Shown piece after piece: positions 1-64,000 of a stretch of DNA of 64,000 nucleotides. Position 1 is the first letter of the stretch, and each line of letters starts with the position of its first letter. The notes beneath the pieces were generated by a model. The model was given only the letters and a program-made list of their open reading frames with translations, searched no databases and was not told the DNA's origin. The translations under genes and the position numbers were made by a program. The stretch covers positions 434,001-498,000 of the forward strand of contig CT971583.1 in NCBI GenBank assembly GCA_000063505.1, read 5' to 3'. Source of the DNA: Synechococcus sp. WH 7803 (lineage in GTDB: Bacteria > Cyanobacteriota > Cyanobacteriia > PCC-6307 > Cyanobiaceae).

Positions 1-105
1 AAAAAACGACCCCGCGTACTGGAGGCTGATGGCAATCCGCTGCGGCGAATCGGCTTCAGGTCCAGGTCGGGGGTCGTGAATTGTGCTGTGATCCGAAGGG
101 GTCAG
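1..105 (-). CDS. truA: tRNA pseudouridine synthase A, N-terminal part (runs off the window)
   Basis: TruA makes pseudouridine at positions 38-40 of tRNA anticodon arms. Only the N-terminus is here; the frame reads [13 protein letters not shown], which fits the conserved TruA opening (RIALSLQYDGS-F-CGWQ). It follows rplQ, its usual position in this operon. The frame is closed by a TGA at 114-112 and has no ATG, GTG or TTG before the conserved core. The best candidate is CTG at 105-103, which overlaps the rplQ stop as CTGA; an in-frame ATT is a weaker alternative. The identity rests on a short segment and on context. Confidence 0.72.
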
Positions 106-452
106 ACCAACTCAATGATGGCCATCTCGGCATTGTCACCACGGCGGCGGACCGTGCGGGTGATTCGGGTGTACCCACCCTTGCGATCGCTGTAACGATC
201 AGGTGCTTTTTCAAACAGTGCGTGCACAAGCTGTTTGTCATACACGTAGCCGAGGACGCGTCGTCGAGACGCCAGGCTGCCCTCTTTGGCCAAGGTGATC
301 ATCCGCTCGGCTTCATCCCTCAGGGCCTTGGCACGGGCCTTGGTCGTGGTAACCCGGCCTTCGCGGATCAGTTGCGTGGTGAGACCACGCAACATGGCCT
401 TGCGTTGGTCAGCTGGGCGGCCCAGCTGAGGAACTCGACATTGGTGACGCAT
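102..452 (-). CDS. rplQ: 50S ribosomal protein L17
   Basis: L17 lies near the polypeptide exit tunnel of the large subunit. The 116-aa product opens [20 protein letters not shown] and carries the conserved segment ending in [23 protein letters not shown]. This is the usual bacterial length of about 116-130 aa. It follows rpoA by 36 bp and its stop overlaps the presumed CTG start of truA. A long plus-strand ORF crossing this area is its antisense shadow. Confidence 0.97.
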
Positions 453-488
453 GGTTCGGGTGAGGTCTGGGAATGGAGTGAGAAACGA

Positions 489-1427
489 TCAGGCGCTGGT
501 GCGACTTTGGGGGATCTGGATGCCGATGCGTTCGAGGGCCTCGATCACTTCGTCAGCCGACTTGGATCCGAAGTTCTTGATCTCCAGCAGATCCTCGTAG
601 CTGAAGCCCATGAGATCGGAAACCGAATTCACTTGAGCTCGCTTCAGGCAGTTGTAAGCACGCACCGAGAGGTTGAGTTCCTCGAGAGGAATTTGAGCCT
701 CAGCCGTGGGCTCGGGTTCGGCGCTGACTTCTTCAACCATGGTGACCGTGGCCAAAGGTTGGAACAGCTCGATCAGCTGATTGGCAGCCTGGGCAATGGC
801 ATCGTCTGGGGTGATGGATCCGTCGGTCACCACCTCCATACGCAGCCGCTCACGCGCGGATCCACCCTCGGCAACGGCCGTTTCATCGATGGTGAAGTTC
901 ACCCGATGCACGGGCATAAACACGGCATCGATCTGCAGAAGATCGATGGCGCTGGTGTCTTCGTTGTGGCGATCCACCGGCCGGTAGCCGATGCCCCGCT
1001 CCACGTGCACCTCAAGCTCGAGGCTGTAACCCTCACCAACGGTTGCGATCGCACGCTCTCCGTCCACCACCTGAACTTGGGAGGAGAACTGCAGATCGCG
1101 TGCTTTCACGGTTGCAGGTCCGGCGACCACCAAGCGACCGATTTCCAGCTCGCTTGTGCGGCTGTTCACCGTGATCTGCTTGCAGTTCAGGAGAATGTCG
1201 AGCACATCCTCGCGGACACCAGGGATGGTGGCGTACTCATGATTGACGCCAGCAATCCTCACGGCGGTGACGGCTGTGCCCTCGAGGTTGCCCATCAGCA
1301 CACGACGCAGGGAGTTGCCGAGGGTCGTGGCCTGACCACGCTCTAACGGGCCGATGAGGAACACACCGGTTTGAGAGCGATCGTCAGCGATCTGATGCTC
1401 GATACGGTCGATCTGGTATTGCAACAC
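489..1427 (-). CDS. rpoA: RNA polymerase alpha subunit
   Basis: The alpha dimer nucleates assembly of RNA polymerase, and its C-terminal domain contacts UP elements and activators. The 312-aa product has the N-terminal dimerisation domain ([20 protein letters not shown] near residue 25) and, after an acidic linker near residue 230, a C-terminal domain with two helix-hairpin-helix-like segments ([14 protein letters not shown] and [15 protein letters not shown]). Length and order match the family. Its place after rpsK is the standard alpha-operon position. Confidence 0.98.
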
Positions 1428-1472
1428 GGTCTGAGGCGGGGGGAGAGAGGGACCTGAACGGAAACGCGTGGA

Positions 1473-1865
1473 TCAGACGCGGCGACGCTTGGGACGGCGG
1501 CAGCCGTTGTGAGGCAACGGCGTGACATCACGGATCAGGGTGATTTCCAGGCCAGCGACCTGAAGCGCGCGAATGGCGGTTTCCCGGCCTGAGCCAGGGC
1601 CACGGACCAACACTTCGATCTGACGCATTCCCTGATCGAGTGCGCGACGGGCTGCAGCTTCGGCCGCTGTCTGGGCTGCGAAGGGTGTGCCTTTGCGAGC
1701 ACCTTTGAAACCGCTGGCACCAGCCGATGACCAGGAGATGACTTCTCCGGTGGTGTCGGTAATGGAAACGATCGTGTTGTTGAACGTGCTCTGAATATGA
1801 GCAACGCCGTTGGGGACGTTGCGCTTGGCCTTCTTCGGGCCTGATTTCTTGACGGTCTTGGCCAT
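1473..1865 (-). CDS. rpsK: 30S ribosomal protein S11
   Basis: S11 lies on the 30S platform and helps shape the mRNA exit (E-site) region. The 130-aa product has the basic N-terminus, the core [18 protein letters not shown] and the C-terminal [20 protein letters not shown], all diagnostic. It sits between rpsM and rpoA, with 57 bp to rpsM and 45 bp to rpoA. Confidence 0.98.
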
Positions 1866-1922
1866 GGGCCTGGGGGTGATAGGAGCTGGAGGAACGGAGC
1901 GATCCGAACGACCGCGGGAGGC

Positions 1923-2288
1923 TTACTTCTTCTTGCCGGCCACGGTCTTGCGGGCGCCGCGACGGGTACGGGCATTGGTGCGGGTTCGCTGGCCGCGAAC
2001 CGGAAGGCTCATGCGGTGGCGGCGACCGCGCACGCAGCCGATGTCTTGCAGGCGCTTGAGGGCCATGCCCTCCTGCCGGCGCAGATCGCCCTCGATCGTG
2101 AAGGCTTCGGTGGCACCACGCAGCTTCTGTACGTCACCATCTTCGAGGTCCTTGACGCGGGTGTCGGGATTGACGCCGGTCTTGGAAAGGATGGTCTGGG
2201 CCCGGGTCAGGCCGATTCCGTAGATGTAGGTGAGGGCGACTTCGATCCGCTTGTCGCGGGGGATGTCGACACCAGCAATCCGTGCCAC
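1923..2288 (-). CDS. rpsM: 30S ribosomal protein S13
   Basis: S13 is in the 30S head and touches P-site tRNA and the B1 inter-subunit bridges. The 121-aa product opens [20 protein letters not shown] and ends with the tRNA-contacting basic tail ([19 protein letters not shown]). It starts the alpha-operon part of the run. The 75 bp between it and rpmJ contain a small hairpin, GCCGCC-TGG-GGCGGC at 2315-2329. Confidence 0.98.
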
Positions 2289-2363
2289 TGAGCTAATAAT
2301 CGAGGGGGACAGTTGCCGCCTGGGGCGGCGAATGGGCGGTCAGAATGGTCAGACGACGGACGT

Positions 2364-2477
2364 TCAGCCCTGACGCTGCTTGTGCTTAGGGTTTTCGCAG
2401 ATCACCATGACGCGACCGTGGCGACGAATCACCCGGCATTTGTCACACATTTTCTTGACCGAGGCGCGCACCTTCAT
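2364..2477 (-). CDS. rpmJ: 50S ribosomal protein L36 (37 aa)
   Basis: This tiny gene was found by reading the gap between rpsM and adk. The translation runs from ATG at 2477 to TGA at 2364 and gives 37 residues beginning [14 protein letters not shown] and ending KHKQRQG. Cys11, Cys14, Cys27 and His32 form the zinc ribbon of a C+ type L36. Context (adk-rpmJ-rpsM) is the normal one. Confidence 0.96.
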
Positions 2478-2524
2478 TGGGTGTGGCTCTCCAAAATTCC
2501 AAACAGCTAACCTACCACAGCGGG

Positions 2525-3076
2525 TCAAGCCAGACTTGCTTCAAGTCTTGTCGTGATGGCTTCCACGCTGCCCTGGGCATCCACTGAGATCAATAGTCCC
2601 CTGGCCTGGTAATAGTCGATCAGAGGTGCGGTCTGCTGGCGATACACCTCGAGGCGATTGCGGATCACCGACTCGTTGTCGTCGGCCCGTCCCCGAGCCA
2701 GCAGTCGTTCGACGAGGACCTCGTCGTCCAGTTCCAGGAGGACCACTGTTTCGATGCTTTGTTGCAATTCCCCGAGCAGGGGCTCCAGTGCCTCCGCCTG
2801 CGCCACGTTGCGGGGAAAGCCGTCGAGCAGCCAGCCTTGACCGTTGAGAGCGGTGAGCTGAGAGCGGACGATGGCGAGGACCAGGTCGTCGCTGACGAGT
2901 TCACCGCGATTCATGACCGCTTCGGCCTCCTGGCCAAGGGCGCTGCCCGCTGAGACCTCTGAGCGCAGCAGGTCGCCGGTGGAGAGATGGCGCAGGCCGT
3001 GGGTCTCGCAGAGGCGTGATGCCTGGGTTCCTTTGCCGGCTCCTGGGGGGCCGATGAAGAGCAGACGTTGTTTCAT
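2525..3076 (-). CDS. adk: adenylate kinase
   Basis: It interconverts ATP + AMP and 2 ADP in the cytosol. The 183-aa product shows the P-loop [10 protein letters not shown] (residues 9-18), the AMP-binding stretch [11 protein letters not shown], the DGFPRN motif and the LID arginines (ARGRADD). It is a short-LID form without the zinc-finger insert, as is common in cyanobacteria. It lies between secY and rpmJ; the 84-bp gap to secY holds a strong hairpin (3123-3152). Confidence 0.97.
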
Positions 3077-3122
3077 GGTGTGGATGGGACGTCAACAGGG
3101 GTGTGTGGATACGTGATCGCGT

Positions 3123-3152
3123 CGAATTCGTTGCGTTGGCGTAACGAATTCG
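3123..3152 (-). repeat. perfect 13-bp hairpin between secY and adk
   Basis: The arms CGAATTCGTTGCG and CGTAACGAATTCG enclose a TTGG tetraloop on the plus strand; all positions pair except one G-T wobble. On the transcribed (minus) strand no T-run follows, so it is not a textbook intrinsic terminator. It lies just after the secY stop, before adk, and may be an RNA processing or stabilising element. The structure is seen; the role is inferred. Confidence 0.75.
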
Positions 3153-3160
3153 TGCAGTTG

Positions 3161-4480
3161 TTACTGCCGAACCATGCCTTCGTAGCGCTGGGAGATCACG
3201 TAGGTCTGCACCTGCTTCGCGGTGTCGATGGCAACGCCGACCAGGATCAGCAGTGATGTCGCCCCCAGTCCTTGGAAGGTGGTGACGCTGGTGGCACGCT
3301 CAACGGCAGAGGGAATGATCGCCACGGCCCCAAGGAACAAGCCTCCCAGCAGAGTGAGTCGGTTCTTGACGCCCTCGAGATAGGTGGCTGTTGCACTCCC
3401 GGGGCGGACCCCCGGGATGGCGACGCCACCGCGTTTGAGATTGGTGGCGACTTCAGTGGGGTTGAAGGTGAGCGAAGCGTAGAAGTAAGAGAAGCCCAGA
3501 ATCAACGAGAAAAACAACAGTGCGTAGGGCCATGGGTTGGAAGCACTCGGATTCAACGCGCTTGCTGCGGTGATCAGCAGAGGGTTTTGGCTGAAATTGG
3601 CGATGGTGATCGGTAGGAAAATCAATGCCGAGGCGAAAATGATCGGCATCACGCCACCGGCGTTCAGCTTCAGTGGCAGGTAACTCTGACGGTTGGGAAG
3701 CAGAGCCGATCCTCCAACCTGACGTTTGGCACTCACGATCGGGAGCCGTCGGGCTCCCTCCTGCACAAAGATGATTCCAACGATCGTGACCAGAAACACC
3801 AGCACAAGAACGATGATTCCAAAGACATCGTTCCGGTCTCCGGTTTGGGCTTTCTCGATCGTGGAGCCCAGGGCCTGAGGCAGGGTGGCCACGATGTTGA
3901 GGAAAATCACCAGGGAGGCTCCTTGGCCGATCCCTCGCTCGGTGATCACTTCGCTGATCCACATCACAATCATGGAGCCGGTTACCAGAGCCAGCGCCGT
4001 CTGGGTGATGAACACCGCGTCTGACAATCCTTCCAGGGCGTATGGACGAAGAATCACAGCGAAGATCACGCTCTGAATCAGGCCCCAACCCAGTGCCACG
4101 TAGCGCGTGATTTGGGCGATTTTGCGTCGACCGGCTTCGCCTTCATTTTTCTGCAGATCTTCGAGCTGGGGCAGGGACGCTGTCAACAGCTGCAGAATGA
4201 TCGACGCATTAATGAATGGAAGAATCCCGAGCGCGAAGATGCCCAGGGTGGAGATGCCACCTCCGGTGAAGATGTCGAGAAATCCGATCAGCTGCCCCCC
4301 CTGCTGGATGAACTGCTGAAAGGCCACGCGATCGATGCCCGGCATGGGGATGTAGATGCCGAGGCGCACCAACATCAGCAAACCGAGCGTGGTGAGAACC
4401 CGGTTGCGCAGCTCCGGGTTCTGCACCAGTTGGGTGATGACTTCAGCGGCACTGGGGTTGCGTCCCCGACTGACGAGCAT
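3161..4480 (-). CDS. secY: protein translocase subunit SecY
   Basis: SecY is the channel of the Sec translocon and serves the plasma and thylakoid membranes. The 439-aa product has about ten hydrophobic segments and the typical landmarks GIYIPMPGID near residue 45, a cytoplasmic loop with QEGARRLPI and the late PGVRPGSATATYL segment. Length is normal. It sits between rplO and adk and is flanked on both sides by strong hairpins in spacers of about 80-110 bp, unlike most junctions in this operon. Confidence 0.98.
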   Translation of the reverse strand: MLVSRGRNPSAAEVITQLVQNPELRNRVLTTLGLLMLVRLGIYIPMPGIDRVAFQQFIQQGGQLIGFLDIFTGGGISTLGIFALGILPFINASIILQLLTASLPQLEDLQKNEGEAGRRKIAQITRYVALGWGLIQSVIFAVILRPYALEGLSDAVFITQTALALVTGSMIVMWISEVITERGIGQGASLVIFLNIVATLPQALGSTIEKAQTGDRNDVFGIIVLVLVFLVTIVGIIFVQEGARRLPIVSAKRQVGGSALLPNRQSYLPLKLNAGGVMPIIFASALIFLPITIANFSQNPLLITAASALNPSASNPWPYALLFFSLILGFSYFYASLTFNPTEVATNLKRGGVAIPGVRPGSATATYLEGVKNRLTLLGGLFLGAVAIIPSAVERATSVTTFQGLGATSLLILVGVAIDTAKQVQTYVISQRYEGMVRQ

Positions 4481-4516
4481 GAAACAGAGTGCGTGGGTTT
4501 GGGCTTGATGCAGGAA

Positions 4517-4549
4517 AGCCGTCCGCGGATCGAAATCCTGCGGACGGCT
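4517..4549 (-). repeat. strong hairpin between rplO and secY
   Basis: The arms AGCCGTCCGC (4517-4526) and GCGGACGGCT (4540-4549) continue inward as GGAT and ATCC around a four-base loop, with one bulged base. On the transcribed minus strand the loop reads TTCG, a stable tetraloop type. Only a short TTT follows, so it is at best a weak terminator. It lies in the leader of secY, about 35 bases before the ATG. The role (attenuation, processing or protein binding) is inferred. Confidence 0.7.
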
Positions 4550-4586
4550 CAGACCTTAGAGCTGGGCGGCATGACCTTGAAAGGTC

Positions 4587-5039
4587 TCACTCAGGAAGTT
4601 CGCAGGTTCCACCGGCGGCTTCGATCTTGGTGCGGGCTGAAGCCGTGAAGGCAGCGGCCTGAACCGTGAGTTTGGTCTTCAGTTCTCCATTCCCCAGAAT
4701 TTTCAGGGGGTGCTTGGGGCTTGTGACAATGCCGTCCTTCACCAGCGAGTCGAGACTGACGGTGCTCCCTGCCTTGAGGTCATTCAGAGCCGAAACATTC
4801 ACCACAGTGAACTGCTTGGGGTTCACCAGCGGGAAGTGCTTCAGCTTCGGGACTCGGCGGTAGAGAGGCATCTGGCCGCCCTCGAAGCCTGGGCGCGTAG
4901 GCCGGCCCGAGCGGGACTTCTGACCGCGCATGCCGAAGCCGCAGCTTGCACCCTGGCCAGCGGCGATGCCGCGACCTTTGCGCAGTTTGCGGCGACGGGC
5001 GCCTTTATTGGATTTGAGGGATTCGAGTCGGAGAGTCAT
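4587..5039 (-). CDS. rplO: 50S ribosomal protein L15
   Basis: L15 is a late-assembling 50S protein. The 150-aa product has the glycine- and lysine-rich N-terminus ([20 protein letters not shown]), the [10 protein letters not shown] motif and the C-terminal beta domain. It follows rpsE by 5 bp. No rpmD (L30) lies between rpsE and rplO, as expected for cyanobacteria. Confidence 0.97.
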
Positions 5040-5044
5040 GGGAA

Positions 5045-5692
5045 TCAGGAGTAGATCTGCTCGAGGGAGATCCCCCGTTCCTTGGCGGTCTCCTTGTGGG
5101 TGCGGAGACTATCGAGAGCCACCATGGCGGCCCGTGCGTTGTTCAGGGGAGTCTTGCTGCCCAGGCGCTTGGCCAGCACGTTCTTGATGCCGGCGAGTTC
5201 CAGCACCGTGCGGATCGAGCCGCCGGCAATTACACCCGTACCGGGAGCAGCGGGCCGGATCAGCACGCTGGCAGCTCCGTCTCTCCCGTTGGAGAGGGTT
5301 GGGATCGAGTTGTGACGCGTAAGTGGAACTTTCACAAGGTGCTTTTTGCCATCGGCAACACCCTTGCGGACAGCCCCGATCACATCACCGGCTTTGCCGA
5401 CGCCGACACCCACCTGGCCACGCTCGTTTCCGACGACGACAATCGCGCGGAAACTCATCTTCTTACCGCCTTTCACAGTCTTGGAGACCCGGCGGATCTG
5501 GACCACGCGCTCTTGCCATTCGGAGTCGCGCTCCTGGTTGCGGCGGTCACCGCGACGGCCACCGCGACGGTCTCCGCGGTCACCACGTCCGCCGCCACCG
5601 CGGCGTTGCTCCTGCTGTCCTTCGGCCGCTGCCGGGACATCAGCCGCTGATGGGATGTCGTTGGGGTTGGTCTGAGGGTTGGAATCGGTCAT
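5045..5692 (-). CDS. rpsE: 30S ribosomal protein S5
   Basis: S5 takes part in decoding fidelity at the 30S body. The chosen ATG (5692) gives 215 aa; the frame is open further upstream but that part overlaps rplR. The first 60 or so residues are a low-complexity extension, first Asn/Pro/Ala/Gln-rich, then Arg/Gly/Asp-rich ([20 protein letters not shown]). The conserved double-stranded RNA-binding fold follows ([20 protein letters not shown]) and then the C-terminal domain with [12 protein letters not shown]. The extension is longer than in E. coli S5 (about 166 aa) and typical of marine picocyanobacteria. Confidence 0.97.
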
Positions 5693-5705
5693 GTTGAGAG
5701 CAGGA

Positions 5706-6074
5706 TCAGAACTGAAGGCCCGCTTCCCGGGCGGCGTCGGCAAGGGCTTTCACCCGGCCGTGGTACAGGTTGCCGCCACGATCGAAGACCACCTGTTGGA
5801 TGCCCTTGGCAAGGGCGCGTTTGGCGACGAGCTCACCGACGGCGACGGACGCATCGCAGGTGCTCCCTGTCGCTGTGAGGCTCGTGCGCAGGTCTTTGTC
5901 AAGCGTCGATGCGGAGCAGAGCGTGCTCTGCGCTGCATCGTCGATGACCTGGGCGTAGATGTGGCTGTTGGAGCGAAACACAGCCAACCGGGGACGGTCG
6001 GCTGTGCCGCTGAGATGGCGACGCAGGCGCCGGTGGCGCTTCTGAGTCTGTTGTTTGCGAGAGAGGGTCGACAT
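5706..6074 (-). CDS. rplR: 50S ribosomal protein L18
   Basis: L18 binds 5S rRNA in the central protuberance with L5. The 122-aa product shows [32 protein letters not shown] and the C-terminal [20 protein letters not shown], which are diagnostic. Its stop is 13 bp before the S5 start. Length is normal. Confidence 0.97.
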
Positions 6075-6107
6075 GCTGGGTTATGCGGAGGAGTGTCTGG
6101 CGGCGAA

Positions 6108-6647
6108 TTACTTCTTGCCTGACTTGCCTGCCTTGCGCAGGATGCGCTCGCCCGCGTACTTGATGCCTTTGCCCTTGTAGGGCTCCGGCGGACGGATGGC
6201 GCGGATCTTGGCCGCCTCGTTGCCCACCAGCTCCTTGTCGGTGCCGGAGACAGTGACGTTGGTGTTGTTTTCGACGGCGAAGGTGATGCCTTCAGGGGCC
6301 AGCATTTCCACTGGGTGGCTGTAGCCGGCACTCACGACGAGGGTCTTGCCTTTCACTTGAGCCCTGGAGCCGACGCCCACGATTTCAAGTTTCTTGGAAT
6401 AACCCTTGCTGACGCCTTCGATCATGTTGGCCACCAGGGTGCGGCACAGTCCGTGACGCTCTCTGGACTGGCGCTTCTCACTGGTCGGTGCCACAACGAT
6501 GGTGTTGTCCACCTGGTTGACAGTGACACCGTCGGGGAGTGTGCGCTTCAGTTCGCCTTTCGGTCCCTTCACGGTGACCGCGAGTCCGTCAAGACTCACA
6601 CTCACCTTGTCGGGAATGGGAATGGGAGATTTACCGATACGTGACAT
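6108..6647 (-). CDS. rplF: 50S ribosomal protein L6
   Basis: L6 lies near the sarcin-ricin loop. The 179-aa product opens [20 protein letters not shown] and has the C-terminal repeat with [20 protein letters not shown], the family signature. Spacing is 15 bp to rpsH and 33 bp to rplR. Confidence 0.98.
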
Positions 6648-6662
6648 GGTTCTGGCTCCGGA

Positions 6663-7064
6663 TCAATAGACGTAGCAGAGCACTTCACCGCCAACGCCCT
6701 GCTTGCGGGCGTCGCGATCGCTCATCACACCCTTGGACGTGGAGATGATGGCCACCCCCAATCCGCCGAGGACTTTGGGCAGTCCGCGGGTGTTCTTGTA
6801 GATGCGCAGGCCGGGCTTGCTCACCCGTTGCATGGAGCGGATGGTGGGCAGGCGGTGCTTGCCGCTGTACTTCAGTTCCAGCACCAGGTTGGTGTGGACT
6901 CCTTCGCCTTCTTCGCTGATTTCAGCGATGAATCCTTCCTGCTGCAGCACCTTGGCGATGCTGCGGGACATGCGGGATGCGGGGACTTTTGTGTTCTGGT
7001 GACGTTTCTCACTCGCATTACGAATGCGGGTGAGCATGTCGGAAATAGGGTCGTGGTTGGCCAT
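6663..7064 (-). CDS. rpsH: 30S ribosomal protein S8
   Basis: S8 is a primary 16S rRNA binder and in many bacteria represses its own operon. The ATG at 7064 gives the standard 133-aa protein opening [17 protein letters not shown] and ending with the segment [20 protein letters not shown]. The frame is open upstream into rplE, but that extension is not conserved-looking. rpsN is absent between rplE and rpsH, as usual in cyanobacteria. Confidence 0.98.
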
Positions 7065-7083
7065 GGTGGTTTCCGAGGAGGGC

Positions 7084-7623
7084 TCAGTTGCTGCGGAATG
7101 GCATTCCCATCTCGCGGAGGAGGGCCCGGCCCTCTTCATCCGTGCGGGCAGTGGTCACGATGGTGATGTCCATGCCCCTGATGGCATCGATTTTGTCGAA
7201 GGAGATTTCAGGGAAGATGATCTGCTCTCTCACCCCCAGGGTGTAATTGCCGCGGCCGTCAAAGCTCTTCGGGCTGACGCCTCTGAAGTCGCGGATGCGG
7301 GGGAGCGCCAGGTTGATCAGTCGCTCAAGGAACGCGTACATCCGTTCACCACGCAGGGTGACGGCGCAACCGATGGGCATGCCCTGGCGGATTTTGAAAC
7401 CGGCGATGGCTTTCTTGGCGCGGGTCACCACCACTTTCTGGCCGGTGATTTGAGCCAGCTCGTTCACGGAAGCCTCGAGGGACTTCGCGTTCTGAGCGGC
7501 TTCGCCAAGTCCTCGGTTGACGGTGACTTTCACCACCTTGGGGACTTCATGGACGTTGGAGAGACTCAGATCCTTCAGCAGTTTGGGCTGAATGGTCTCC
7601 CGATAGCGCTGTTTCAGTGACAT
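7084..7623 (-). CDS. rplE: 50S ribosomal protein L5
   Basis: L5 binds 5S rRNA and contacts P-site tRNA. The 179-aa product has the N-terminus [19 protein letters not shown], the segment [20 protein letters not shown] and the C-terminal [20 protein letters not shown]. It matches the family in length. It is followed by rpsH after 19 bp. Confidence 0.98.
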
Positions 7624-7672
7624 GGCTGGGGGATGGGACTTCTGGGCTTGGTCAGAAGGAGGATCGGGGTGA

Positions 7673-8029
7673 TCAGTCGATCACCTCGCCTGTTTTCTTG
7701 AGACGGCGCTTCTTGCTGCCATCTTTCTCGGTGATCAGCTCGACTCGGCTGGCCACCTTTTTGGCTGTGGAATAGAGCATCACGTTGGAGGCATGCAGCG
7801 ATGCCTCTTCAGTGACGATCCGCCCGCTCTCACCCTCCTGGGTGGGCTTCACGTGGCGGGTGCGCATATTGACGCCCTCCACGATCACGCGGTTTTCGTT
7901 GGGCAGCGTGCGCAGCACTTCTCCGGTCTTGCCCTTGTCTTTGCCGGCGATCACCTGAACGGTGTCGCCTTTGCGCAGACGCATCTTGATGCGCTGGGTT
8001 GGAGCAGATTGGGATGTTGCAGTGGCCAT
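7673..8029 (-). CDS. rplX: 50S ribosomal protein L24
   Basis: L24 initiates 50S assembly. The KOW motif is clear ([20 protein letters not shown], near residues 19-38), followed by [20 protein letters not shown]. The 118-aa product has a short N-terminal extension ([12 protein letters not shown]) compared with E. coli L24. It starts 2 bp after the rplN stop, so the two genes are likely coupled. Confidence 0.97.
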
Positions 8030-8031
8030 GA

Positions 8032-8397
8032 TCAGATCACCTCCGGAGCGAGGGACACGATTTTGGTGAAGTTGCGCTCGCGCAGCTCACGGGCCACGGG
8101 GCCGAAAACGCGGGTGCCCTTGGGGTTCTTGTCGTCGTTGATGATCACGGCGGCGTTGTCGTCGAACCGGATGGAATTGCCGGTGTCACGACGCAGGGTT
8201 GCTTTGGTGCGAACCACCACAGCCTTGACCACATCAGACTTCTTCACGCCCATGTTGGGCATGGCGTCTTTGACGGCGGCAACGATCACATCACCCACGT
8301 GGGCGTAGCGACGGTTGGTGCCCAGCACACGGATGCACTGGATGCGCTTGGCGCCACTGTTGTCGGCGACGGTGAGGAAGGATTCCTGCTGGATCAT
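8032..8397 (-). CDS. rplN: 50S ribosomal protein L14
   Basis: L14 forms inter-subunit bridges with 16S rRNA. The 121-aa product opens [20 protein letters not shown] and contains [20 protein letters not shown] and [20 protein letters not shown], all typical. Its ATG overlaps the rpsQ stop by four bases (ATGA). Confidence 0.98.
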
Positions 8398-8660
8398 TTT
8401 TTGGCCTCCTCAGCCTTGGGGCTGTGGCTCAGCACTTCGGCGACGGCCCAGCGCTTGTGACGGCTGAGCGGACGTGTTTCAGTGATGCGAACCCGGTCTC
8501 CGACGCGAACACTGTTGTTTTCGTCGTGAGCTTTGTAGCGGGTGGTGCGGCTCACCGTCTTTTGATAGATGGGATGTGGGAAGCGGTTTTCCACCGCCAC
8601 CACCACCGTTTTGTCCATCTTGTCGCTGACGACGGTGCCGACCCTTTCCTTGAGTGCCAT
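8394..8660 (-). CDS. rpsQ: 30S ribosomal protein S17
   Basis: S17 is a primary binder of the 16S 5' domain. The 88-aa product begins [20 protein letters not shown] and has the OB-fold core with [18 protein letters not shown]. Length is normal. It overlaps the next gene (rplN) by 4 bases and follows rpmC by 17 bp. Confidence 0.97.
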
Positions 8661-8677
8661 GGGAATGAAGCGGGGGA

Positions 8678-8887
8678 TCAGGAGGCGGTGGAGCTTTGTC
8701 GCTCCTTCTGCACCGTCAGCAGCTGAGCGAGCTTGATGCGGCTCTGCTTGAAGCGGTGGGTGTTGCCCAGCTGCCGGGTGGCTTGCTGGAAGCGCAGATC
8801 GAACAGCTCGCGGCGCAGGCCGTTGATCTGTTCAGTGATGTCTGCGTCGGAGAGCTGACGCAGTTCGGAAGCGTTGGGACGTGCCAT
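8678..8887 (-). CDS. rpmC: 50S ribosomal protein L29
   Basis: L29 is a small helical hairpin at the tunnel exit, next to the docking site of trigger factor and SRP. The 69-aa product has the usual core ([17 protein letters not shown], then [16 protein letters not shown]). It sits between rplP and rpsQ, starting 2 bp after the rplP stop. Confidence 0.96.
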
Positions 8888-8889
8888 GG

Positions 8890-9363
8890 TCAGGACTCCA
8901 CGGTGGCGGCAGCAGCTGCCGGGGCGCTCGCTCCGGCGGACTGCTCCTGTTCATCGAGGCTGATGAACTTGGTCTTCACAGGGAGCTTGTATTGCGCCAG
9001 GCGCATGGCTTCCCGTGCAATTTCAGGGGTGATTTCGTCACCACCCATCTCAAACAGGATCCGACCGGGTTTGATCACGGCGACCCAGAATTCCGGGTTG
9101 CCTTTACCGGAACCCATGCGGGTTTCGGCGGCTCGCATGGTGACGGGCTTGTCCGGGAAGATTCGGATCCAGATCTTGCCGCCACGCTTGACGTAGCGGG
9201 TCATGGCACGGCGGCTGGCCTCGATCTGGCGCGAGGTGATCCAGCCACATTCCTGTGCCTGAAGAGCGAACTGACCGAAAGCGATGGTGTTGCCACGGGT
9301 GGCGACGCCACGCATGCGGCCGCGTTGCTGCTTACGGAATTTGACGCGTTTTGGACTCAGCAT
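8890..9363 (-). CDS. rplP: 50S ribosomal protein L16
   Basis: L16 helps position tRNA at the A site. The 157-aa product opens [19 protein letters not shown] and contains [20 protein letters not shown] and [20 protein letters not shown]. An Ala-rich C-terminal tail of about 20 residues extends beyond the E. coli length (136 aa). The gap to rpsC is 16 bp. Confidence 0.98.
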
Positions 9364-9379
9364 GGTTCAGGCCTCCTGT

Positions 9380-10111
9380 TCACCCCTCGTTGGAGCGGTC
9401 TTCGAACTGTTGGGGCCTGCGGCCGGCCCGACGCCGCGGGGTTGCCCCCACAGGCAGTTGCTGCTGGGCTTCATCTCCCAGCACTTCGCCCTTGAACACC
9501 CAAACCTTGATGCCCAGCACGCCGTAGGTCGTGCTGGCCACCTTGGTGGCGTAATCGATGTCTGCACGCAGGGTGTGAAGGGGGACACGACCTTCGCGGG
9601 TCCACTCGGTTCGGGCAATCTCGGCGCCGTTGAGGCGACCAGACACCTGAATTTTCAGGCCGAGAACACCAGCGCGCTGGGCACGCTGCACGGCCATGCG
9701 GATGGTGCGACGGAAGGCCACACGCTTTTCCAGCTGTTGGGCGATGTATTCCGCCAACAGGAAAGCGTCGGCATCGACTCGTTCCACTTCAACCACGTTG
9801 ATCCGGACCTGACGGTTCGGATCACCCACGGTTTTCTGGATGCCAGAGCGCAGCTCTTCAATGCCGCTGCCCTGGCGGCCGACCAACACGCCGGGGCGTG
9901 CGGTTTTCAGTTCCACTTCAAGCTGATCAGCCTTGCGGGCAATCAGCACATCACTGATGCCGGCGGAGCCGTACTTCTTGTGGATGAACTTGCGAATCCG
10001 ATCGTCTTCCTTAAGGAGGGTCGGATAGCTTTTGCTGGAGGCGTACCAGCGTGACCGGTGCTCCTGGGTGATCCCCAGGCGTAAGCCGGTTGGATGGATT
10101 TTGTGTCCCAT
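9380..10111 (-). CDS. rpsC: 30S ribosomal protein S3
   Basis: S3 lines the mRNA entry tunnel. The ATG at 10111 gives 243 aa opening [20 protein letters not shown]. The KH domain motif ([20 protein letters not shown]) and the C-terminal [20 protein letters not shown] follow. The frame is open 16 codons further upstream, but the chosen start matches the family exactly. The last 35 residues form a basic, Pro- and Arg-rich tail. Confidence 0.98.
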
Positions 10112-10130
10112 CAGTCGGTGTGCTCGGGGG

Positions 10131-10496
10131 TCAGGAGTCGGTCTGGGATGCCACAGCAATGCTGATGTGACAGGTCTGCTTTTTGATCGCGTAGGCGCGA
10201 CCCTGGGCGCGGGGCCGATAGCGCTTCATGGAGGGGCCCATATCGGCGCTGGCCTGAGAGATCACCAGGGTGGAGGGGTCAAGACCGAGGTTGTGCTCGG
10301 CATTGGCCACTGCAGAACGCAGCACCTTGGTGATCGGGCCGGTGGAGCGATAGGGCATGAACTCGAGCATGATCAGCGCATCGCGGTAGGTGCGTCCGCG
10401 GATCTGATCGAGCACCCGCCGCACCTTCGACACGGAGCCGCGAATGAAGCGGCCGTGGGCTTGGGCGGTGGTTGCCGTTGGGGATGACGTTGTCAT
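10131..10496 (-). CDS. rplV: 50S ribosomal protein L22
   Basis: L22 has a loop that narrows the exit tunnel. The 121-aa product contains [20 protein letters not shown], the [20 protein letters not shown] segment and the loop region [20 protein letters not shown]. It follows rpsS by 4 bp. Length is normal. Confidence 0.97.
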
Positions 10497-10500
10497 GGAC

Positions 10501-10776
10501 TCAGCGGCCTCCTTTCTTGTCTTTGATGTGGCCCTTGAAGGTGCGGGTCGGAGCGAATTCGCCCAGTTTGTGACCGACCATCTGCTCGGTCACGAAGACC
10601 GGCACATGGGTTTTGCCGTTGTGCACGGCAATGGTGTGACCGATCATCATCGGCAGGATCGTGGAAGCCCTGGACCACGTTTTGATCACCGACTTGTCGT
10701 CGGCTGCATTTTGCTTTTCAACCTTGCGAAGCAGGCTGTCAGCGATGAAAGGGCCTTTTTTAAGTGAACGTCCCAT
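10501..10776 (-). CDS. rpsS: 30S ribosomal protein S19
   Basis: S19 forms a complex with S13 in the 30S head. The 91-aa product begins [20 protein letters not shown] and has the signature segment [20 protein letters not shown]. Position between rplB and rplV is canonical. Confidence 0.98.
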
Positions 10777-10811
10777 GGCGGATTAAGCGAACAGCAAAAC
10801 AGTGATGAACA

Positions 10812-11675
10812 TCAGGAGTCGCGTCCGCCACGGCTCCGCTTGGACGTCTTGCGACGCTTCCGGAGGACGAACTTGTTACTCGGCTTGTTGCGCTTGCGGG
10901 TCTTGAGGCCCAGGGCGGGTTTGCCCCAGGGCGTCACAGGACCAGAGCGGCCGATGGGAGCCCGGCCCTCACCACCACCGTGGGGGTGGTCGCAAGGGTT
11001 CATCACACTGCCTCGCACCTGGGGACGACGTCCCAGCCAGCGGCGACGGCCGGCTTTGCCGAGGCTGGTGTTGCGAATCTCGGAATTACCGACTTCGCCC
11101 AGCGTGGCGTAACACTCACGCCGGACCAGACGCACCTCGGTGGATGGCAGCTTGAGAGCGACATAGTCGCCTTCTTTCGCCATCACCTGGGCACTGGCAC
11201 CGGCCGTGCGCACCATCTGGCCGCCCCGCCCGGCATAGAGCTCGACGCAGTGCACGCTCGAGCCGAGAGGCACGGAGGAGAGCGGCATGGCATTGCCGTC
11301 CTCAATCGGGGCATCGGGCCCTGAAATCACGGTCTGTCCGACCGTGACACCTGCAGGAGCAAGGATGTAGCGCTTCTCGCCATCGGTGTAGAAGAGCAGC
11401 GCCAACCGCGCATTGCGGTGCGGGTCGTAATGAATGGCCGCCACTTTGGCGGGCACACCGTGCTTGTTGCGTCGGAAATCAACGACGCGGTATTGGCGCT
11501 TGTGGCCACCGCCGCGATGGCGGCAGGTGATCACACCGCGGTTGTTGCGCCCCTTGCGGCGGTGCTTGGACACCACAAGCGAGCGTTCCGGCTTGCGGCC
11601 GGTGACCTCACTGAAGTCGGTGACCACCCGGGTGCGGGTTCCGGGGGTATAGGGGCGGAAAGAGCGAATTGCCAT
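10812..11675 (-). CDS. rplB: 50S ribosomal protein L2
   Basis: L2 lies close to the peptidyl transferase centre. The 287-aa product has the N-terminal OB-fold, the SH3-like domain and the highly conserved [20 protein letters not shown] segment, with the catalytically important His in that loop. Length is usual for cyanobacteria. It is followed by rpsS after 35 bp. Confidence 0.98.
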
Positions 11676-11690
11676 GACGTTTCAGACCCC

Positions 11691-11993
11691 TCAGGACTCA
11701 GGGAAGAGTTGGATGGAGCTGCCTTCGGCGAGGCGCACCACGGCCTTTTTCACCTGGGCACGCTTGCCGGCGAAACGGCCGACCCGACGGCTCCGGCGAG
11801 GCGGGTTCATGGTGCTGATGCCCGTGACCTTGACATCAAAGAGTTGCTCGACAGCAGCCTTGATGTCGGGCTTGGCAGCGCGGTGATCCACCTCAAAGGT
11901 GTACTGGTTGAGTTCCAGTGCACGGGTGGCTTTTTCTGTGATCAGCGGCCGGCGGATCACATCCGCCAGGCGTCCGGTGAAGCGCTCAGTCAT
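11691..11993 (-). CDS. rplW: 50S ribosomal protein L23
   Basis: L23 is the docking site for trigger factor and SRP at the tunnel exit. The start ATG at 11993 gives 100 aa opening [20 protein letters not shown]. The frame is open upstream inside rplD, but that part is not family-like. It overlaps the rplD end by 8 bases, suggesting coupled translation. The conserved loop ([20 protein letters not shown]) is present. Confidence 0.97.
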
Positions 11994-12621
11994 CGCCGTA
12001 AACCTCCTGGATGGTTGCGAGAGCCTCTTCGCCCAGCACCAGTGCGTTGGCGTGGAGCAGGTCGAAGACATTGAGTTGGTTGGCTGCGATCAGCTTCACC
12101 TTCTCGAGGTTGCGGACGGAACGACGGAGCACCTCCGAAGGGGTCCCCAGCACGATCAGAACTTTGGAATCGGCTTCGATGCCAAGGCGTCCGAGGGCAT
12201 CAACGATTTCCCGAGTCTTCGGTGCCTCAAGTGAGGTTCCGAAATCCTTCACCACGGTGACGTCGTCAATCCGAGCCATCAGTGCGGTGCGCAGGGCCAG
12301 GCGACGCTCCTTGCGGTTCATCGCGAGGTTGTAGCTGCGGGGTTTCGGTCCAAACACGATGCCGCCACCGGGACGGAGAGGTGTACGGATCGAACCCTGA
12401 CGAGCCCGGCCTGTGCCTTTCTGTTTGTAGGGCTTGCGACCACCACCGCGGACCTCAGACCGGGTCAGGGTGCTCGCCGTGCCCTGACGGGTGTGGGCCT
12501 GCTGGCGCAGAACCGCACGATGCATCAGATCGAGGGCTGTGGTTTCTTTGGCGACCTTCAGGTCCAGGGAAGCCTTTCCGGTTTCCTTGCCCTGCCAGTC
12601 GCGGACTACACAGTTAGCCAT
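11986..12621 (-). CDS. rplD: 50S ribosomal protein L4
   Basis: L4 lines the exit tunnel with L22; in E. coli it also represses its operon. The 211-aa product opens [20 protein letters not shown] and contains [20 protein letters not shown] in the tunnel loop. The ATG (12621-12619) shares one base with the rplC stop (TGATG), which favours it over the GTG one codon upstream. Confidence 0.97.
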
Positions 12622-13277
12622 CACTTACCTCCTTTGGCGGGCTTGGCACCCACGCGGTTGGCGGGGCGGATGTTGAGCAGCGCACCGGGCTTGCCTGGAA
12701 CGGAGCCCTTCACCACCAACAGATTGCGATCGCTGTCCACCTTGAGGATGGTGAGTCCGCGGGTGGTGGTTTTCTTGCCGCCATAGCGACCGGCCATGCG
12801 CTTGCCGGGGTAGATACGGCCCGGCGTTGTGCCGGCGCCGGTGGAACCCGGTTCACGGTGATTTTTGGAACCGTGGGTCATCGGACCACGGCTGAAACCA
12901 TGGCGCTTCTGGTAACCGGCAAAGCCGCGTCCCATCGTGTCGCCGCTGACGTCAACCTTTTGGCCGGCTTCGAAGTCACTCACGGTGACTGCACCACCGA
13001 GTTCCAATCCGTTGACGTCGTCAACGCGGTACTCACTGAGGTGGCGGAGCACACCTTCACCAGATTTGGCGAGGTGACCCTTGGCTGGTTTGTTGACCAG
13101 CTTGTCGCGGGTCTCCCCGAAGCCGATCTGGACGGCGCTATAGCCGTCGGTTTCTGTTGTTTTGAGTTGGGTGATCCGGCAAGGACCCGCCTCGATCAGA
13201 GTGACCGGGACGGCTTTGCCTTGCTCGTCGAAGAGCTGGGACATACCCAGCTTCTTCCCAAGGATGCCGATGGACAT
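12621..13277 (-). CDS. rplC: 50S ribosomal protein L3
   Basis: L3 reaches towards the peptidyl transferase centre and starts 50S assembly. The ATG at 13277 gives 218 aa opening [20 protein letters not shown]; the conserved [20 protein letters not shown] segment and [15 protein letters not shown] follow. The frame is open 69 codons upstream, but that stretch has no family features. This is the first gene of the super-operon in the window; rpsJ, which often precedes rplC, is not here. Confidence 0.97.
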
Positions 13278-13674
13278 GGGAGGTAATGACGCCAGCGTGG
13301 ACAACCCCATTCGCGCGACCGAAGGCGCAGGAATGGTGGCCTGATGGGGGCTGATCGAAATGACGCAGTCGTGGCCGAAGCGGTCGGAGGCATGGCCACC
13401 GAATCGATTCGGAATGGAGCTAGCGAGCGAATCAGCTGGCTGGGACTTGCCCGATCGGTTAGATCGGTAGTTTCCCGGCAGCACAACAATCGAGATTGTT
13501 TTGCTGCTCTGGCCTGGGGACCCGGCGCACTCGCCGGATCTGCTCTTGGAACTGGAGGCCCGGCTAGCGGACGGGCACAGATCTTCCGAGCAAACAAAAA
13601 CACTACACCAGCGTGTGCCGGCTTCCGTTCACCTCTGATTAGCTGCCAGACTCTTCCCCATCTGAGATGAACTC
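13278..13674. promoter_or_regulatory. divergent intergenic region between rplC and ndhN (397 bp)
   Basis: No gene is seen here. The region must carry promoters for the ribosomal super-operon (minus) and for ndhN-ldpA (plus). I could not pick convincing -35/-10 pairs. Two inverted repeats stand out: CCGATC/GATCGG at 13451-13467 and the perfect AACAATC-GA-GATTGTT at 13485-13500. Confidence 0.5.
13485..13500. repeat. perfect 16-bp inverted repeat, operator-like
   Basis: AACAATC and GATTGTT flank a GA centre, giving seven perfectly paired positions per arm. It lies about 210 bp upstream of rplC and 175 bp upstream of ndhN. Size and symmetry fit a dimeric regulator site, but I recognise no consensus. 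A chance repeat cannot be excluded. Confidence 0.4.
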
Positions 13675-14136
13675 ATGCCGCTGCTGCTTTCTGGTCGGGG
13701 TTTCCGCCGTGAGCTGGAGTCCGCAGGATGCATGGCTGTTCATGCCCCTCTTGAGGGGGGTGCCGAGACACGCCTGCTTCGACGTCTGCGCGCGGCTGGC
13801 TACCGCACCCATCTGACGTCCGCTCGCGGGCTCGGCGATCCGGAGGTGTTCCTGTTTCAGAAGCATGGGGTGCGCCCGCCTCACCTGGGTCACCAGAGCG
13901 TCGGTCGCGGCGCTGCCGTTGGTGAGGTTCACGACGTGATGCCCCTGCTCGGCGAAGTCTTTCTTGGCGATAAGCCTGTCGTGCTTTGGTTGCTGGAAGG
14001 CCAGGTTCTGTCTCGCTCCGAGTTGCTCAGCCTGTGTGACCTTTGCCGAAGGGAGCCTCGTCTCAAGATCGTTGTGGAAATGGGCGGAGCCAGAAGTTTG
14101 CGCTGGCAGCCGATGACCCAGCTTCTCGCAGCCTGA
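13675..14136 (+). CDS. ndhN: NAD(P)H-quinone oxidoreductase subunit N
   Basis: NdhN belongs to the oxygenic-photosynthesis-specific part of the NDH-1 complex, used in cyclic electron flow and respiration on thylakoids. The 153-aa product starts [20 protein letters not shown] and contains [18 protein letters not shown] and [16 protein letters not shown], as in cyanobacterial NdhN. Length is normal. It is followed directly by ldpA, a conserved cyanobacterial pair; the stop TGA overlaps the probable CTG start of ldpA. Confidence 0.93.
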
Positions 14137-15176
14137 GCACCTCTCTGCCACGGAGCGCCGCCCTTCGGGGCGAGGACGCGCTGCGTCAGGGCTGCTGGGT
14201 GAAGTTGATCTGCGGTGCCAGCAATCAGGATCTCGCCTCAATCGCAGACCTGTGTGCTGTGTATGCCGCAGCGGGCGTGCACTGTGTCGACGTTGCCGCC
14301 GATGCGGCGGTGGTTCATGCCGCGCGTCTCGGACTGCACTGGGCCCGCCAACGCACCGGTTCCTCGCCCTGGTTGATGGTCAGCGTCAGCGATGGATCCG
14401 ATGTGCATTTCCGCAAGGCTGTTTTCGACCCAGAGCTGTGCCCCTCCGATTGCCCAAGGCCCTGCGAGCGGGTCTGCCCCGCCAACGCCATCACGGCAGA
14501 CCGCGGTGTCGAGGCCAGTGTTTGTTATGGATGTGGGCGCTGTCTTCCTGCCTGCCCCCAGCAGCTCATTCACGCCCAGGAGCACCAGGTTGGACTTGAG
14601 GGGCTGAGTCCCTTGCTTCAGGAGCTGCAACCGGATGCTTTGGAAATTCACACGGCTCCGGAGCGAGGTGCGGCGTTTGAGCGCACGTTGCAGGCGGTGG
14701 CAGCGTCCCGCGTTCCGCTTCAGCGCTTGGCGGTGAGCTGCGGGCTGGAGGGCCATGGCGTCACCCCAGCTGATCTGGCCAGGGAGCTCTGGACGCGTCA
14801 CAGCGCACTACGTCGCCTGGGGATGCGACCCCTTTGGCAGTTGGATGGTCGTCCGATGAGCGGGGATGTGGGAGCTGGAACGGCCCGTGCCGCTCTGCGG
14901 CTCTGGCAGCAGCTGCGCACGATCGCCCCCCCAGGCCCCCTGCAGCTCGCCGGAGGCACCAACGACGTCACGCTCAATCTTCTGCAAACCCTGGAGCCAT
15001 CGACGCTGGTACGCCCCTCAGGGGTGGCGTTTGGCGGCATGGCACGGGCGCTTCTTCAGCCCCTGCTTCATCAGGCGGAGATGCGCCAGACCACGCTGCG
15101 GGACTGGCCCACGGGATGGGAGGAGGCCGTGACCCTGGCACGCTCTCTCGTGACCCCCTGGTTGCAGAGGGGCTGA
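14133..15176 (+). CDS. ldpA: LdpA-like iron-sulfur protein (light-dependent period A)
   Basis: LdpA of Synechococcus elongatus carries Fe-S clusters, senses redox and modulates circadian period length. The protein shows the conserved [13 protein letters not shown] opening, then two Cys clusters: [18 protein letters not shown] and [12 protein letters not shown], a ferredoxin-like 2x[4Fe-4S] pattern. The start is not an ATG. CTG at 14133 overlaps the ndhN stop (CTGA) and gives 347 aa. A TTG at 14043 is possible but would overlap ndhN by 94 bases; an in-frame GTG lies within WVKL. Confidence 0.85.
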
Positions 15177-15248
15177 GGCGTCCTCGCAGCACGGCATCTC
15201 CCTGCTAGAAGGCGATCGGAGCCTCACGGTTGGCGGGTTGAAACGGAC

Positions 15249-16886
15249 ATGAGCACCGAGCGCATCACCGATGACCTGCAGCGACTTTTGTCGCTTTTGC
15301 CCACACCCGTGCGAAAGGTCCTTGAGCAGAACGAGCAGAGCGACCAGTTGCTGGAGGTGGTTCTGGATCTCGGCAGGCTTCCTGAGGCCCGTTATCCAGG
15401 TCGCTCGCAACCTTTGGGGGACCGCTGCCTTGAGCGCAGCGACCTGGAGGAGATGGTCGATCGCCTTGGACAATTCGGCGCCGACAATCGAGCCGGCATT
15501 GAACGCACGCTCCATCGCATCAGTGCCATTCGCAATCGTCGTGGTGATGTCGTGGGGCTCACCTGCAGGGTCGGGCGTGCCGTTTTCGGCACGGTCGCCA
15601 TGGTGAGGGATCTGCTCGACAGTGAGCAATCGTTGCTGCTGATGGGCCGGCCTGGTGTGGGAAAGACCACAGCGCTGCGCGAGATCGCCAGGGTGCTTGC
15701 GGATGATCTGGGCAAACGGGTTGTGGTGATCGATACAAGCAACGAGATCGCCGGCGATGGGGACATTCCCCACCCGGCGATCGGCCGGGCGCGGCGCATG
15801 CAGGTCGCGCGCCCTGAATTGCAGCATCAGGTCATGATCGAGGCCGTTGAAAATCACATGCCCGAGGTCATCGTGATCGATGAAATCGGAACCGAGCTTG
15901 AGGCGCAGGCTGCGCGCACCATCGCGGAGAGAGGCGTGATGCTTGTGGCGACGGCCCACGGGAACGCCCTCGCCAATTTGATCAAGAATCCAACGTTGTG
16001 TGATCTGGTGGGCGGGATCGAATCGGTCACCCTCGGGGATGAGGAGGCTCGCCGACGTCGCAGCCAGAAGACAGTCCTGGAGCGCGCTGCAGAACCGACG
16101 TTTCCGATCGCCATTGAGATGCACAGCCGTCATCGCTGGGCGGTGCATGACGATGTGGCCCGGACGGTTGATCTGCTTCTGCGCGGGCAGACTCCAAGAC
16201 CCCAGGAGCGCGAACTGACCGAGGATGGGGGCGTGCGGCTCGTGGACGCTGTCGCCCCTCAATCCCTGCGGGCTCCGCAAAAACGACCGGCTCTTGCGGT
16301 GGTTCCCATGCCCGATCCTGTTGCTGAACCGGTGCGGGTGTCTGCGTCTAAAGACGCGGAAAAGACGGAGGGGCGGGACCCGGAAACATTGCAGATTCTT
16401 TGCTGCGGCCTCAGCCGCCAGCGCCTGGAAGAAGCCGTTCGCTGTCATCGATGGCCCGTTCAGGCGGTGGACGATCTCTCCGCTGCGGATGTTCTGCTCA
16501 GCGTGCGCCAGGGGCTTGGCCGCCAACCTGAGCTTCGTCGTCAGGCGCGGGAGGCCGGGGTACCCATCCTGGTGATCAAATCCGACTCCTTGCCCCAAGT
16601 GGAGCGGGCTCTCGAGCGTCTGCTCAGTCGCCGATCACGCCCTGAGACGCAATCGTTGCCGCCGGTGTCCGCCGCGGAGCCCGCACGCGGAGATGCTCTT
16701 GCCGCTCTCGAGGAGTGTCGTCTGGCCGTGGAACGGGTGGTGATGCCGGAGGGGCGTCCTGTGGAGCTCTTGCCCCGCAGTGAAGTGGTGCTGCAGATGC
16801 AGGCTGATCTGGTGGCGCGCTACAGCCTGCGCAGTGATGTGTACGGGCCTTCCGATCAGCGACGCCTCAGGGTTTTTCCCCCTTAA
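15249..16886 (+). CDS. ycf45: Ycf45-type AAA ATPase (SpoIIIAA-like) with R3H-like C-terminus
   Basis: This is a 545-aa P-loop ATPase of a family kept in cyanobacteria and some plastids (Ycf45); the cellular role is unclear. Visible features are Walker [21 protein letters not shown] near residue 135, the family segment [20 protein letters not shown], and a Walker B-like [17 protein letters not shown] variable linker (about residues 315-390) follows, then a C-terminal single-stranded nucleic-acid-binding R3H-like region. It is 72 bp downstream of ldpA on the same strand. Confidence 0.8.
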
Positions 16887-16911
16887 TCCTGCGTCTTGTG
16901 GGGCTGACGGA

Positions 16912-16943
16912 TTGACGAAGGTCACTCCGCTGTGGGTAACTAT
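16912..16943 (+). promoter_or_regulatory. possible promoter for tRNA-Gln
   Basis: TTGACG (16912-16917) and TAACTAT (16937-16943) resemble -35 and -10 boxes with a 19-base spacing, slightly long. Transcription would start about 40 bases before tRNA-Gln. This is pattern matching only. Confidence 0.3.
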
Positions 16944-16990
16944 CTGAACGCCAGTGCTGATCTCCGCAAGAGATCTTGGGCTGGAGTCAA

Positions 16991-17062
16991 TGGGCCGTCG
17001 CCAAGTGGTAAGGCAGCGGGTTTTGGTCCCGCCATTCCTAGGTTCGAATCCTAGCGGCCCAG
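16991..17062 (+). tRNA. tRNA-Gln (anticodon TTG)
   Basis: The 72-base cloverleaf has acceptor arms TGGGCCG and CGGCCCA, anticodon stem GCGGG/CCCGC around loop TTTTGGT (anticodon TTG) and T-loop TTCGAAT. No CCA is encoded. The HAD gene follows 4 bp later on the same strand. Confidence 0.97.
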
Positions 17063-17066
17063 TTTT

Positions 17067-17843
17067 ATGAGGATTCCAGTGGTGTCCTGCGAACTCCTCG
17101 TCTTCGATTTCGATGGAGTCATCGTTGATGGGATGCAGGAATACTGGTGGAGTGCCCGCCGCGCAGCGTTGAGTCTTCGTCCCGGGACTGCGCTTCCAGA
17201 CGCCATCCCCGATGGGTTTCGCGCTCTGCGCCCCTGGATTCATCACGGCTGGGAGATGGTGCTGATCGCGGCGCTGCTGTCTGAGCCCAGCCAAGCGCTG
17301 GGAGCAGGTGATCTTCAGAGGGTGATCCGTGATTACGGCGCATTCTGTTCTGAAGGCCTGTCCCGGTTTGGCTGGACGCCGACTCTCCTGCAGGAGCGGC
17401 TTGAGCACGTCCGTCGCGAGGCTGTTGCAAGCGATCGTGCTCGTTGGTTGGCGATGCATCGGCCCTATCCAGGGGTGCCGGAGCGCCTGGCGTCGCTGGG
17501 CGATGACGGCGTGGCCTGGGCGGTGCTTACCACCAAAGGGAAAGACTTCACGTCGGAACTGCTGGCGTCGATGGGCCTGACGCCCGCGCGCTTGGACGGA
17601 CGGGAGTCGGGGCCTAAACCCGAGGTGTTGCTCAGCCTTCAACGCGATTGGCAGCTGAAGGGCTTCATCGAAGACCGCAAGGCGACCCTGGAAACGGTGC
17701 GTGGCACGGCTGGGCTCGAGGCGCTGCCCTGCTGGCTGGCCTCATGGGGATATCTGAAGCCGGATGACCCCGCGACCCTGCCCGACGGCGTGAGGCTGCT
17801 CAGCCCGGAATGCTTCGCAAGGCCCTTGGCGAGCTGGAACTGA
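17067..17843 (+). CDS. HAD-family phosphatase/hydrolase
   Basis: The 258-aa protein has HAD motif I VFDFDGVIVDG (Asp14 and Asp16), a motif II-like AVLTTKGKDF and late KPEVLL and IEDRKATLE segments that fit motifs III and IV. A helical cap lies between motifs I and II. Substrate cannot be read from the sequence. It lies between tRNA-Gln and recA; its 3' end is 9 bp before the recA LexA-type box. Confidence 0.82.
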   Translation: MRIPVVSCELLVFDFDGVIVDGMQEYWWSARRAALSLRPGTALPDAIPDGFRALRPWIHHGWEMVLIAALLSEPSQALGAGDLQRVIRDYGAFCSEGLSRFGWTPTLLQERLEHVRREAVASDRARWLAMHRPYPGVPERLASLGDDGVAWAVLTTKGKDFTSELLASMGLTPARLDGRESGPKPEVLLSLQRDWQLKGFIEDRKATLETVRGTAGLEALPCWLASWGYLKPDDPATLPDGVRLLSPECFARPLASWN

Positions 17844-17852
17844 TTCGTTAAC

Positions 17853-17864
17853 GTACATCTGTAC
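17853..17864 (+). promoter_or_regulatory. LexA (SOS) box upstream of recA
   Basis: GTACATCTGTAC has arms GTACA and TGTAC around TC. This fits the cyanobacterial LexA site type (AGTAC-N4-GTACT-like). It lies about 130 bp before the recA ATG, in the gap after the HAD gene. Box and target agree with SOS control of recA; LexA itself is not in the window. Confidence 0.72.
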
Positions 17865-17995
17865 TACGTGTGACGGATGGTTCGTGTTGGGGCACTGGAT
17901 GGATTGTCCGGTGTCTGTTCCCAGGGCAGCGGCGGTTCCGCCGCCGTCCTGATCAGCTGCCGCCGACGCCCTCTAGCCCTTTAACTGTTGAAGCC

Positions 17996-19144
17996 ATGCC
18001 AGTCGAAGTGAAATCCTCCCAGTCCTCCGGTGGAGATGTCCGCCCCGGTGAGCGTGATCAAGCGCTCAATCTCGTGCTCGGGCAAATCGAGCGCAATTTC
18101 GGGAAGGGGTCGATCATGCGTCTTGGAGACGCCTCCCGAATGCGGGTGGAGACCATCTCCACCGGAGCGCTCACCCTCGACCTTGCCTTGGGCGGTGGTT
18201 ATCCCAAAGGACGGGTTGTGGAGGTGTACGGGCCTGAAAGTTCCGGTAAGACCACGCTGACTCTGCATGCCATTGCCGAGGTGCAGCGGCGTGGCGGTGT
18301 GGCGGCCTTCGTGGACGCTGAGCATGCCCTCGATCCCGTCTACGCCGCTTCGCTTGGCGTCGATATCGAGAATTTGTTGGTGTCGCAGCCCGACACCGGC
18401 GAAATGGCCCTGGAGATCGTCGATCAGCTCGTGCGCTCCGCTGCCGTTGACATCGTGGTGGTGGACTCGGTGGCCGCCCTGACGCCTCGGGCTGAGATCG
18501 AAGGGGAGATGGGTGATCTGGCCGTGGGCTCCCAGGCGCGGTTGATGAGTCAGGCCATGCGCAAGATCACAGGCAACATCGGAAAATCCGGTTGCACCGT
18601 GATTTTCCTCAACCAGTTGCGTTTGAAAATCGGCGTGACCTATGGCAATCCGGAAACCACAACCGGTGGTAACGCCCTCAAGTTCTATGCCTCGGTGCGC
18701 CTCGACATCCGCCGCATTCAGACGCTGAAGCGCGGCACTGAGGAGTACGGGATCCGGGCCAAGGTGAAGGTGGCCAAAAACAAAGTGGCCCCGCCCTTCC
18801 GCATCGCTGAATTCGACATCCTTTTCGGCCGTGGCATCAGCACGTTGGGATGCTTGCTGGATCTGGCCGAAGAAACCGGTGTTGTGACCCGCAAAGGAGC
18901 CTGGTACAGCTACGAAGGCGACAACATTGGCCAGGGTCGAGACAACACCATTGGCTGGCTGGAACAGAATCCTGAGGCCAAGGACACGATCGAGACGTTG
19001 GTGCGACAGAAGCTCACCGAGGGCTCGGAAGTGACGTCCAATTCCATGCGACCCCTTGCCGCTGCTGCACGCTCCGCGGCCACGAAGTCCGCTGCCAAAG
19101 GGTCAGAGGTTCAGGCCGATGTCAAAACCAAAGGGGCTGCCTGA
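17996..19144 (+). CDS. recA: recombinase RecA
   Basis: RecA forms filaments on single-stranded DNA, drives strand exchange and triggers LexA cleavage. The ATG at 17996 gives 382 aa; the frame is open 42 codons upstream but only this start fits the family. Walker [20 protein letters not shown], the KKSG-type [16 protein letters not shown] opening and L2 segment [18 protein letters not shown] are clear. The C-terminus is an Ala/Lys-rich tail. A LexA-type box lies upstream. Confidence 0.98.
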
Positions 19145-19160
19145 GCGCGGCCCCCTGGGT

Positions 19161-19505
19161 TCACCGTTGCATTGAGATGGACGAGCTGCGTTGCGTGCGG
19201 CTCTCCTGAAGGTTGTCGGCAATGCGCTGGAGCTCCTGAATCGCTTCGGCGCCTTCGAATTTCACCAATTCGCGTCCGTTGCGCGACTCAACCCAGCTGA
19301 TTCCAAAGTCGGAAACAAGAAATCGCACCATGTGCTGATCGCCGAGTTCAGCAACGAAGGAGGCGCCAGAGCCATCACGACCGTCGTCGCAGACGTAGCA
19401 GGTTGCTGTGACACCCAGTTTCTGCAGGCTTTTGGCAAGAGCCTGCAGGCTCATCACCAGGTCTTGAACGACCGTTCGATATTGCTCTGACAAGCGCAAA
19501 AACAT
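19161..19505 (-). CDS. DUF1815 family protein
   Basis: This 114-aa protein (start ATG 19505; a GTG three codons upstream is possible) opens MFLRLSEQYRTVVQDLVMSL and carries CYVCDDG and ISWVESRNGRELVKFEGAEA, which I recognise as the cyanobacteria-specific DUF1815 family of unknown function. It is convergent with recA, 16 bp apart. No membrane segment or signal peptide is visible. Confidence 0.82.
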   Translation of the reverse strand: MFLRLSEQYRTVVQDLVMSLQALAKSLQKLGVTATCYVCDDGRDGSGASFVAELGDQHMVRFLVSDFGISWVESRNGRELVKFEGAEAIQELQRIADNLQESRTQRSSSISMQR

Positions 19506-19579
19506 TGCAACCACTCAACACTTGAGTGAATTCTAAAGGTTTTCTATTGATTTCGATGCGTCTCTGCCCCGTGGTTCTT

Positions 19580-19819
19580 TCAGGGTGTGTCTGCAAGGGT
19601 CCACCAGCCCGCGGCAGGGCCAACAAAGCGCACCACCACCCAGAACACCACCAGCGCTCCGATGCCGACCCAAGCGCCGCGCGTGGTGATCGAGACAAAC
19701 TGCGATGCCTGGCTTCGGGTTAGGGGCAGCCAGGCAAGGAAGCGTTCGGAGTCTTTGGGATCGGTCTTGTTCTGACGGGGCGGCAGGCCCTGGCTGGCAC
19801 GACGGCGGGCTTCTCCCAT
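19580..19819 (-). CDS. DUF2839 family small membrane protein
   Basis: The 79-aa product opens MGEARRRASQGLPPRQ, has a short soluble stretch and one transmembrane helix (WVGIGALVVFWVVVRFVG, about residues 51-68). This pattern is DUF2839, found in cyanobacteria and function unknown. It starts 37 bp after the end of the helicase-like gene on the same strand, so the two may be cotranscribed. Confidence 0.8.
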   Translation of the reverse strand: MGEARRRASQGLPPRQNKTDPKDSERFLAWLPLTRSQASQFVSITTRGAWVGIGALVVFWVVVRFVGPAAGWWTLADTP

Positions 19820-19856
19820 GATTGTTCTATCCCTCGAGCCAGCCTAGAGCTGTTCT

Positions 19857-21305
19857 TCAATCTGGTCGCAGCCGCTGCAGTGAACTCCACGGTTCTAGGG
19901 CCTGGAACACCTGCTCCCCCCAGCTGCGGCTTCGGACCCGGCCATCCAGAATGGCCAGACGGCCGCCACTGCGCCTGAGAGGGGCAATGGCCGGTATCAG
20001 GATCGCGAGAGCCTCCGGGAGGAGTAGGTCTCTGAACCAGTCGCGACCTTGCTTTTTTAAGACTTTCACGCGCGCCGCAGTGAGTGGATCTTCCAGGCTT
20101 GCGATCGGCAGCAGGGCTGTGATGAGCTGATCCGGTTCAGGCAGGGTTGGTTGATGGGTCATCCACCAGCTCCACGTGGTGCAAATCACCCCATTGGGTT
20201 TGTCGCAGGCTCGATCCAGGGTCACCCTGCTCCCGAATTCCGCCGCCAGTTCGCTGGCCAGTCGCTGCAGCAGGGCTGTGTCATCAGCAAGAACCACTGT
20301 TAGGCCCGAGCGGCCAAGGATGAGGCGCCGGCATTGATCGAGCAGATGGCTGGCGTAGATCTCTGTGTTGGGCAGGGGTTGCCTTCGGGGCGCGTAGATC
20401 GGGATCGGTTCACTGCGTGGCGGCTCGCGCAGATCAATGCGAACGACAGGATCGTCACGGTCGGCAGGTGCGCTGCTTGAGGCTCTGCGGAATCCCCCAT
20501 CGCCATGAATCAAAGTCCAAGGCCGGTGCTTGAACAGGTCTCGGATGACCTCAAGCGGTTCCAGGGGCTGAAGCGTCCATTGCCACTGCAGGTGTTCATG
20601 GTCGAGTCGGGCCCAGCTCGCCCAGGTGTCCACTCCCATGGTGGCGAGGTGATTCCAGGGTTCCGGCGCCTGGCCGGTCAATTGCAGTAAGTCGCGGACG
20701 CTGGTCAGGGCGCTGTCGGGCATGGAGAGCTGACGGCCCTGGCTGGACCCACGGGCAAACAGTTGCCGGCTCAAGCGTTCATGCAGGTCTAGAAGTCCTT
20801 GGCCAGTGGCCGGAAAGGCGGTTCTGAGCTCTTCCCAGTGGCGCGCTTCGAGCTGCACGGCCATGGCCTCCCGGAGTCGTGCAGCCAGATGTTCAGCTTC
20901 TGGAATCACCAGGTGGTCGTCGTCCCGGAGGTGCCCCAGGCGGTACGCCGTGATCAGTTGGCTGGGCGTGAGCAGCCACAGTTGATCGCCTGTGGGGGGG
21001 TGAATGCTGCTCCAACATCCGAGCCGTAGATCGCTCTCGAGCAGGCGGGGACGCTCCAGGCTGAGAAAGCGCTGACGTTGCGCTGCATCCAGCACCAGCA
21101 CGGTGTGACGACTCTGAAGGCAGAGGGGAACGAGCAGCGCCAGCCACCAGCGTTCATTGCTGCCGGCCGAGAGCTGGATCCGGGTTTGATCGCGGCGGCG
21201 CAAGCTGCGGCCCACCAGCCGACTCAAAGTCAGTTGATGCTCCCACTGCCCGGCATCCGCGCGGAGCAGATGCTTCAGCTGCTGATGGGCCTGAACTTCC
21301 AACAT
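19857..21305 (-). CDS. degenerate DinG/Rad3-like helicase
   Basis: The 482-aa protein keeps an overall layout like DinG-type superfamily 2 helicases: an early region where Walker A would be (RIQLSAGSNERWWLAL), VIPEAEHLAARL where DEAH is expected, and a late LAILDGRVRSRSWGEQVFQAL that resembles the DinG C-terminal ILDxR..xxxYG motif. GKT is missing and DEAH is changed to PEAE, so ATPase activity is doubtful. Family assignment is moderate. Confidence 0.55.
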   Translation of the reverse strand: MLEVQAHQQLKHLLRADAGQWEHQLTLSRLVGRSLRRRDQTRIQLSAGSNERWWLALLVPLCLQSRHTVLVLDAAQRQRFLSLERPRLLESDLRLGCWSSIHPPTGDQLWLLTPSQLITAYRLGHLRDDDHLVIPEAEHLAARLREAMAVQLEARHWEELRTAFPATGQGLLDLHERLSRQLFARGSSQGRQLSMPDSALTSVRDLLQLTGQAPEPWNHLATMGVDTWASWARLDHEHLQWQWTLQPLEPLEVIRDLFKHRPWTLIHGDGGFRRASSSAPADRDDPVVRIDLREPPRSEPIPIYAPRRQPLPNTEIYASHLLDQCRRLILGRSGLTVVLADDTALLQRLASELAAEFGSRVTLDRACDKPNGVICTTWSWWMTHQPTLPEPDQLITALLPIASLEDPLTAARVKVLKKQGRDWFRDLLLPEALAILIPAIAPLRRSGGRLAILDGRVRSRSWGEQVFQALEPWSSLQRLRPD

Positions 21306-21404
21306 CGGCCAACCCTACGGAGCCTTCCGACAAGCAAGGGTTCAACCTGATCATGCGTGCGGTCTCAAGTGGTGAAGCAACATGGTGGCCTTGGCTGAAC
21401 AGGC

Positions 21405-22310
21405 ATGGGCGAGGAGCGGAGCACGGGGCTGCAGGCTCTTGGAACGGTCGGTGTCGTTGGCCTTGGTCTGATCGGTGGCTCGATCGCTCTCGACCTCCGC
21501 CAGCAGGGTGTGCCGGTGATCGGTCTTGTGCATCGCGAAAGCACAGCGGCGCGAGCCATGGAGCGAGGGCTGGTGGATGCAGTTAGTTGCCAGTTGTCCT
21601 GTCTCAACGACTGCAACACCGTGATCCTGGCGCTTCCGATCGAAGCGCTGCTCAATCCCGAGCCGCAGTTGGTCGAAGCGCTACCAGCCCATGCCGTTGT
21701 CACGGATGTGGCGTCGGTGAAAGGGGCAGTGCTTGAAGCCTGGCGCCACCGTCACCCTCGCTTCGTGGCGGCCCACCCCATGGCGGGTACGGATCAGTCC
21801 GGCGTCGACGCAGGGGTGCTGGGATTGTTCCGAGGCCGCCCGTGGGTGGCAACGCCTGAGTCGGCGACCGATCCTCAGGCCTTGGCCAGCGTGAAAGTGT
21901 TGGCTGAAGGGCTTGGAAGCGACTGGATCACAGCCGATGCTGCTTGCCACGACCAGGCCGTGGCACTGGTGTCCCACCTGCCCGTGATGGTGAGCGCTGC
22001 GTTGTTGAGGGCGGCCAGCGAGGAACGGGATCCAAGGGTTCTGGATCTTGCTCGCCGTCTGGCGTCCAGCGGGTTTGCCGACACCACCCGGGTGGGCGGA
22101 GGCAACCCAGCTCTCGGCACGGCGATGGCGTGCCGCAACACGGCAGCCCTGCTCAAGGCCTTGGCCGCATACCGGTGGAGCCTGGAACAGTTGGAGGAAG
22201 CGATCCTCAGCGGCCACTGGGCTCAGCTGGAGAATGAATTGCACAAGACCAGCACCCTGCGTCCGGGGTTTGTCGAGAAGGGGCCTGGTCCGCTCAGTCC
22301 GCCAGGGTGA
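21405..22310 (+). CDS. tyrA: prephenate/arogenate dehydrogenase
   Basis: TyrA oxidatively decarboxylates prephenate or arogenate towards tyrosine; cyanobacterial enzymes usually prefer arogenate and NADP. The 301-aa product shows the Rossmann motif VGVVGLGLIGGSIALDLR, the segment VTDVASVKGAVLEAW and AAHPMAGTDQSGVDAG with the catalytic-region His. It is 99 bp divergent from the helicase-like gene and overlaps the crtD end by 17 bp tail to tail. Confidence 0.93.
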   Translation: MGEERSTGLQALGTVGVVGLGLIGGSIALDLRQQGVPVIGLVHRESTAARAMERGLVDAVSCQLSCLNDCNTVILALPIEALLNPEPQLVEALPAHAVVTDVASVKGAVLEAWRHRHPRFVAAHPMAGTDQSGVDAGVLGLFRGRPWVATPESATDPQALASVKVLAEGLGSDWITADAACHDQAVALVSHLPVMVSAALLRAASEERDPRVLDLARRLASSGFADTTRVGGGNPALGTAMACRNTAALLKALAAYRWSLEQLEEAILSGHWAQLENELHKTSTLRPGFVEKGPGPLSPPG

Positions 22311-23808
22311 GCGTCCGGCCTCGTTCCTGCATCAGTTGACTGCAGGCCATCAGGGCAGACAGCGTCACGCCTGCGGTTCCTTCGCCGGGGTGAATCGAAT
22401 CACCGCAGAGCCAGAGCTTGCGGATCGGACTGCGACTGGCCAAACCGAACGGACCAAAGCGATCTGGGCTTTGTCCCAGTCCGCCCACCACGCCCTTCGG
22501 GCGACCTGTCCAGTAAGCGAAGCCGCGGGGGGTGGACAACTCGCTGTGCAGCCAGGCCTCGGCCGAAAGCGTCAGGGCTTCTTCAACCCCGCGGCGCATC
22601 TGCCCAAGCACGGTTTGTTTGCGCTTCTGGTAGGCCTCTTCCGGCAAGTCATGCCATCCCTCAGGGGTGGTGAACACGCTGGCGATCACTGTGGCCTCGC
22701 CAGCGGGGGCACGGCCATCCCCCTCGCTGCTGATCGAGAGAAAGAGTGATCCGGGAGTGTCCCAGTCGCACTGCAGATGGCCTGGACAGGCTTCAGGAAG
22801 ATCACGCCGGTGCACGGCTCCGTAGAACACCAGCGCCCCACTCGGAGCGTCGAGGGTTTGCAGGTGGCGGCGATAGGACGCGCCGAGCAGGTTGCTGTCT
22901 GGAATTAAAGAGGGCAAGCACTGAGGCGGAAGACTGCACACCACATCGGCCGCTTGCAGGGACCGTTGCCCACCGCCCGGTTGCTCGATCTGCACGGTCC
23001 AGCTGTCGCCGCTGTGCTGTCGCTCCATCAAGACGGCGCGATGGCGTAGAAGCACCTCGGCGCCATCGCGCTGAAGGGAGCGCAAGAGCTGGTCGCTCAG
23101 GCTCTGCATCGATCCCTGCAGGTGCCAGAGGCCTAAGGGGGCCTGACACATCTGCAGAACGGTGGCTCCATAGAGCGCTGCCGTTTGATCGGCCGGCTGC
23201 TGGGAATAGAGCCTGAGCTGGAGATCGAGAAAACGGCGCAAGCGAAGGTTGCTGGCGCAGCCGCAGAGTCTCAGAAGGTCGGCAACAGTGAGCAGGCTGA
23301 GGGGTGCTGAGGCGAGATTGCCGGGGGTGAGTGCCTTGAGCGTCCGGCTCAGATCCCAGCCTGAACGCACGGGCAGCACGGGGTCGGCTGCGGCGAATTG
23401 CCAGTTCTGGCGATGAATCCAGCTGCAGAGATCCCAGAACCGCTCCGTTCCAGGGAATTGACGCGACCGTTCCTCCCGCCAGCGTTGGGGGTCATGCCAG
23501 AGGTGGATGGGGGGTGATCCATCATTCAGATTCACCACACAGCCAGGGTCGAGGCGTTCCGCGGCCGGTGGCTCCAGGCCCAAATGGCGGAACAGGCGGG
23601 CATGGCTTCCACCCGGTTCCAGACCTGCCACCTGCGTGGCGCCAACGTCGAAGGTGTAGCGCCCTCGCTTGAACGTTCCAGCGCAGCCTCCAAGCTGGTG
23701 ATGGGCTTCCAAGAGGGTTACCGACAGCCCTTCGCGGGCCAGCAAGGCCGCGGCAGTGAGGCCGGCAATTCCGCCTCCGATCACAATCGCGTCGCGGGAG
23801 CTGTCCAT
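22294..23808 (-). CDS. crtD: carotenoid C-3',4' desaturase CrtD-like FAD oxidoreductase
   Basis: The 504-aa flavoprotein (ATG 23808) has the dinucleotide-binding motif AIVIGGGIAGLTAAALLARE, then CAGTFKRGRYTFDVGATQV and a C-terminal LWLCGDSIHPGEGTAGVTLS FAD segment. The TFDVGATQVAGLEPGG stretch fits the cyanobacterial CrtD group (Synechocystis slr1293) better than CrtH. The frame is open 80 codons further up but overlaps the divergent kinase gene. The natural substrate in a strain that may lack myxoxanthophyll is uncertain. Confidence 0.78.
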   Translation of the reverse strand: MDSSRDAIVIGGGIAGLTAAALLAREGLSVTLLEAHHQLGGCAGTFKRGRYTFDVGATQVAGLEPGGSHARLFRHLGLEPPAAERLDPGCVVNLNDGSPPIHLWHDPQRWREERSRQFPGTERFWDLCSWIHRQNWQFAAADPVLPVRSGWDLSRTLKALTPGNLASAPLSLLTVADLLRLCGCASNLRLRRFLDLQLRLYSQQPADQTAALYGATVLQMCQAPLGLWHLQGSMQSLSDQLLRSLQRDGAEVLLRHRAVLMERQHSGDSWTVQIEQPGGGQRSLQAADVVCSLPPQCLPSLIPDSNLLGASYRRHLQTLDAPSGALVFYGAVHRRDLPEACPGHLQCDWDTPGSLFLSISSEGDGRAPAGEATVIASVFTTPEGWHDLPEEAYQKRKQTVLGQMRRGVEEALTLSAEAWLHSELSTPRGFAYWTGRPKGVVGGLGQSPDRFGPFGLASRSPIRKLWLCGDSIHPGEGTAGVTLSALMACSQLMQERGRTLTLAD

Positions 23809-23844
23809 GACGGCATGCTGGCAGCTGCCTTCCGGTGCTTGTGG

Positions 23845-24726
23845 ATGCGGGATCAGCTCGAGCAGATCCTTTCCAAGGAAAGAGACCTGTTGCGGGGGCG
23901 TTGCCTGACGTCCGTCGAGCCTGTTGGCGGTGGTGAAGTCGGAGCTTGTTGGAGAGCAGACCTGAGTGACGGCAGCGCTTGGTTCCTCAAGGTCTCTGAT
24001 CCTGCCTCTCTTGAGGCTGAGCAGCGGGGGCTGCGGTCCTTGCGCCAATGGTCTGATGCTGACCTTGTGGAGGTCGTGGATGTGCTGGCGTGGCTTCCCC
24101 TAGAGCCTCAGGGGATTTTGGTGCTCCCTTGGTGGGAGATGGGGACTGGCGATCAGTTCAACCTCGGCCGAGGGCTGGCCCGTTTGCACCGGAGGTCGTC
24201 GCTGAACGGTCCTTCACGGTTTGGTTGGGACCATGACGGCTTTATCGGTCTCGGTCCCCAGCCGGCCGGATGGAGTGAAGACTGGGGTGAGGCCTTTGTT
24301 GCGCTGCGTTTGAAGCCTCAGCTGCGCTTGGCTGAGGCCTGGGCATTGCATGAAAACGACTGGTCATCTCTTGTTGCTCCGCTGGCCCAGTGGCTTGGCG
24401 ACCATGCTCCAGATCCCTGTCTGGTTCATGGGGATCTATGGGCGGGCAATGCCGGTGTGCTGGCGGATGGACGGGGGCTGCTGATCGATCCCGCCAGCTG
24501 GCGGGCTGATCGCGAGGTCGATCTCGCCATGACACAACTCTTCGGCGGTTTTTCTCGCCGTTTCTATGAGGGGTACAGCAGAGAATGGCCTTTACCAGAG
24601 GGTTTTGAGCAACGAGTCGACGCCTTGAATCTCTACCACTTGCTCAATCACGCCAATTTATTTGGAGGTGGCTACCGCGATCGCTGTCGCCAGGTGATTA
24701 AACGGCTTCAAAAGACGCTTCTCTAA
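23845..24726 (+). CDS. fructosamine/ketosamine-3-kinase family protein
   Basis: This 293-aa kinase probably phosphorylates sugar-modified (glycated) amines and helps repair glycated proteins. Features are a Lys-containing N-lobe (SAWFLKVSDPASLEAEQRGL), the catalytic loop LVHGDLWAGNAGV and the metal-binding LLIDPASWRADREVDLAMTQ. These are diagnostic for the family. The start at 23845 puts 36 bp between it and the divergent crtD. Confidence 0.85.
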   Translation: MRDQLEQILSKERDLLRGRCLTSVEPVGGGEVGACWRADLSDGSAWFLKVSDPASLEAEQRGLRSLRQWSDADLVEVVDVLAWLPLEPQGILVLPWWEMGTGDQFNLGRGLARLHRRSSLNGPSRFGWDHDGFIGLGPQPAGWSEDWGEAFVALRLKPQLRLAEAWALHENDWSSLVAPLAQWLGDHAPDPCLVHGDLWAGNAGVLADGRGLLIDPASWRADREVDLAMTQLFGGFSRRFYEGYSREWPLPEGFEQRVDALNLYHLLNHANLFGGGYRDRCRQVIKRLQKTLL

Positions 24727-24733
24727 CGATTTC

Positions 24734-24754
24734 GAGGGGGATGTGATCCCCCTC
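24734..24754. terminator. shared hairpin between convergent genes
   Basis: GAGGGGGAT and ATCCCCCTC pair perfectly around a GTG loop. It lies in the 37-bp gap between the convergent ketosamine kinase and CAAD genes. Neither side has a strong T-run, so termination efficiency is uncertain. Confidence 0.5.
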
Positions 24755-24763
24755 TGCAACGCA

Positions 24764-25138
24764 TCAACCGAGATATTCCTTGCGGAGTGTCTGGATGCGG
24801 GTGACGAGGGCTGAGCGCTTTTCACTGGTGGTGAGGTTTTTCCAGCTCCACTGGCCAACCACCACAACACCCAGAAGCTCCAGCAGACCGGGAACGATCG
24901 GGAGCAGATTGATGGTGTCGAGAATGCCCTTGATCAGGATCTGGGCAACGATCACCGCTGCGAAGATGCCCACCACCTTGCCGATGCGGCCGGCCTGGCC
25001 CCAGTCGACTTTGTCGAGGGTTTCATTCACTTTGCCCAGGATGTCCTTGTACCGCTCCGCGAAGTCAACGCTCTCACCAGCTTGGGCAGCATCTGTGACG
25101 TCGGTGTCATTCACCTGGGTGGTGCTTTCGTCGCTCAT
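24764..25138 (-). CDS. CAAD-domain protein, CURT1-like thylakoid curvature protein
   Basis: The 124-aa protein has an acidic N-terminus, an amphipathic stretch (FAERYKDILGKVNETLDKV) and two hydrophobic segments (about 53-72 and 77-97), then a basic helix. This is the CAAD domain, shared with CURT1 proteins that bend thylakoid membranes and with some cyanobacterial aminoacyl-tRNA synthetases. A free-standing CAAD protein suggests a thylakoid role. It is divergent from the JAMM gene by 11 bp. Confidence 0.85.
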   Translation of the reverse strand: MSDESTTQVNDTDVTDAAQAGESVDFAERYKDILGKVNETLDKVDWGQAGRIGKVVGIFAAVIVAQILIKGILDTINLLPIVPGLLELLGVVVVGQWSWKNLTTSEKRSALVTRIQTLRKEYLG

Positions 25139-25149
25139 GACGCCTTGGC

Positions 25150-25770
25150 ATGGATCTAATGCCAGCTGACCTTATCGACAAGCCTCCGCAAATGCCATGG
25201 CGACTGCGCTTCGATTGGGATTGCCTGATCGTTTTGCGCCGATCGCTTGATGCGGTCGCTCCTAACGAGGGGTGTGCCCTTTTGCTTGGCGATTGCGGTT
25301 CTGAGCTGCGGCTGCGGGTGGTCTGGCCCTGCTGCAACGTTTGGCGTCCTGGCCTTCAGGGGCTGGAGGAGCAACCGGGCTGCGGCGATGGACCGCGGCC
25401 GTCGCGGCAGACGCGGTTCGCTCTGGATCCACGCGAGCAGATCGCGGCGCAACGCTGGGGGCGCCAGCGAGGACTCCATGTGGTCGGGAGTGCCCATTCC
25501 CATCCCGGTGGTGAGCCACGCCCCAGCAGCAATGACAGACGTTGGGCGGCTGCCGATGGGGTGATGGTGATCGACGCTGGTGTTCGCGGCCTGGCGGGAT
25601 GGTGGATGGAGCGATCCACTGCGGGGCCTGCGTCCGCTCCCGCCACACTGGCCAAAGTCCACCCCCTGAGTCTTGTGGGGCCTGAGGGTGCAGCGCTGGG
25701 TAACACTGGCCTGAGTGTTCACAACAGTCGTTGCCGCACCTCCGATGACGGATCCGCGTTCGGTGCCTGA
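25150..25770 (+). CDS. JAMM/MPN+ metalloprotease (M67 family)
   Basis: The 206-aa protein carries a complete JAMM motif: Glu40 in NEGCALLLG, His116 and His118 in AHSHP, Ser126 and Asp129, matching HxH-x7-S-x2-D. Such prokaryotic proteins cleave ubiquitin-like or sulfur-carrier protein extensions. Its end overlaps the next gene, an E1-like enzyme, by 26 bases, which supports a joint role. ATG 25159 is an alternative start. Confidence 0.85.
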   Translation: MDLMPADLIDKPPQMPWRLRFDWDCLIVLRRSLDAVAPNEGCALLLGDCGSELRLRVVWPCCNVWRPGLQGLEEQPGCGDGPRPSRQTRFALDPREQIAAQRWGRQRGLHVVGSAHSHPGGEPRPSSNDRRWAAADGVMVIDAGVRGLAGWWMERSTAGPASAPATLAKVHPLSLVGPEGAALGNTGLSVHNSRCRTSDDGSAFGA

Positions 25771-26908
25771 ACTCAGCTCACAAGAACGGGGCCGCTATGC
25801 CCGCCACCTCACGCTGCCGGAACTTGGGCTTGCCGGTCAGAGGCGCCTGAAGGCGGCCTCCGTGCTCTGCATCGGCGCTGGAGGGCTCGGTTCTCCACTG
25901 CTCCTTTATCTGGCCGCGGCCGGGATCGGGCGACTCGGCATCGTTGACGATGACCGCGTCGATCTCAGCAACCTTCAGCGGCAGGTGATTCATGGCCAGG
26001 CCGCCGTCGGTGAGGGCAAAACCTCCTCCGCCCGCAGAAGGATTTTGGATCTCAATGAGCACTGTGTGGTGGACGAGCATCCCTCCAGGCTGACGCCGGA
26101 GAACGCTCTTTCATTGATCGGGGCCTACGACCTCGTGGTGGATGGTTCGGATAATTTCCCGACCCGGTATCTGATCAGCGACGCCTGCGTGATGCTCGGC
26201 CGACCGTTCGTTTATGGCTCCGTTCAGCGTTTTGAAGGTCAAGTCACGGTGTTCAACCAGGGGCCCCTCTCTCCGGACTACCGCGATCTTGTGCCTCAGC
26301 CACCACCACGAGACCTCGTGCCGTCTTGTGCCGATGGTGGAGTGATGGGCGTGATGCCCGGGCTGATCGGTCTCCTGCAGGCGACGGAAGTGATCAAAGT
26401 GATCACCGGTCTTGGGGAGACCCTCGATGGGCGTTTGCTGCTGGTCGACAGCCTCAGCATGCGTTTCAGAGAGCTCCGCCTCGAACGCCGCCCTCATCGG
26501 CCCGCCATTGAACAACTGGTGGACTACGAGCAGTTCTGCAATCCTGAACGTCCTGTCGAGGGCGAGGAGTCCAAGATCGTGAACAGCATCTCAGTGCGTG
26601 AGCTCAAGGCGTTGCTCGATGAGAGAGCCGACCTGTTGCTCCTGGATGTTCGTCAGCAGGCTGAGGCTGACGTAGCGGTCATTCAGGGATCCCAGCTGTT
26701 TCCCCTGGCGTCGATCGAATCGGGTGACGCCATCGAAGCGATCCGTTCGCTCGCATCCGGACGTGTTGTGTACGTGCACTGCAAGCTGGGCGGGCGATCG
26801 GCCAAGGCCGTTGACCATTTGACGCGCTCTGGAATCCAAGCGGTGAATGTGACGGGGGGAATCGACGCCTGGAGTCAGGAGGTGGACGCTTCGGTGCCCC
26901 GCTATTGA
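25745..26908 (+). CDS. moeB: MoeB/ThiF-type E1-like adenylyltransferase with C-terminal rhodanese
   Basis: The 387-aa protein has an E1-type adenylation domain (CIGAGGLGSPLLLYLAAAGI, DDDRVDLSNLQRQVIHG, DGSDNFPTRYLISDAC, PSCADGGVMGVMPG) and, from about residue 280, a rhodanese domain with active loop VHCKLGGRSA. It would activate the C-terminal glycine of a sulfur carrier (MoaD, ThiS or similar) and transfer sulfur to it. The start at 25745 is chosen over upstream codons for its fit to the family. Which carrier it serves cannot be told here. Confidence 0.86.
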   Translation: MTDPRSVPELSSQERGRYARHLTLPELGLAGQRRLKAASVLCIGAGGLGSPLLLYLAAAGIGRLGIVDDDRVDLSNLQRQVIHGQAAVGEGKTSSARRRILDLNEHCVVDEHPSRLTPENALSLIGAYDLVVDGSDNFPTRYLISDACVMLGRPFVYGSVQRFEGQVTVFNQGPLSPDYRDLVPQPPPRDLVPSCADGGVMGVMPGLIGLLQATEVIKVITGLGETLDGRLLLVDSLSMRFRELRLERRPHRPAIEQLVDYEQFCNPERPVEGEESKIVNSISVRELKALLDERADLLLLDVRQQAEADVAVIQGSQLFPLASIESGDAIEAIRSLASGRVVYVHCKLGGRSAKAVDHLTRSGIQAVNVTGGIDAWSQEVDASVPRY

Positions 26909-26911
26909 GCT

Positions 26912-28108
26912 CTAGTAGTCGACTCCACGTTTGAGATCCACGCCCTGCTCGGCGTAATGCTTGTGGCAGACCATCTCGGAGTGAACACTGGCGAGGTCGA
27001 AATAGGCCGGGGGATGTTTGCAGCGGCCGGTGATGATCACCTCTGTTTCCGCAGGCTTGCGCAGCAGCGCCTGCACGATCGGCTCCACCGGCAGGAGCTC
27101 AAGATCAACGGTTGGATTGAGCTCATCGAGAATCACCGTTTTGTAAAGACCACTGGCGATGGCTGCACGGGCGATTTCCCAGGCCCTCTCCGCTTCCACG
27201 TAGTCGATCGGCTGCTGTTGACCGCGCCAGACGATGGCGTCGCGGCCTGAACGCAGGTGATCCACCAGATGGGGGTAGCTCTCGCGCAAGGCTGCAATCG
27301 CGGCATCTTCGGTGTAGCCGCTGCCCCCTTTGAGCCATTGCAGAATGAGCACGCGATGGCTCTTGTCTTGGCTGATGCCGCGACCGATGGCTTGCAGGGC
27401 TTTGCCAAGGGCGCTGGTGGATTTGCCCTTGCCTTCACCGGTGTAGATCTCAATCCCCCCGGGAGTGCTGAAGGGCACCACAGACTGGTTGTCGTCTGAA
27501 GGCCGACGATGGGCACGCATTTCTGAATGCAGATCGGCAATCTGGATCAGAGGTCTTGGCGCTCCACGGCCGGTCACGATGATTTCCATCCCCTCCGGAC
27601 GGGATGAGAGGGCTTGCACCACATCGTCGATCTCGAGCAGACCGAGATCCAGAACGGGATTGAGTTCGTCGAGCACCACGACGGAGTACAGCGCGCTGGC
27701 AATGGCGCCACGGGCAATGTCCCAGCCCCGTTGAGCCTCCTGCTGATCAAAACGGGTGGCTTCTTCGGCGTTGAAGTAGTCGGCGCGACCCGTTCGCACC
27801 TGGTCAATCAGATGGGGAAAACCCTGTTGCAGCGCTTCGATGGCCGCGTCTTCGTCATAGGCCCGTCCTGGTCCCTTGAGAAATCGCAGCAGCAGAACGC
27901 GGGTGCGGCGCTGCTCGCAGATGCCCAGGCCGATCGTGCGCAGCACGACGCCAAGCGCCGCCTGGCTCTTGCCCTTGCCGTCGCCGTCATACACGTGCAG
28001 CTGGCCAAGACTGCGCTCCCTGCTGTCGGCTGCTGTAACGATGCCAATGCCGCGGTTGCTGCGCCGGCGGGCACCTCCAGAGGTCTCGGATGAGCGTGTT
28101 GCGTCCAT
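26912..28108 (-). CDS. tandem-duplicated CobO/BtuR-like ATP:corrinoid adenosyltransferase
   Basis: The 398-aa protein contains two CobO-type domains in a row. Domain 1 (about 34-210) has the P-loop GDGKGKSQAALG and domain 2 (about 220-398) GEGKGKSTSALG. Each repeats the same pattern: RVLxLxxLKG, a YxEDAAI-like stretch, VxLDELNP, and a late IxTGR. CobO adds the adenosyl group to cob(I)alamin and is normally about 200 aa; a fused pair is unusual. It is 3 bp from the convergent moeB end. Confidence 0.84.
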   Translation of the reverse strand: MDATRSSETSGGARRRSNRGIGIVTAADSRERSLGQLHVYDGDGKGKSQAALGVVLRTIGLGICEQRRTRVLLLRFLKGPGRAYDEDAAIEALQQGFPHLIDQVRTGRADYFNAEEATRFDQQEAQRGWDIARGAIASALYSVVVLDELNPVLDLGLLEIDDVVQALSSRPEGMEIIVTGRGAPRPLIQIADLHSEMRAHRRPSDDNQSVVPFSTPGGIEIYTGEGKGKSTSALGKALQAIGRGISQDKSHRVLILQWLKGGSGYTEDAAIAALRESYPHLVDHLRSGRDAIVWRGQQQPIDYVEAERAWEIARAAIASGLYKTVILDELNPTVDLELLPVEPIVQALLRKPAETEVIITGRCKHPPAYFDLASVHSEMVCHKHYAEQGVDLKRGVDY

Positions 28109-28168
28109 CGACGTCTTCGAGATGGCGCTGCGTACGATCGGAGCATACTGAGATTCCTGCGTTCTTCA

Positions 28169-29020
28169 GTGGCCGAAACGCGCTTCCGTCCATTGGAGTC
28201 CCTGGCCCGGGGTGATCAGGATCGCCTCGAAGCTCTGCGCGGGCTGCTTCGTGCCGCAGGAAGGGTTTGTGTGGCTTACTCCGGCGGAGTGGACAGCACC
28301 CTCGTCGCGGCCATTGCCTGCGAACAATTGGATGACCATGCCTTTGCAGTGACCGGAGTGTCCCCATCGCTTGCGCCCCATCTGCTGGAGGAAGCGCGAC
28401 TCCAGGCCCGCTGGCTCGCGATTCGCCATCTGGAGGTGGAAACCAGGGAATTGGATGATCCGGATTACAGCTCGAATCCAACAGATCGCTGCTTTGCCTG
28501 CAAGCGGGAACTGCATCACCATCTCAAAGACATCGCCAGAGCCGCTGACGGCGCGCTTGTGGTGGACGGCGTGAATCTCGATGACCTCGGAGACCACCGG
28601 CCTGGTATTGAGGCGGCCCGTCAGGCTGGCGTGCGATCACCATTGGCCGAACTCCAGATCGACAAAGCAACGATCCGGCGACTCTCCAAAGCGCTTGGAT
28701 TTCCCTGGTGGGACAAACCGGCCCAGCCCTGTCTTGCGTCGCGATTCCCCTACGGAGAGGTGATCACCCACCAGAGACTGAAGCTGGTCGGAGCGGCGGA
28801 AGCGTTGTTGATTGCTCGAGGGTTTCCGCGGGTGCGCGTTCGTGCGCAGGGGCTTGCCGCTCGCATTGAAGTGCCCACCACCCGGCTTGGTGAGCTTCTC
28901 GAGGAACCGCTGCGCCGCGACCTGGTTCAGGACTTCTTGGCTCTGGGGTTCACCTCGGTGAGCATTGATCTCGAAGGGCTGGTGAGCGGAAAGCTCAACC
29001 GCATGGCGAGCATGCGCTGA
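28169..29020 (+). CDS. larE: LarE-like ATP-dependent sulfur transferase
   Basis: The 283-aa protein has the PP-loop VAYSGGVDSTLVA, TDRCFACKREL and the late PCLASRFPYGEVIT signature. LarE of Lactobacillus adenylates a pyridine dicarboxylate and sacrifices its own Cys sulfur to make the nickel-pincer cofactor; picocyanobacterial homologs may act on another substrate. The start is GTG, 60 bp divergent from the CobO-like gene. Confidence 0.83.
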   Translation: MAETRFRPLESLARGDQDRLEALRGLLRAAGRVCVAYSGGVDSTLVAAIACEQLDDHAFAVTGVSPSLAPHLLEEARLQARWLAIRHLEVETRELDDPDYSSNPTDRCFACKRELHHHLKDIARAADGALVVDGVNLDDLGDHRPGIEAARQAGVRSPLAELQIDKATIRRLSKALGFPWWDKPAQPCLASRFPYGEVITHQRLKLVGAAEALLIARGFPRVRVRAQGLAARIEVPTTRLGELLEEPLRRDLVQDFLALGFTSVSIDLEGLVSGKLNRMASMR

Positions 29021-29057
29021 GATCTCCACACACCAACATGGGTTGGCCGCGCCAGCC

Positions 29058-29540
29058 TTAGCGAGGCGTGCACTCCGGCGTGCGTTCGAGCTCCGCCACA
29101 GCAGCCGGCGTTTCCCGCAAAAAGCTCCGTAAGGCGTGGTTCATGGCCTTGAGCTCGTCACGAAGGTGCTGGCAAGCCTTTTCAGGCATGGTGTGATCGC
29201 CACACGTGAAAACATCCACAGCCGCGTACCCGGTTTCAGGCCAGGTGTGGATGGAGATGTGAGATTCCGCCAGAAGAGCCAGTCCGGTGACGCCCTGTGG
29301 CTCGAATCGATGGGTGATGAGATTGAGAAGAGTGGCACCAGCACGCTTCGCAGCGGTCGTGATGGTGGTTCTCAAAAAAGCTTCGTCGTCGAGCTTGCTT
29401 TTGTCGCAATCGTAGAGCTCGAGAATGCAGTGCTTGCCCACCATGTCGGTGGCACTGTCAATCGGGGCACTGGCAGGCGTATGGGTCTGTGCGTTGTCCC
29501 ATCCCGGGTTGGGATGCAGGCATGACAGGGTCTGCTCCAT
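29058..29540 (-). CDS. speD: S-adenosylmethionine decarboxylase proenzyme
   Basis: SpeD decarboxylates S-adenosylmethionine to supply aminopropyl groups for spermidine. The 160-aa proenzyme has the self-cleavage motif [20 protein letters not shown]; the Ser of AESH becomes the pyruvoyl group. A DVFTCGDH segment with the proton-donor Cys follows. It has a 30-residue N-terminal extension compared with the shortest bacterial forms. It follows recF on the same strand by 29 bp. Confidence 0.93.
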
Positions 29541-29569
29541 CAGGATGCAAAAGAAAACAGCTATCCACT

Positions 29570-30688
29570 TTAGCTGTTTCTCAAGCCGTTTCTCAAATGA
29601 TCAGCATTGAGAATCTGCGAGCGTTGGCGCCATTCGCCTTCAAAGGCATCGAGATGGGTGGCACTCACAAGACACTGATGGGTGTCACCCACCGCTTCCA
29701 GCAAGGCCAGTTGGCGCTGCGGATCCAATTCCGCCAACACATCGTCGAGCAGCAGGAGCGGCGGATGGCCGCAGAGCTCTCCGACCAATTCCAGTTCCGC
29801 CAGTTTCAGAGCCAGCACCAGGGTGCGCTGTTGACCTGATGAACCGAAGCGCCGGGCGACAGTGCCATTCAGCAGCATGTCGATTTCATCGCGATGGGGG
29901 CCGACCCGGCAGCTGCCAAGCCGTTCCTCTTCGCTGCGTTGGCGGTGCAGCTGCTGTTCGATTGCGAGTCGCCAGGGCTCTTCGGCCTCCTCTCCTTCCA
30001 ACACGCTCCCCGGGCTGTAGCGGAGCTCCAGTTGTTCATGGCCCTTGCTCAAGCGGGACTGCCAAGCCGCTGCCAGGGGTTCGAGCCGCGACAGCGCCCG
30101 GCGGCGGCGGCGATGGATCCGCGTGCAGACCAGGGCCATCTGAATGTCGAAACTGTCCAGGAGCGCTTGGTGCTCCACGCTGGTTCCGCCTCCCCCTCGT
30201 CGCCAGAACTGGCTGCGCTGGCGTAGAAGTCGGTTGTATCGCCCGATTAATTCGGCGTAGACCGGCTCCAGCTGCAGCACGACCCGATCAAGCCAATGGC
30301 GTCTTAAGGCCGGTTCTCCACGCACGAGATGTAGATCCAGGGCGCTGAAGCCCACACAGCGCAAAGGGCCAATCAGATCCATCTGACGCTGCAGCACCTT
30401 GCCATTGCGTCGTGCCTGACGGCCACCGCGGCGGCGAAGCTCCAGCTCAACCTCGGTGTCATCCACGCAGGACGCTCTTAGCAGAGCCCTTGAAGCGTCC
30501 CAGTGGATCAGATCCGCATCCTGACTGCTGCGGTGAGAGCGCAAACTCCCCAGCAGTTCCACTGACTCCAGCAGGTTGGATTTGCCGATGCCGTTGCTGC
30601 CGATCACGAGCAGACGCGGCGCTTCAATCTCCAGCTGCAGGTGGCAGTGGTTGCGGAACTCCTGCAGTTCGAGCTGGAGAAGCCGAAT
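29570..30688 (-). CDS. recF: DNA replication and repair protein RecF, non-standard start
   Basis: RecF loads RecA at gapped DNA with RecO and RecR. Walker [13 protein letters not shown], the signature-like [18 protein letters not shown] and Walker [14 protein letters not shown] are present. The usual N-terminal strand ([20 protein letters not shown]) is encoded upstream of the first GTG, at 30607. No ATG, GTG or TTG precedes it back to the in-frame TAG at 30712-30710; ATT at 30688 gives 372 aa. The true start could be another rare codon nearby. Confidence 0.88.
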
Positions 30689-30750
30689 CGGTAAGGGTGC
30701 GACGTGTCGCTAAGGTAACCAAATCGTGGTTGTTCTCCCAACTGCCGCGG

Positions 30751-30824
30751 GGGCATGTAGCTCAGTTGGATAGAGCATCAGATTCCGGTTCTGAGGGTCG
30801 GGGGTTCGAATCCCTCCATGCTCG
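30751..30824 (+). tRNA. tRNA-Arg (anticodon CCG)
   Basis: The 74-base cloverleaf has acceptor arms GGGCATG/CATGCTC, anticodon stem TCAGA/TCTGA around loop TTCCGGT (anticodon CCG) and T-loop TTCGAAT. It is divergent from recF, and the 3' end of the minus-strand GNAT gene runs into it. Confidence 0.97.
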
Positions 30825-31304
30825 TGATTCTTCAGGCTCCACCGGTGATCGGAGCCTCAATCCCATGGTTCGGATGCCTCCTGGATCGAGGATGTATCCA
30901 TGGGTTTTCAGTGCATTGAGAGCCTGGGGAGGCGCCGAAATGGAGATGCTGCAGCCCGGAAGATCTCGGCGCAGAACGGCGAGGGATCGGTGCACAAGCA
31001 CCTCAACCAAGTGGACCTGATCCGGTCCTGGCCGCGCTGCGAGATTCCAGAGGTTGGCATTCAAGGCCTGATCGGTCGTGGCGCGGACAAACCCGGCCAG
31101 CGCATGATCGTTGTCCAGGATGGTCATCACCCAGAAACTGCGGCTCAGGGCGAGTGACCAGCGCTCCTCGGGGTGGATCTCATCACCGCAGGCCTGAAGC
31201 AGCCTGTTGATGCTGGCTCCATCGGGGATGTGGTCGAGTTTTAAGGAATACCCCTCCTTGAGGGCTGGGGCTGCGGGCTGTCGACGGAAGGGAAGCAAGG
31301 CCAA
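30762..31304 (-). CDS. GNAT-like acetyltransferase with a C-terminus antisense to tRNA-Arg
   Basis: The 180-aa reading frame starts with TTG directly after the ppc stop (TGATTG). The core (LDNDHALAGFVRATTDQALN, VEVLVHRSLAVLRRDLPGCS, LKTHGYILDPGG) resembles a small GNAT domain. The last 20 or so residues (RDSNPRPSEPESDALSN) are the antisense translation of tRNA-Arg, and the stop lies inside the tRNA. Whether that tail is made, or the protein ends in another way, is open. Acyl acceptor unknown. Confidence 0.65.
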   Translation of the reverse strand: MALLPFRRQPAAPALKEGYSLKLDHIPDGASINRLLQACGDEIHPEERWSLALSRSFWVMTILDNDHALAGFVRATTDQALNANLWNLAARPGPDQVHLVEVLVHRSLAVLRRDLPGCSISISAPPQALNALKTHGYILDPGGIRTMGLRLRSPVEPEESRAWRDSNPRPSEPESDALSN

Positions 31305-34300
31305 TCACCCGGTGTTGCGCATGCCTGCGGCAATGCCATTGATCGTGAGAAGGGCACCACGCAGAAGTTCGCTTCGGCTGTACGTGCGGCCGTCGCCGTC
31401 GCTGGGAGATTCGCTCATGGGCGGTTGACGATTCTGGTCCCGTAATCGGCGCAGCAGGGCGACCTGCAGAAATCCCAAGGGCACGATGGTGCGGTTGCGC
31501 AGATCCACGGAGAGCTGGAGGGCTGGATCGGCATCCAGCAGTCGTTCTTGCCCTGTGATCTCCAGTACCAGCCGGTGGGTGAGGCTGTATTCCTCGGCGA
31601 TGGTCGTGTAGATGCCGTCGAACGCTTGACGATGATCGGCACTCCCCAGGCTGGTCACGTAGTGACGGGCCAGATCGAGATCCACCTTGGAGAGGGTCAT
31701 CTCCACTTTGGAAATCAGCATCCTGAAGAAAGGCCAGCGCTGGTGGAGGGTCCTCAGCAACGACATCTGATCGGGGTCGTTCACAAGCTCTTCATGCAGA
31801 GCTGTTCCGACGCCAAACCAGCTGGGGAGGAGAAAGCGGCTCTGGGTCCAGCCAAACACCCAGGGAATGGCCCGCAGGCTGGAGAGATCCCGCGTTCCGG
31901 TCTTACGCCGGGCGGGCCGGCTGGAGATCTGCAGCTTGCTGATCTCCTCGATTGGCGTCACCTGCTCGAAGAAGGCGACCAGATCGGGGTTGTCGTGCAC
32001 CAACGCGCGGTAGTGGCGTCTTGAGCAACGCGCCAGTCGCGCCATTAGATCGTTCCAGCTGGGAGTGGCATCCAGTTGGTTGGTGACCAGGCTGTTCTGC
32101 ACAACGGCGGTGCTCACTGTTTCGAGGTTGTAGAGAGCGAGTTCAGGCAGGCTGTACTTGGAGGCGAGAACTTCCCCTTGCTCCGTGATTTTGATGCGTC
32201 CCTGGAGCGTGCCGCTGGGTTGCGCCAGGATCGCCTGGTAGGCAGGTCCCCCTCCCCGGCCCACTGAACCACCACGTCCGTGGAACAGCCGCAGGGCCAC
32301 GCCGTTCCTCGCTGCAAGGTCCTGAAGGGCAATCTGTGCTTTGTGAATCTCCCAGTTGCTGGAGAGAAAGCCCGAATCCTTGTTGCTATCGGAATACCCG
32401 AGCATCAGCTCCTGCAAGGGTTGGCCCTGGCTGCCAACCCTGGGAAGAAGGTTGCGATAAAGCGGTGTCTGGAACAACTCTTCCATCACCTCTGGGGCTC
32501 TCTGGAGATCCTCCACGGTTTCGAAGAGCGGAACCACCAGCAGGTCGGCATGGCCTGCAGACGGTTCCACAAGCCCTGCCTCCTTGGAAAGGAGCAGCAC
32601 CTCGAGCAGATCCGAAACGCTGTGGCTCATGGAGATCACATACGTTCGGCAAATTCGACTGCCGAATTCGTCCTGCAGGCGATGCAGGGTTCGGAACACA
32701 TCAACGGTTTCTTCCGTTGTTGGTGACCAGCTCACCGAGGGTGGGATCAGGGGGCGGCGGGTCTGCAGCTCCTGAAGCAGCCACTGCACGCGTTCCTGTT
32801 CGTTCAGATCCCCGTAGGCCTGGTCGGGGTTGAGATAGCGACTCACTTCATCGAGAGCATCGCTGTGGCGGGTGCTCTCCTGGCGAATGTCCAGACCGGC
32901 AAGGCTGAACCCGAAAATGTGCACCTGGGTGAGCAGCGTGTCGAGGGGTTCGCAGGTGAGGTCTGTACTGACCAAACTCGTGCGAATCAGTTCAAGGTCA
33001 CTGCGGAACTCGGCCACAGATCCGTAGTGAAGCGATTCACTCTGCGGTGCCTCGGGGTTGGAGCTCAGCAGTCCATCCGCTGGAGCACGCCAACCGGCTT
33101 CCGCAAGCTGCTGGTTGCGGATCTGCGTGAGGCGCAGCCGCTCAAGCACAAAACTCAGCTTGAGACGGTAAGGCTCAAGGCGGTAGCGGGTGGCCCGCTC
33201 TTCGTACACCTCCGGGAATCTCAACCGATCCATTTCCAGGGATTCAAGAAGTGGGGCGCTGACTTGGCTCCATTGCATGGAAATGCTCAGCTGGTCGCGA
33301 AGCCCCTGAACCGCGCTCACGTAACGCTCCAGCATCAGCTGGCGCTGATAACAGGCTGTTCGCCAGGTGATGTCGGTCGTGACCGATGGATTGCCATCGC
33401 GATCGGATCCAACCCAGGATCCGAAGGTGCAAAAGGACGACGGCGGCAGTTGCACATCCGGGTAGCTGCTGGCCAGTGCCGAGGAGAGGCGGCGACGCAG
33501 CTGGGGCATGGCATCGAACAGCACCTGCTGGAAGTAGTGCAGGGCGTAATCGACCTCATCCAACACCGAGGGCTTGAACTGGTGCAGCTCATCAGTGCGC
33601 CACCACAGCCTGATTTCCTCCTCCAATTGAAGGCGGATCGTTCCCGCTTCAAAGGTGCTGGATTCAGTCTGGGCTTCGAGCTGCTGCAGAAGGCTTGCCA
33701 CGCGGCGCTGTTTGTGGCGGACGGTGTGACGGACGATCTCGGTGGGGTGAGCGGTGAAGACCAGGCGGATATCGAGCTCCTGGAGCAGCGTCTCCAGCTG
33801 GGCAGGGGGGACGTTCAGTCGGCGCAGACGTTCAAACAGTTCCCGAAAGGTTGCGGGTTCTGTCTGGGTGGCCAGGGGAGGGGTGAACGGGTTGATCTGT
33901 TCCGCTGTGTCCTGGGAACGGACGATGCTCTCCAGATACCCGTCTTCCTCGATGCGCTGCTCGAGGATGTTCACCAGTTGGAAATAGAGGGAAAAGGCCC
34001 GAGCGGCAGCGATCGCTTCCGACAGGTCCATGTCCCTGATCAGCGACACCAAAGCATCACTGCTCACGGCGTTTCCCTCGGGAAGGACCGGGTCGCTGAG
34101 TTGTTTCATGCGCAGCAAGCGCTCCGCCTGCTCGGCTGGGCACTCACTGCGCAGAACGGTCTGCCAGAGGTCCTCGACCAGGGCCAGTCGTTGCTGCAGG
34201 AGTTGTCCACCGACAGGGGCGTCGTTGACCGCGGCCATGGCCTGCTCGCTCTCAGGAGTGATTGCGGAGGAGGAGGACATCGAAGACCCGCCGGGATCAG

Positions 34301-34316
34301 AAACCGTCATGATCAT
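31305..34316 (-). CDS. ppc: phosphoenolpyruvate carboxylase
   Basis: PEPC makes oxaloacetate from PEP and bicarbonate and refills the TCA branches in cyanobacteria. The 1003-aa product has [20 protein letters not shown] with the catalytic His, [31 protein letters not shown] and the C-terminal GMRNTG. ATG 34316 overlaps the gshA stop as ATGA; ATG 34310 is equally possible. It is the third gene of a tightly coupled run trpE-gshA-ppc-GNAT. Confidence 0.97.
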
Positions 34317-35461
34317 CCCAAAGCGTGATGGCCTGGGGTGGAACCAAGCGGGGATTCCTCGGTTTCCATGGTGCTGATGCTGTCGCTGAGCACGCTCTGA
34401 ATCGAGGCACCATCGCGAATGGCGGCCAGCCAACGCATGGCTTGATTTCCCTGATCAAGAATGGTGGTCAGGGGCTTGAGTCGGTCGCTCAGGTGCAGGT
34501 CCGCTGCCAGGGGCTCGACAGATTCGATCAACGTCAGCACCCACTCTCGGCACAGGAGCGGCCGGCCGTCTTCCCAGTGATGAAGGGTGGCCTCGAGGCT
34601 TGCCTGGGCCGCGGCGCGGTCATTGTTAACGCTGAGCTGCTCGAGCTCGTCAAGGCTCAACGTGCTCTTGGTCATGGGGTCGTGAGCGGAGGGATCACGG
34701 AGGATCTGCTGAATTCTGAGTTCGAGCAGGGTGGTAACCGCCAGCAAGTGGGCCGGGTTGGTGATCAGATCGCAGATACGCAGCTCCAGCCGATTGAGTT
34801 GGTGGGGACGATCGGGACCGTTGGGGCGTACCGATGTCCAGAGATGGCGAACGTTGTGCATCGTCCCGGCAGCGATTTGCTCCTCTGTCCAGCGAATGAA
34901 GTGCTGATGATCCACGAACAAGGGGACACGGGCGGGCGTGAGGGGGAACTGCATCCAGCGTTGGGAATGGGCTCCGGTGATGTCGCCATTGAGAAACGGA
35001 GAACTGGCACTAAGAGCGAGCATCAGCGCCGCTTCACAACGCACGAGGCGTAAGGCCTTGAACAGGTCCTGAGGCGACTCGATTCCCAGGTTGATGTGGA
35101 TGCTGGCTGTCACCACATCCGTGCCGTAGGTGGCTTCGATCAGATCGTGGTAGGGATTGGATGGATCTGAGCGCTCGAATCGTGTCGTATCTCCCAGGCT
35201 GAGGGTGCTGCCGGGCAGCAAGGTCAGGCCCCTCGGTTGAAGCCAAGTCCTCAGCGTGCGTCGTGGTGCGAGCAGCGCCTCGGTGAGCGGTCCGTAGTCG
35301 GATTGCGGAGCTGTGATGTATTCGAGGTTGCGGTGATCAGGCTCCGTGACGAAACCTGCGAGTTCCTGGCTGGCTTCGGCTGCGATCCCGACATTGCGAC
35401 CATCGGGATGCCCCGTGAACAGCTCAACCTCAAAGCCCTTGAGCAAACGATTGTTCGTCAT
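34313..35461 (-). CDS. gshA: cyanobacterial-type glutamate-cysteine ligase
   Basis: It makes gamma-glutamylcysteine, the first step to glutathione. The 382-aa product opens [20 protein letters not shown] and contains [31 protein letters not shown] and [20 protein letters not shown], as in the short cyanobacterial GshA group. It overlaps trpE by 4 bases (ATGA) and ppc by 4, indicating translational coupling. Confidence 0.9.
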
Positions 35462-36990
35462 GACCCGGCGCCCTCGAGGCAGGCCAGTGCGGTCAGCATG
35501 CCTCGGGCTTTATTCAGGGTTTCCTGGTATTCGGCCTCGGGTTTGGAGTCTGCAACGATGCCGGCTCCGGCCTGCACCTCAAGGGTCCATCCGCCGTCTT
35601 GGTTGGGCTTCACAACCATCGTGCGGATGGTGATGGCGGTGTTCAGAGCTCCCGCCAGATCGACCGATCCATAAACACCGGAGTAGGGGCCGCGTGGGTC
35701 GGGTTCAAGCTCATGGATGAGTTGCATCGCCTTGATCTTGGGAGCTCCGCTCACGGTTCCAGCAGGGAAGGACGCCATCAGCAGATCCCAGATGTCGTTG
35801 CCCGGAGCCAGTCGACCCTCCACCTCACTGACGATGTGCATGACATGGGAGTAGCGCTCGATCACCATCAGCTCGCGCACGTTCACTGACCCGGGAACGC
35901 AGACGCGGCCGAGGTCATTGCGCCCGAGGTCAACAAGCATCACGTGTTCAGCACGTTCTTTGGGGTCAGCGAGCAGCTCCGCCTCAAGACTGCGATCTTC
36001 CAGTTCATTGCTTCCCCGGGGCCTTGTTCCTGCAATCGGTCGCAGGACAGCGCGGATCCCTCCTTGATCAGGTTCGGCCTTGACCATCACCTCAGGGCTG
36101 GATCCGATCAGCTGCCAGTCGCCGAAATCGAAAAACGCCATGTAGGGCGATGGATTCACCATGCGCAGGCTTCGGTAGAGATCAAGGGGGGGGTGGTCGA
36201 TCTCCGTGCTGAGTTTCTGGCTGATCACCAGCTGAAAGGCATCTCCAGCGGCGATGTGCTCCCTGGCCTTGAGAACCGCCTGTTGGAAGTCATCCTGGGT
36301 TCGATTGCTGGATGTTGAGGGTGTGTCCCCTTGGCTGGGTGTCCAGTCGAGCGGGCGCACTGGGGGAAGCGGCTCGGCCATGGAGTTTTTCAGGGCTTGG
36401 ATGCGCTGGATGGCATCGCCCCATGCGGCCTCTGGGTCGGCAAAAGCGTTGTGCTCGCCCGACAGATCGGCGTAGGCCACGGCTGTGATCAGCCGTTTCA
36501 CCTGATCGAAAATGAGAATGCTGTCCATCAGCATCCACAGTCCCTCCGGCGGACCCTCCCCATCATTGGGATGGACCGGCACCGAGGGCTCAATCCAGCG
36601 AATCAGTTCATAGCCCCACATGCCATAGAGCTGACCGAGCGGTGGCAGTCCCGACAAGGTGGCCGGCTTGTAGGGCGCAAGACACGCGCGCAAGGTGTCG
36701 AAGGGATTGCCTGAGAACGTCTCTTCCCGGCCATCCCTCCAGATCCTTTGCAGACGATCTTTCCGGGCGGAAAGTGTCCAGAGCGGGTTGCATGCCACCA
36801 CGCTCCAACGCCCGAGGGTTTCGCCTCCCTCGACGGATTCGAGCAGAACTCCAGGGGGACGCCCCTCGCCCACTTTCAACCAGGTGGTGAGGGGTGTCTC
36901 CAGATCCGCAGGCCAGCTGCTGGCCACGGGAATCAACGTGGAACCGGATGCAACGGCTTCCAGAAATGCAGTGCGGTCGGGTGTGAGCAT
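35458..36990 (-). CDS. trpE: anthranilate synthase component I
   Basis: TrpE converts chorismate to anthranilate using ammonia from TrpG. The 510-aa product has VVACNPLWTL and a chorismate-binding domain with SPEVMVKAE, PIAGTRPRGSNELED, DLGRNDLGRVCVPGSV and SFPAGTVSGAPKIKAMQLI. The N-terminal part contains the feedback-region-like LLESVEGGETLGRWS. Head gene of the trpE-gshA-ppc-GNAT run. A short direct repeat lies in its leader. No Trp-rich leader peptide was seen. Confidence 0.94.
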   Translation of the reverse strand: MLTPDRTAFLEAVASGSTLIPVASSWPADLETPLTTWLKVGEGRPPGVLLESVEGGETLGRWSVVACNPLWTLSARKDRLQRIWRDGREETFSGNPFDTLRACLAPYKPATLSGLPPLGQLYGMWGYELIRWIEPSVPVHPNDGEGPPEGLWMLMDSILIFDQVKRLITAVAYADLSGEHNAFADPEAAWGDAIQRIQALKNSMAEPLPPVRPLDWTPSQGDTPSTSSNRTQDDFQQAVLKAREHIAAGDAFQLVISQKLSTEIDHPPLDLYRSLRMVNPSPYMAFFDFGDWQLIGSSPEVMVKAEPDQGGIRAVLRPIAGTRPRGSNELEDRSLEAELLADPKERAEHVMLVDLGRNDLGRVCVPGSVNVRELMVIERYSHVMHIVSEVEGRLAPGNDIWDLLMASFPAGTVSGAPKIKAMQLIHELEPDPRGPYSGVYGSVDLAGALNTAITIRTMVVKPNQDGGWTLEVQAGAGIVADSKPEAEYQETLNKARGMLTALACLEGAGS

Positions 36991-37000
36991 GAACAGGAAT

Positions 37001-37042
37001 GTCGAACCGACCGCGAGCCATCATGCCGGTCGAACCGACCGC
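37001..37042. repeat. 14-bp direct repeat between trpE and psaD
   Basis: GTCGAACCGACCGC occurs at 37001-37014 and again at 37029-37042. Each copy also contains a small inverted repeat (GTCG-AAC-CGAC). The pair fills most of the 79-bp gap between the psaD stop and the trpE start and would lie in the trpE leader. No T-run follows, so a terminator is unlikely. Confidence 0.55.
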
Positions 37043-37069
37043 ATGAAGGGATCAAGCTTTTCAGCTGAT

Positions 37070-37501
37070 TCAGGCGTCGAAGGTGTTGCGTCCGCTGAAC
37101 TTGATGTTGGCGGGGTTGGTGTTCTGGCCAATGCGGCGGGGATTGTGGCCCACCATCGCCCGACCTTCATTGACCTTCTCAGGGAACACGCCATCGCTGG
37201 GATGGAGATACTCAGTGTCACCACCGGGGAAGATCCGGTAGATCTTGTAGTCCTCGATCCGGGGCTTGAACTTGGTCCGCAGCTGGGTGCCGAGAGCCAG
37301 GCACTGCTCCTTGCGGGCGAAATACATGATGTTTTCACCGGCATTCATCATGGCGGCGCCACCGGTGGGAAGTTCGAAGGCCTGAGCGCTGTTGCTTGTC
37401 CAGGTGATGGCGTACTTCTCCTCGGTCTCGGCGGAGTTGAGAAGACCTCCGGTGCTGCCGATGAACTGGGGAAGCTGTCCGTTCAACGCCGTTGCTGTCA
37501 T
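37070..37501 (-). CDS. psaD: photosystem I subunit II (PsaD)
   Basis: PsaD sits on the stromal side of PSI and docks ferredoxin. The 143-aa product has [40 protein letters not shown] and [20 protein letters not shown], unmistakable for PsaD. It follows the histidine kinase gene by 94 bp; this gap should hold its own strong promoter, but I could not define one. Confidence 0.98.
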
Positions 37502-37595
37502 GGCTGTCCTCGCGAAATCGGCATGCCTTTACGGCTGGAAAGTAGCACCGTGATTCTGCTCTGATCGCCCTACAGGCCTGGAAACTTCACACCCG

Positions 37596-38993
37596 TCAAC
37601 ATTGTTCCGCGATTGGGAAGAACACCGTGAGTCCTCGGTCCCGGCGTTGGGTGACTCGCCCCCCGAGGCTTTCCAGCAACCGTCGGGTCGCTGTTTGGCT
37701 GAGCTGCAGACTGCCGGTGTTGGTGTTCCAGCTCAGAACAGGCCCCAAGCGCTCCTGCTGCACTGGGTCGACCGTTTGCGATGCAATCTGCTCCGGGGTA
37801 TGGGAAATGAGTTGGAGCTTGAGGCGTGCTCCTGCAGGTTGCAGGGTCAGAAGCAGCTTGCTTCCCGGCGGAAGGCTGCGGCTGCAGCGATCCACCAGGC
37901 CTCCAAGCATGGGCTCCAGGCGGCCGGGGTCGCTCAGCACAAGCGGCATGCTGTCGGCGATGGTCATCGCAAAGCCCACACCTCTGCGTTTGAGTTGCTG
38001 GGTCCAGATGGGCGATAACAGGCGCACCATCGCTCCGAGATCGGTGCGGGCCAACGGCGATGGACCTTCGGGTTGCCTCTGCAGTTCCGCCGCTTGGAAG
38101 ATCAGCCCGAAGCGATCGATCTGCTCGCTGCATTCAGTGTCAATTTGCTGAAGACGCTCCATCGCTTTCATGGGCAGGTCGCGGCGGCGGAGAAGCGAGC
38201 GGATCAGCGTGCGGATGGTCGCCAAGGGTGTTCTCACCTCATGGGCGATCGCTTCCAGCAAGGAGAGTTCGGCATCGATGTCGCCTGAGGCGTGCGCCTG
38301 AGGCGTGGCCTCGGGGGACTCATGGGCGGTTTGAAACGTCACGGTGGGAGCCATCGACGCCAGCCGCTGCGCTAGGTCTGGCCAAAATTGAAGCGCGAAA
38401 TCCCCGCTGCTTTGAAGCGGGCCAAGGTCGTTGAGGGCTTGATGAAGACTCTTGGCCTGGGCCTGATCTTCTTCTTTGAGCCTCTGCTCCACCAGGGCCA
38501 GGATCCGCGTGAGAAGGCTGGGTTCGCTGCGCATCAGAAGCCTGCGCTCTCCCTCCTGGCCCTGCAGGGCCAGCGCGATTTGCAGCTTGCTGGTGATCAC
38601 CAGTAAGAACGGATCCTGGCTGTCCTCGGCACAGAGAGTCATGCGTTGGAAGCGGTGGCTGAGGAGCGGTGCTTCCGCCACACCCGTCGGTGCGCTGATC
38701 AGATCGGAGGGCAGCAGTGTGCTGCTCTGAAGATCGTTGAGAAGGGTGAGCGCCTCGGGTGCCCACACCCAGCCCCGGTATCGCTGCAGCAGCTCGGGCG
38801 CGTAGAGAGCCGGCAGGGGAGCGGCGATCCATACCCCTTCCCAGCTGGGGTCAGCGCTGAGCAACCGCTGCTGCAGAACCTCGAGCGCTCCCCACCACAG
38901 ACGTCGCGCGTGGGCATCATCCGCCTTGCCTGTGGGCACTCCCTCGGCCATCAGCTGATGAATGGCCTGCAGTGGCGTACTGGTGTCCGTCAC
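37596..38993 (-). CDS. sensor histidine kinase with a degenerate ATP-binding domain
   Basis: The 465-aa protein starts at GTG 38993, overlapping the rodA stop as GTGA; the open frame further up is a shadow of rodA. An N-terminal sensory region (about 1-165, no membrane helix; DICT-like at best) and a coiled helix precede the H box AIAHEVRTPLATIRTLIRSL with His251. The C-terminal part has LGGLVDRCSR where an N-box Asn is expected and no clear DxGxG. It may depend on another kinase or be a regulator. Downstream of mrp-rodA. Confidence 0.78.
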   Translation of the reverse strand: MTDTSTPLQAIHQLMAEGVPTGKADDAHARRLWWGALEVLQQRLLSADPSWEGVWIAAPLPALYAPELLQRYRGWVWAPEALTLLNDLQSSTLLPSDLISAPTGVAEAPLLSHRFQRMTLCAEDSQDPFLLVITSKLQIALALQGQEGERRLLMRSEPSLLTRILALVEQRLKEEDQAQAKSLHQALNDLGPLQSSGDFALQFWPDLAQRLASMAPTVTFQTAHESPEATPQAHASGDIDAELSLLEAIAHEVRTPLATIRTLIRSLLRRRDLPMKAMERLQQIDTECSEQIDRFGLIFQAAELQRQPEGPSPLARTDLGAMVRLLSPIWTQQLKRRGVGFAMTIADSMPLVLSDPGRLEPMLGGLVDRCSRSLPPGSKLLLTLQPAGARLKLQLISHTPEQIASQTVDPVQQERLGPVLSWNTNTGSLQLSQTATRRLLESLGGRVTQRRDRGLTVFFPIAEQC

Positions 38994-40264
38994 CGGATCA
39001 AGGCGCGCCTTGAGCGGCGAGCCACCGATAGACACAGCCCCAATGCGATGAAATTCACGACCATGGCGCTGCGTCCATAACTCAGGAACGGCAAGGGGAT
39101 CCCGGTGACGGGGCCAAGGCCGATGGTCATGAAGATGTTCACCACCACCTGGAACATGATCATGGTGGCGACTCCGATCACCACCAGTGATTCGAAATCC
39201 GAGCGTGCCCTGCCCGCCACTTGGAGGAGGCGCCACATCAGCAGCATGAAGCCCACCACAACGAGAACCGTGCCGAGAAAGCCGGTTTCCTCTCCCAATG
39301 CACTGAAGATGAAATCGGTGTGTTGTTCTGGGATGAAACGCAATTTGGTGAGCTGTCCCTGAAGGAGTCCGGTGCCGAGCAGTCCCCCGGATCCGATCCC
39401 CACGGTGCTCTGGAGCAAGTGATAGCCACCCCCGAGGGGGTCTTTTGTGGGATCGAGAAAGAGCACCAAACGATCCCGCTGGTAGTCCTGCAACCCGTTT
39501 TGCCAAAGCCAGGGAGTGATCAATGCGGAGGCTCCCTGCACCAGGGACACGAGGGCGAGTGCCACCCGTTTCCAAGGCAGAGATCGATAGGCGATCACGA
39601 GGGTCAGGGGAATCCAGGCAGCCAATCCCCAGGGGAAAAGGCCGGCGAGCAACGCTGTCACCAGGGGTGAGAGCAGCAGGACCAACCACTCAAATGGCAT
39701 CCCTGACCAGTACAGCATCGTGAGCAGCAGAGCGCCGAACACCAGAGACGTGCCGAGATCGGGCTGGATGAACACCAGAAGCCAAGGAAGTGAGATCACG
39801 GCGAGTGGTCGAAGCAGATCCACCGGCCGTTCCACTGGGTGGCGATCCAGCACTGCGGCCAGAAGAAGGATCGCGGCCAGCTTGGCGAACTCTGATGGCT
39901 GCACATGCACGCCGCCGATGCTGATCCAGCGCTGCGCTCCAAGCGCCGTCGTCCCGATCATGCGCACGGCCACGAGGCTGATCACCGTCGCTCCGTAGAT
40001 CGGCACGAGCAAGGGTTTGAGCCTCAGCATCGACATCCTTGCGAGCAGAAGCGCAATCCCAACGCCCACCCCTGCGGTGACCCAGTGTTGGTACCAGTTG
40101 GCGTAGTTGGCCTGGCGCTGGGTGCTGGCGATCAGGAGACCGGCCACGGCGATCATGGCCAGGGGGATCCCCCAGAGAATCCAGTCCCGGTCACGGGCCC
40201 GGCGGCGCCGGTTACCCGACGGTGAGAAGAGCCTTTGTCCGCTGGAGCCGAGTCCGGTCAGCAT
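38990..40264 (-). CDS. rodA: peptidoglycan glycosyltransferase RodA-like (SEDS)
   Basis: This 424-aa SEDS protein has about ten membrane helices. LFLDPTKDPLGGGYHLLQST and FIPEQHTDFIFSALGEETGF fit RodA more than FtsW. RodA polymerises glycan for cell elongation with a class B PBP. It starts 2 bp after mrp and overlaps the histidine kinase start by 4 bases, so the three genes form an operon. Confidence 0.9.
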   Translation of the reverse strand: MLTGLGSSGQRLFSPSGNRRRRARDRDWILWGIPLAMIAVAGLLIASTQRQANYANWYQHWVTAGVGVGIALLLARMSMLRLKPLLVPIYGATVISLVAVRMIGTTALGAQRWISIGGVHVQPSEFAKLAAILLLAAVLDRHPVERPVDLLRPLAVISLPWLLVFIQPDLGTSLVFGALLLTMLYWSGMPFEWLVLLLSPLVTALLAGLFPWGLAAWIPLTLVIAYRSLPWKRVALALVSLVQGASALITPWLWQNGLQDYQRDRLVLFLDPTKDPLGGGYHLLQSTVGIGSGGLLGTGLLQGQLTKLRFIPEQHTDFIFSALGEETGFLGTVLVVVGFMLLMWRLLQVAGRARSDFESLVVIGVATMIMFQVVVNIFMTIGLGPVTGIPLPFLSYGRSAMVVNFIALGLCLSVARRSRRALIR

Positions 40265-40266
40265 GA

Positions 40267-41352
40267 TCAGCGGGAGGCCTGCACCGCGGGTGAGAGTCGT
40301 TCGGCCAACGCGATGAACTGTTGGGCACTGATGGAGTCGGGCTTGGCCCGTGTGATCGGTAAACCCTGATCTCCTCCAGCTTGAACCGGCATCTCCATGG
40401 GGATCTCGGCCAGCAGGGGAACGTCGAAGGCCTCGGCGAGGGTCTTGCCTCCGCCCGACCCAAACAGCGCGTAACGCTTCTCAGGCTGATCAGGGGGGAT
40501 GAATGCACTCATGTTCTCGACCACGCCGAGCACTGGGATTCCCATCTGTCGGAACATGGCCAGCCCTCGCCGGGCATCCTGCAAGGCCACCTGCTGAGGG
40601 GTGGTCACGATCACAACGCCTGCCATGGGAACGGCCTGTGCCAGGGACAACTGGGCATCACCGGTTCCTGGTGGAAGATCCACGACCAGGACATCCCGTT
40701 CACCCCAATTCACCTGGTAAAGGAACTGGCGGATGATCCCGTTGAGCATCGGGCCTCGCCAGATCACCGGCTGGTTCTCCTCAATCAGCAGACCCATCGA
40801 CACCATGGCCACACCGCAGGTTTCGATCGGCTGCATGCACTGGTTGTCGCCGCTGCCGCTGACTTCGGGAGTGCAGTCGGCCACACCCAGCATGGTGGGT
40901 GCATTAGGGCCATAAATGTCTGCATCGAGCAGTCCGACGCGCAGTCCCTGATTGGCGAAGGCGCAGGCCAGATTGACGGCCACGGTGCTCTTGCCCACGC
41001 CTCCCTTGCCGCTGCTGACGGCGATCACCTGTTTCACGCCGGGAATGGCCTGGCGTTCCGCGGCTTGTCCATGTCCTGCCTGACCGATGCCGCCTTGGGA
41101 GGGAGGCTGCCCCACTTCGATCTGCACATCCTCGATGCCTTCGAGCCTCAGCAAACGGGTACGGGCGTCGTTAACGATGCGATCGCGCTGCCCCTGGGCG
41201 AAGCCGGGCAAGTTCAGTCGGATCACGGCGCGCGGTGGCGACACACGCACCTGATCAAGCCAGCCGAGGTCTAGTAGAGAGCGATCGCTACCGGCATCAC
41301 GGAGGTCGCTGAGCGCCTGAGTGGCCTGTTCCGCTGAGATCATCCGCCCCAT
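40267..41352 (-). CDS. mrp: Mrp/ApbC-type Fe-S cluster carrier ATPase
   Basis: The 361-aa protein has an N-terminal MIP18-like domain, then the deviant Walker A SSGKGGVGKSTVAVNLACAF and DADIYGPNAPTMLGV. Family members bind and transfer Fe-S clusters. The CxxC that ligates the cluster in many Mrp proteins is replaced near AFIPPDQPEKRYALFGSGGG, as I recall for cyanobacterial Mrp. ATG 41343 is an alternative start. Confidence 0.9.
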   Translation of the reverse strand: MGRMISAEQATQALSDLRDAGSDRSLLDLGWLDQVRVSPPRAVIRLNLPGFAQGQRDRIVNDARTRLLRLEGIEDVQIEVGQPPSQGGIGQAGHGQAAERQAIPGVKQVIAVSSGKGGVGKSTVAVNLACAFANQGLRVGLLDADIYGPNAPTMLGVADCTPEVSGSGDNQCMQPIETCGVAMVSMGLLIEENQPVIWRGPMLNGIIRQFLYQVNWGERDVLVVDLPPGTGDAQLSLAQAVPMAGVVIVTTPQQVALQDARRGLAMFRQMGIPVLGVVENMSAFIPPDQPEKRYALFGSGGGKTLAEAFDVPLLAEIPMEMPVQAGGDQGLPITRAKPDSISAQQFIALAERLSPAVQASR

Positions 41353-41449
41353 TCATTGGGCTGGATCCTAGGGGCGTCTCCCATGACAGTCCTTCACACA
41401 CGCTTGTCGGGAGTGGCACTGGGCTGAAATGGTCAGGATCTCTCCACCG

Positions 41450-42562
41450 ATGCCAACCATGATCCGATCCCTGCTCAAGCGTTGGAAGGGGGGGATGCCG
41501 GAGGACGGTTCAGCGTCCACGGCGTCCGTGGTCCCCGGGGAACGCCCTCCTGCTGACTCCCGGGAGCGGGCGCGGTCGCTTGTGATGGCGCTTCAGGATG
41601 AGATTTGTGCCGGCCTGGAGCAGATCGATGGTTCTGGCCGCTTCCAAGAGGAGAGCTGGGTTCGGCCCGAGGGCGGCGGCGGTCGGTCCCGCGTGATGCG
41701 CGAAGGCCGGATCTTTGAGCAGGGGGGTGTGAATTTCTCCGAGGTTCAGGGTCAAGAGCTTCCCCCCTCCATTCTCAAACAGCGCCCTGAGGCCAAGGGG
41801 CACCCCTGGTTTGCCACGGGAACCTCCATGGTTCTGCACCCCCGGAATCCGTTTGTGCCAACGGTTCACCTCAACTACCGCTACTTCGAGGCCGGTCCGG
41901 TGTGGTGGTTTGGAGGCGGCGCTGATCTCACTCCCTTCTATCCCTTCCTGGAGGATGCCCGTCACTTCCATCGCACCCATCAGCAGGCATGCGATTCGGT
42001 GGATGAGCGTCTCTATCAGGTGTTCAAACCCTGGTGTGATGAGTACTTCTTCCTCAAGCACCGCCAGGAAACCCGGGGAGTGGGAGGGATTTTTTACGAC
42101 TACCAAGACGGTTCCGGTCGTCTTTACCGGGGGCAGGATCCTGAGGGGCCTGCGGCGCAGAAGGCTTCCCAGATCGGTGCGGTGCCTCTGAGCTGGGAAC
42201 AGCTGTTTTCGCTGGCCGGGGCAAATGGCCGAGCTTTCCTTCCTGCCTACGCGCCCATCATTGAGAGGCGGAACGGCATGGCCTACGGAGATCGTGAACG
42301 CCAGTTCCAGCTCTACCGCCGTGGTCGCTATGTGGAGTTCAACCTTGTCTGGGACCGGGGCACGATTTTCGGGTTGCAGACGAACGGGCGCACGGAGTCG
42401 ATTCTGATGTCGCTTCCGCCTCTGGCTCGCTGGGAGTATGGATACCAGGCAGCTCCAGGTTCCAGGGAAGCGTTGCTCACCGATCTCTTTACCCGTCCGC
42501 AGGACTGGTTCGGTGATCCTTCCCTCGAGGATCGCTGCCGTCCTCACAATGCTGTGAACTGA
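41450..42562 (+). CDS. hemF: oxygen-dependent coproporphyrinogen III oxidase
   Basis: HemF makes protoporphyrinogen IX with O2, for heme, chlorophyll and bilins. The 370-aa product shows [50 protein letters not shown] and [19 protein letters not shown]. Three ATG codons lie within ten codons (41429, 41450, 41459); 41450 has an AGGA about 11 bases upstream. Its end overlaps the convergent amidase gene by 74 bases. Confidence 0.96.
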
Positions 42563-43325
42563 GAGCACGGGGTTGGGCGTTGAGACCCTGCTCCAGGGCC
42601 TCAACGACGCGCAGGGCTAGTGCTTCGATCACAGCCTCCTGGCTGGCTGGATCGCGCAGACGGGCCTCGAGGTTTCCCTCAAGCTTGCCGATCTCCAAGA
42701 TGCTGATCCCCCGTTTTGGAGCACCGAGGCCTCCCCGGAATTGCAGGGGGTAGCGACCGAAGTTCAGGGCCAGGCTTTCATCGATGCGGCTTGGTTCTTT
42801 GTTCAGGTTGGGGATCAGCCCGGAGCCATACCCGTCCGGGCCGTAGGCATCGAAGTGGATTTCAAGGGCATAACCACCGGCCTTGTGGTGGCGACGACCA
42901 ACGGACCAGTTGGTGCGCGGATCGTTTTCGTCGCGGATCGTCAGTGCATTCGGTTCGTAACCGCTGATCCGGAGGCAGCGTGCCTGCCCTTGGCGCACCA
43001 CGGCATCGCGGATCTTCCGGTTCCAGAAGAGCTCATCGCGCATGCGTGGATCCATGGGTGCAGCACCGCGGCGGTCAACGGCGGCTCCTGAGGTGCCGGC
43101 CCCCTCGATGCCCTGGGAGTCGGCGTGACCGGCCAGAACCAGGATCGCCACATCCTCGCGTTCGCGGCGACGCCCGACCCAGGTCGCCTCAAGCGGGACC
43201 TGAGGCCCGGTGAGAAGGTCGTCGCCAGACAGGCGCGGTGCTCGCGCTGCTGTCGCCAGGCTGAGTAGGAACAGCAGTCCTGTGATGCTCAGACCAGCTG
43301 GCAGCAGCAATGGCCGGAGCGTCAC
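42489..43325 (-). CDS. secreted N-acetylmuramoyl-L-alanine amidase-like protein
   Basis: The 278-aa product has an N-terminal hydrophobic segment ([20 protein letters not shown]) that fits a signal peptide. The zinc-site pattern of Amidase_3 is visible: [20 protein letters not shown] and a late [11 protein letters not shown] Glu. It would trim peptidoglycan peptides in the periplasm. The last 25 residues, hydrophilic, are antisense to the hemF 3' end. It starts 2 bp after the CCB-like gene. Confidence 0.75.
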
Positions 43326-43327
43326 GA

Positions 43328-43882
43328 TCAGATCGGCGACGAGAGCAAGGCGCCATCACTGGCCAGCTGCAGTGGGCCGCCCAGGGCGAGCTCAAGGGCG
43401 ATCAGTTCATCGCGATGGGCTTGCAGCCGCAGGGTGCTGCCTTCGCTTGCTTCGGTCTCAACAAGACGAATCTGAAGGCCCTCTTCCCGACGGGCTCTCC
43501 GGGTGTAGACCCAGCCGGCCAAGGGGCCGAGGCCGGCGATCAACAAGGGCCACCATCCCAGCCCAGCGTTCACCTGGCGGATGACGAGCCCCAAACTGCC
43601 AGCTCCCACGGTGCCGAGAACAGACAACAAAATTGCAAGGGCCGAACTGCTCTCGACACGGCCTCGGTATTCGAGCAGGCAGCGGTCGGCATCACCTCCA
43701 TGGCGATTCCAGCCCCGTTGCTTGAGCCATTGATCAAGACCCTCGAGCACTTCCAAGGGTGGACGGGGGGAATGCACCTCCACAATCGTGGTTCGGTCCT
43801 TGCTGGCAGCACGAAGGAAGAAGATCAGGCCAATCCCCAGCAGCAGGGTGAGGAGCAGGGTGGAGATCTGAGGCGAGGGCAT
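43328..43882 (-). CDS. CCB-type cofactor assembly protein (DUF2930)
   Basis: The 184-aa membrane protein has one N-terminal helix (ISTLLLTLLLGIGLIFFL), then a soluble part and a hydrophobic hairpin (about residues 82-125). This fits DUF2930, related to plastid CCB2/CCB4, which attach heme c(i) to cytochrome b6. It sits between the amidase and the wHTH gene on the minus strand. Family assignment is from recall of the pattern. Confidence 0.68.
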   Translation of the reverse strand: MPSPQISTLLLTLLLGIGLIFFLRAASKDRTTIVEVHSPRPPLEVLEGLDQWLKQRGWNRHGGDADRCLLEYRGRVESSSALAILLSVLGTVGAGSLGLVIRQVNAGLGWWPLLIAGLGPLAGWVYTRRARREEGLQIRLVETEASEGSTLRLQAHRDELIALELALGGPLQLASDGALLSSPI

Positions 43883-43912
43883 CGGTAGCCGCCGAGGGCA
43901 TCGATGACCGTT

Positions 43913-44296
43913 CTAAGTGGTGATCGGCGCATGCTCGTGGAGCCAGCGCGTCCAGGGTTTCATCAGACGTTCAGCCTGATCGCGGGCGTCCTGATGCAGA
44001 TGGAGCATGCGACGGGGACGGCCCCTGCTGGGACAGCGTTTTGTGTAGCAATCGAGCATCTCCTGGCGTTCCAGGAAGTCGACGGCCTGATGCAGAACCG
44101 TTTCGGAGAGACGCAGTTGAGGATGGTCGTGCTGGAGGCGCTGAAGCAGGCCTGATGGATAGCTGTCGTTTTGCAGAAGACAGGCCAGAACCCAGCACAC
44201 CGCGAGTTCAAGGTCGAGGAACTGCGGAGGTGGCTGCTGGAAGTAGTCCTCGATGTCGGCAAGGCAGGCGCGCGTGGGTTTGCGGTGGGAAAGCAT
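43913..44296 (-). CDS. PadR-like winged-helix regulator
   Basis: The roughly 127-aa protein (ATG 44296; ATG 44314 possible) has a helix-rich N-terminal half and a wing-like segment (HQAVDFLERQEMLDCYTKRC, then SRGRPRRMLHLH). The spacing resembles PadR-type domains. Targets unknown. It is divergent from the RNase D-like gene and 30 bp upstream of the CCB-like gene. Confidence 0.6.
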   Translation of the reverse strand: MLSHRKPTRACLADIEDYFQQPPPQFLDLELAVCWVLACLLQNDSYPSGLLQRLQHDHPQLRLSETVLHQAVDFLERQEMLDCYTKRCPSRGRPRRMLHLHQDARDQAERLMKPWTRWLHEHAPITT

Positions 44297-44417
44297 GAGC
44301 CGCAGCTGTCTCATTTTTGTCTAACTCAGTCTTGGTTTGATTTTCAAGCGGCGGGAGGAAGTTCGTCCCGCTAGCGGTCAAAGTGGTGGATGTTCCGCCT
44401 GTTTTGAGTGGTTTGCC

Positions 44418-45062
44418 ATGGCTGAGATCCCCAGCGAGCCCCATGCCTTCGTTGTTCTCGATGGCGATCTCAATGCGGAGTGGTCGGAGCGCTTTGCCGC
44501 GTCGACAGCGCTGGCTGTGGATACCGAGGCCATGGGCCTGATCCATGGTCGCGACCGGCTTTGTCTCGTTCAGATCTGTGATGACAAAGACCAGGTGGCT
44601 TGCATACGGATTGCTCTAGGGCAGTCGGAAGCCCCCCGTCTCAAAGCGTTGATGGAAGCCGCGACGATCGAGAAGGTGTTTCATTTCGCCCGGTTCGATG
44701 TCGCGGCCCTGGCCACCGGGCTGGGAATCAGGGTGAATCCAATCTTTTGCACGAAGGTCGGCAGCCGTCTGGCTCGCACCTACACCCCGCGCCACGGTCT
44801 GAAGGATTTGGTGATGGAGCTGGTGGGGGTCGAGCTCGATAAGCAGGCGCAAAGCAGCGATTGGGGACGGGTGGATGAACTCACGGATGTTCAATTGGCC
44901 TATGCAGCCAACGATGCCCGTTATCTGCTCCCCGCCCGGCGGCAGTTAGAGGTCATGTTGCGCCGCGAAGGACGCTGGGAGCTGGCTCAAAGCTGCTTCC
45001 AGTGCATTCCTGTGATGTCGGATCTCGATCGCTTCCGTTTTGTGAACACCTTCGAGCACTGA
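44418..45062 (+). CDS. rnd: RNase D-like 3'-5' exonuclease (DEDDy)
   Basis: The 214-aa protein has the DEDDy motifs: VDTEAMGLIHGRDRL, KVFHFARFDVAALA and LAYAANDARYLLPARRQ. It is shorter than E. coli RNase D and lacks HRDC domains, as in many cyanobacteria. Likely role: 3' trimming of tRNA or other RNA. Start ATG 44418 chosen; the 27 upstream codons are in a divergent leader. Confidence 0.9.
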   Translation: MAEIPSEPHAFVVLDGDLNAEWSERFAASTALAVDTEAMGLIHGRDRLCLVQICDDKDQVACIRIALGQSEAPRLKALMEAATIEKVFHFARFDVAALATGLGIRVNPIFCTKVGSRLARTYTPRHGLKDLVMELVGVELDKQAQSSDWGRVDELTDVQLAYAANDARYLLPARRQLEVMLRREGRWELAQSCFQCIPVMSDLDRFRFVNTFEH

Positions 45063-45076
45063 TCTTGGGATGGGGA

Positions 45077-45331
45077 TCAGTCTTCGAGCATGAAGTGCTG
45101 ATCGATGGGTTGCGCCTCCAGCAACTGGTCCAGTGCTTCTCCAGAGCTGGCTTCGTTCTGGGCCTGCGCCAGCAGATTGGAGGCCACCTGGAGACGGGCT
45201 TGAAGGTCTCTTGCACCTGACCGCGCCGCCTCGTGTTCCACCCTTCGACGTGCTGCGGACTGGCTGATGCTCAGGCAGCTTGCCAGTTCCGCGCACAGCC
45301 TCAGATAGTTGTGATCCTGAATCGCGGCCAT
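45077..45331 (-). CDS. conserved small protein of unknown function
   Basis: The 84-aa product starts MAAIQDHNYLRLCAELASCL, then SISQSAARRRVEHEAAR, a helical and basic stretch, and an acidic C-terminus. I recognise no family. It lies 44 bp downstream of the LpxB-like gene on the same strand and convergent with rnd, 14 bp apart. Start ATG 45331 is preferred over a codon 16 positions upstream. Confidence 0.6.
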   Translation of the reverse strand: MAAIQDHNYLRLCAELASCLSISQSAARRRVEHEAARSGARDLQARLQVASNLLAQAQNEASSGEALDQLLEAQPIDQHFMLED

Positions 45332-45375
45332 GGCGGAGAGGGAGGGGCAGAACTGCCTCAGTGGTGCAATCAGTA

Positions 45376-46596
45376 TCAACCTCCGGGGGCGAGCGCGCGG
45401 ATCACGGCGTGAGCGATCGCTTCACTTCCGCCTGAAGAGCCCATGCGCTGCCGCCCCCGTTGCCCGAGCTCCTGGCGTTTCGTGTGGTTCTCAAGCAGGG
45501 ATCTCAGCTGTTGAGACAAGTCGCTGTCGCTGGCGCAAGCCTGAACAGCACCACCCAGCAGGCGGCTCTGCCTGGAGGCGAAGCCTCGGGTGAACTGCGG
45601 CCCAGGACCAGGAAGAGACAGAGCCGGTTTCCCGAGGCCAACGAGCTGCTCTGTGGCTGTGCCTGCAGTGGCGACGCCCACCTCAGCCCAGGAGGCCCAG
45701 CGTTCGAACCGACCGCTGCCCAGCAGCAGCAGTAAGGGGCCCCGGACCCAGCACTGGTCTGCTCCCAAGCTGCTGCTGGGGGGAGGGCAGCGCCGAAATC
45801 CCAAGTGCTGCAGGGTGTCGGCCAGGTCTGACTCTGTGGGCGCAGATCCAAGGGCTGCCATCACAGCAAGGGGCACCGGGCTCGGAAGGTGGATGAGGCA
45901 GGTCAGCAAGCGCCGAAAGTTGCGAAGGGCCTCTGGCATTCGGCTGCCGCAAAGCAGGAGTATCCGCCGGCATCGCTCAAGGGCGATTGGAGGAGCGCTC
46001 TCCATGAGCCCGTCCATCATCGGATTGCCTGGTGCCACGGCGTTGACCCGATGACGGCGTAGGCCCCGGGCTGTGAGCCGATCGCGCATGACCACCAGCC
46101 GGCATTGGCGCGCTCGCATCAAGCTCCATTCCCATGGATCCCACTCGCTCCCCTTGAGAGCGTGGTAACGGTCGCTGAAGCTCGAGCCTGGTCCGCTGGT
46201 CCAGGTGTAATCGCTTTTGGGAGTGCCCACGAATGCGAAGGGCCGGCGGCATGTCCACGCCATCAGCAGCGGGAGTAGATCGCCAACGGCAAGGATTCCC
46301 GTTGCTGAACGTCGCTCCTGCCTCAGGCAGGCCCACTGCTTCATGGTGATGATGGGTAGCCCTCCAAGCAGATCAGCAAGGAGACCGCGCAGGCTCTGGT
46401 TGCTGAATCCTCCGCTTGGCAGGCGCGCCGAGGGGCCGATGCGCTCCAGCCATCCCTGATCAAGCGAACGCTGAAAGCAGCGACCCTCACCAACGAGAGG
46501 CATGACTTTCAAACGCCACTGCGGTGCAAGGCGGTGAAGGGCCTCAAGAATGCGCAGCGCGATCAGATCCTCGCCGTGCCCGTTGCTGATCACCAT
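45376..46596 (-). CDS. lipid-A-disaccharide synthase-related protein (LpxB-like)
   Basis: The 406-aa protein opens MVISNGHGEDLIALRILEAL and shows VGDLLPLLMAW, FVGTPKSDYTW, a mid VAPGNPMMDGLM segment and a late AGTATEQLVGLGKPALSLPG, the layout of a GT-B glycosyltransferase related to LpxB and common in cyanobacteria. The open frame extends upstream through the antisense strand of tRNA-Cys; that part is not gene-like, which fixes the start at 46596. Substrate unknown. Confidence 0.82.
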   Translation of the reverse strand: MVISNGHGEDLIALRILEALHRLAPQWRLKVMPLVGEGRCFQRSLDQGWLERIGPSARLPSGGFSNQSLRGLLADLLGGLPIITMKQWACLRQERRSATGILAVGDLLPLLMAWTCRRPFAFVGTPKSDYTWTSGPGSSFSDRYHALKGSEWDPWEWSLMRARQCRLVVMRDRLTARGLRRHRVNAVAPGNPMMDGLMESAPPIALERCRRILLLCGSRMPEALRNFRRLLTCLIHLPSPVPLAVMAALGSAPTESDLADTLQHLGFRRCPPPSSSLGADQCWVRGPLLLLLGSGRFERWASWAEVGVATAGTATEQLVGLGKPALSLPGPGPQFTRGFASRQSRLLGGAVQACASDSDLSQQLRSLLENHTKRQELGQRGRQRMGSSGGSEAIAHAVIRALAPGG

Positions 46597-46653
46597 CAAC
46601 GTCTGGGATGCCTCGCTGATACGATCCCTTGATGGGGAGGAAAGGCCCCGGAC

Positions 46654-46724
46654 GGCGGCATGGCCAAGTGGTAAGGCAGAGGATTGCAAATCCTTTATCC
46701 CCAGTTCGAATCTGGGTGCCGCCT
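46654..46724 (+). tRNA. tRNA-Cys (anticodon GCA)
   Basis: The 71-base cloverleaf has acceptor arms GGCGGCA/TGCCGCC, anticodon stem GGAT/ATCC around loop TTGCAAA (anticodon GCA) and T-loop TTCGAAT. It lies just upstream of the minus-strand LpxB-like gene, in the opposite orientation. Confidence 0.96.
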
Positions 46725-46750
46725 TTGAATGCATCGCGTTGGATAACGGC

Positions 46751-47254
46751 TCACAGCTTGGCCTGGGCATCGAGCTGCTCTCCTGAGACCACATCGGCTC
46801 TGCAGCGAATCTGTTGTGCTTCAAGCTTGCAGCTCCCTTGTTTTGCAGGCCACGCCTTGGGAACTCCTTCGGCGATGCCGTCGGCGTCGTAGGCCGCTTC
46901 AGCCACACTGCTCACACTGCCGCTCCAGCTGGCTGCAGACAGCCTGCAACGTCCCAGGTGACAGCTGAGAGGAGAGCCTTGTCCGGTGGTTGTGGCGACA
47001 AATGTGAGGCTTCGGCTTGCTCCTCTCACCGCCCCTCGGCCGATGAAACGGATCCCAAGAACCGTGGCTGAGCGCCCATCCATCTGAACAACGCGGCAAT
47101 CGCCAGACTCACCTTCAGACAAGGTGTAACGGCAGCCTTGGCCAGTGGTTTCGAAGCGGCCAACGAAGGGTTCGGCATGCCCAGGTTGCAGATATGCAAG
47201 GCATGCCATCAGTCCCAGGCTGATCCAGCGGCTCCGTTGTCGTGGGGGTGCCAT
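46751..47254 (-). CDS. secreted protein of unknown function
   Basis: The roughly 167-aa product has a basic start, a hydrophobic core (WISLGLMACLAYL) and PGHAEP, a clear signal peptide. The mature part has several Cys residues (QGCRYTL, GDCRVVQ, LSCHLGRCRL, QGSCKLEAQQIRC) that could form disulfides. I recognise no family. ATG at 47254, 47263 or 47278 are possible starts. Confidence 0.6.
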   Translation of the reverse strand: MAPPRQRSRWISLGLMACLAYLQPGHAEPFVGRFETTGQGCRYTLSEGESGDCRVVQMDGRSATVLGIRFIGRGAVRGASRSLTFVATTTGQGSPLSCHLGRCRLSAASWSGSVSSVAEAAYDADGIAEGVPKAWPAKQGSCKLEAQQIRCRADVVSGEQLDAQAKL

Positions 47255-47281
47255 TCCCCGCATCGGGACAGATCTCACAGG

Positions 47282-47449
47282 TCAGTAGTCGCTGTCGGCC
47301 ACGCACATTCCCAGGCAGCGGATCCCATTGCTGGCTGTGCGACGGCAGTGATTGCAGAGTACGGGGTCTTGATCACCACCGTCTTTCGCTGCAGACGGTG
47401 CTTGCTCTGCGTGCAACTGCGACTTTTTCTCTGCAGGCTGGGACGTCAT
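47282..47449 (-). CDS. small Cys-rich conserved protein (55 aa)
   Basis: The product starts MTSQPAEKKSQ and ends PVLCNHCRRTASNGIRCLGMCVADSDY. The CxxC and CxxxC pairs suggest a small zinc ribbon. I believe similar short proteins with the CVADSDY end are conserved in marine Synechococcus and are easily missed. ATG 47476 is an alternative start. It is divergent from the aldo/keto reductase gene (35 bp between starts). Confidence 0.6.
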   Translation of the reverse strand: MTSQPAEKKSQLHAEQAPSAAKDGGDQDPVLCNHCRRTASNGIRCLGMCVADSDY

Positions 47450-47484
47450 CGCAAGGGGCAGATCTGTGGCGATCATGGCGTGCA

Positions 47485-48459
47485 GTGATCCATGGCTGTG
47501 TGGTGGGAATCGGTTTCGGAACCTGGGCCTGGGGCAATCAGCTTCTGTGGGGATACAACCCTGACCTTGATGACTCGGTTCTGGAATCCACGTTTCAGCA
47601 AGCGGTTGCAGGGGGGTTGTGTCTGGTGGACACCGCTGATTCCTATGGAACCGGATTCCTCAATGGCCGGAGCGAAGAACTCTTGGGTCGTTTTCTCAGT
47701 GCGATGCAGCCGGAGCACCGCGCCCAGCTCACCGTGGCCACCAAGCTGGCCCCTTTTCCTTGGCGATTAGGGCGGCGCGGGCTGGTCAACGCATTCCTGG
47801 CGAGTCAGCGACGACTGCATGGCTGCATGGATCGGGTCCAGTTGCACTGGAGCACGGCCCGTTACGCCCCTTGGCAAGAGCGTCCTCTTCTCGACGGGCT
47901 TGCCGATCTCGTTGAGCAAGGCGCTGTCCGGGAGATCGGTTTGTCCAATGTCGGTCCGCGTCGCTTAACCCTCCTTCATCGCCATCTCAAAGACCGTGGA
48001 ATCCCGCTGGCCAGCGTCCAGGTTCAGTTTTCTCTGCTGGCCCCTGGGCCGCGGCAACATGGAGGAATCCTTGACATCAGCAGGGATCTCGGGGTTGACG
48101 TGCTCGCTTACAGCCCTCTTGCTCTCGGCGTTCTGGCCAGGGGGCCAGGTTGGACTCCCCAGGGGCTGACGCCCTTGCGCACAGGCTTGTTCCGCCGTCT
48201 GTTGCCGGCCTCTGAGTCACTGCGACAGACCATGGTGTCAATCGCCGAAGCCCGAGGGGTGAGCCAGGTGCAAGTGGCTTTGAATTGGTGCCGATCCCAT
48301 GGCACATGTCCGATCCCCGGATTGAGACGGCCTAGCCAGGTCATGGATGCCCAGCAGGCGCTGACGTGGTCGCTGTCAGCCGATGAGAGAACGCAATTGG
48401 ACCAGAGCAGCGCCGAAGTGATGGTGCGAATGCCCGACAATCCTCTTCAGAGCGCTTGA
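47485..48459 (+). CDS. aldo/keto reductase family protein
   Basis: The 324-aa protein has the TIM-barrel pattern of aldo/keto reductases: GIGFGTWAWGNQLLWGY, a strand ending LVDTADSYGTGFLNGRSEEL with catalytic Asp and Tyr, a TKLAPFP Lys, RVQLHW and VREIGLSNVGPRRL. It likely uses NADPH to reduce a carbonyl. GTG 47485 fits the family; the upstream open part covers the Cys-rich gene in antisense. Its end overlaps the next, convergent gene by 13 bp. Confidence 0.85.
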   Translation: MIHGCVVGIGFGTWAWGNQLLWGYNPDLDDSVLESTFQQAVAGGLCLVDTADSYGTGFLNGRSEELLGRFLSAMQPEHRAQLTVATKLAPFPWRLGRRGLVNAFLASQRRLHGCMDRVQLHWSTARYAPWQERPLLDGLADLVEQGAVREIGLSNVGPRRLTLLHRHLKDRGIPLASVQVQFSLLAPGPRQHGGILDISRDLGVDVLAYSPLALGVLARGPGWTPQGLTPLRTGLFRRLLPASESLRQTMVSIAEARGVSQVQVALNWCRSHGTCPIPGLRRPSQVMDAQQALTWSLSADERTQLDQSSAEVMVRMPDNPLQSA

Positions 48460-49064
48460 TCGGTGGGTTCAGGATCCGGACTCACTACCACCGGTAGGGA
48501 TGCGCTGGAGGAAGGCAAGGTGACCACCTTGAGGTCAGGCTTGGGAGGGGCAACCTGGGATTGCTCCGATTGTTCGCAAGCGGAGAGGGCTTCTTGCAGA
48601 AGTGAATCAAAAGTGGCTCCCGGTAGGCGGTGCCTGGCGATCTCCAGGAATGTGCGGGGGAGGGACTCTGCGGCGGCGCTGCGGATGGCTGGATTGTCTT
48701 TTCGCTGCTGTTGTTCCTCTTCGATGGCCCTGAGGAAGCGATGGGTGACGTCTCGCTTCGTGCAGGCCTTGATCAGGGTGTCCCTGTCTCCCTGGAGGGT
48801 CTCGAGCTCAGCGATCCGGCGCTCCAGGCTGATCAGCATTTCGGAAGCCTCCTTGCTGATATTCGCCAGTTGACCGTCCGAAAGAAAGGGCATGTCTGCG
48901 ACGAACACCTTGCCGTGGTCTTTCAACGCCAGGAAGGTTGGTCGCGGCCCGCCTTGGCGATGGATGGCTTGTCTGTCGTGACTGGTGGGAATGGGGCGAC
49001 GCGGTGGGGTAGGTCCTGCGGAAGAACGTCGCCGAGTTGTGCGCTGAGGCCTTTCAAAGGGCAT
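48447..49064 (-). CDS. conserved protein of unknown function with coiled coil
   Basis: The 205-aa product has a basic, Pro/Arg-rich N-terminus, a segment PTFLALKDHGKVFVADMPFL, a helical coiled-coil-like stretch (ISKEASEMLISLERRIAELE onward) and an acidic Pro/Ser-rich end. I do not recognise the family. The start could be internal (ATG at 48893). It lies between the aldo/keto reductase gene and purM. Confidence 0.55.
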   Translation of the reverse strand: MPFERPQRTTRRRSSAGPTPPRRPIPTSHDRQAIHRQGGPRPTFLALKDHGKVFVADMPFLSDGQLANISKEASEMLISLERRIAELETLQGDRDTLIKACTKRDVTHRFLRAIEEEQQQRKDNPAIRSAAAESLPRTFLEIARHRLPGATFDSLLQEALSACEQSEQSQVAPPKPDLKVVTLPSSSASLPVVVSPDPEPTDQAL

Positions 49065-49193
49065 GTTTATTAAGACGTATTTGACGTCGCATCGATCGGT
49101 TCAAGCCCGATCTGTCTGTGATGACAATAACGAGTGGAGACCGAATTGGTGCTTCACATCACATCCCGATGTGACGTGATCTGGGTGTGTTCT

Positions 49194-50231
49194 TCAGGCC
49201 GGTAGGCCAGCCACCGGCCCATCCTGCGGCTCGCTGGCCGGGATGACCTCGCCGATGACCCAGCTCTCAAAGCCGCTGTTGCTGCAAAGGGTTCGTGCGC
49301 CTTCGACATCCGCCTCCGGAAGGATGAGGCAGTATCCGATCCCCAGGTTGAAGGTGTGCCAGAGATCGCGTTCCTGAAGCTCGCCTTGGGTTTGCAGCCA
49401 GCTGAACAGCTCTGGGCGCGGCCAACTGTGTGGATCAACGCTGGCCATGAGGCCCTTCGGTAAGCAGCGGGGGAGGTTCTCCGGAATCCCGCCACCTGTG
49501 ATGTGGGCCATGGCGTGAATCCGAGTGTTCGCCCCTAGGAGAGTCCTGACCAGGGCCCCATAGAGATGAGTGGGTTTCAGCAGGGCTTCAATCACAGGGG
49601 TTTGCTCCGGCCCGACGCGAGTATCGGCCCCTGCAGCGCAGCATTCCAGGATTTTGCGCACCAGGCTGAAACCGTTGCTGTGCACGCCGCTGCTGGCAAT
49701 GCCCAAGATGGAATCACCGGCTTGCACGCGGCGGCCATCGATCAAGTTGTCCTCCTCCACAACGGCGACGCAAAAGCCTGCGAGGTCGTAACGGCCTGGC
49801 GGGTAGAAGCCAGGCATCTCCGCCGTTTCTCCCCCCAGTAGGGCACACCCGCTCTGACGGCAGCCGTCGGCAATGCCCTCAACCACTTCGGCCATGGCGT
49901 CCGGGCTCAGAGCCCCTGTGGCCATGTAGTCGAGAAAGAACAAGGGTTCGGCGCCGCTGGTGATCACGTCGTTGACACACATGGCAACGAGATCGATGCC
50001 CACGTTGTGGTGGCTTTTGTGGTCTTGGGCGAGCTCCAGCTTGGTGCCCACTCCGTCCGTTCCGGATACGAGGAGTGGCTTGCGCAAGCCCTCCGGCAAT
50101 CGCATCAGGCCACCAAAGCCTCCAAGTCCGCCCACGACCTCAGGGCGATGGGTGGCTTCCACGCTGGTTCGGATCCGGTCCACAAAGGCTCTGCCAGCTT
50201 CCACGTCGACACCGGCGGATCGGTAGTCCAT
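49194..50231 (-). CDS. purM: phosphoribosylformylglycinamidine cyclo-ligase
   Basis: PurM (AIR synthase) closes the imidazole ring in purine synthesis. The 345-aa product opens [20 protein letters not shown] and has [49 protein letters not shown] and [13 protein letters not shown]. Length is normal. Its downstream gap (49065-49193) includes an inverted repeat TCACATC-CC-GATGTGA at 49159-49174 of unclear role. Confidence 0.98.
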
Positions 50232-50574
50232 CAGTAGATAGTGAACTGATTCGATCCTCCCCCCTCGAGGGGCGCACCGAGGCCGCTGGTGGCTGTGTCG
50301 GTGATGGCATCGGCCTGCTGTTGATCAGCTGTGCTTGTGAAATGCATAGCCCTGGCTGATGGTTGCGGTCTGCTGATTGGGCTTCTGAAGCCTGTGACGG
50401 CGCGGGATAAGCAGTGCTGCGGCGAAGGATCCCTGCGTGGATTTCCGGAACACGCTGGAGATCATTTGTGGGTGGGTATTTATACGGTTACAGCACGTAA
50501 ATCGGGTTGTTGGTGTCGCGCGGTCATGGGTTTCAAGAAAACCTCTGCGTCTTGCACACCAGCATTTATTTGAA
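50232..50574. other. 343-bp divergent gap between purM and rlpA
   Basis: No convincing gene is present; short ORFs here have no family-like sequence. The region should carry promoters for purM (minus) and rlpA (plus). A TATTTATAC stretch near 50480 is a possible -10 for rlpA, without a clear -35. No repeat or RNA motif was recognised. Confidence 0.4.
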
Positions 50575-51126
50575 ATGCAGCGCTCTTGGTCACTGACAGC
50601 TCTCATCGCGGGCATCGCCGTGTCGGGGGTTGCGCTGTATCCGGTGATCGCCAGTGATTTCGAAGAGTTTGACTTCGTTGACCCACTCGACCTAGTGCTA
50701 CCTGCAGAGGAAGCCACAGCTGTGGAACCCTCCGCCCCAGCCAGCCTCGAGCTTGAAACCTCTGTTGCTGAGCCTGTCGTGCCTGTGCCGGTCGCTCCTC
50801 CTGAGCCGCCCAAGCCGGTGGGGCCGGTTGTTGTCTCCACCCACTCCGGTGAAGCCAGCTGGTATGGGCCTGGCTTCTATGGCAATCGCACAGCCAATGG
50901 TGAGGTCTTCCGCCGGGGCACCATGACGGCTGCCCACCGCACCCTTCCTTTTGGAACCAAAGTGCGGGTGACCAATCTTTGGAACGGGCGCCGCGCTGTG
51001 GTGCGCATCAACGATCGCGGTCCATTCATCGGGCATCGGGTGATCGACTTGGGTCATGGTGCGGCCCAGGAACTCGGGCTGACGTCAAGCGGTGTGGCCC
51101 AGGTGAAGCTTGAGGTGCTGCGCTGA
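50575..51126 (+). CDS. rlpA: RlpA-like septal ring lytic transglycosylase family protein
   Basis: The 183-aa protein begins with a hydrophobic segment (LTALIAGIAVSGVALYPVIA), then a Pro/Val-rich linker and a double-psi beta-barrel: GEASWYGPGFYGNRTANGE, MTAAHRTLPFGTKVRVTN and VRINDRGPFIGHRVIDLGHG. RlpA in Pseudomonas cleaves denuded glycan strands at the septum. There is no lipobox Cys at the N-terminus. Its stop overlaps the probable CTG start of panC-cmk. Confidence 0.88.
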   Translation: MQRSWSLTALIAGIAVSGVALYPVIASDFEEFDFVDPLDLVLPAEEATAVEPSAPASLELETSVAEPVVPVPVAPPEPPKPVGPVVVSTHSGEASWYGPGFYGNRTANGEVFRRGTMTAAHRTLPFGTKVRVTNLWNGRRAVVRINDRGPFIGHRVIDLGHGAAQELGLTSSGVAQVKLEVLR

Positions 51127-52679
51127 GTTTTCGCATTCTGAGAACGGCGTCAGACTTTCATGCCTGGCGTCAGGCCTGCCGCGGCCCACTGGCGTTTGTT
51201 CCCACCATGGGCGGGCTTCACCAAGGCCATGCCCGTTTGATCGCAACGGCGGTGACGTCGTGCGGTGGGAAGGGGTCCGTTCTGGTGAGCACCTTTGTGA
51301 ATCCATTGCAGTTCGGAGTGGATGAAGACTTCGACTGCTACCCCCGTACTTTCGAGGATGACTGCGCGCTCGCCGAACAAGCGGGGGCTTCAGCTTTGTG
51401 GTGCCCGGATGAGAGGCAGGTCTACCCCTATGGAACCAGTGAGGGGTGGCGCCTGCAGGCGCCTGCACGCCTGACAGCCCATCTCTGTGGTCCCTGGCGC
51501 TCCGGCCACTTTGATGGTGTGGTCACCGTCGTGATGCGGTTGCTGGGATTGGTGCGTCCCCATCAACTTTGGTTGGGCGAAAAAGACTGGCAGCAACTCA
51601 CGATCCTGCGGCATCTCGTCAACGACTTCGGCTTGAGGGTGAGGGTGCGGGGATGCCCCACCGTCAGGGAGGGCGATGGGTTGGCGGCGAGTTCCCGCAA
51701 CCGTTATCTGGGTGATGCGCAGCGAACCGTGGCTTCTGCATTCAGCTCGGCGCTCTGCGCAACTGCTCGTGATGTGTGCGCAGGGAGTGTGGATGAGGCC
51801 TCGGCACAGGTCGCTCTGCGTCAGCAACTCAGGGAAGCGGGCCTTGAGGTGGAGTATGTAGAGACCGTGGACCCCGTCACGCTTCAACCCGCCCGGCCCG
51901 GTCGTTCGATTCGATTGCTGGCTGCGGCGGTCCGCTGTGGCGAAACCCGCTTGATTGATCACGTTTTCATCATGACCCGTTCGCCCATCGTCGCCATCGA
52001 CGGCCCTGCCGGCGCTGGCAAAAGCACGGTGACCCGTGCATTCGCAGAACGGATGGGACTTCTCTATCTCGACACCGGAGCCATGTATCGAGCTGTGACC
52101 TGGTGGGTGCAGAGCAACGGCGCCGATCCCAGCAGTGCCCCAGCGGTGGAGGCTTTGCTCGAGGGCTTGGAGGTGGATCTGTCACCGTTGAAGGATGGCG
52201 TGCAAACCGTTCGGGTGAATGGTCGCGACATCACCGATGCGATTCGCGATCCCGAGGTCACAGGTTCAGTGTCGCTGGTGGCTGCGCATCCCTGCGTCCG
52301 TGCCTTACTCACGAAGCAGCAGCAGCGGCTCGGGGAGCGTGGTGGCCTTGTGGCTGAAGGACGCGACATCGGCACCGCCGTCTTCCCCGATGCTGATGTG
52401 AAGGTGTTTCTGACCGCGACCCCTGAAGAACGGGCTCGGCGACGGGCCAAGGATCTCGAGGCGCGAGGTCATGCCGTGCCCGACCTCGCTGCGCTGGAAG
52501 CGCAGATCGTGGAGCGCGACCGTTTGGACAGCACCCGTGAAGTGGCTCCCCTGGTTCAGGCGGATGATGCCACCGAATTGATCACCGATGGGATGTCGAT
52601 CGAAGCCGTGATTGATGCGCTCGAGGATTTGTTTCGCTTCCGGGTTGCTAAGGAGATCTGGCCTACGCCGCAGGGCTGA
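51123..52679 (+). CDS. panC/cmk: fused pantothenate synthetase and cytidylate kinase
   Basis: PanC joins pantoate and beta-alanine; Cmk phosphorylates CMP. Residues 1-282 are PanC (FVPTMGGLHQGHARLI, STFVNPLQFG, WLGEKDWQQL, SSRNRYL) and from about 284 Cmk (VAIDGPAGAGKSTVTRAFAE, YLDTGAMYRAVTWWV, GRDIGTAVFP). This fusion is known in cyanobacteria. The first ATG (51207) would cut into the conserved FVPTMG strand. CTG 51123, overlapping the rlpA stop as CTGA, gives a normal N-terminus and 518 aa. Confidence 0.93.
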   Translation: MSFRILRTASDFHAWRQACRGPLAFVPTMGGLHQGHARLIATAVTSCGGKGSVLVSTFVNPLQFGVDEDFDCYPRTFEDDCALAEQAGASALWCPDERQVYPYGTSEGWRLQAPARLTAHLCGPWRSGHFDGVVTVVMRLLGLVRPHQLWLGEKDWQQLTILRHLVNDFGLRVRVRGCPTVREGDGLAASSRNRYLGDAQRTVASAFSSALCATARDVCAGSVDEASAQVALRQQLREAGLEVEYVETVDPVTLQPARPGRSIRLLAAAVRCGETRLIDHVFIMTRSPIVAIDGPAGAGKSTVTRAFAERMGLLYLDTGAMYRAVTWWVQSNGADPSSAPAVEALLEGLEVDLSPLKDGVQTVRVNGRDITDAIRDPEVTGSVSLVAAHPCVRALLTKQQQRLGERGGLVAEGRDIGTAVFPDADVKVFLTATPEERARRRAKDLEARGHAVPDLAALEAQIVERDRLDSTREVAPLVQADDATELITDGMSIEAVIDALEDLFRFRVAKEIWPTPQG

Positions 52680-53142
52680 GCTCCTCGAGCAAAGCCTCAC
52701 AGGCATCCTCGAGAAGATCGAGCACGTGCTCAAAGCCTGCGTCGCCTCCGTAATACGGATCTGGAACCTCGGCTTCTCTGTAGCGGCGGGCGTAGCTGAG
52801 CATCGGTTGAATGCGTGCCGTGGCCCTCGCGCCGGCTTCCCGGGCCAGACCGTTCACGGCATGGAGGTTGTCCTGATCCATCGTCAGCACTAGATCGAAC
52901 GTTTCAAGATCGTTCAGATCGATCTGCCGTGCGCGGCTGGGCAGCTGTATGCCACGGCGATTGGCCGCGGCCTGCATGCGTCGGTCGGCAGGATTTCCCA
53001 CATGCCAGCTGCCTGTTCCGGCGGAATCCACCACGAACTGATCCTCGAGCCCACGCGTCTTGATGAGGTGGAGAAACACTCCTTCTGCAGCGGGGGATCG
53101 GCAGATGTTGCCGAGACAGACGAACAACAGCTTCTGAGTCAT
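52663..53142 (-). CDS. low-molecular-weight protein-tyrosine phosphatase
   Basis: The 159-aa protein has the P-loop VCLGNICRSP (CX5R) and the late VPDPYYGG with the general-acid Asp. It would remove phosphate from Tyr (or Arg) residues in the cytosol. Its ATG overlaps the rpcF stop by four bases (ATGA), so it is coupled to the phycocyanin lyase genes. It overlaps the convergent panC-cmk end by 17 bp. Confidence 0.93.
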   Translation of the reverse strand: MTQKLLFVCLGNICRSPAAEGVFLHLIKTRGLEDQFVVDSAGTGSWHVGNPADRRMQAAANRRGIQLPSRARQIDLNDLETFDLVLTMDQDNLHAVNGLAREAGARATARIQPMLSYARRYREAEVPDPYYGGDAGFEHVLDLLEDACEALLEELSPAA

Positions 53143-53771
53143 TCGAGGTTCAGGCGTTGCAGGGCCAGCACGGCCCGATGGCGCACCACCCTGGCATCTT
53201 CAGCATCGGAAGCCAGGTTTTGCAACATGGCGACGGCCTGATCGGCGATGGAGGGATCAACAGTTGTCGTGCGTAAACGCTGTTCAAGCCCGAACGCTGC
53301 GGCGTAACGCACGACCCATTCGTCGTCATGTCCTGCTTTCAAAAGCCCTTGCATGCAGCGTTGCAATTGCTGGTCTTTGAGACTGGGATCAATCTCTAAA
53401 TCCGCCAGGCCGCGGGTCGCTGAGCGCCGCACGCTCGGTGCGATATCAGCGTTGAGGGCATGTTCGAGAAGATCGAGTCCCCGTGGATCGCGAAGGGCGG
53501 AAAGGACTTTCACCACCCAGGCCCGTGCACCGTAATTTCGGGCATCCAGGCTCACCAGCAAAGTCGGCACGATGTCCCGACCCAGCTGGATCAGTCCTTG
53601 GGTTGCCACCCCAGCCACGGCTGGATTGTTGAAGCCCAGCACCTTCACAAGTGTCCCGGCTGCCTCGGGATCACCCAGGGCACACAATGCGCGCGTTGCC
53701 TCCACCAAGTCGGGGGTGCTGGTCGCGCGATCCAAGGCACGGATCGCATCCTTCAGGGCAGAGGAGGTCAT
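53139..53771 (-). CDS. rpcF: phycobilin lyase subunit, CpcF/RpcF type
   Basis: The 210-aa protein is built of HEAT-like helical repeats (LGDPEAAGTLVKVLGFNNPA, VAGVATQGLIQLG, SVRRSATRGLADLE), typical of the E/F lyase clan. With RpcE it would attach a bilin to Cys84 of the phycocyanin alpha chain; in phycoerythrin-containing marine strains this bilin is often phycoerythrobilin. ATG shares a base with the rpcE stop (TGATG). Confidence 0.82.
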   Translation of the reverse strand: MTSSALKDAIRALDRATSTPDLVEATRALCALGDPEAAGTLVKVLGFNNPAVAGVATQGLIQLGRDIVPTLLVSLDARNYGARAWVVKVLSALRDPRGLDLLEHALNADIAPSVRRSATRGLADLEIDPSLKDQQLQRCMQGLLKAGHDDEWVVRYAAAFGLEQRLRTTTVDPSIADQAVAMLQNLASDAEDARVVRHRAVLALQRLNLE

Positions 53772-54541
53772 CAGAGCAGAGCATCCATCACATCGAGAAC
53801 CTGCTGGTTTCCGCTGTTCTCTGCGATCCCTCTTAGGGCAACCAATTTGAGGCTGGGCTCCACGGCGGCAGCCTGAATCATCGGCACGGCCGCCGTCCAT
53901 CCGGCAGCACCAAGATCCAGGAGAGCTCCGCGCCGCACTAGGGCCTCGGGATGCAGCAACAGCTGCGTCAGTTGCTCTCCCCAGCAGGAATCACCTGTGA
54001 GTTGCAGCAACGCCCGGCAGGCTGCTGAACAAATCAATGGACGGTGATGCCGCGTGAAGGGTTTGATCGTCGCCAGGGTTGCTGCGTCATTGATGCCGAT
54101 GTCCCCGAGAGCTTCTAACAGTGCTTCGCAGGGTTCTTGCAGCAAGGGAGTCGAGGGCTGCTCGCGTCCGGCCCCGTCAAGTCCACTGGCTAACAGGGAA
54201 CGGATCGCCTCAGCCGCCGCGTGGCTGCCCATGGTGCCAAGGCTGCGCGCTGCCTCCTCCCGCACGCTGTAGTCGTTGGAGTGCAAGCGATCCAGCAAGG
54301 CACCATCCGTGCGTTCGTCCTTCAGCAGGCCCATGGCACGGATGGCGTTCAGGGCAACACCTCTGCGATCGGGGTCGACGGGGGAGTCGTCGAGAGCTCC
54401 CAGGGTTGCCAGCAGTAGCGGAATGGCATCGGGATGCTGGCTGCGCATTTTCCCAAGCCACCAGGCGGCGTAGTACTGCGCCGATGGGTCCTCCGTTTGA
54501 CGGAGATTTTCGATCACCTGCGATTCAGTGAGTGGTTCCAT
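53771..54541 (-). CDS. rpcE: phycobilin lyase subunit, CpcE/RpcE type
   Basis: The 256-aa protein opens MEPLTESQVIENLRQTEDPS and contains YYAAWWLGKMRS and VREEAARSLGTMGSHAAAEA, HEAT-like repeats of CpcE-type lyases. It acts as a heterodimer with RpcF. ATG 54541 shares a base with the rpcT stop; a GTG one codon upstream would overlap as GTGA. CpcE and RpcE cannot be told apart with certainty by eye. Confidence 0.83.
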   Translation of the reverse strand: MEPLTESQVIENLRQTEDPSAQYYAAWWLGKMRSQHPDAIPLLLATLGALDDSPVDPDRRGVALNAIRAMGLLKDERTDGALLDRLHSNDYSVREEAARSLGTMGSHAAAEAIRSLLASGLDGAGREQPSTPLLQEPCEALLEALGDIGINDAATLATIKPFTRHHRPLICSAACRALLQLTGDSCWGEQLTQLLLHPEALVRRGALLDLGAAGWTAAVPMIQAAAVEPSLKLVALRGIAENSGNQQVLDVMDALL

Positions 54542-55134
54542 CACATCCAGGCTGATGCAAGGTCCGCTGACCAGCTTTGGGTTCTCTGGAACCGAAAGGG
54601 TCCTGCGACGGAGCCCCAGCAGCGCTCATTTGTGATTGGGTCATGGCCGCGATCGAGGGTCTGAAGCGACTCTCCCTGCAGGTGGAAGCTGCTCACCAGC
54701 ACCGTGTCTTTTCCATTGCGTCTCACGATGCATTGGCACCCAGGCTCCATGGCGCCGTGGTATCCGTCCTCCTGCTCCAGCACCTGGTAGTGGCATTGCT
54801 CCAGGTTGATGAGATCCGTGGCCTGGATGGAATGGCGCAGCTCGGGATTGAATGTTGCACCCGCAAAGCGTGATGGTTCCCGGAAGGTGTGGTTCCACAA
54901 TTTGATGGCACCGGAAGGCTGTTCCTCGGCGCGAATCATTCTCAGGCGGTAGGGAGTGTTGGGATCCACCGCATAGGTCTGCTCTAGGAGGATGGATCCG
55001 GGGGTGAGTTGGGGAAGAGGCCGATACCTCAAAAAAATATGGGCGTAGAGGGGCGGGTTGTCGAAGGCTTGCTGTTGGTTGCTGTACTCGCCGCAGAGCA
55101 GGCTGAGAAAGCGCCGAATAGTTGGATTGATCAC
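54541..55134 (-). CDS. rpcT: T-type phycobiliprotein lyase (CpcT/RpcT)
   Basis: The 197-aa protein has IRRFLSLLCGEYSNQQQAFD, NPPLYAHIFLRYRPLP and LWNHTFREPSRF, as in the CpcT/CpeT family, which attaches bilin to the beta Cys153/155 site. GTG 55134 is preferred. An upstream TTG (55164) would start in the tail of the rpcA terminator. It precedes rpcE with a one-base overlap. Confidence 0.84.
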   Translation of the reverse strand: MINPTIRRFLSLLCGEYSNQQQAFDNPPLYAHIFLRYRPLPQLTPGSILLEQTYAVDPNTPYRLRMIRAEEQPSGAIKLWNHTFREPSRFAGATFNPELRHSIQATDLINLEQCHYQVLEQEDGYHGAMEPGCQCIVRRNGKDTVLVSSFHLQGESLQTLDRGHDPITNERCWGSVAGPFRFQRTQSWSADLASAWM

Positions 55135-55165
55135 AGCGCTCTGATCGGGCCTGGAAGAGAACAAT

Positions 55166-55189
55166 AAAAAAGCCCCCTTGGCGGGGGCT
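55166..55189 (-). terminator. intrinsic terminator after rpcA
   Basis: On the minus strand AGCCCCC and GGGGGCT pair around a five-base loop and are followed by TTTTTT. It lies between the rpcA stop (55215) and the rpcT start (55134). It should reduce transcription from the abundant rpcBA message into the lyase genes. Confidence 0.88.
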
Positions 55190-55214
55190 GATGAAGCAAC
55201 GGAGCTCGATCAGA

Positions 55215-55703
55215 TCAGATCAGAGCGTTGATGGCGTAATCGATGTAGCTGTTGGCTTCAGTTGCGGCATCGCCACTGAGGCCATGGTTGGACTTGATGT
55301 ACTTCAGCGCTTCCACATACCAGGAAGGGGAGAGCTCGAAAGTGCGGTTGATTTCGTCCAGACCGGCGATCAGATAGTCATCCATGGGGCCGGTGCCACC
55401 TGCAACGAGGCAGTAGGTGATCATGCGCAGGTAGTAGCCCACGTCACGAGAGCACTTGGCCTTGCCCTCTGGAGTGGTGGAGTAATTCGACCCCTCCATC
55501 TGGGTGGTGTAGGGGAATTTGTTGTACACGGCTTGGGCGGCGCCGTTCACCAGGGCATCAGCTTTGGCACTGAGAGCCTTGGCAGCTTCCAGGCTGGCAG
55601 CAGCGCGGTTGAAGCGACCGGAAGCGGCTTGAACTTCTGTGCTGCTCAGAAAGCGGCCCTGGGAATCAGCTGCTGAAACAGCTTCGGTGAGAGGAGTTTT
55701 CAT
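55215..55703 (-). CDS. rpcA: phycocyanin alpha subunit (R-phycocyanin type)
   Basis: The 162-aa globin-fold protein opens [20 protein letters not shown] and has Cys84 in [20 protein letters not shown], the bilin site. [14 protein letters not shown] and the C-terminal [10 protein letters not shown] are typical. With RpcB it forms hexameric rod discs. Presence of rpcE/rpcF and rpcT suggests R-phycocyanin rather than C-phycocyanin, which is an inference from context. Confidence 0.93.
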
Positions 55704-55747
55704 GGATCGTCAGAAGTAATGCTTGGGACAGGAGCTCAGAACCTTGA

Positions 55748-56266
55748 TCAGGCAACTGCAGCAGCTGCACGGTCGAAATACGTGCCGATTTCGCTACTCA
55801 GAGAGGCGCAGTCACCAGCTGAAATACCAGCCCGGTCATTCACGATCGCCAGAGCGGATTCCTTCATCAGATTCACCCCTGCAGCAACGGATGCGCCAGG
55901 AGTACCGAGTGCCAGGTAGGTCTCACGCAGGCCGTTCAGGCAGCGATCTTCCAGAACTGAGGCATCGCCGGCAAAGCTTGCGTAGGTGACGTAACGGAGG
56001 ATGATCTCCATGTCTCGCAGGCATGCAGCCATGCGGCGGGAGGTGTAGGCATTGCCGCCAGGAGCGATCAATGACGGCTGCTGTGCGAACAGCTGCCGGG
56101 CGGCCGAAGCAACGATGGTGGACGCGTTGCTGGAGATGCGGTTGACAGCGTCAAGACGCTTGTTGCTGTCAGAAACCATCGCTGCCAGAGCGTCGATCTC
56201 ACTAGCACTGATGAATTGGCCCCTGGCATCGGCCTGGGCGACAACCTTGGTGAAGGCGTCGAACAT
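55748..56266 (-). CDS. rpcB: phycocyanin beta subunit (R-phycocyanin type)
   Basis: The 172-aa protein opens [20 protein letters not shown]. Cys82 lies in [20 protein letters not shown] and Cys153 in [17 protein letters not shown], the two bilin sites. Asn72 (GGNAYTSRR) is the methylated Asn of the family. GGAG lies a few bases upstream of the ATG. It heads rpcB-rpcA; the 150-bp gap to pebB probably holds its promoter. Confidence 0.94.
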
Positions 56267-56416
56267 GGGTTAACTCCGTGGAACTTTGGCCGAAGACTAG
56301 GAAGCCCTCAGGCGTATATGGGGACGGCTGGGGAGCTGTGCCCATCCCGTCGACAGGGATTCTGACCAAATGATCAGGCCCCTCCCGAAAGCTGTTCATA
56401 ATGCTTAACTCCCTTG

Positions 56417-58553
<2,137 letters not shown>

Positions 58554-58556
58554 GGT

Positions 58557-58772
58557 TCAAGCGCTGGCCATGATGTCCCGCTGCTTGAGCAGTTGCTCAA
58601 GCACCTCTTCAAGCCTCTGAAGTTCAGCGTGTTCGGCCACGGTGGCATCGATCCGCTTTTGAGGGAGCTTCAGCTTTTTGCCCATGGAGATCACGTCTTC
58701 GCGCAGGCGGTTGCGATAGGCCTCGAGCTCTTCGATTGAATCGAGAAGCTCTTGAAGCGTTGGATCGGGCAT
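58557..58772 (-). CDS. small conserved protein of the phycobilisome rod region
   Basis: The 71-aa product is almost entirely helical (LQELLDSIEELEAYRNRLRE, LQRLEEVLEQLLKQRDIM) and charged, probably a coiled-coil hairpin. I recognise no named family. It lies 3 bp before the cpeS-like gene and so heads the cpeS-pebA-pebB run. An adaptor role is conceivable but not shown. Confidence 0.65.
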   Translation of the reverse strand: MPDPTLQELLDSIEELEAYRNRLREDVISMGKKLKLPQKRIDATVAEHAELQRLEEVLEQLLKQRDIMASA

Positions 58773-59693
<921 letters not shown>

Positions 59694-59737
59694 GTCATCC
59701 GGGTTTTCCCTTTTCCTCAACACAAACTTCCATCTAA

Positions 59738-60244
<507 letters not shown>

Positions 60245-60274
60245 GCCGTCGATTCAGATCGTTCCATCGATCAA

Positions 60275-60300
60275 GGGAGGCCAACAGGCCTCCCTTTTTT
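60275..60300 (+). terminator. intrinsic terminator after cpeA
   Basis: GGGAGGCC and GGCCTCCC pair perfectly around AACA and are followed by TTTTTT. It lies 31 bases after the cpeA stop and separates cpeBA from the linker gene. Confidence 0.95.
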
Positions 60301-60530
60301 AATGGTTACGAGAACATCATGCAGAGGAGAGTGTGACGCGTTCTTTTTTTCTGTGGTGTCGACGCTTGCTAGCGATGGTGCTTTTCAGAGATCTTCCGCA
60401 AAAAAAACAGTTGCCACACGACTGCAATCATGCCTACAAGAAAATTTAGGTTTGCTGTTTTAAGTAGAGCTAAGAAGTTTGAGGTCAGTTGAAAAAGAGC
60501 AATAAATTGGCTTTCAGACGCATTCCCCTC

Positions 60531-61391
60531 ATGCCTGCAATTAAGTTCAAGAGAGACTTCACTCATCAGGATCGAGTTTCTTTCTCATTTTCTAATTCAA
60601 GGGATGCTGCAAAAGGATCTGCAGAAAAGGGCGGTCAAGTCGCCTCAAGCCCTGCCGAATTTAAAGAGAATCAATGTGGTTCGATGGGAATTGGATCCGG
60701 CCCTCGAATTCATGAAGTCTGCCCGTTCTCAGCGGTGAACCATTCCTACGCAGCGACCGGTGAAGGTGCGCTGAGCCAAGCGATTTCGGCTGCTTACAAG
60801 CAGGTTTTCGGTAATATCGGTATCACAGATAGTCAAAGGCTTGTGTCGCTGGAGGCGTTTCTCCGCGATGGGCGAATCACGACGCGTGATTTTATGGCTG
60901 GCCTTGTGAAGTCTGAGCTGTATAAGCAGACATTCTTTTTTGCGGTCTCTCCGATGCGAGGTGTCGAGTTGACTGTTAAGCATCTTCTTGGGCGTCCGCC
61001 GGTGAGCCAATCAGAGGTCGGCGCCGCGATCAAAATGATTGCTGATGAAGGATTTGATGCGTTTGTCGATCACCTGGTCCGATCGGAGGAGTATCTGGAA
61101 ACATTCGGTACAGATACCGTCCCCTACTTGCGTGCGTTTAAGTCAGAAGCTCGAGCGTATTGCTCGACCTTCGTCAGCATGGCTGAGCTTGCGCCTGCCA
61201 ATGCCAGTGCAGAGAACGTGATGTATTCGGGGCCTCTACTGGTGAGGCGTCTTGTCAAGACAGGGCTGTCTGTGAACGCGATCAATCCGAGAGCTTTTGA
61301 CACCAGTGTGGAATTCTCATACACAAATGCTGTTGGTAATACCCGCAATCCTGCGTTCCGGCGCATTTACGGGGGCAAGTTTGCATACTGA
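60531..61391 (+). CDS. phycoerythrin-associated rod linker, gamma-type (MpeD/CpeC-like)
   Basis: The 286-aa protein has an N-terminal extension of about 75 residues, one PBS linker domain (ISAAYKQVFGNIGITDSQRL, LRDGRITTRDFMAGLVKSEL, VKHLLGRPPVSQSEVGAAIK) and a short C-terminus ending FRRIYGGKFAY. Cys49 in FKENQCGSMG matches the position at which PE-II gamma linkers carry phycourobilin. The gene and its leader are AT-rich compared with neighbours. MpeD is my preferred name, CpeC or MpeC the alternatives. Confidence 0.8.
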   Translation: MPAIKFKRDFTHQDRVSFSFSNSRDAAKGSAEKGGQVASSPAEFKENQCGSMGIGSGPRIHEVCPFSAVNHSYAATGEGALSQAISAAYKQVFGNIGITDSQRLVSLEAFLRDGRITTRDFMAGLVKSELYKQTFFFAVSPMRGVELTVKHLLGRPPVSQSEVGAAIKMIADEGFDAFVDHLVRSEEYLETFGTDTVPYLRAFKSEARAYCSTFVSMAELAPANASAENVMYSGPLLVRRLVKTGLSVNAINPRAFDTSVEFSYTNAVGNTRNPAFRRIYGGKFAY

Positions 61392-61414
61392 ACGCTCAGC
61401 TTCAAATTGAAACC

Positions 61415-61461
61415 TCCAGTCAAAAGGGGACATCTGTCTTCTCCTTTTGACTGGATTTTTT
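61415..61461 (+). terminator. intrinsic terminator after the linker gene
   Basis: TCCAGTCAAAAGG (61415-61427) and CCTTTTGACTGGA (61443-61455) form a perfect 13-bp stem with a 15-base loop and TTTTTT after it. It starts 24 bases past the linker stop. Confidence 0.92.
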
Positions 61462-61621
61462 CGAAAAAATAGATTGAGTCTGCAGGCCTTGAGCCCTCCC
61501 TGGGCGAGCTCTGCCTCTCCAGTCGTTGTGTTAATGATTTCAAAAGATTGATCTTCTTATCATCCGCTTCGCGGTGACCTCCGTTGTGGAGGAGAGTCGT
61601 TGTCTGTTTGCTGTTTTTGGG

Positions 61622-62239
61622 ATGACGTCGCATCCACAGGTTGACCGTCCGGACCTTGATGCGTTGTTCGCAGACCTTGCCCATCCCAATCCCAATATCC
61701 AGAGGGAGGCCTACCTGGCGATGGTGGACTACTGGCCAGAGCAGTCAATGCCTCGCCTGCTCGCGCTGCTGGGGCAGTCGGATGTCTCGGTGTATCGAGC
61801 AGCAGTCAAAGGTCTTGGTGCTTTTGGGGCCAAGGCTCTCCAGCCTTTGGCTGACTTATTCACATCCAGCCCTGATGGAACTGTGAGGGCATGCTGCGTC
61901 AAGGCCTACGCCCAAATCGCTTCCAATTTTCCTGAAGAGGAGTTTTCCCCTGAGGCGATGACGGTGCTGGAAACAGCGTTGTCGGATGAATCCCCGGTTG
62001 TGTCTCAATCGGCAGTGATGGCTTTGGGGCAGGTTGGGATTCAAGCTCTGCCTCTGTTGATCCGAATCTGTAAAGGAGACAACATCGCTCATGTTCAGTC
62101 TGCTGCGATGGCTCTCGCCGAAATTGCAGACCCTCAGGCCGAAGCTTGTTTGCGAGAGGTGCTCGATGACCCCTCGACTGATCCGTTGGCACGGCAGATG
62201 GTGGAAGCGTCTCTAGGGCGTCTCGAGAGCCGCCGATAA
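61622..62239 (+). CDS. cpeZ: phycobilin lyase CpeZ-like
   Basis: The 205-aa protein consists of HEAT-like repeats (NPNIQREAYLAMVDYWPEQS, VYRAAVKGLGAFGAKALQPL, VSQSAVMALGQVGIQALPLL) of the E/F clan and matches CpeZ in length. CpeZ works with CpeY to attach phycoerythrobilin to PE alpha and also acts as a chaperone-like helper; cpeY is not in the window. Start ATG 61622 fits the family better than one 16 codons upstream. Confidence 0.78.
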   Translation: MTSHPQVDRPDLDALFADLAHPNPNIQREAYLAMVDYWPEQSMPRLLALLGQSDVSVYRAAVKGLGAFGAKALQPLADLFTSSPDGTVRACCVKAYAQIASNFPEEEFSPEAMTVLETALSDESPVVSQSAVMALGQVGIQALPLLIRICKGDNIAHVQSAAMALAEIADPQAEACLREVLDDPSTDPLARQMVEASLGRLESRR

Positions 62240-62276
62240 AAAAAGCGGGAGACCAGCCCCTCAGCTGTTCTCCCGC
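62238..62276 (-). terminator. intrinsic terminator for the MpeU-like gene
   Basis: GCGGGAGA (62245-62252) and TCTCCCGC (62269-62276) form the stem. Read on the minus strand, seven Ts follow. It lies about 70 bp after the MpeU-like stop; its T-run overlaps the cpeZ stop codon. Confidence 0.85.
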
Positions 62277-62346
62277 GGTGGCGCATGTAGTGCTCGACGC
62301 GAACACCACCTTATGACGATACGTTAACGAATTGACGCAACGAAGT

Positions 62347-63243
62347 TTAGGAGCGCTTATGGAGCTGATTAATGGCGAGTTGCAGGATTGGTTTGATCGT
62401 GTCATCCGATTCGATCGTCATGCGTTCAGACAGAGCTTTGATCGCGACGGGATCCTCGAGTTTCATCAGTGAAAGGGCTGCGTTTTTGCGAACGAGTGCA
62501 GATTCATCGTTCAAGTTGGGCTGCAGCAGAGGGAGAGCCCACTGGCTGTCATTGAGTTTGCCCAGTAACGTCGTCGCCTCAGCGCGGACGTCCTCGTCGT
62601 CGTCCTGCAGTGCATTGGTCAGGAGTTCTCGAGCATCGTCGTCTCCGGAATTTTGAATTTGATCACCGAGAGCCGCGATAGCCGCGGTGCGTATCCGTGC
62701 TTCAGGCGAACGTGCTGCCTCCCGAAGTGCTTCAGGGGCTCGGGCTCCTACGAAGGCCAGCCCCCAGCTGGCAAGTCCTGTCTGCATTGGTGTGTTGTTG
62801 GAATCCACGAGAATCTTGAGGAGTCCTTCAACGGCTTCTGATCCAATAACAGCCATGGCACCAACAGCCGATCCCTGAACCACGGGATCGTCGTCATTGA
62901 GCAGTGCTTTGAGCAGGTGGGGTAGCGCCTGCTTGTCTGCTATCAATGTGAGGGTCTTGGCTGCAGCGCGCCGTACGGTCACGTTCTCGTGATCGCACAT
63001 GGCCTGACACAACGCAGGAACCGCTGCGCTACCAACCGAGCCAAGGCTTTCAGCAAAGGTGAGACGGAGCAGTCCTCGCTTGTCTCCGAGTCCTGCCACC
63101 ATCCGCTCGATCGCCTGGGTATCGCCCGCCAAACGTTGGCCTTGCCGCAGCTGCTGCTTGAGCTCCTCGGCAAGGTGCTCAGCTTCGTCTTCGCTCAGCG
63201 TGACGGGTTCAGCACTGGTCAGCGATGAGGGTGCGTTGGTCAA
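62347..63243 (-). CDS. mpeU: phycobilin lyase, MpeU-like (E/F clan)
   Basis: The 298-aa HEAT-repeat protein (TVRRAAAKTLTLIADKQALP, VVQGSAVGAMAVIGSEAVEG, RIRTAAIAALGDQI, VRKNAALSLMKLEDP) matches MpeU in length (about 297 aa). The related MpeV/CpeF are the main alternatives; MpeV is a lyase-isomerase acting on PE beta. MpeU occurs in strains with PE-II. Divergent from the DUF2656 gene by 71 bp. Confidence 0.75.
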   Translation of the reverse strand: MTNAPSSLTSAEPVTLSEDEAEHLAEELKQQLRQGQRLAGDTQAIERMVAGLGDKRGLLRLTFAESLGSVGSAAVPALCQAMCDHENVTVRRAAAKTLTLIADKQALPHLLKALLNDDDPVVQGSAVGAMAVIGSEAVEGLLKILVDSNNTPMQTGLASWGLAFVGARAPEALREAARSPEARIRTAAIAALGDQIQNSGDDDARELLTNALQDDDEDVRAEATTLLGKLNDSQWALPLLQPNLNDESALVRKNAALSLMKLEDPVAIKALSERMTIESDDTIKPILQLAINQLHKRS

Positions 63244-63314
63244 GATTGAGCTGAAGCGGTGATTCAGTATCCGATGCTGTGGTCGCTAAGGTCACTCCAA
63301 TGTTCTGAATCGTT

Positions 63315-63749
63315 GTGACCACCTTCGTTCTTTCCCACAATCTGCAGGTCAACGATTCAGCTGTGCCGGCCCTGGCCTTTGATGTTTTGACGGCTGGTTT
63401 GCAAACGCATTGCCCCTCGGTCACTGCGGCTGAAGCGCTTAGTCATCCGCACTGGAAAGTGAAACTTGAATCGACGGCTTCACCCGACGCTCTCGCGCGT
63501 GAGCTCGTTCAGGGGTGGCGTCGGGTGCGTGAAGGCCTGGGTCATGGCCATGCCCATGCCGTGATGGCCCTTGGCGGTCGCAAAGACTCCGAAGGCAACC
63601 CTGGTGCGCCCCTGCAACAAGGTGGTTGGGGCGTTGATGTGGTGGAAACAGCAGATGCTCAGGGTTTTCTGGCTGCAATCAATTGGACCGGCCTGACGGC
63701 CGGTCGCCCTGCGGATGGGGTCTTTGAAGTGATTGACCCCGCCTCCTGA
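63315..63749 (+). CDS. DUF2656 family protein of the phycobilisome region
   Basis: The 144-aa protein (GTG start) has MTTFVLSHNLQVNDSAVPAL, LVQGWRRVREGLGHGHAHAV and ALGGRKDSEGNPGAPLQQGG. I recognise this as DUF2656, found in cyanobacteria with phycoerythrin gene clusters; its role is not known to me. The His/Gly-rich centre is notable. It is 2 bp from the convergent end of the next linker gene. Confidence 0.75.
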   Translation: MTTFVLSHNLQVNDSAVPALAFDVLTAGLQTHCPSVTAAEALSHPHWKVKLESTASPDALARELVQGWRRVREGLGHGHAHAVMALGGRKDSEGNPGAPLQQGGWGVDVVETADAQGFLAAINWTGLTAGRPADGVFEVIDPAS

Positions 63750-63751
63750 GC

Positions 63752-64000
63752 TCAACCGCGACGGCGTCTGGAATTCCGGCGTCCTGCTTTCTTGGGCGTC
63801 GACTCTGATGGAACGGTTTTGGCAGCCCCTGACCCGGTCACGGGGTCTGGGTTTGTTGCTTGTGTCTGTGCACCAACGCACAAGCCCATTCCTTGAATGC
63901 GCATTCCACGGCTGTGCATGGACTGAACACTGCGGTTCAGATACTGAAAAGGAATTTTCCACGACCGTGCTGTTGATGGACGCGAGCCCGGCTCAATACT
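63752..64000 (-). CDS. phycobilisome linker, C-terminal part (runs off the window)
   Basis: The last 82 residues of a minus-strand gene are visible; the stop is at 63754-63752. The segment RSWKIPFQYLNRSVQSMHSR followed by GMRIQGMGLCVG resembles the CpcD-like linker pattern (PY-x2-L-x-Q-x-I-x2-G-x-I). A Pro/Ser/Lys/Arg-rich tail ending KKAGRRNSRRRRG follows. Which linker (CpeC, CpeE or MpeE) cannot be told from this part. Confidence 0.7.
   Translation of the reverse strand, partial: SIEPGSRPSTARSWKIPFQYLNRSVQSMHSRGMRIQGMGLCVGAQTQATNPDPVTGSGAAKTVPSESTPKKAGRRNSRRRRG

Follow-up and report, generated by a model that had tools for sequence, protein, structure and literature searches.

The closest described counterpart of the locus studied here is MpeE, a rod linker of phycoerythrin-II (PE-II). 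In the parts of the original description that concern it (Six et al., 2007, PMC2246261), mpeE lies inside the rod cluster of strain WH7803, its location differs among strains, and the rod model for WH7803, a strain that lacks mpeC, has two PE-II discs. Our locus shares with that description the linker domain, the two N-terminal cysteines, the place in a rod cluster without mpeC and the variable location. The same parts of the paper enter WH7803 mpeE in Table 2, report that the cysteine pair in the N-terminal extension of PE-II linkers holds phycourobilin, and place cpeZ downstream of mpeV. They also cover MpeC, which is like MpeE in being a PE-II linker with an N-terminal extension and a bilin, but which is the product of a separate gene that is absent from WH7803 (PMC2246261). 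In the relevant passages of two further papers, the mpeE product is the linker of the terminal PE-II disc in WH7803, with expression that rises in the light period (PMC3441193), and mpeE expression falls under nitrogen shortage (PMC9430850).

The window is a 64-kb stretch of the WH7803 genome (positions 434001-498000 of a single contig of 2,366,980 bases). From left to right, the region of interest reads cpeB, cpeA, a terminator, an AT-rich leader, mpeE, a second terminator, cpeZ and, on the minus strand, mpeV (Table 1). This gene set agrees with WH7803 as published in the relevant part of PMC2246261 (mpeE in the rod cluster and no mpeC). We think it likely that the AT-rich dip at mpeE is the promoter and first codons of a transcription unit of its own, one that changes site, and that its low GC is old rather than foreign. 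The core of this finding is largely ordinary, being the promoter of a known linker gene.

By homology, the linker gene is mpeE: its product has a PBS linker domain (residues 80-201, 142 bits, E = 1.1e-41), keeps Cys49 and Cys64 of the N-terminal extension like all of the 34 MpeE copies compared, and joins the copies from two other chromosomal sites (A and B, below) in a clade with support of 100/100. The names gamma subunit and gamma-type phycoerythrin-II linker are used for MpeC. The sequence-only reading of this DNA had used the gamma-type label, which fits only the type of protein, as the gene is mpeE and not mpeC.

Table 1. Features around mpeE, in window coordinates.
Feature	Position	Strand	Basis or remark
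cpeB, phycoerythrin-I beta subunit	59139..59693	+	NCBIfam NF058508, 339.6 bits (cut-off 275)
cpeA, phycoerythrin-I alpha subunit	59750..60244	+	NCBIfam NF058506, 300.3 bits (cut-off 225)
Terminator 3' of cpeA	60273..60296	+	-20.1 kcal/mol, z -5.3
Distal leader, AT-rich, poorly conserved	60301..60455	+	GC 44.5%; pairwise identity
Conserved leader box TAAS-N6-TAAG	60458..60474	+	Two TAAS half-sites 10 bp apart; alignment, scans
-10-like hexamer TAAATT	60503..60508	+	28 nt past the box
mpeE, phycoerythrin-II rod linker, 286 aa	60531..61391	+	PF00427; ATG at 60531
Cys49 codon, mpeE N-terminal extension	60675..60677	+	Cys in 34/34 copies; expected phycourobilin holder
Cys64 codon, mpeE N-terminal extension	60720..60722	+	Cys in 34/34 copies; expected phycourobilin holder
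Terminator 3' of mpeE	about 61415..61455	+	-24.8 kcal/mol, z -5.5
HEAT-repeat lyase gene, cpeZ by position	61634..62239	+	HEAT_2; gene order in the relevant part of PMC2246261; start may be 61574 or 61634
HEAT-repeat lyase gene, mpeV by position	62347..63243	-	Domain search; gene order in the relevant part of PMC2246261
65-aa ORF antisense to the mpeE leader	60369..60566	-	No family

The sequence-only reading had put positions 60361-60600 at about 40% GC between two strong terminators, and both statements hold. The GC count is 40.0%, and the two terminators fold far more strongly than shuffled sequence (z scores in Table 1). (A simple terminator finder was weak here: it missed the window's terminator, which folds well.) A hairpin resembling the cpeA terminator lies 3' of cpeA in the 8 related junctions that we aligned. 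The antisense ORF in the leader belongs to no family, and a search of 9 related rod regions gave no match to it; we therefore doubt that it is a real gene. Rfam gave no match across 52-64 kb of the window.

Across the 64 kb, GC averages 60.9% (sd 3.8) when every overlapping 240-bp window is counted. The lowest value, 39.2%, starts at 60375, inside the dip in the mpeE leader, and this dip is the only trough at or below 42%. The flanks were expected at roughly 60% GC, which is right on the left (cpeB 60.9%, cpeA 59.6%) and slightly high for the right (cpeZ 56.5%, minus-strand lyase gene 57.6%). GC is 42.6% in the mpeE leader (60301-60530), 51.1% in the coding sequence and 45.6% in the 182 nt 3' of the gene. 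With mechanical gene calls for the window and the next 16 kb (80 kb), the gap preceding mpeE has the lowest GC among 37 gaps of more than 100 nt, and in third-position GC mpeE ranks third from the bottom among the 69 genes that encode 150 aa or more. (Over cpeB the mechanical calls chose the incorrect strand, which does not affect where mpeE ranks.)

The window's lowest GC and the third-position ranking of mpeE are what a foreign cassette that arrived recently from an AT-rich donor would leave behind, but several observations make such an origin very improbable. First, the remaining three of the four genes with the lowest third-position GC are rod-region genes too: the whole region leans towards AT, and the dip is where it goes lowest. 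Second, the dip is shared: the 230-nt leader has lower GC than the upstream flank in 34 of 34 MpeE copies (mean drop 0.106, window 0.168), and lower GC than the coding sequence in 32 of them. (We took 36 MpeE loci and omitted two, in G186 and G203, because the start was not found.) Third, the divergence of mpeE is deep, as described below. Finally, there is no integrase among the nine proteins scanned and no tRNA within 10 kb inside the window, and the only mark of a mobile element is a single 12-nt exact direct repeat, GTTTGCTGTTTT, that flanks the unit at 60450-60461 and 61606-61617. We considered this repeat as an insertion scar and rejected it; its left copy is not conserved in the relatives G238 and G147, so it is probably due to chance. 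Thus, the low-GC dip is an old trait common to MpeE leaders and not a mark of recent gene transfer, and the low GC does not itself point to transfer.

The shared leader trait does not account for all of the composition at this site. Third-position GC of mpeE is 0.51-0.57 in the four copies that lie between cpeA and cpeZ (60531-61391 in the window, L074:8795-9664 in G147, L214 in G223 and L216/L040 in G238), where it is at or below that of every rod gene compared within the same strain, in all four hosts. For mpeE at another site it is 0.79-0.81 (G131 and G197). Something besides the common leader trait therefore lowers GC here.

Relaxed selection on the leader, which the sequence-only reading had also suggested, could explain the poor conservation of the distal 155 nt. 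As the whole cause of the low GC it is improbable, because the lowest GC lies in the proximal 75 nt (38.7%, against 44.5% in the distal part), which is the conserved part. Between the window and G238, identity is 74% in the proximal 75 nt and 52% in the distal 155 nt (shuffled sequence gives about 32%); the corresponding values are 53% and 41% for G147, and 49% and 21% for G223. The proximal part was the more similar in all 8 of the leader pairs compared. By these alignments the leader is not simply relaxed. Nor is the coding sequence, which is under strong purifying selection: omega is about 0.07 (window against G238: 0.068 for the coding sequence as a whole and 0.051 for the N-terminal extension; more distant pairs are near saturation and less reliable). 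Relaxation is thus possible for the distal leader only.

The conserved part of the leader contains a box, TAAS-N6-TAAG, which first became visible in an alignment of nine mpeE leaders and which we then scanned for in 34. Fifteen of the 17 close-family copies have it, at positions -67 to -72 relative to the ATG, though these copies are mutually related (three sites and few distinct sequences) and are not 15 independent events. A -10-like hexamer follows 27-28 nt past the box in 14 of the 15 box-bearing copies; the exception, at site B in G141, has the box without a -10 match. The mpeE leader of G207 has no box. In five extra checks (four new loci, and G211 again) the box was present in three, and G211 and G212 read AACTATTGCAAAG. 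The whole 2.37-Mb genome holds one match to the box at up to one mismatch, compared with 14 for a reversed control pattern. A sigma-70 scan called no promoter upstream of mpeE. Box and hexamer are kept at all three of the chromosomal sites described below.

None of the 17 copies of the other MpeE clade carries TAAS-N6-TAAG in its leader. Members of that clade (for example L082:7346, L083:6843 and L086:8501) have a different leader box, CAAACATTTTGTTGCAAGC or close to it, which is absent from the window. Judging by these leaders, the control of mpeE seems to differ between the two clades. G141 (L079 and L154) has two MpeE copies, one with 70% identity to the window's and one, of the other clade, with 47%.

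Four genomes, from two genera, have mpeE between cpeA and cpeZ (the window, G147, G238 and G223, of which G238 and G223 are metagenome-assembled), and seven have the cpeA-cpeZ junction without mpeE (G131, G115, G197, G075, G186, G002 and G240). Among 23 cpeB loci, a linker lies 3' of cpeA in two (the window and G147) and cpeZ lies directly 3' in six; mpeV is present in eight of these loci, and an ORF homologous to the one at 63315 in seven. At site A, close-family mpeE is found in seven of the eight genus g5 genomes examined, and the eighth, G207, has a 59% copy located elsewhere. Site B holds close-family mpeE in G141 and G240 (genus g1). The window's genome has a 69% homologue of the A-site regulator at 869 kb, apart from mpeE, and lacks the B-site neighbour gene, which is present in 3 of 15 genomes. 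G115, from a third genus (L220 and L095), has the same rod type (mpeB 99%, cpeA 100%) and no MpeE-like match above about 45-46% identity, so MpeE seems to be dispensable there.

In trees, MpeE copies group by chromosomal site, with each of the three sites forming a group, and not by genus. The clade of the four cpeA-cpeZ copies has moderate support (82/87 and 81/88 in two trees). In the rpoB tree the genera are separate (g5 at 100/100), and a single clade of the four genomes is rejected (AU test, P = 1.8e-5), and mpeE rejects single clades for the g1 copies (P = 0.0004) and the g5 copies (P = 0.023). Because the mpeE copies in the AU tests come from different sites, rejection would also be expected after an ancient duplication. 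The genes immediately downstream behave otherwise: mpeV and the next ORF group by genus, and the four-genome clade is rejected (P = 0.002), so the history of mpeE differs from that of these neighbours. The rod cluster appears as a mosaic, in that the window's pebB, pebA, cpeS and unk6 (56417-58772) are closer to those of G147, from the other genus, than to those of G240, from its own, while its mpeV and next ORF (62347-63749) are closer to those of G240.

One account of these trees is that the arrangement cpeA-mpeE-cpeZ arose once and passed laterally between genera by recombination in the near-identical cpeBA, separately from the downstream genes. The grouping of the four copies across genera (82/87), the rejections by rpoB and by mpeE for g1, and the contrary grouping of mpeV and its neighbour all fit this account, as does the similarity of cpeBA (99-100% identity to the window in cpeA and 95-97% in cpeB, in seven other genomes of the same rod type). 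On the other side, the trees of cpeZ and of the upstream block favour neither side (AU test, P = 0.15-0.2), and the search for a vehicle found no mpeE copy in the viral and phage collections and none on plasmids (four plasmid records carry distant linkers, at 34-46% identity). Also, when the window is compared with G147 or G223, synonymous differences amount to 0.66-0.72 in mpeE and 0.55-0.58 in rpoB, against 0.26-0.38 in cpeA and cpeB. Any transfer must be old, because across genera mpeE is no less diverged at synonymous sites than rpoB. We regard this account as evenly poised. It concerns the history of the gene and is compatible with our preferred reading of the dip.

The alternative is that a common ancestor had both a cpeA-cpeZ copy and a copy elsewhere, and that each lineage lost one. 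The same mpeE tree is expected from such an ancient duplication. Two points are in its favor: among the four cpeA-cpeZ copies the window pairs with G238, in agreement with the species tree, and mpeE has diverged as deeply as rpoB. However, not one of 65 genomes from the two genera has a cpeA-cpeZ copy together with an A- or B-type copy (E at most 1e-60), and many parallel losses would be required. This alternative is possible, but we lean against it. An old transfer between genera is, on these comparisons, plausible but not proven. The sequence-only reading had named a GC drop in all relatives together with a species-like gene tree as signs against transfer; the drop is there, and the tree is not species-like. 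Its suggested transfer between strains thus finds partial support, from gene order and trees rather than from GC, though not for a recent event. Its cassette-like layout is borne out (a promoter-like element, a terminator, and a junction that has mpeE in four genomes and lacks it in seven).

Returning to our preferred reading, in which the dip corresponds to the mpeE promoter region and the start of the coding sequence, we propose that the gene with its putative promoter (box and hexamer) and its terminator forms a transcription unit between the cpeA terminator and cpeZ. In marine Synechococcus this unit would have been located at three or more places on the chromosome, with its proximal promoter retained at every one. 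We infer that an activator binds the box, that transcription starts from this promoter, and that the unit has moved between sites in some direction; binding would switch mpeE on separately from cpeBA, and MpeE would then connect the outer PE-II disc to the rod. The low GC would date back to the common past of these leaders, with a distal spacer free of constraint adding to it. At the least, its own promoter-like element and terminator suggest that mpeE could be expressed apart from cpeBA. We are doubtful of a stronger version, in which mpeE is a self-contained promoter-gene-terminator unit whose activator site serves no other gene of the genome, and in which this unit has moved between sites and lineages and so sets the length of the PE-II rod independently of the rest of the antenna cluster.

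If our preferred reading is correct, then the locus illustrates how one component of the antenna may be controlled, and may change place, separately from the rod cluster. It does so in the cyanobacteria whose colour range is the widest known, and TAAS-N6-TAAG offers a concrete putative promoter element. The locus also gives a caution: a local dip in GC is not the same as transfer, and the odd history of mpeE is visible in gene order and trees instead.

As to what might bind the box, its two half-sites 10 bp apart bear a loose likeness, on the other strand, to the direct-repeat operators of the RpaB type. Several bases of the box mismatch the consensus of these operators, so we treat this as a lead only. 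The new details are the conserved leader box and the three-site history, neither of which we found in print in the open-licence literature. The parts of PMC2246261 that deal with mpeE give its variable location but no leader box, no site-by-site tree and no contrast between junctions that have mpeE and those that lack it. The gene islands for CA4 in marine Synechococcus, as described in the relevant part of PMC3877281, are similar in that pigment genes occupy alternative places on the chromosome. In contrast to those islands, mpeE is one linker gene with its own putative promoter and terminator.
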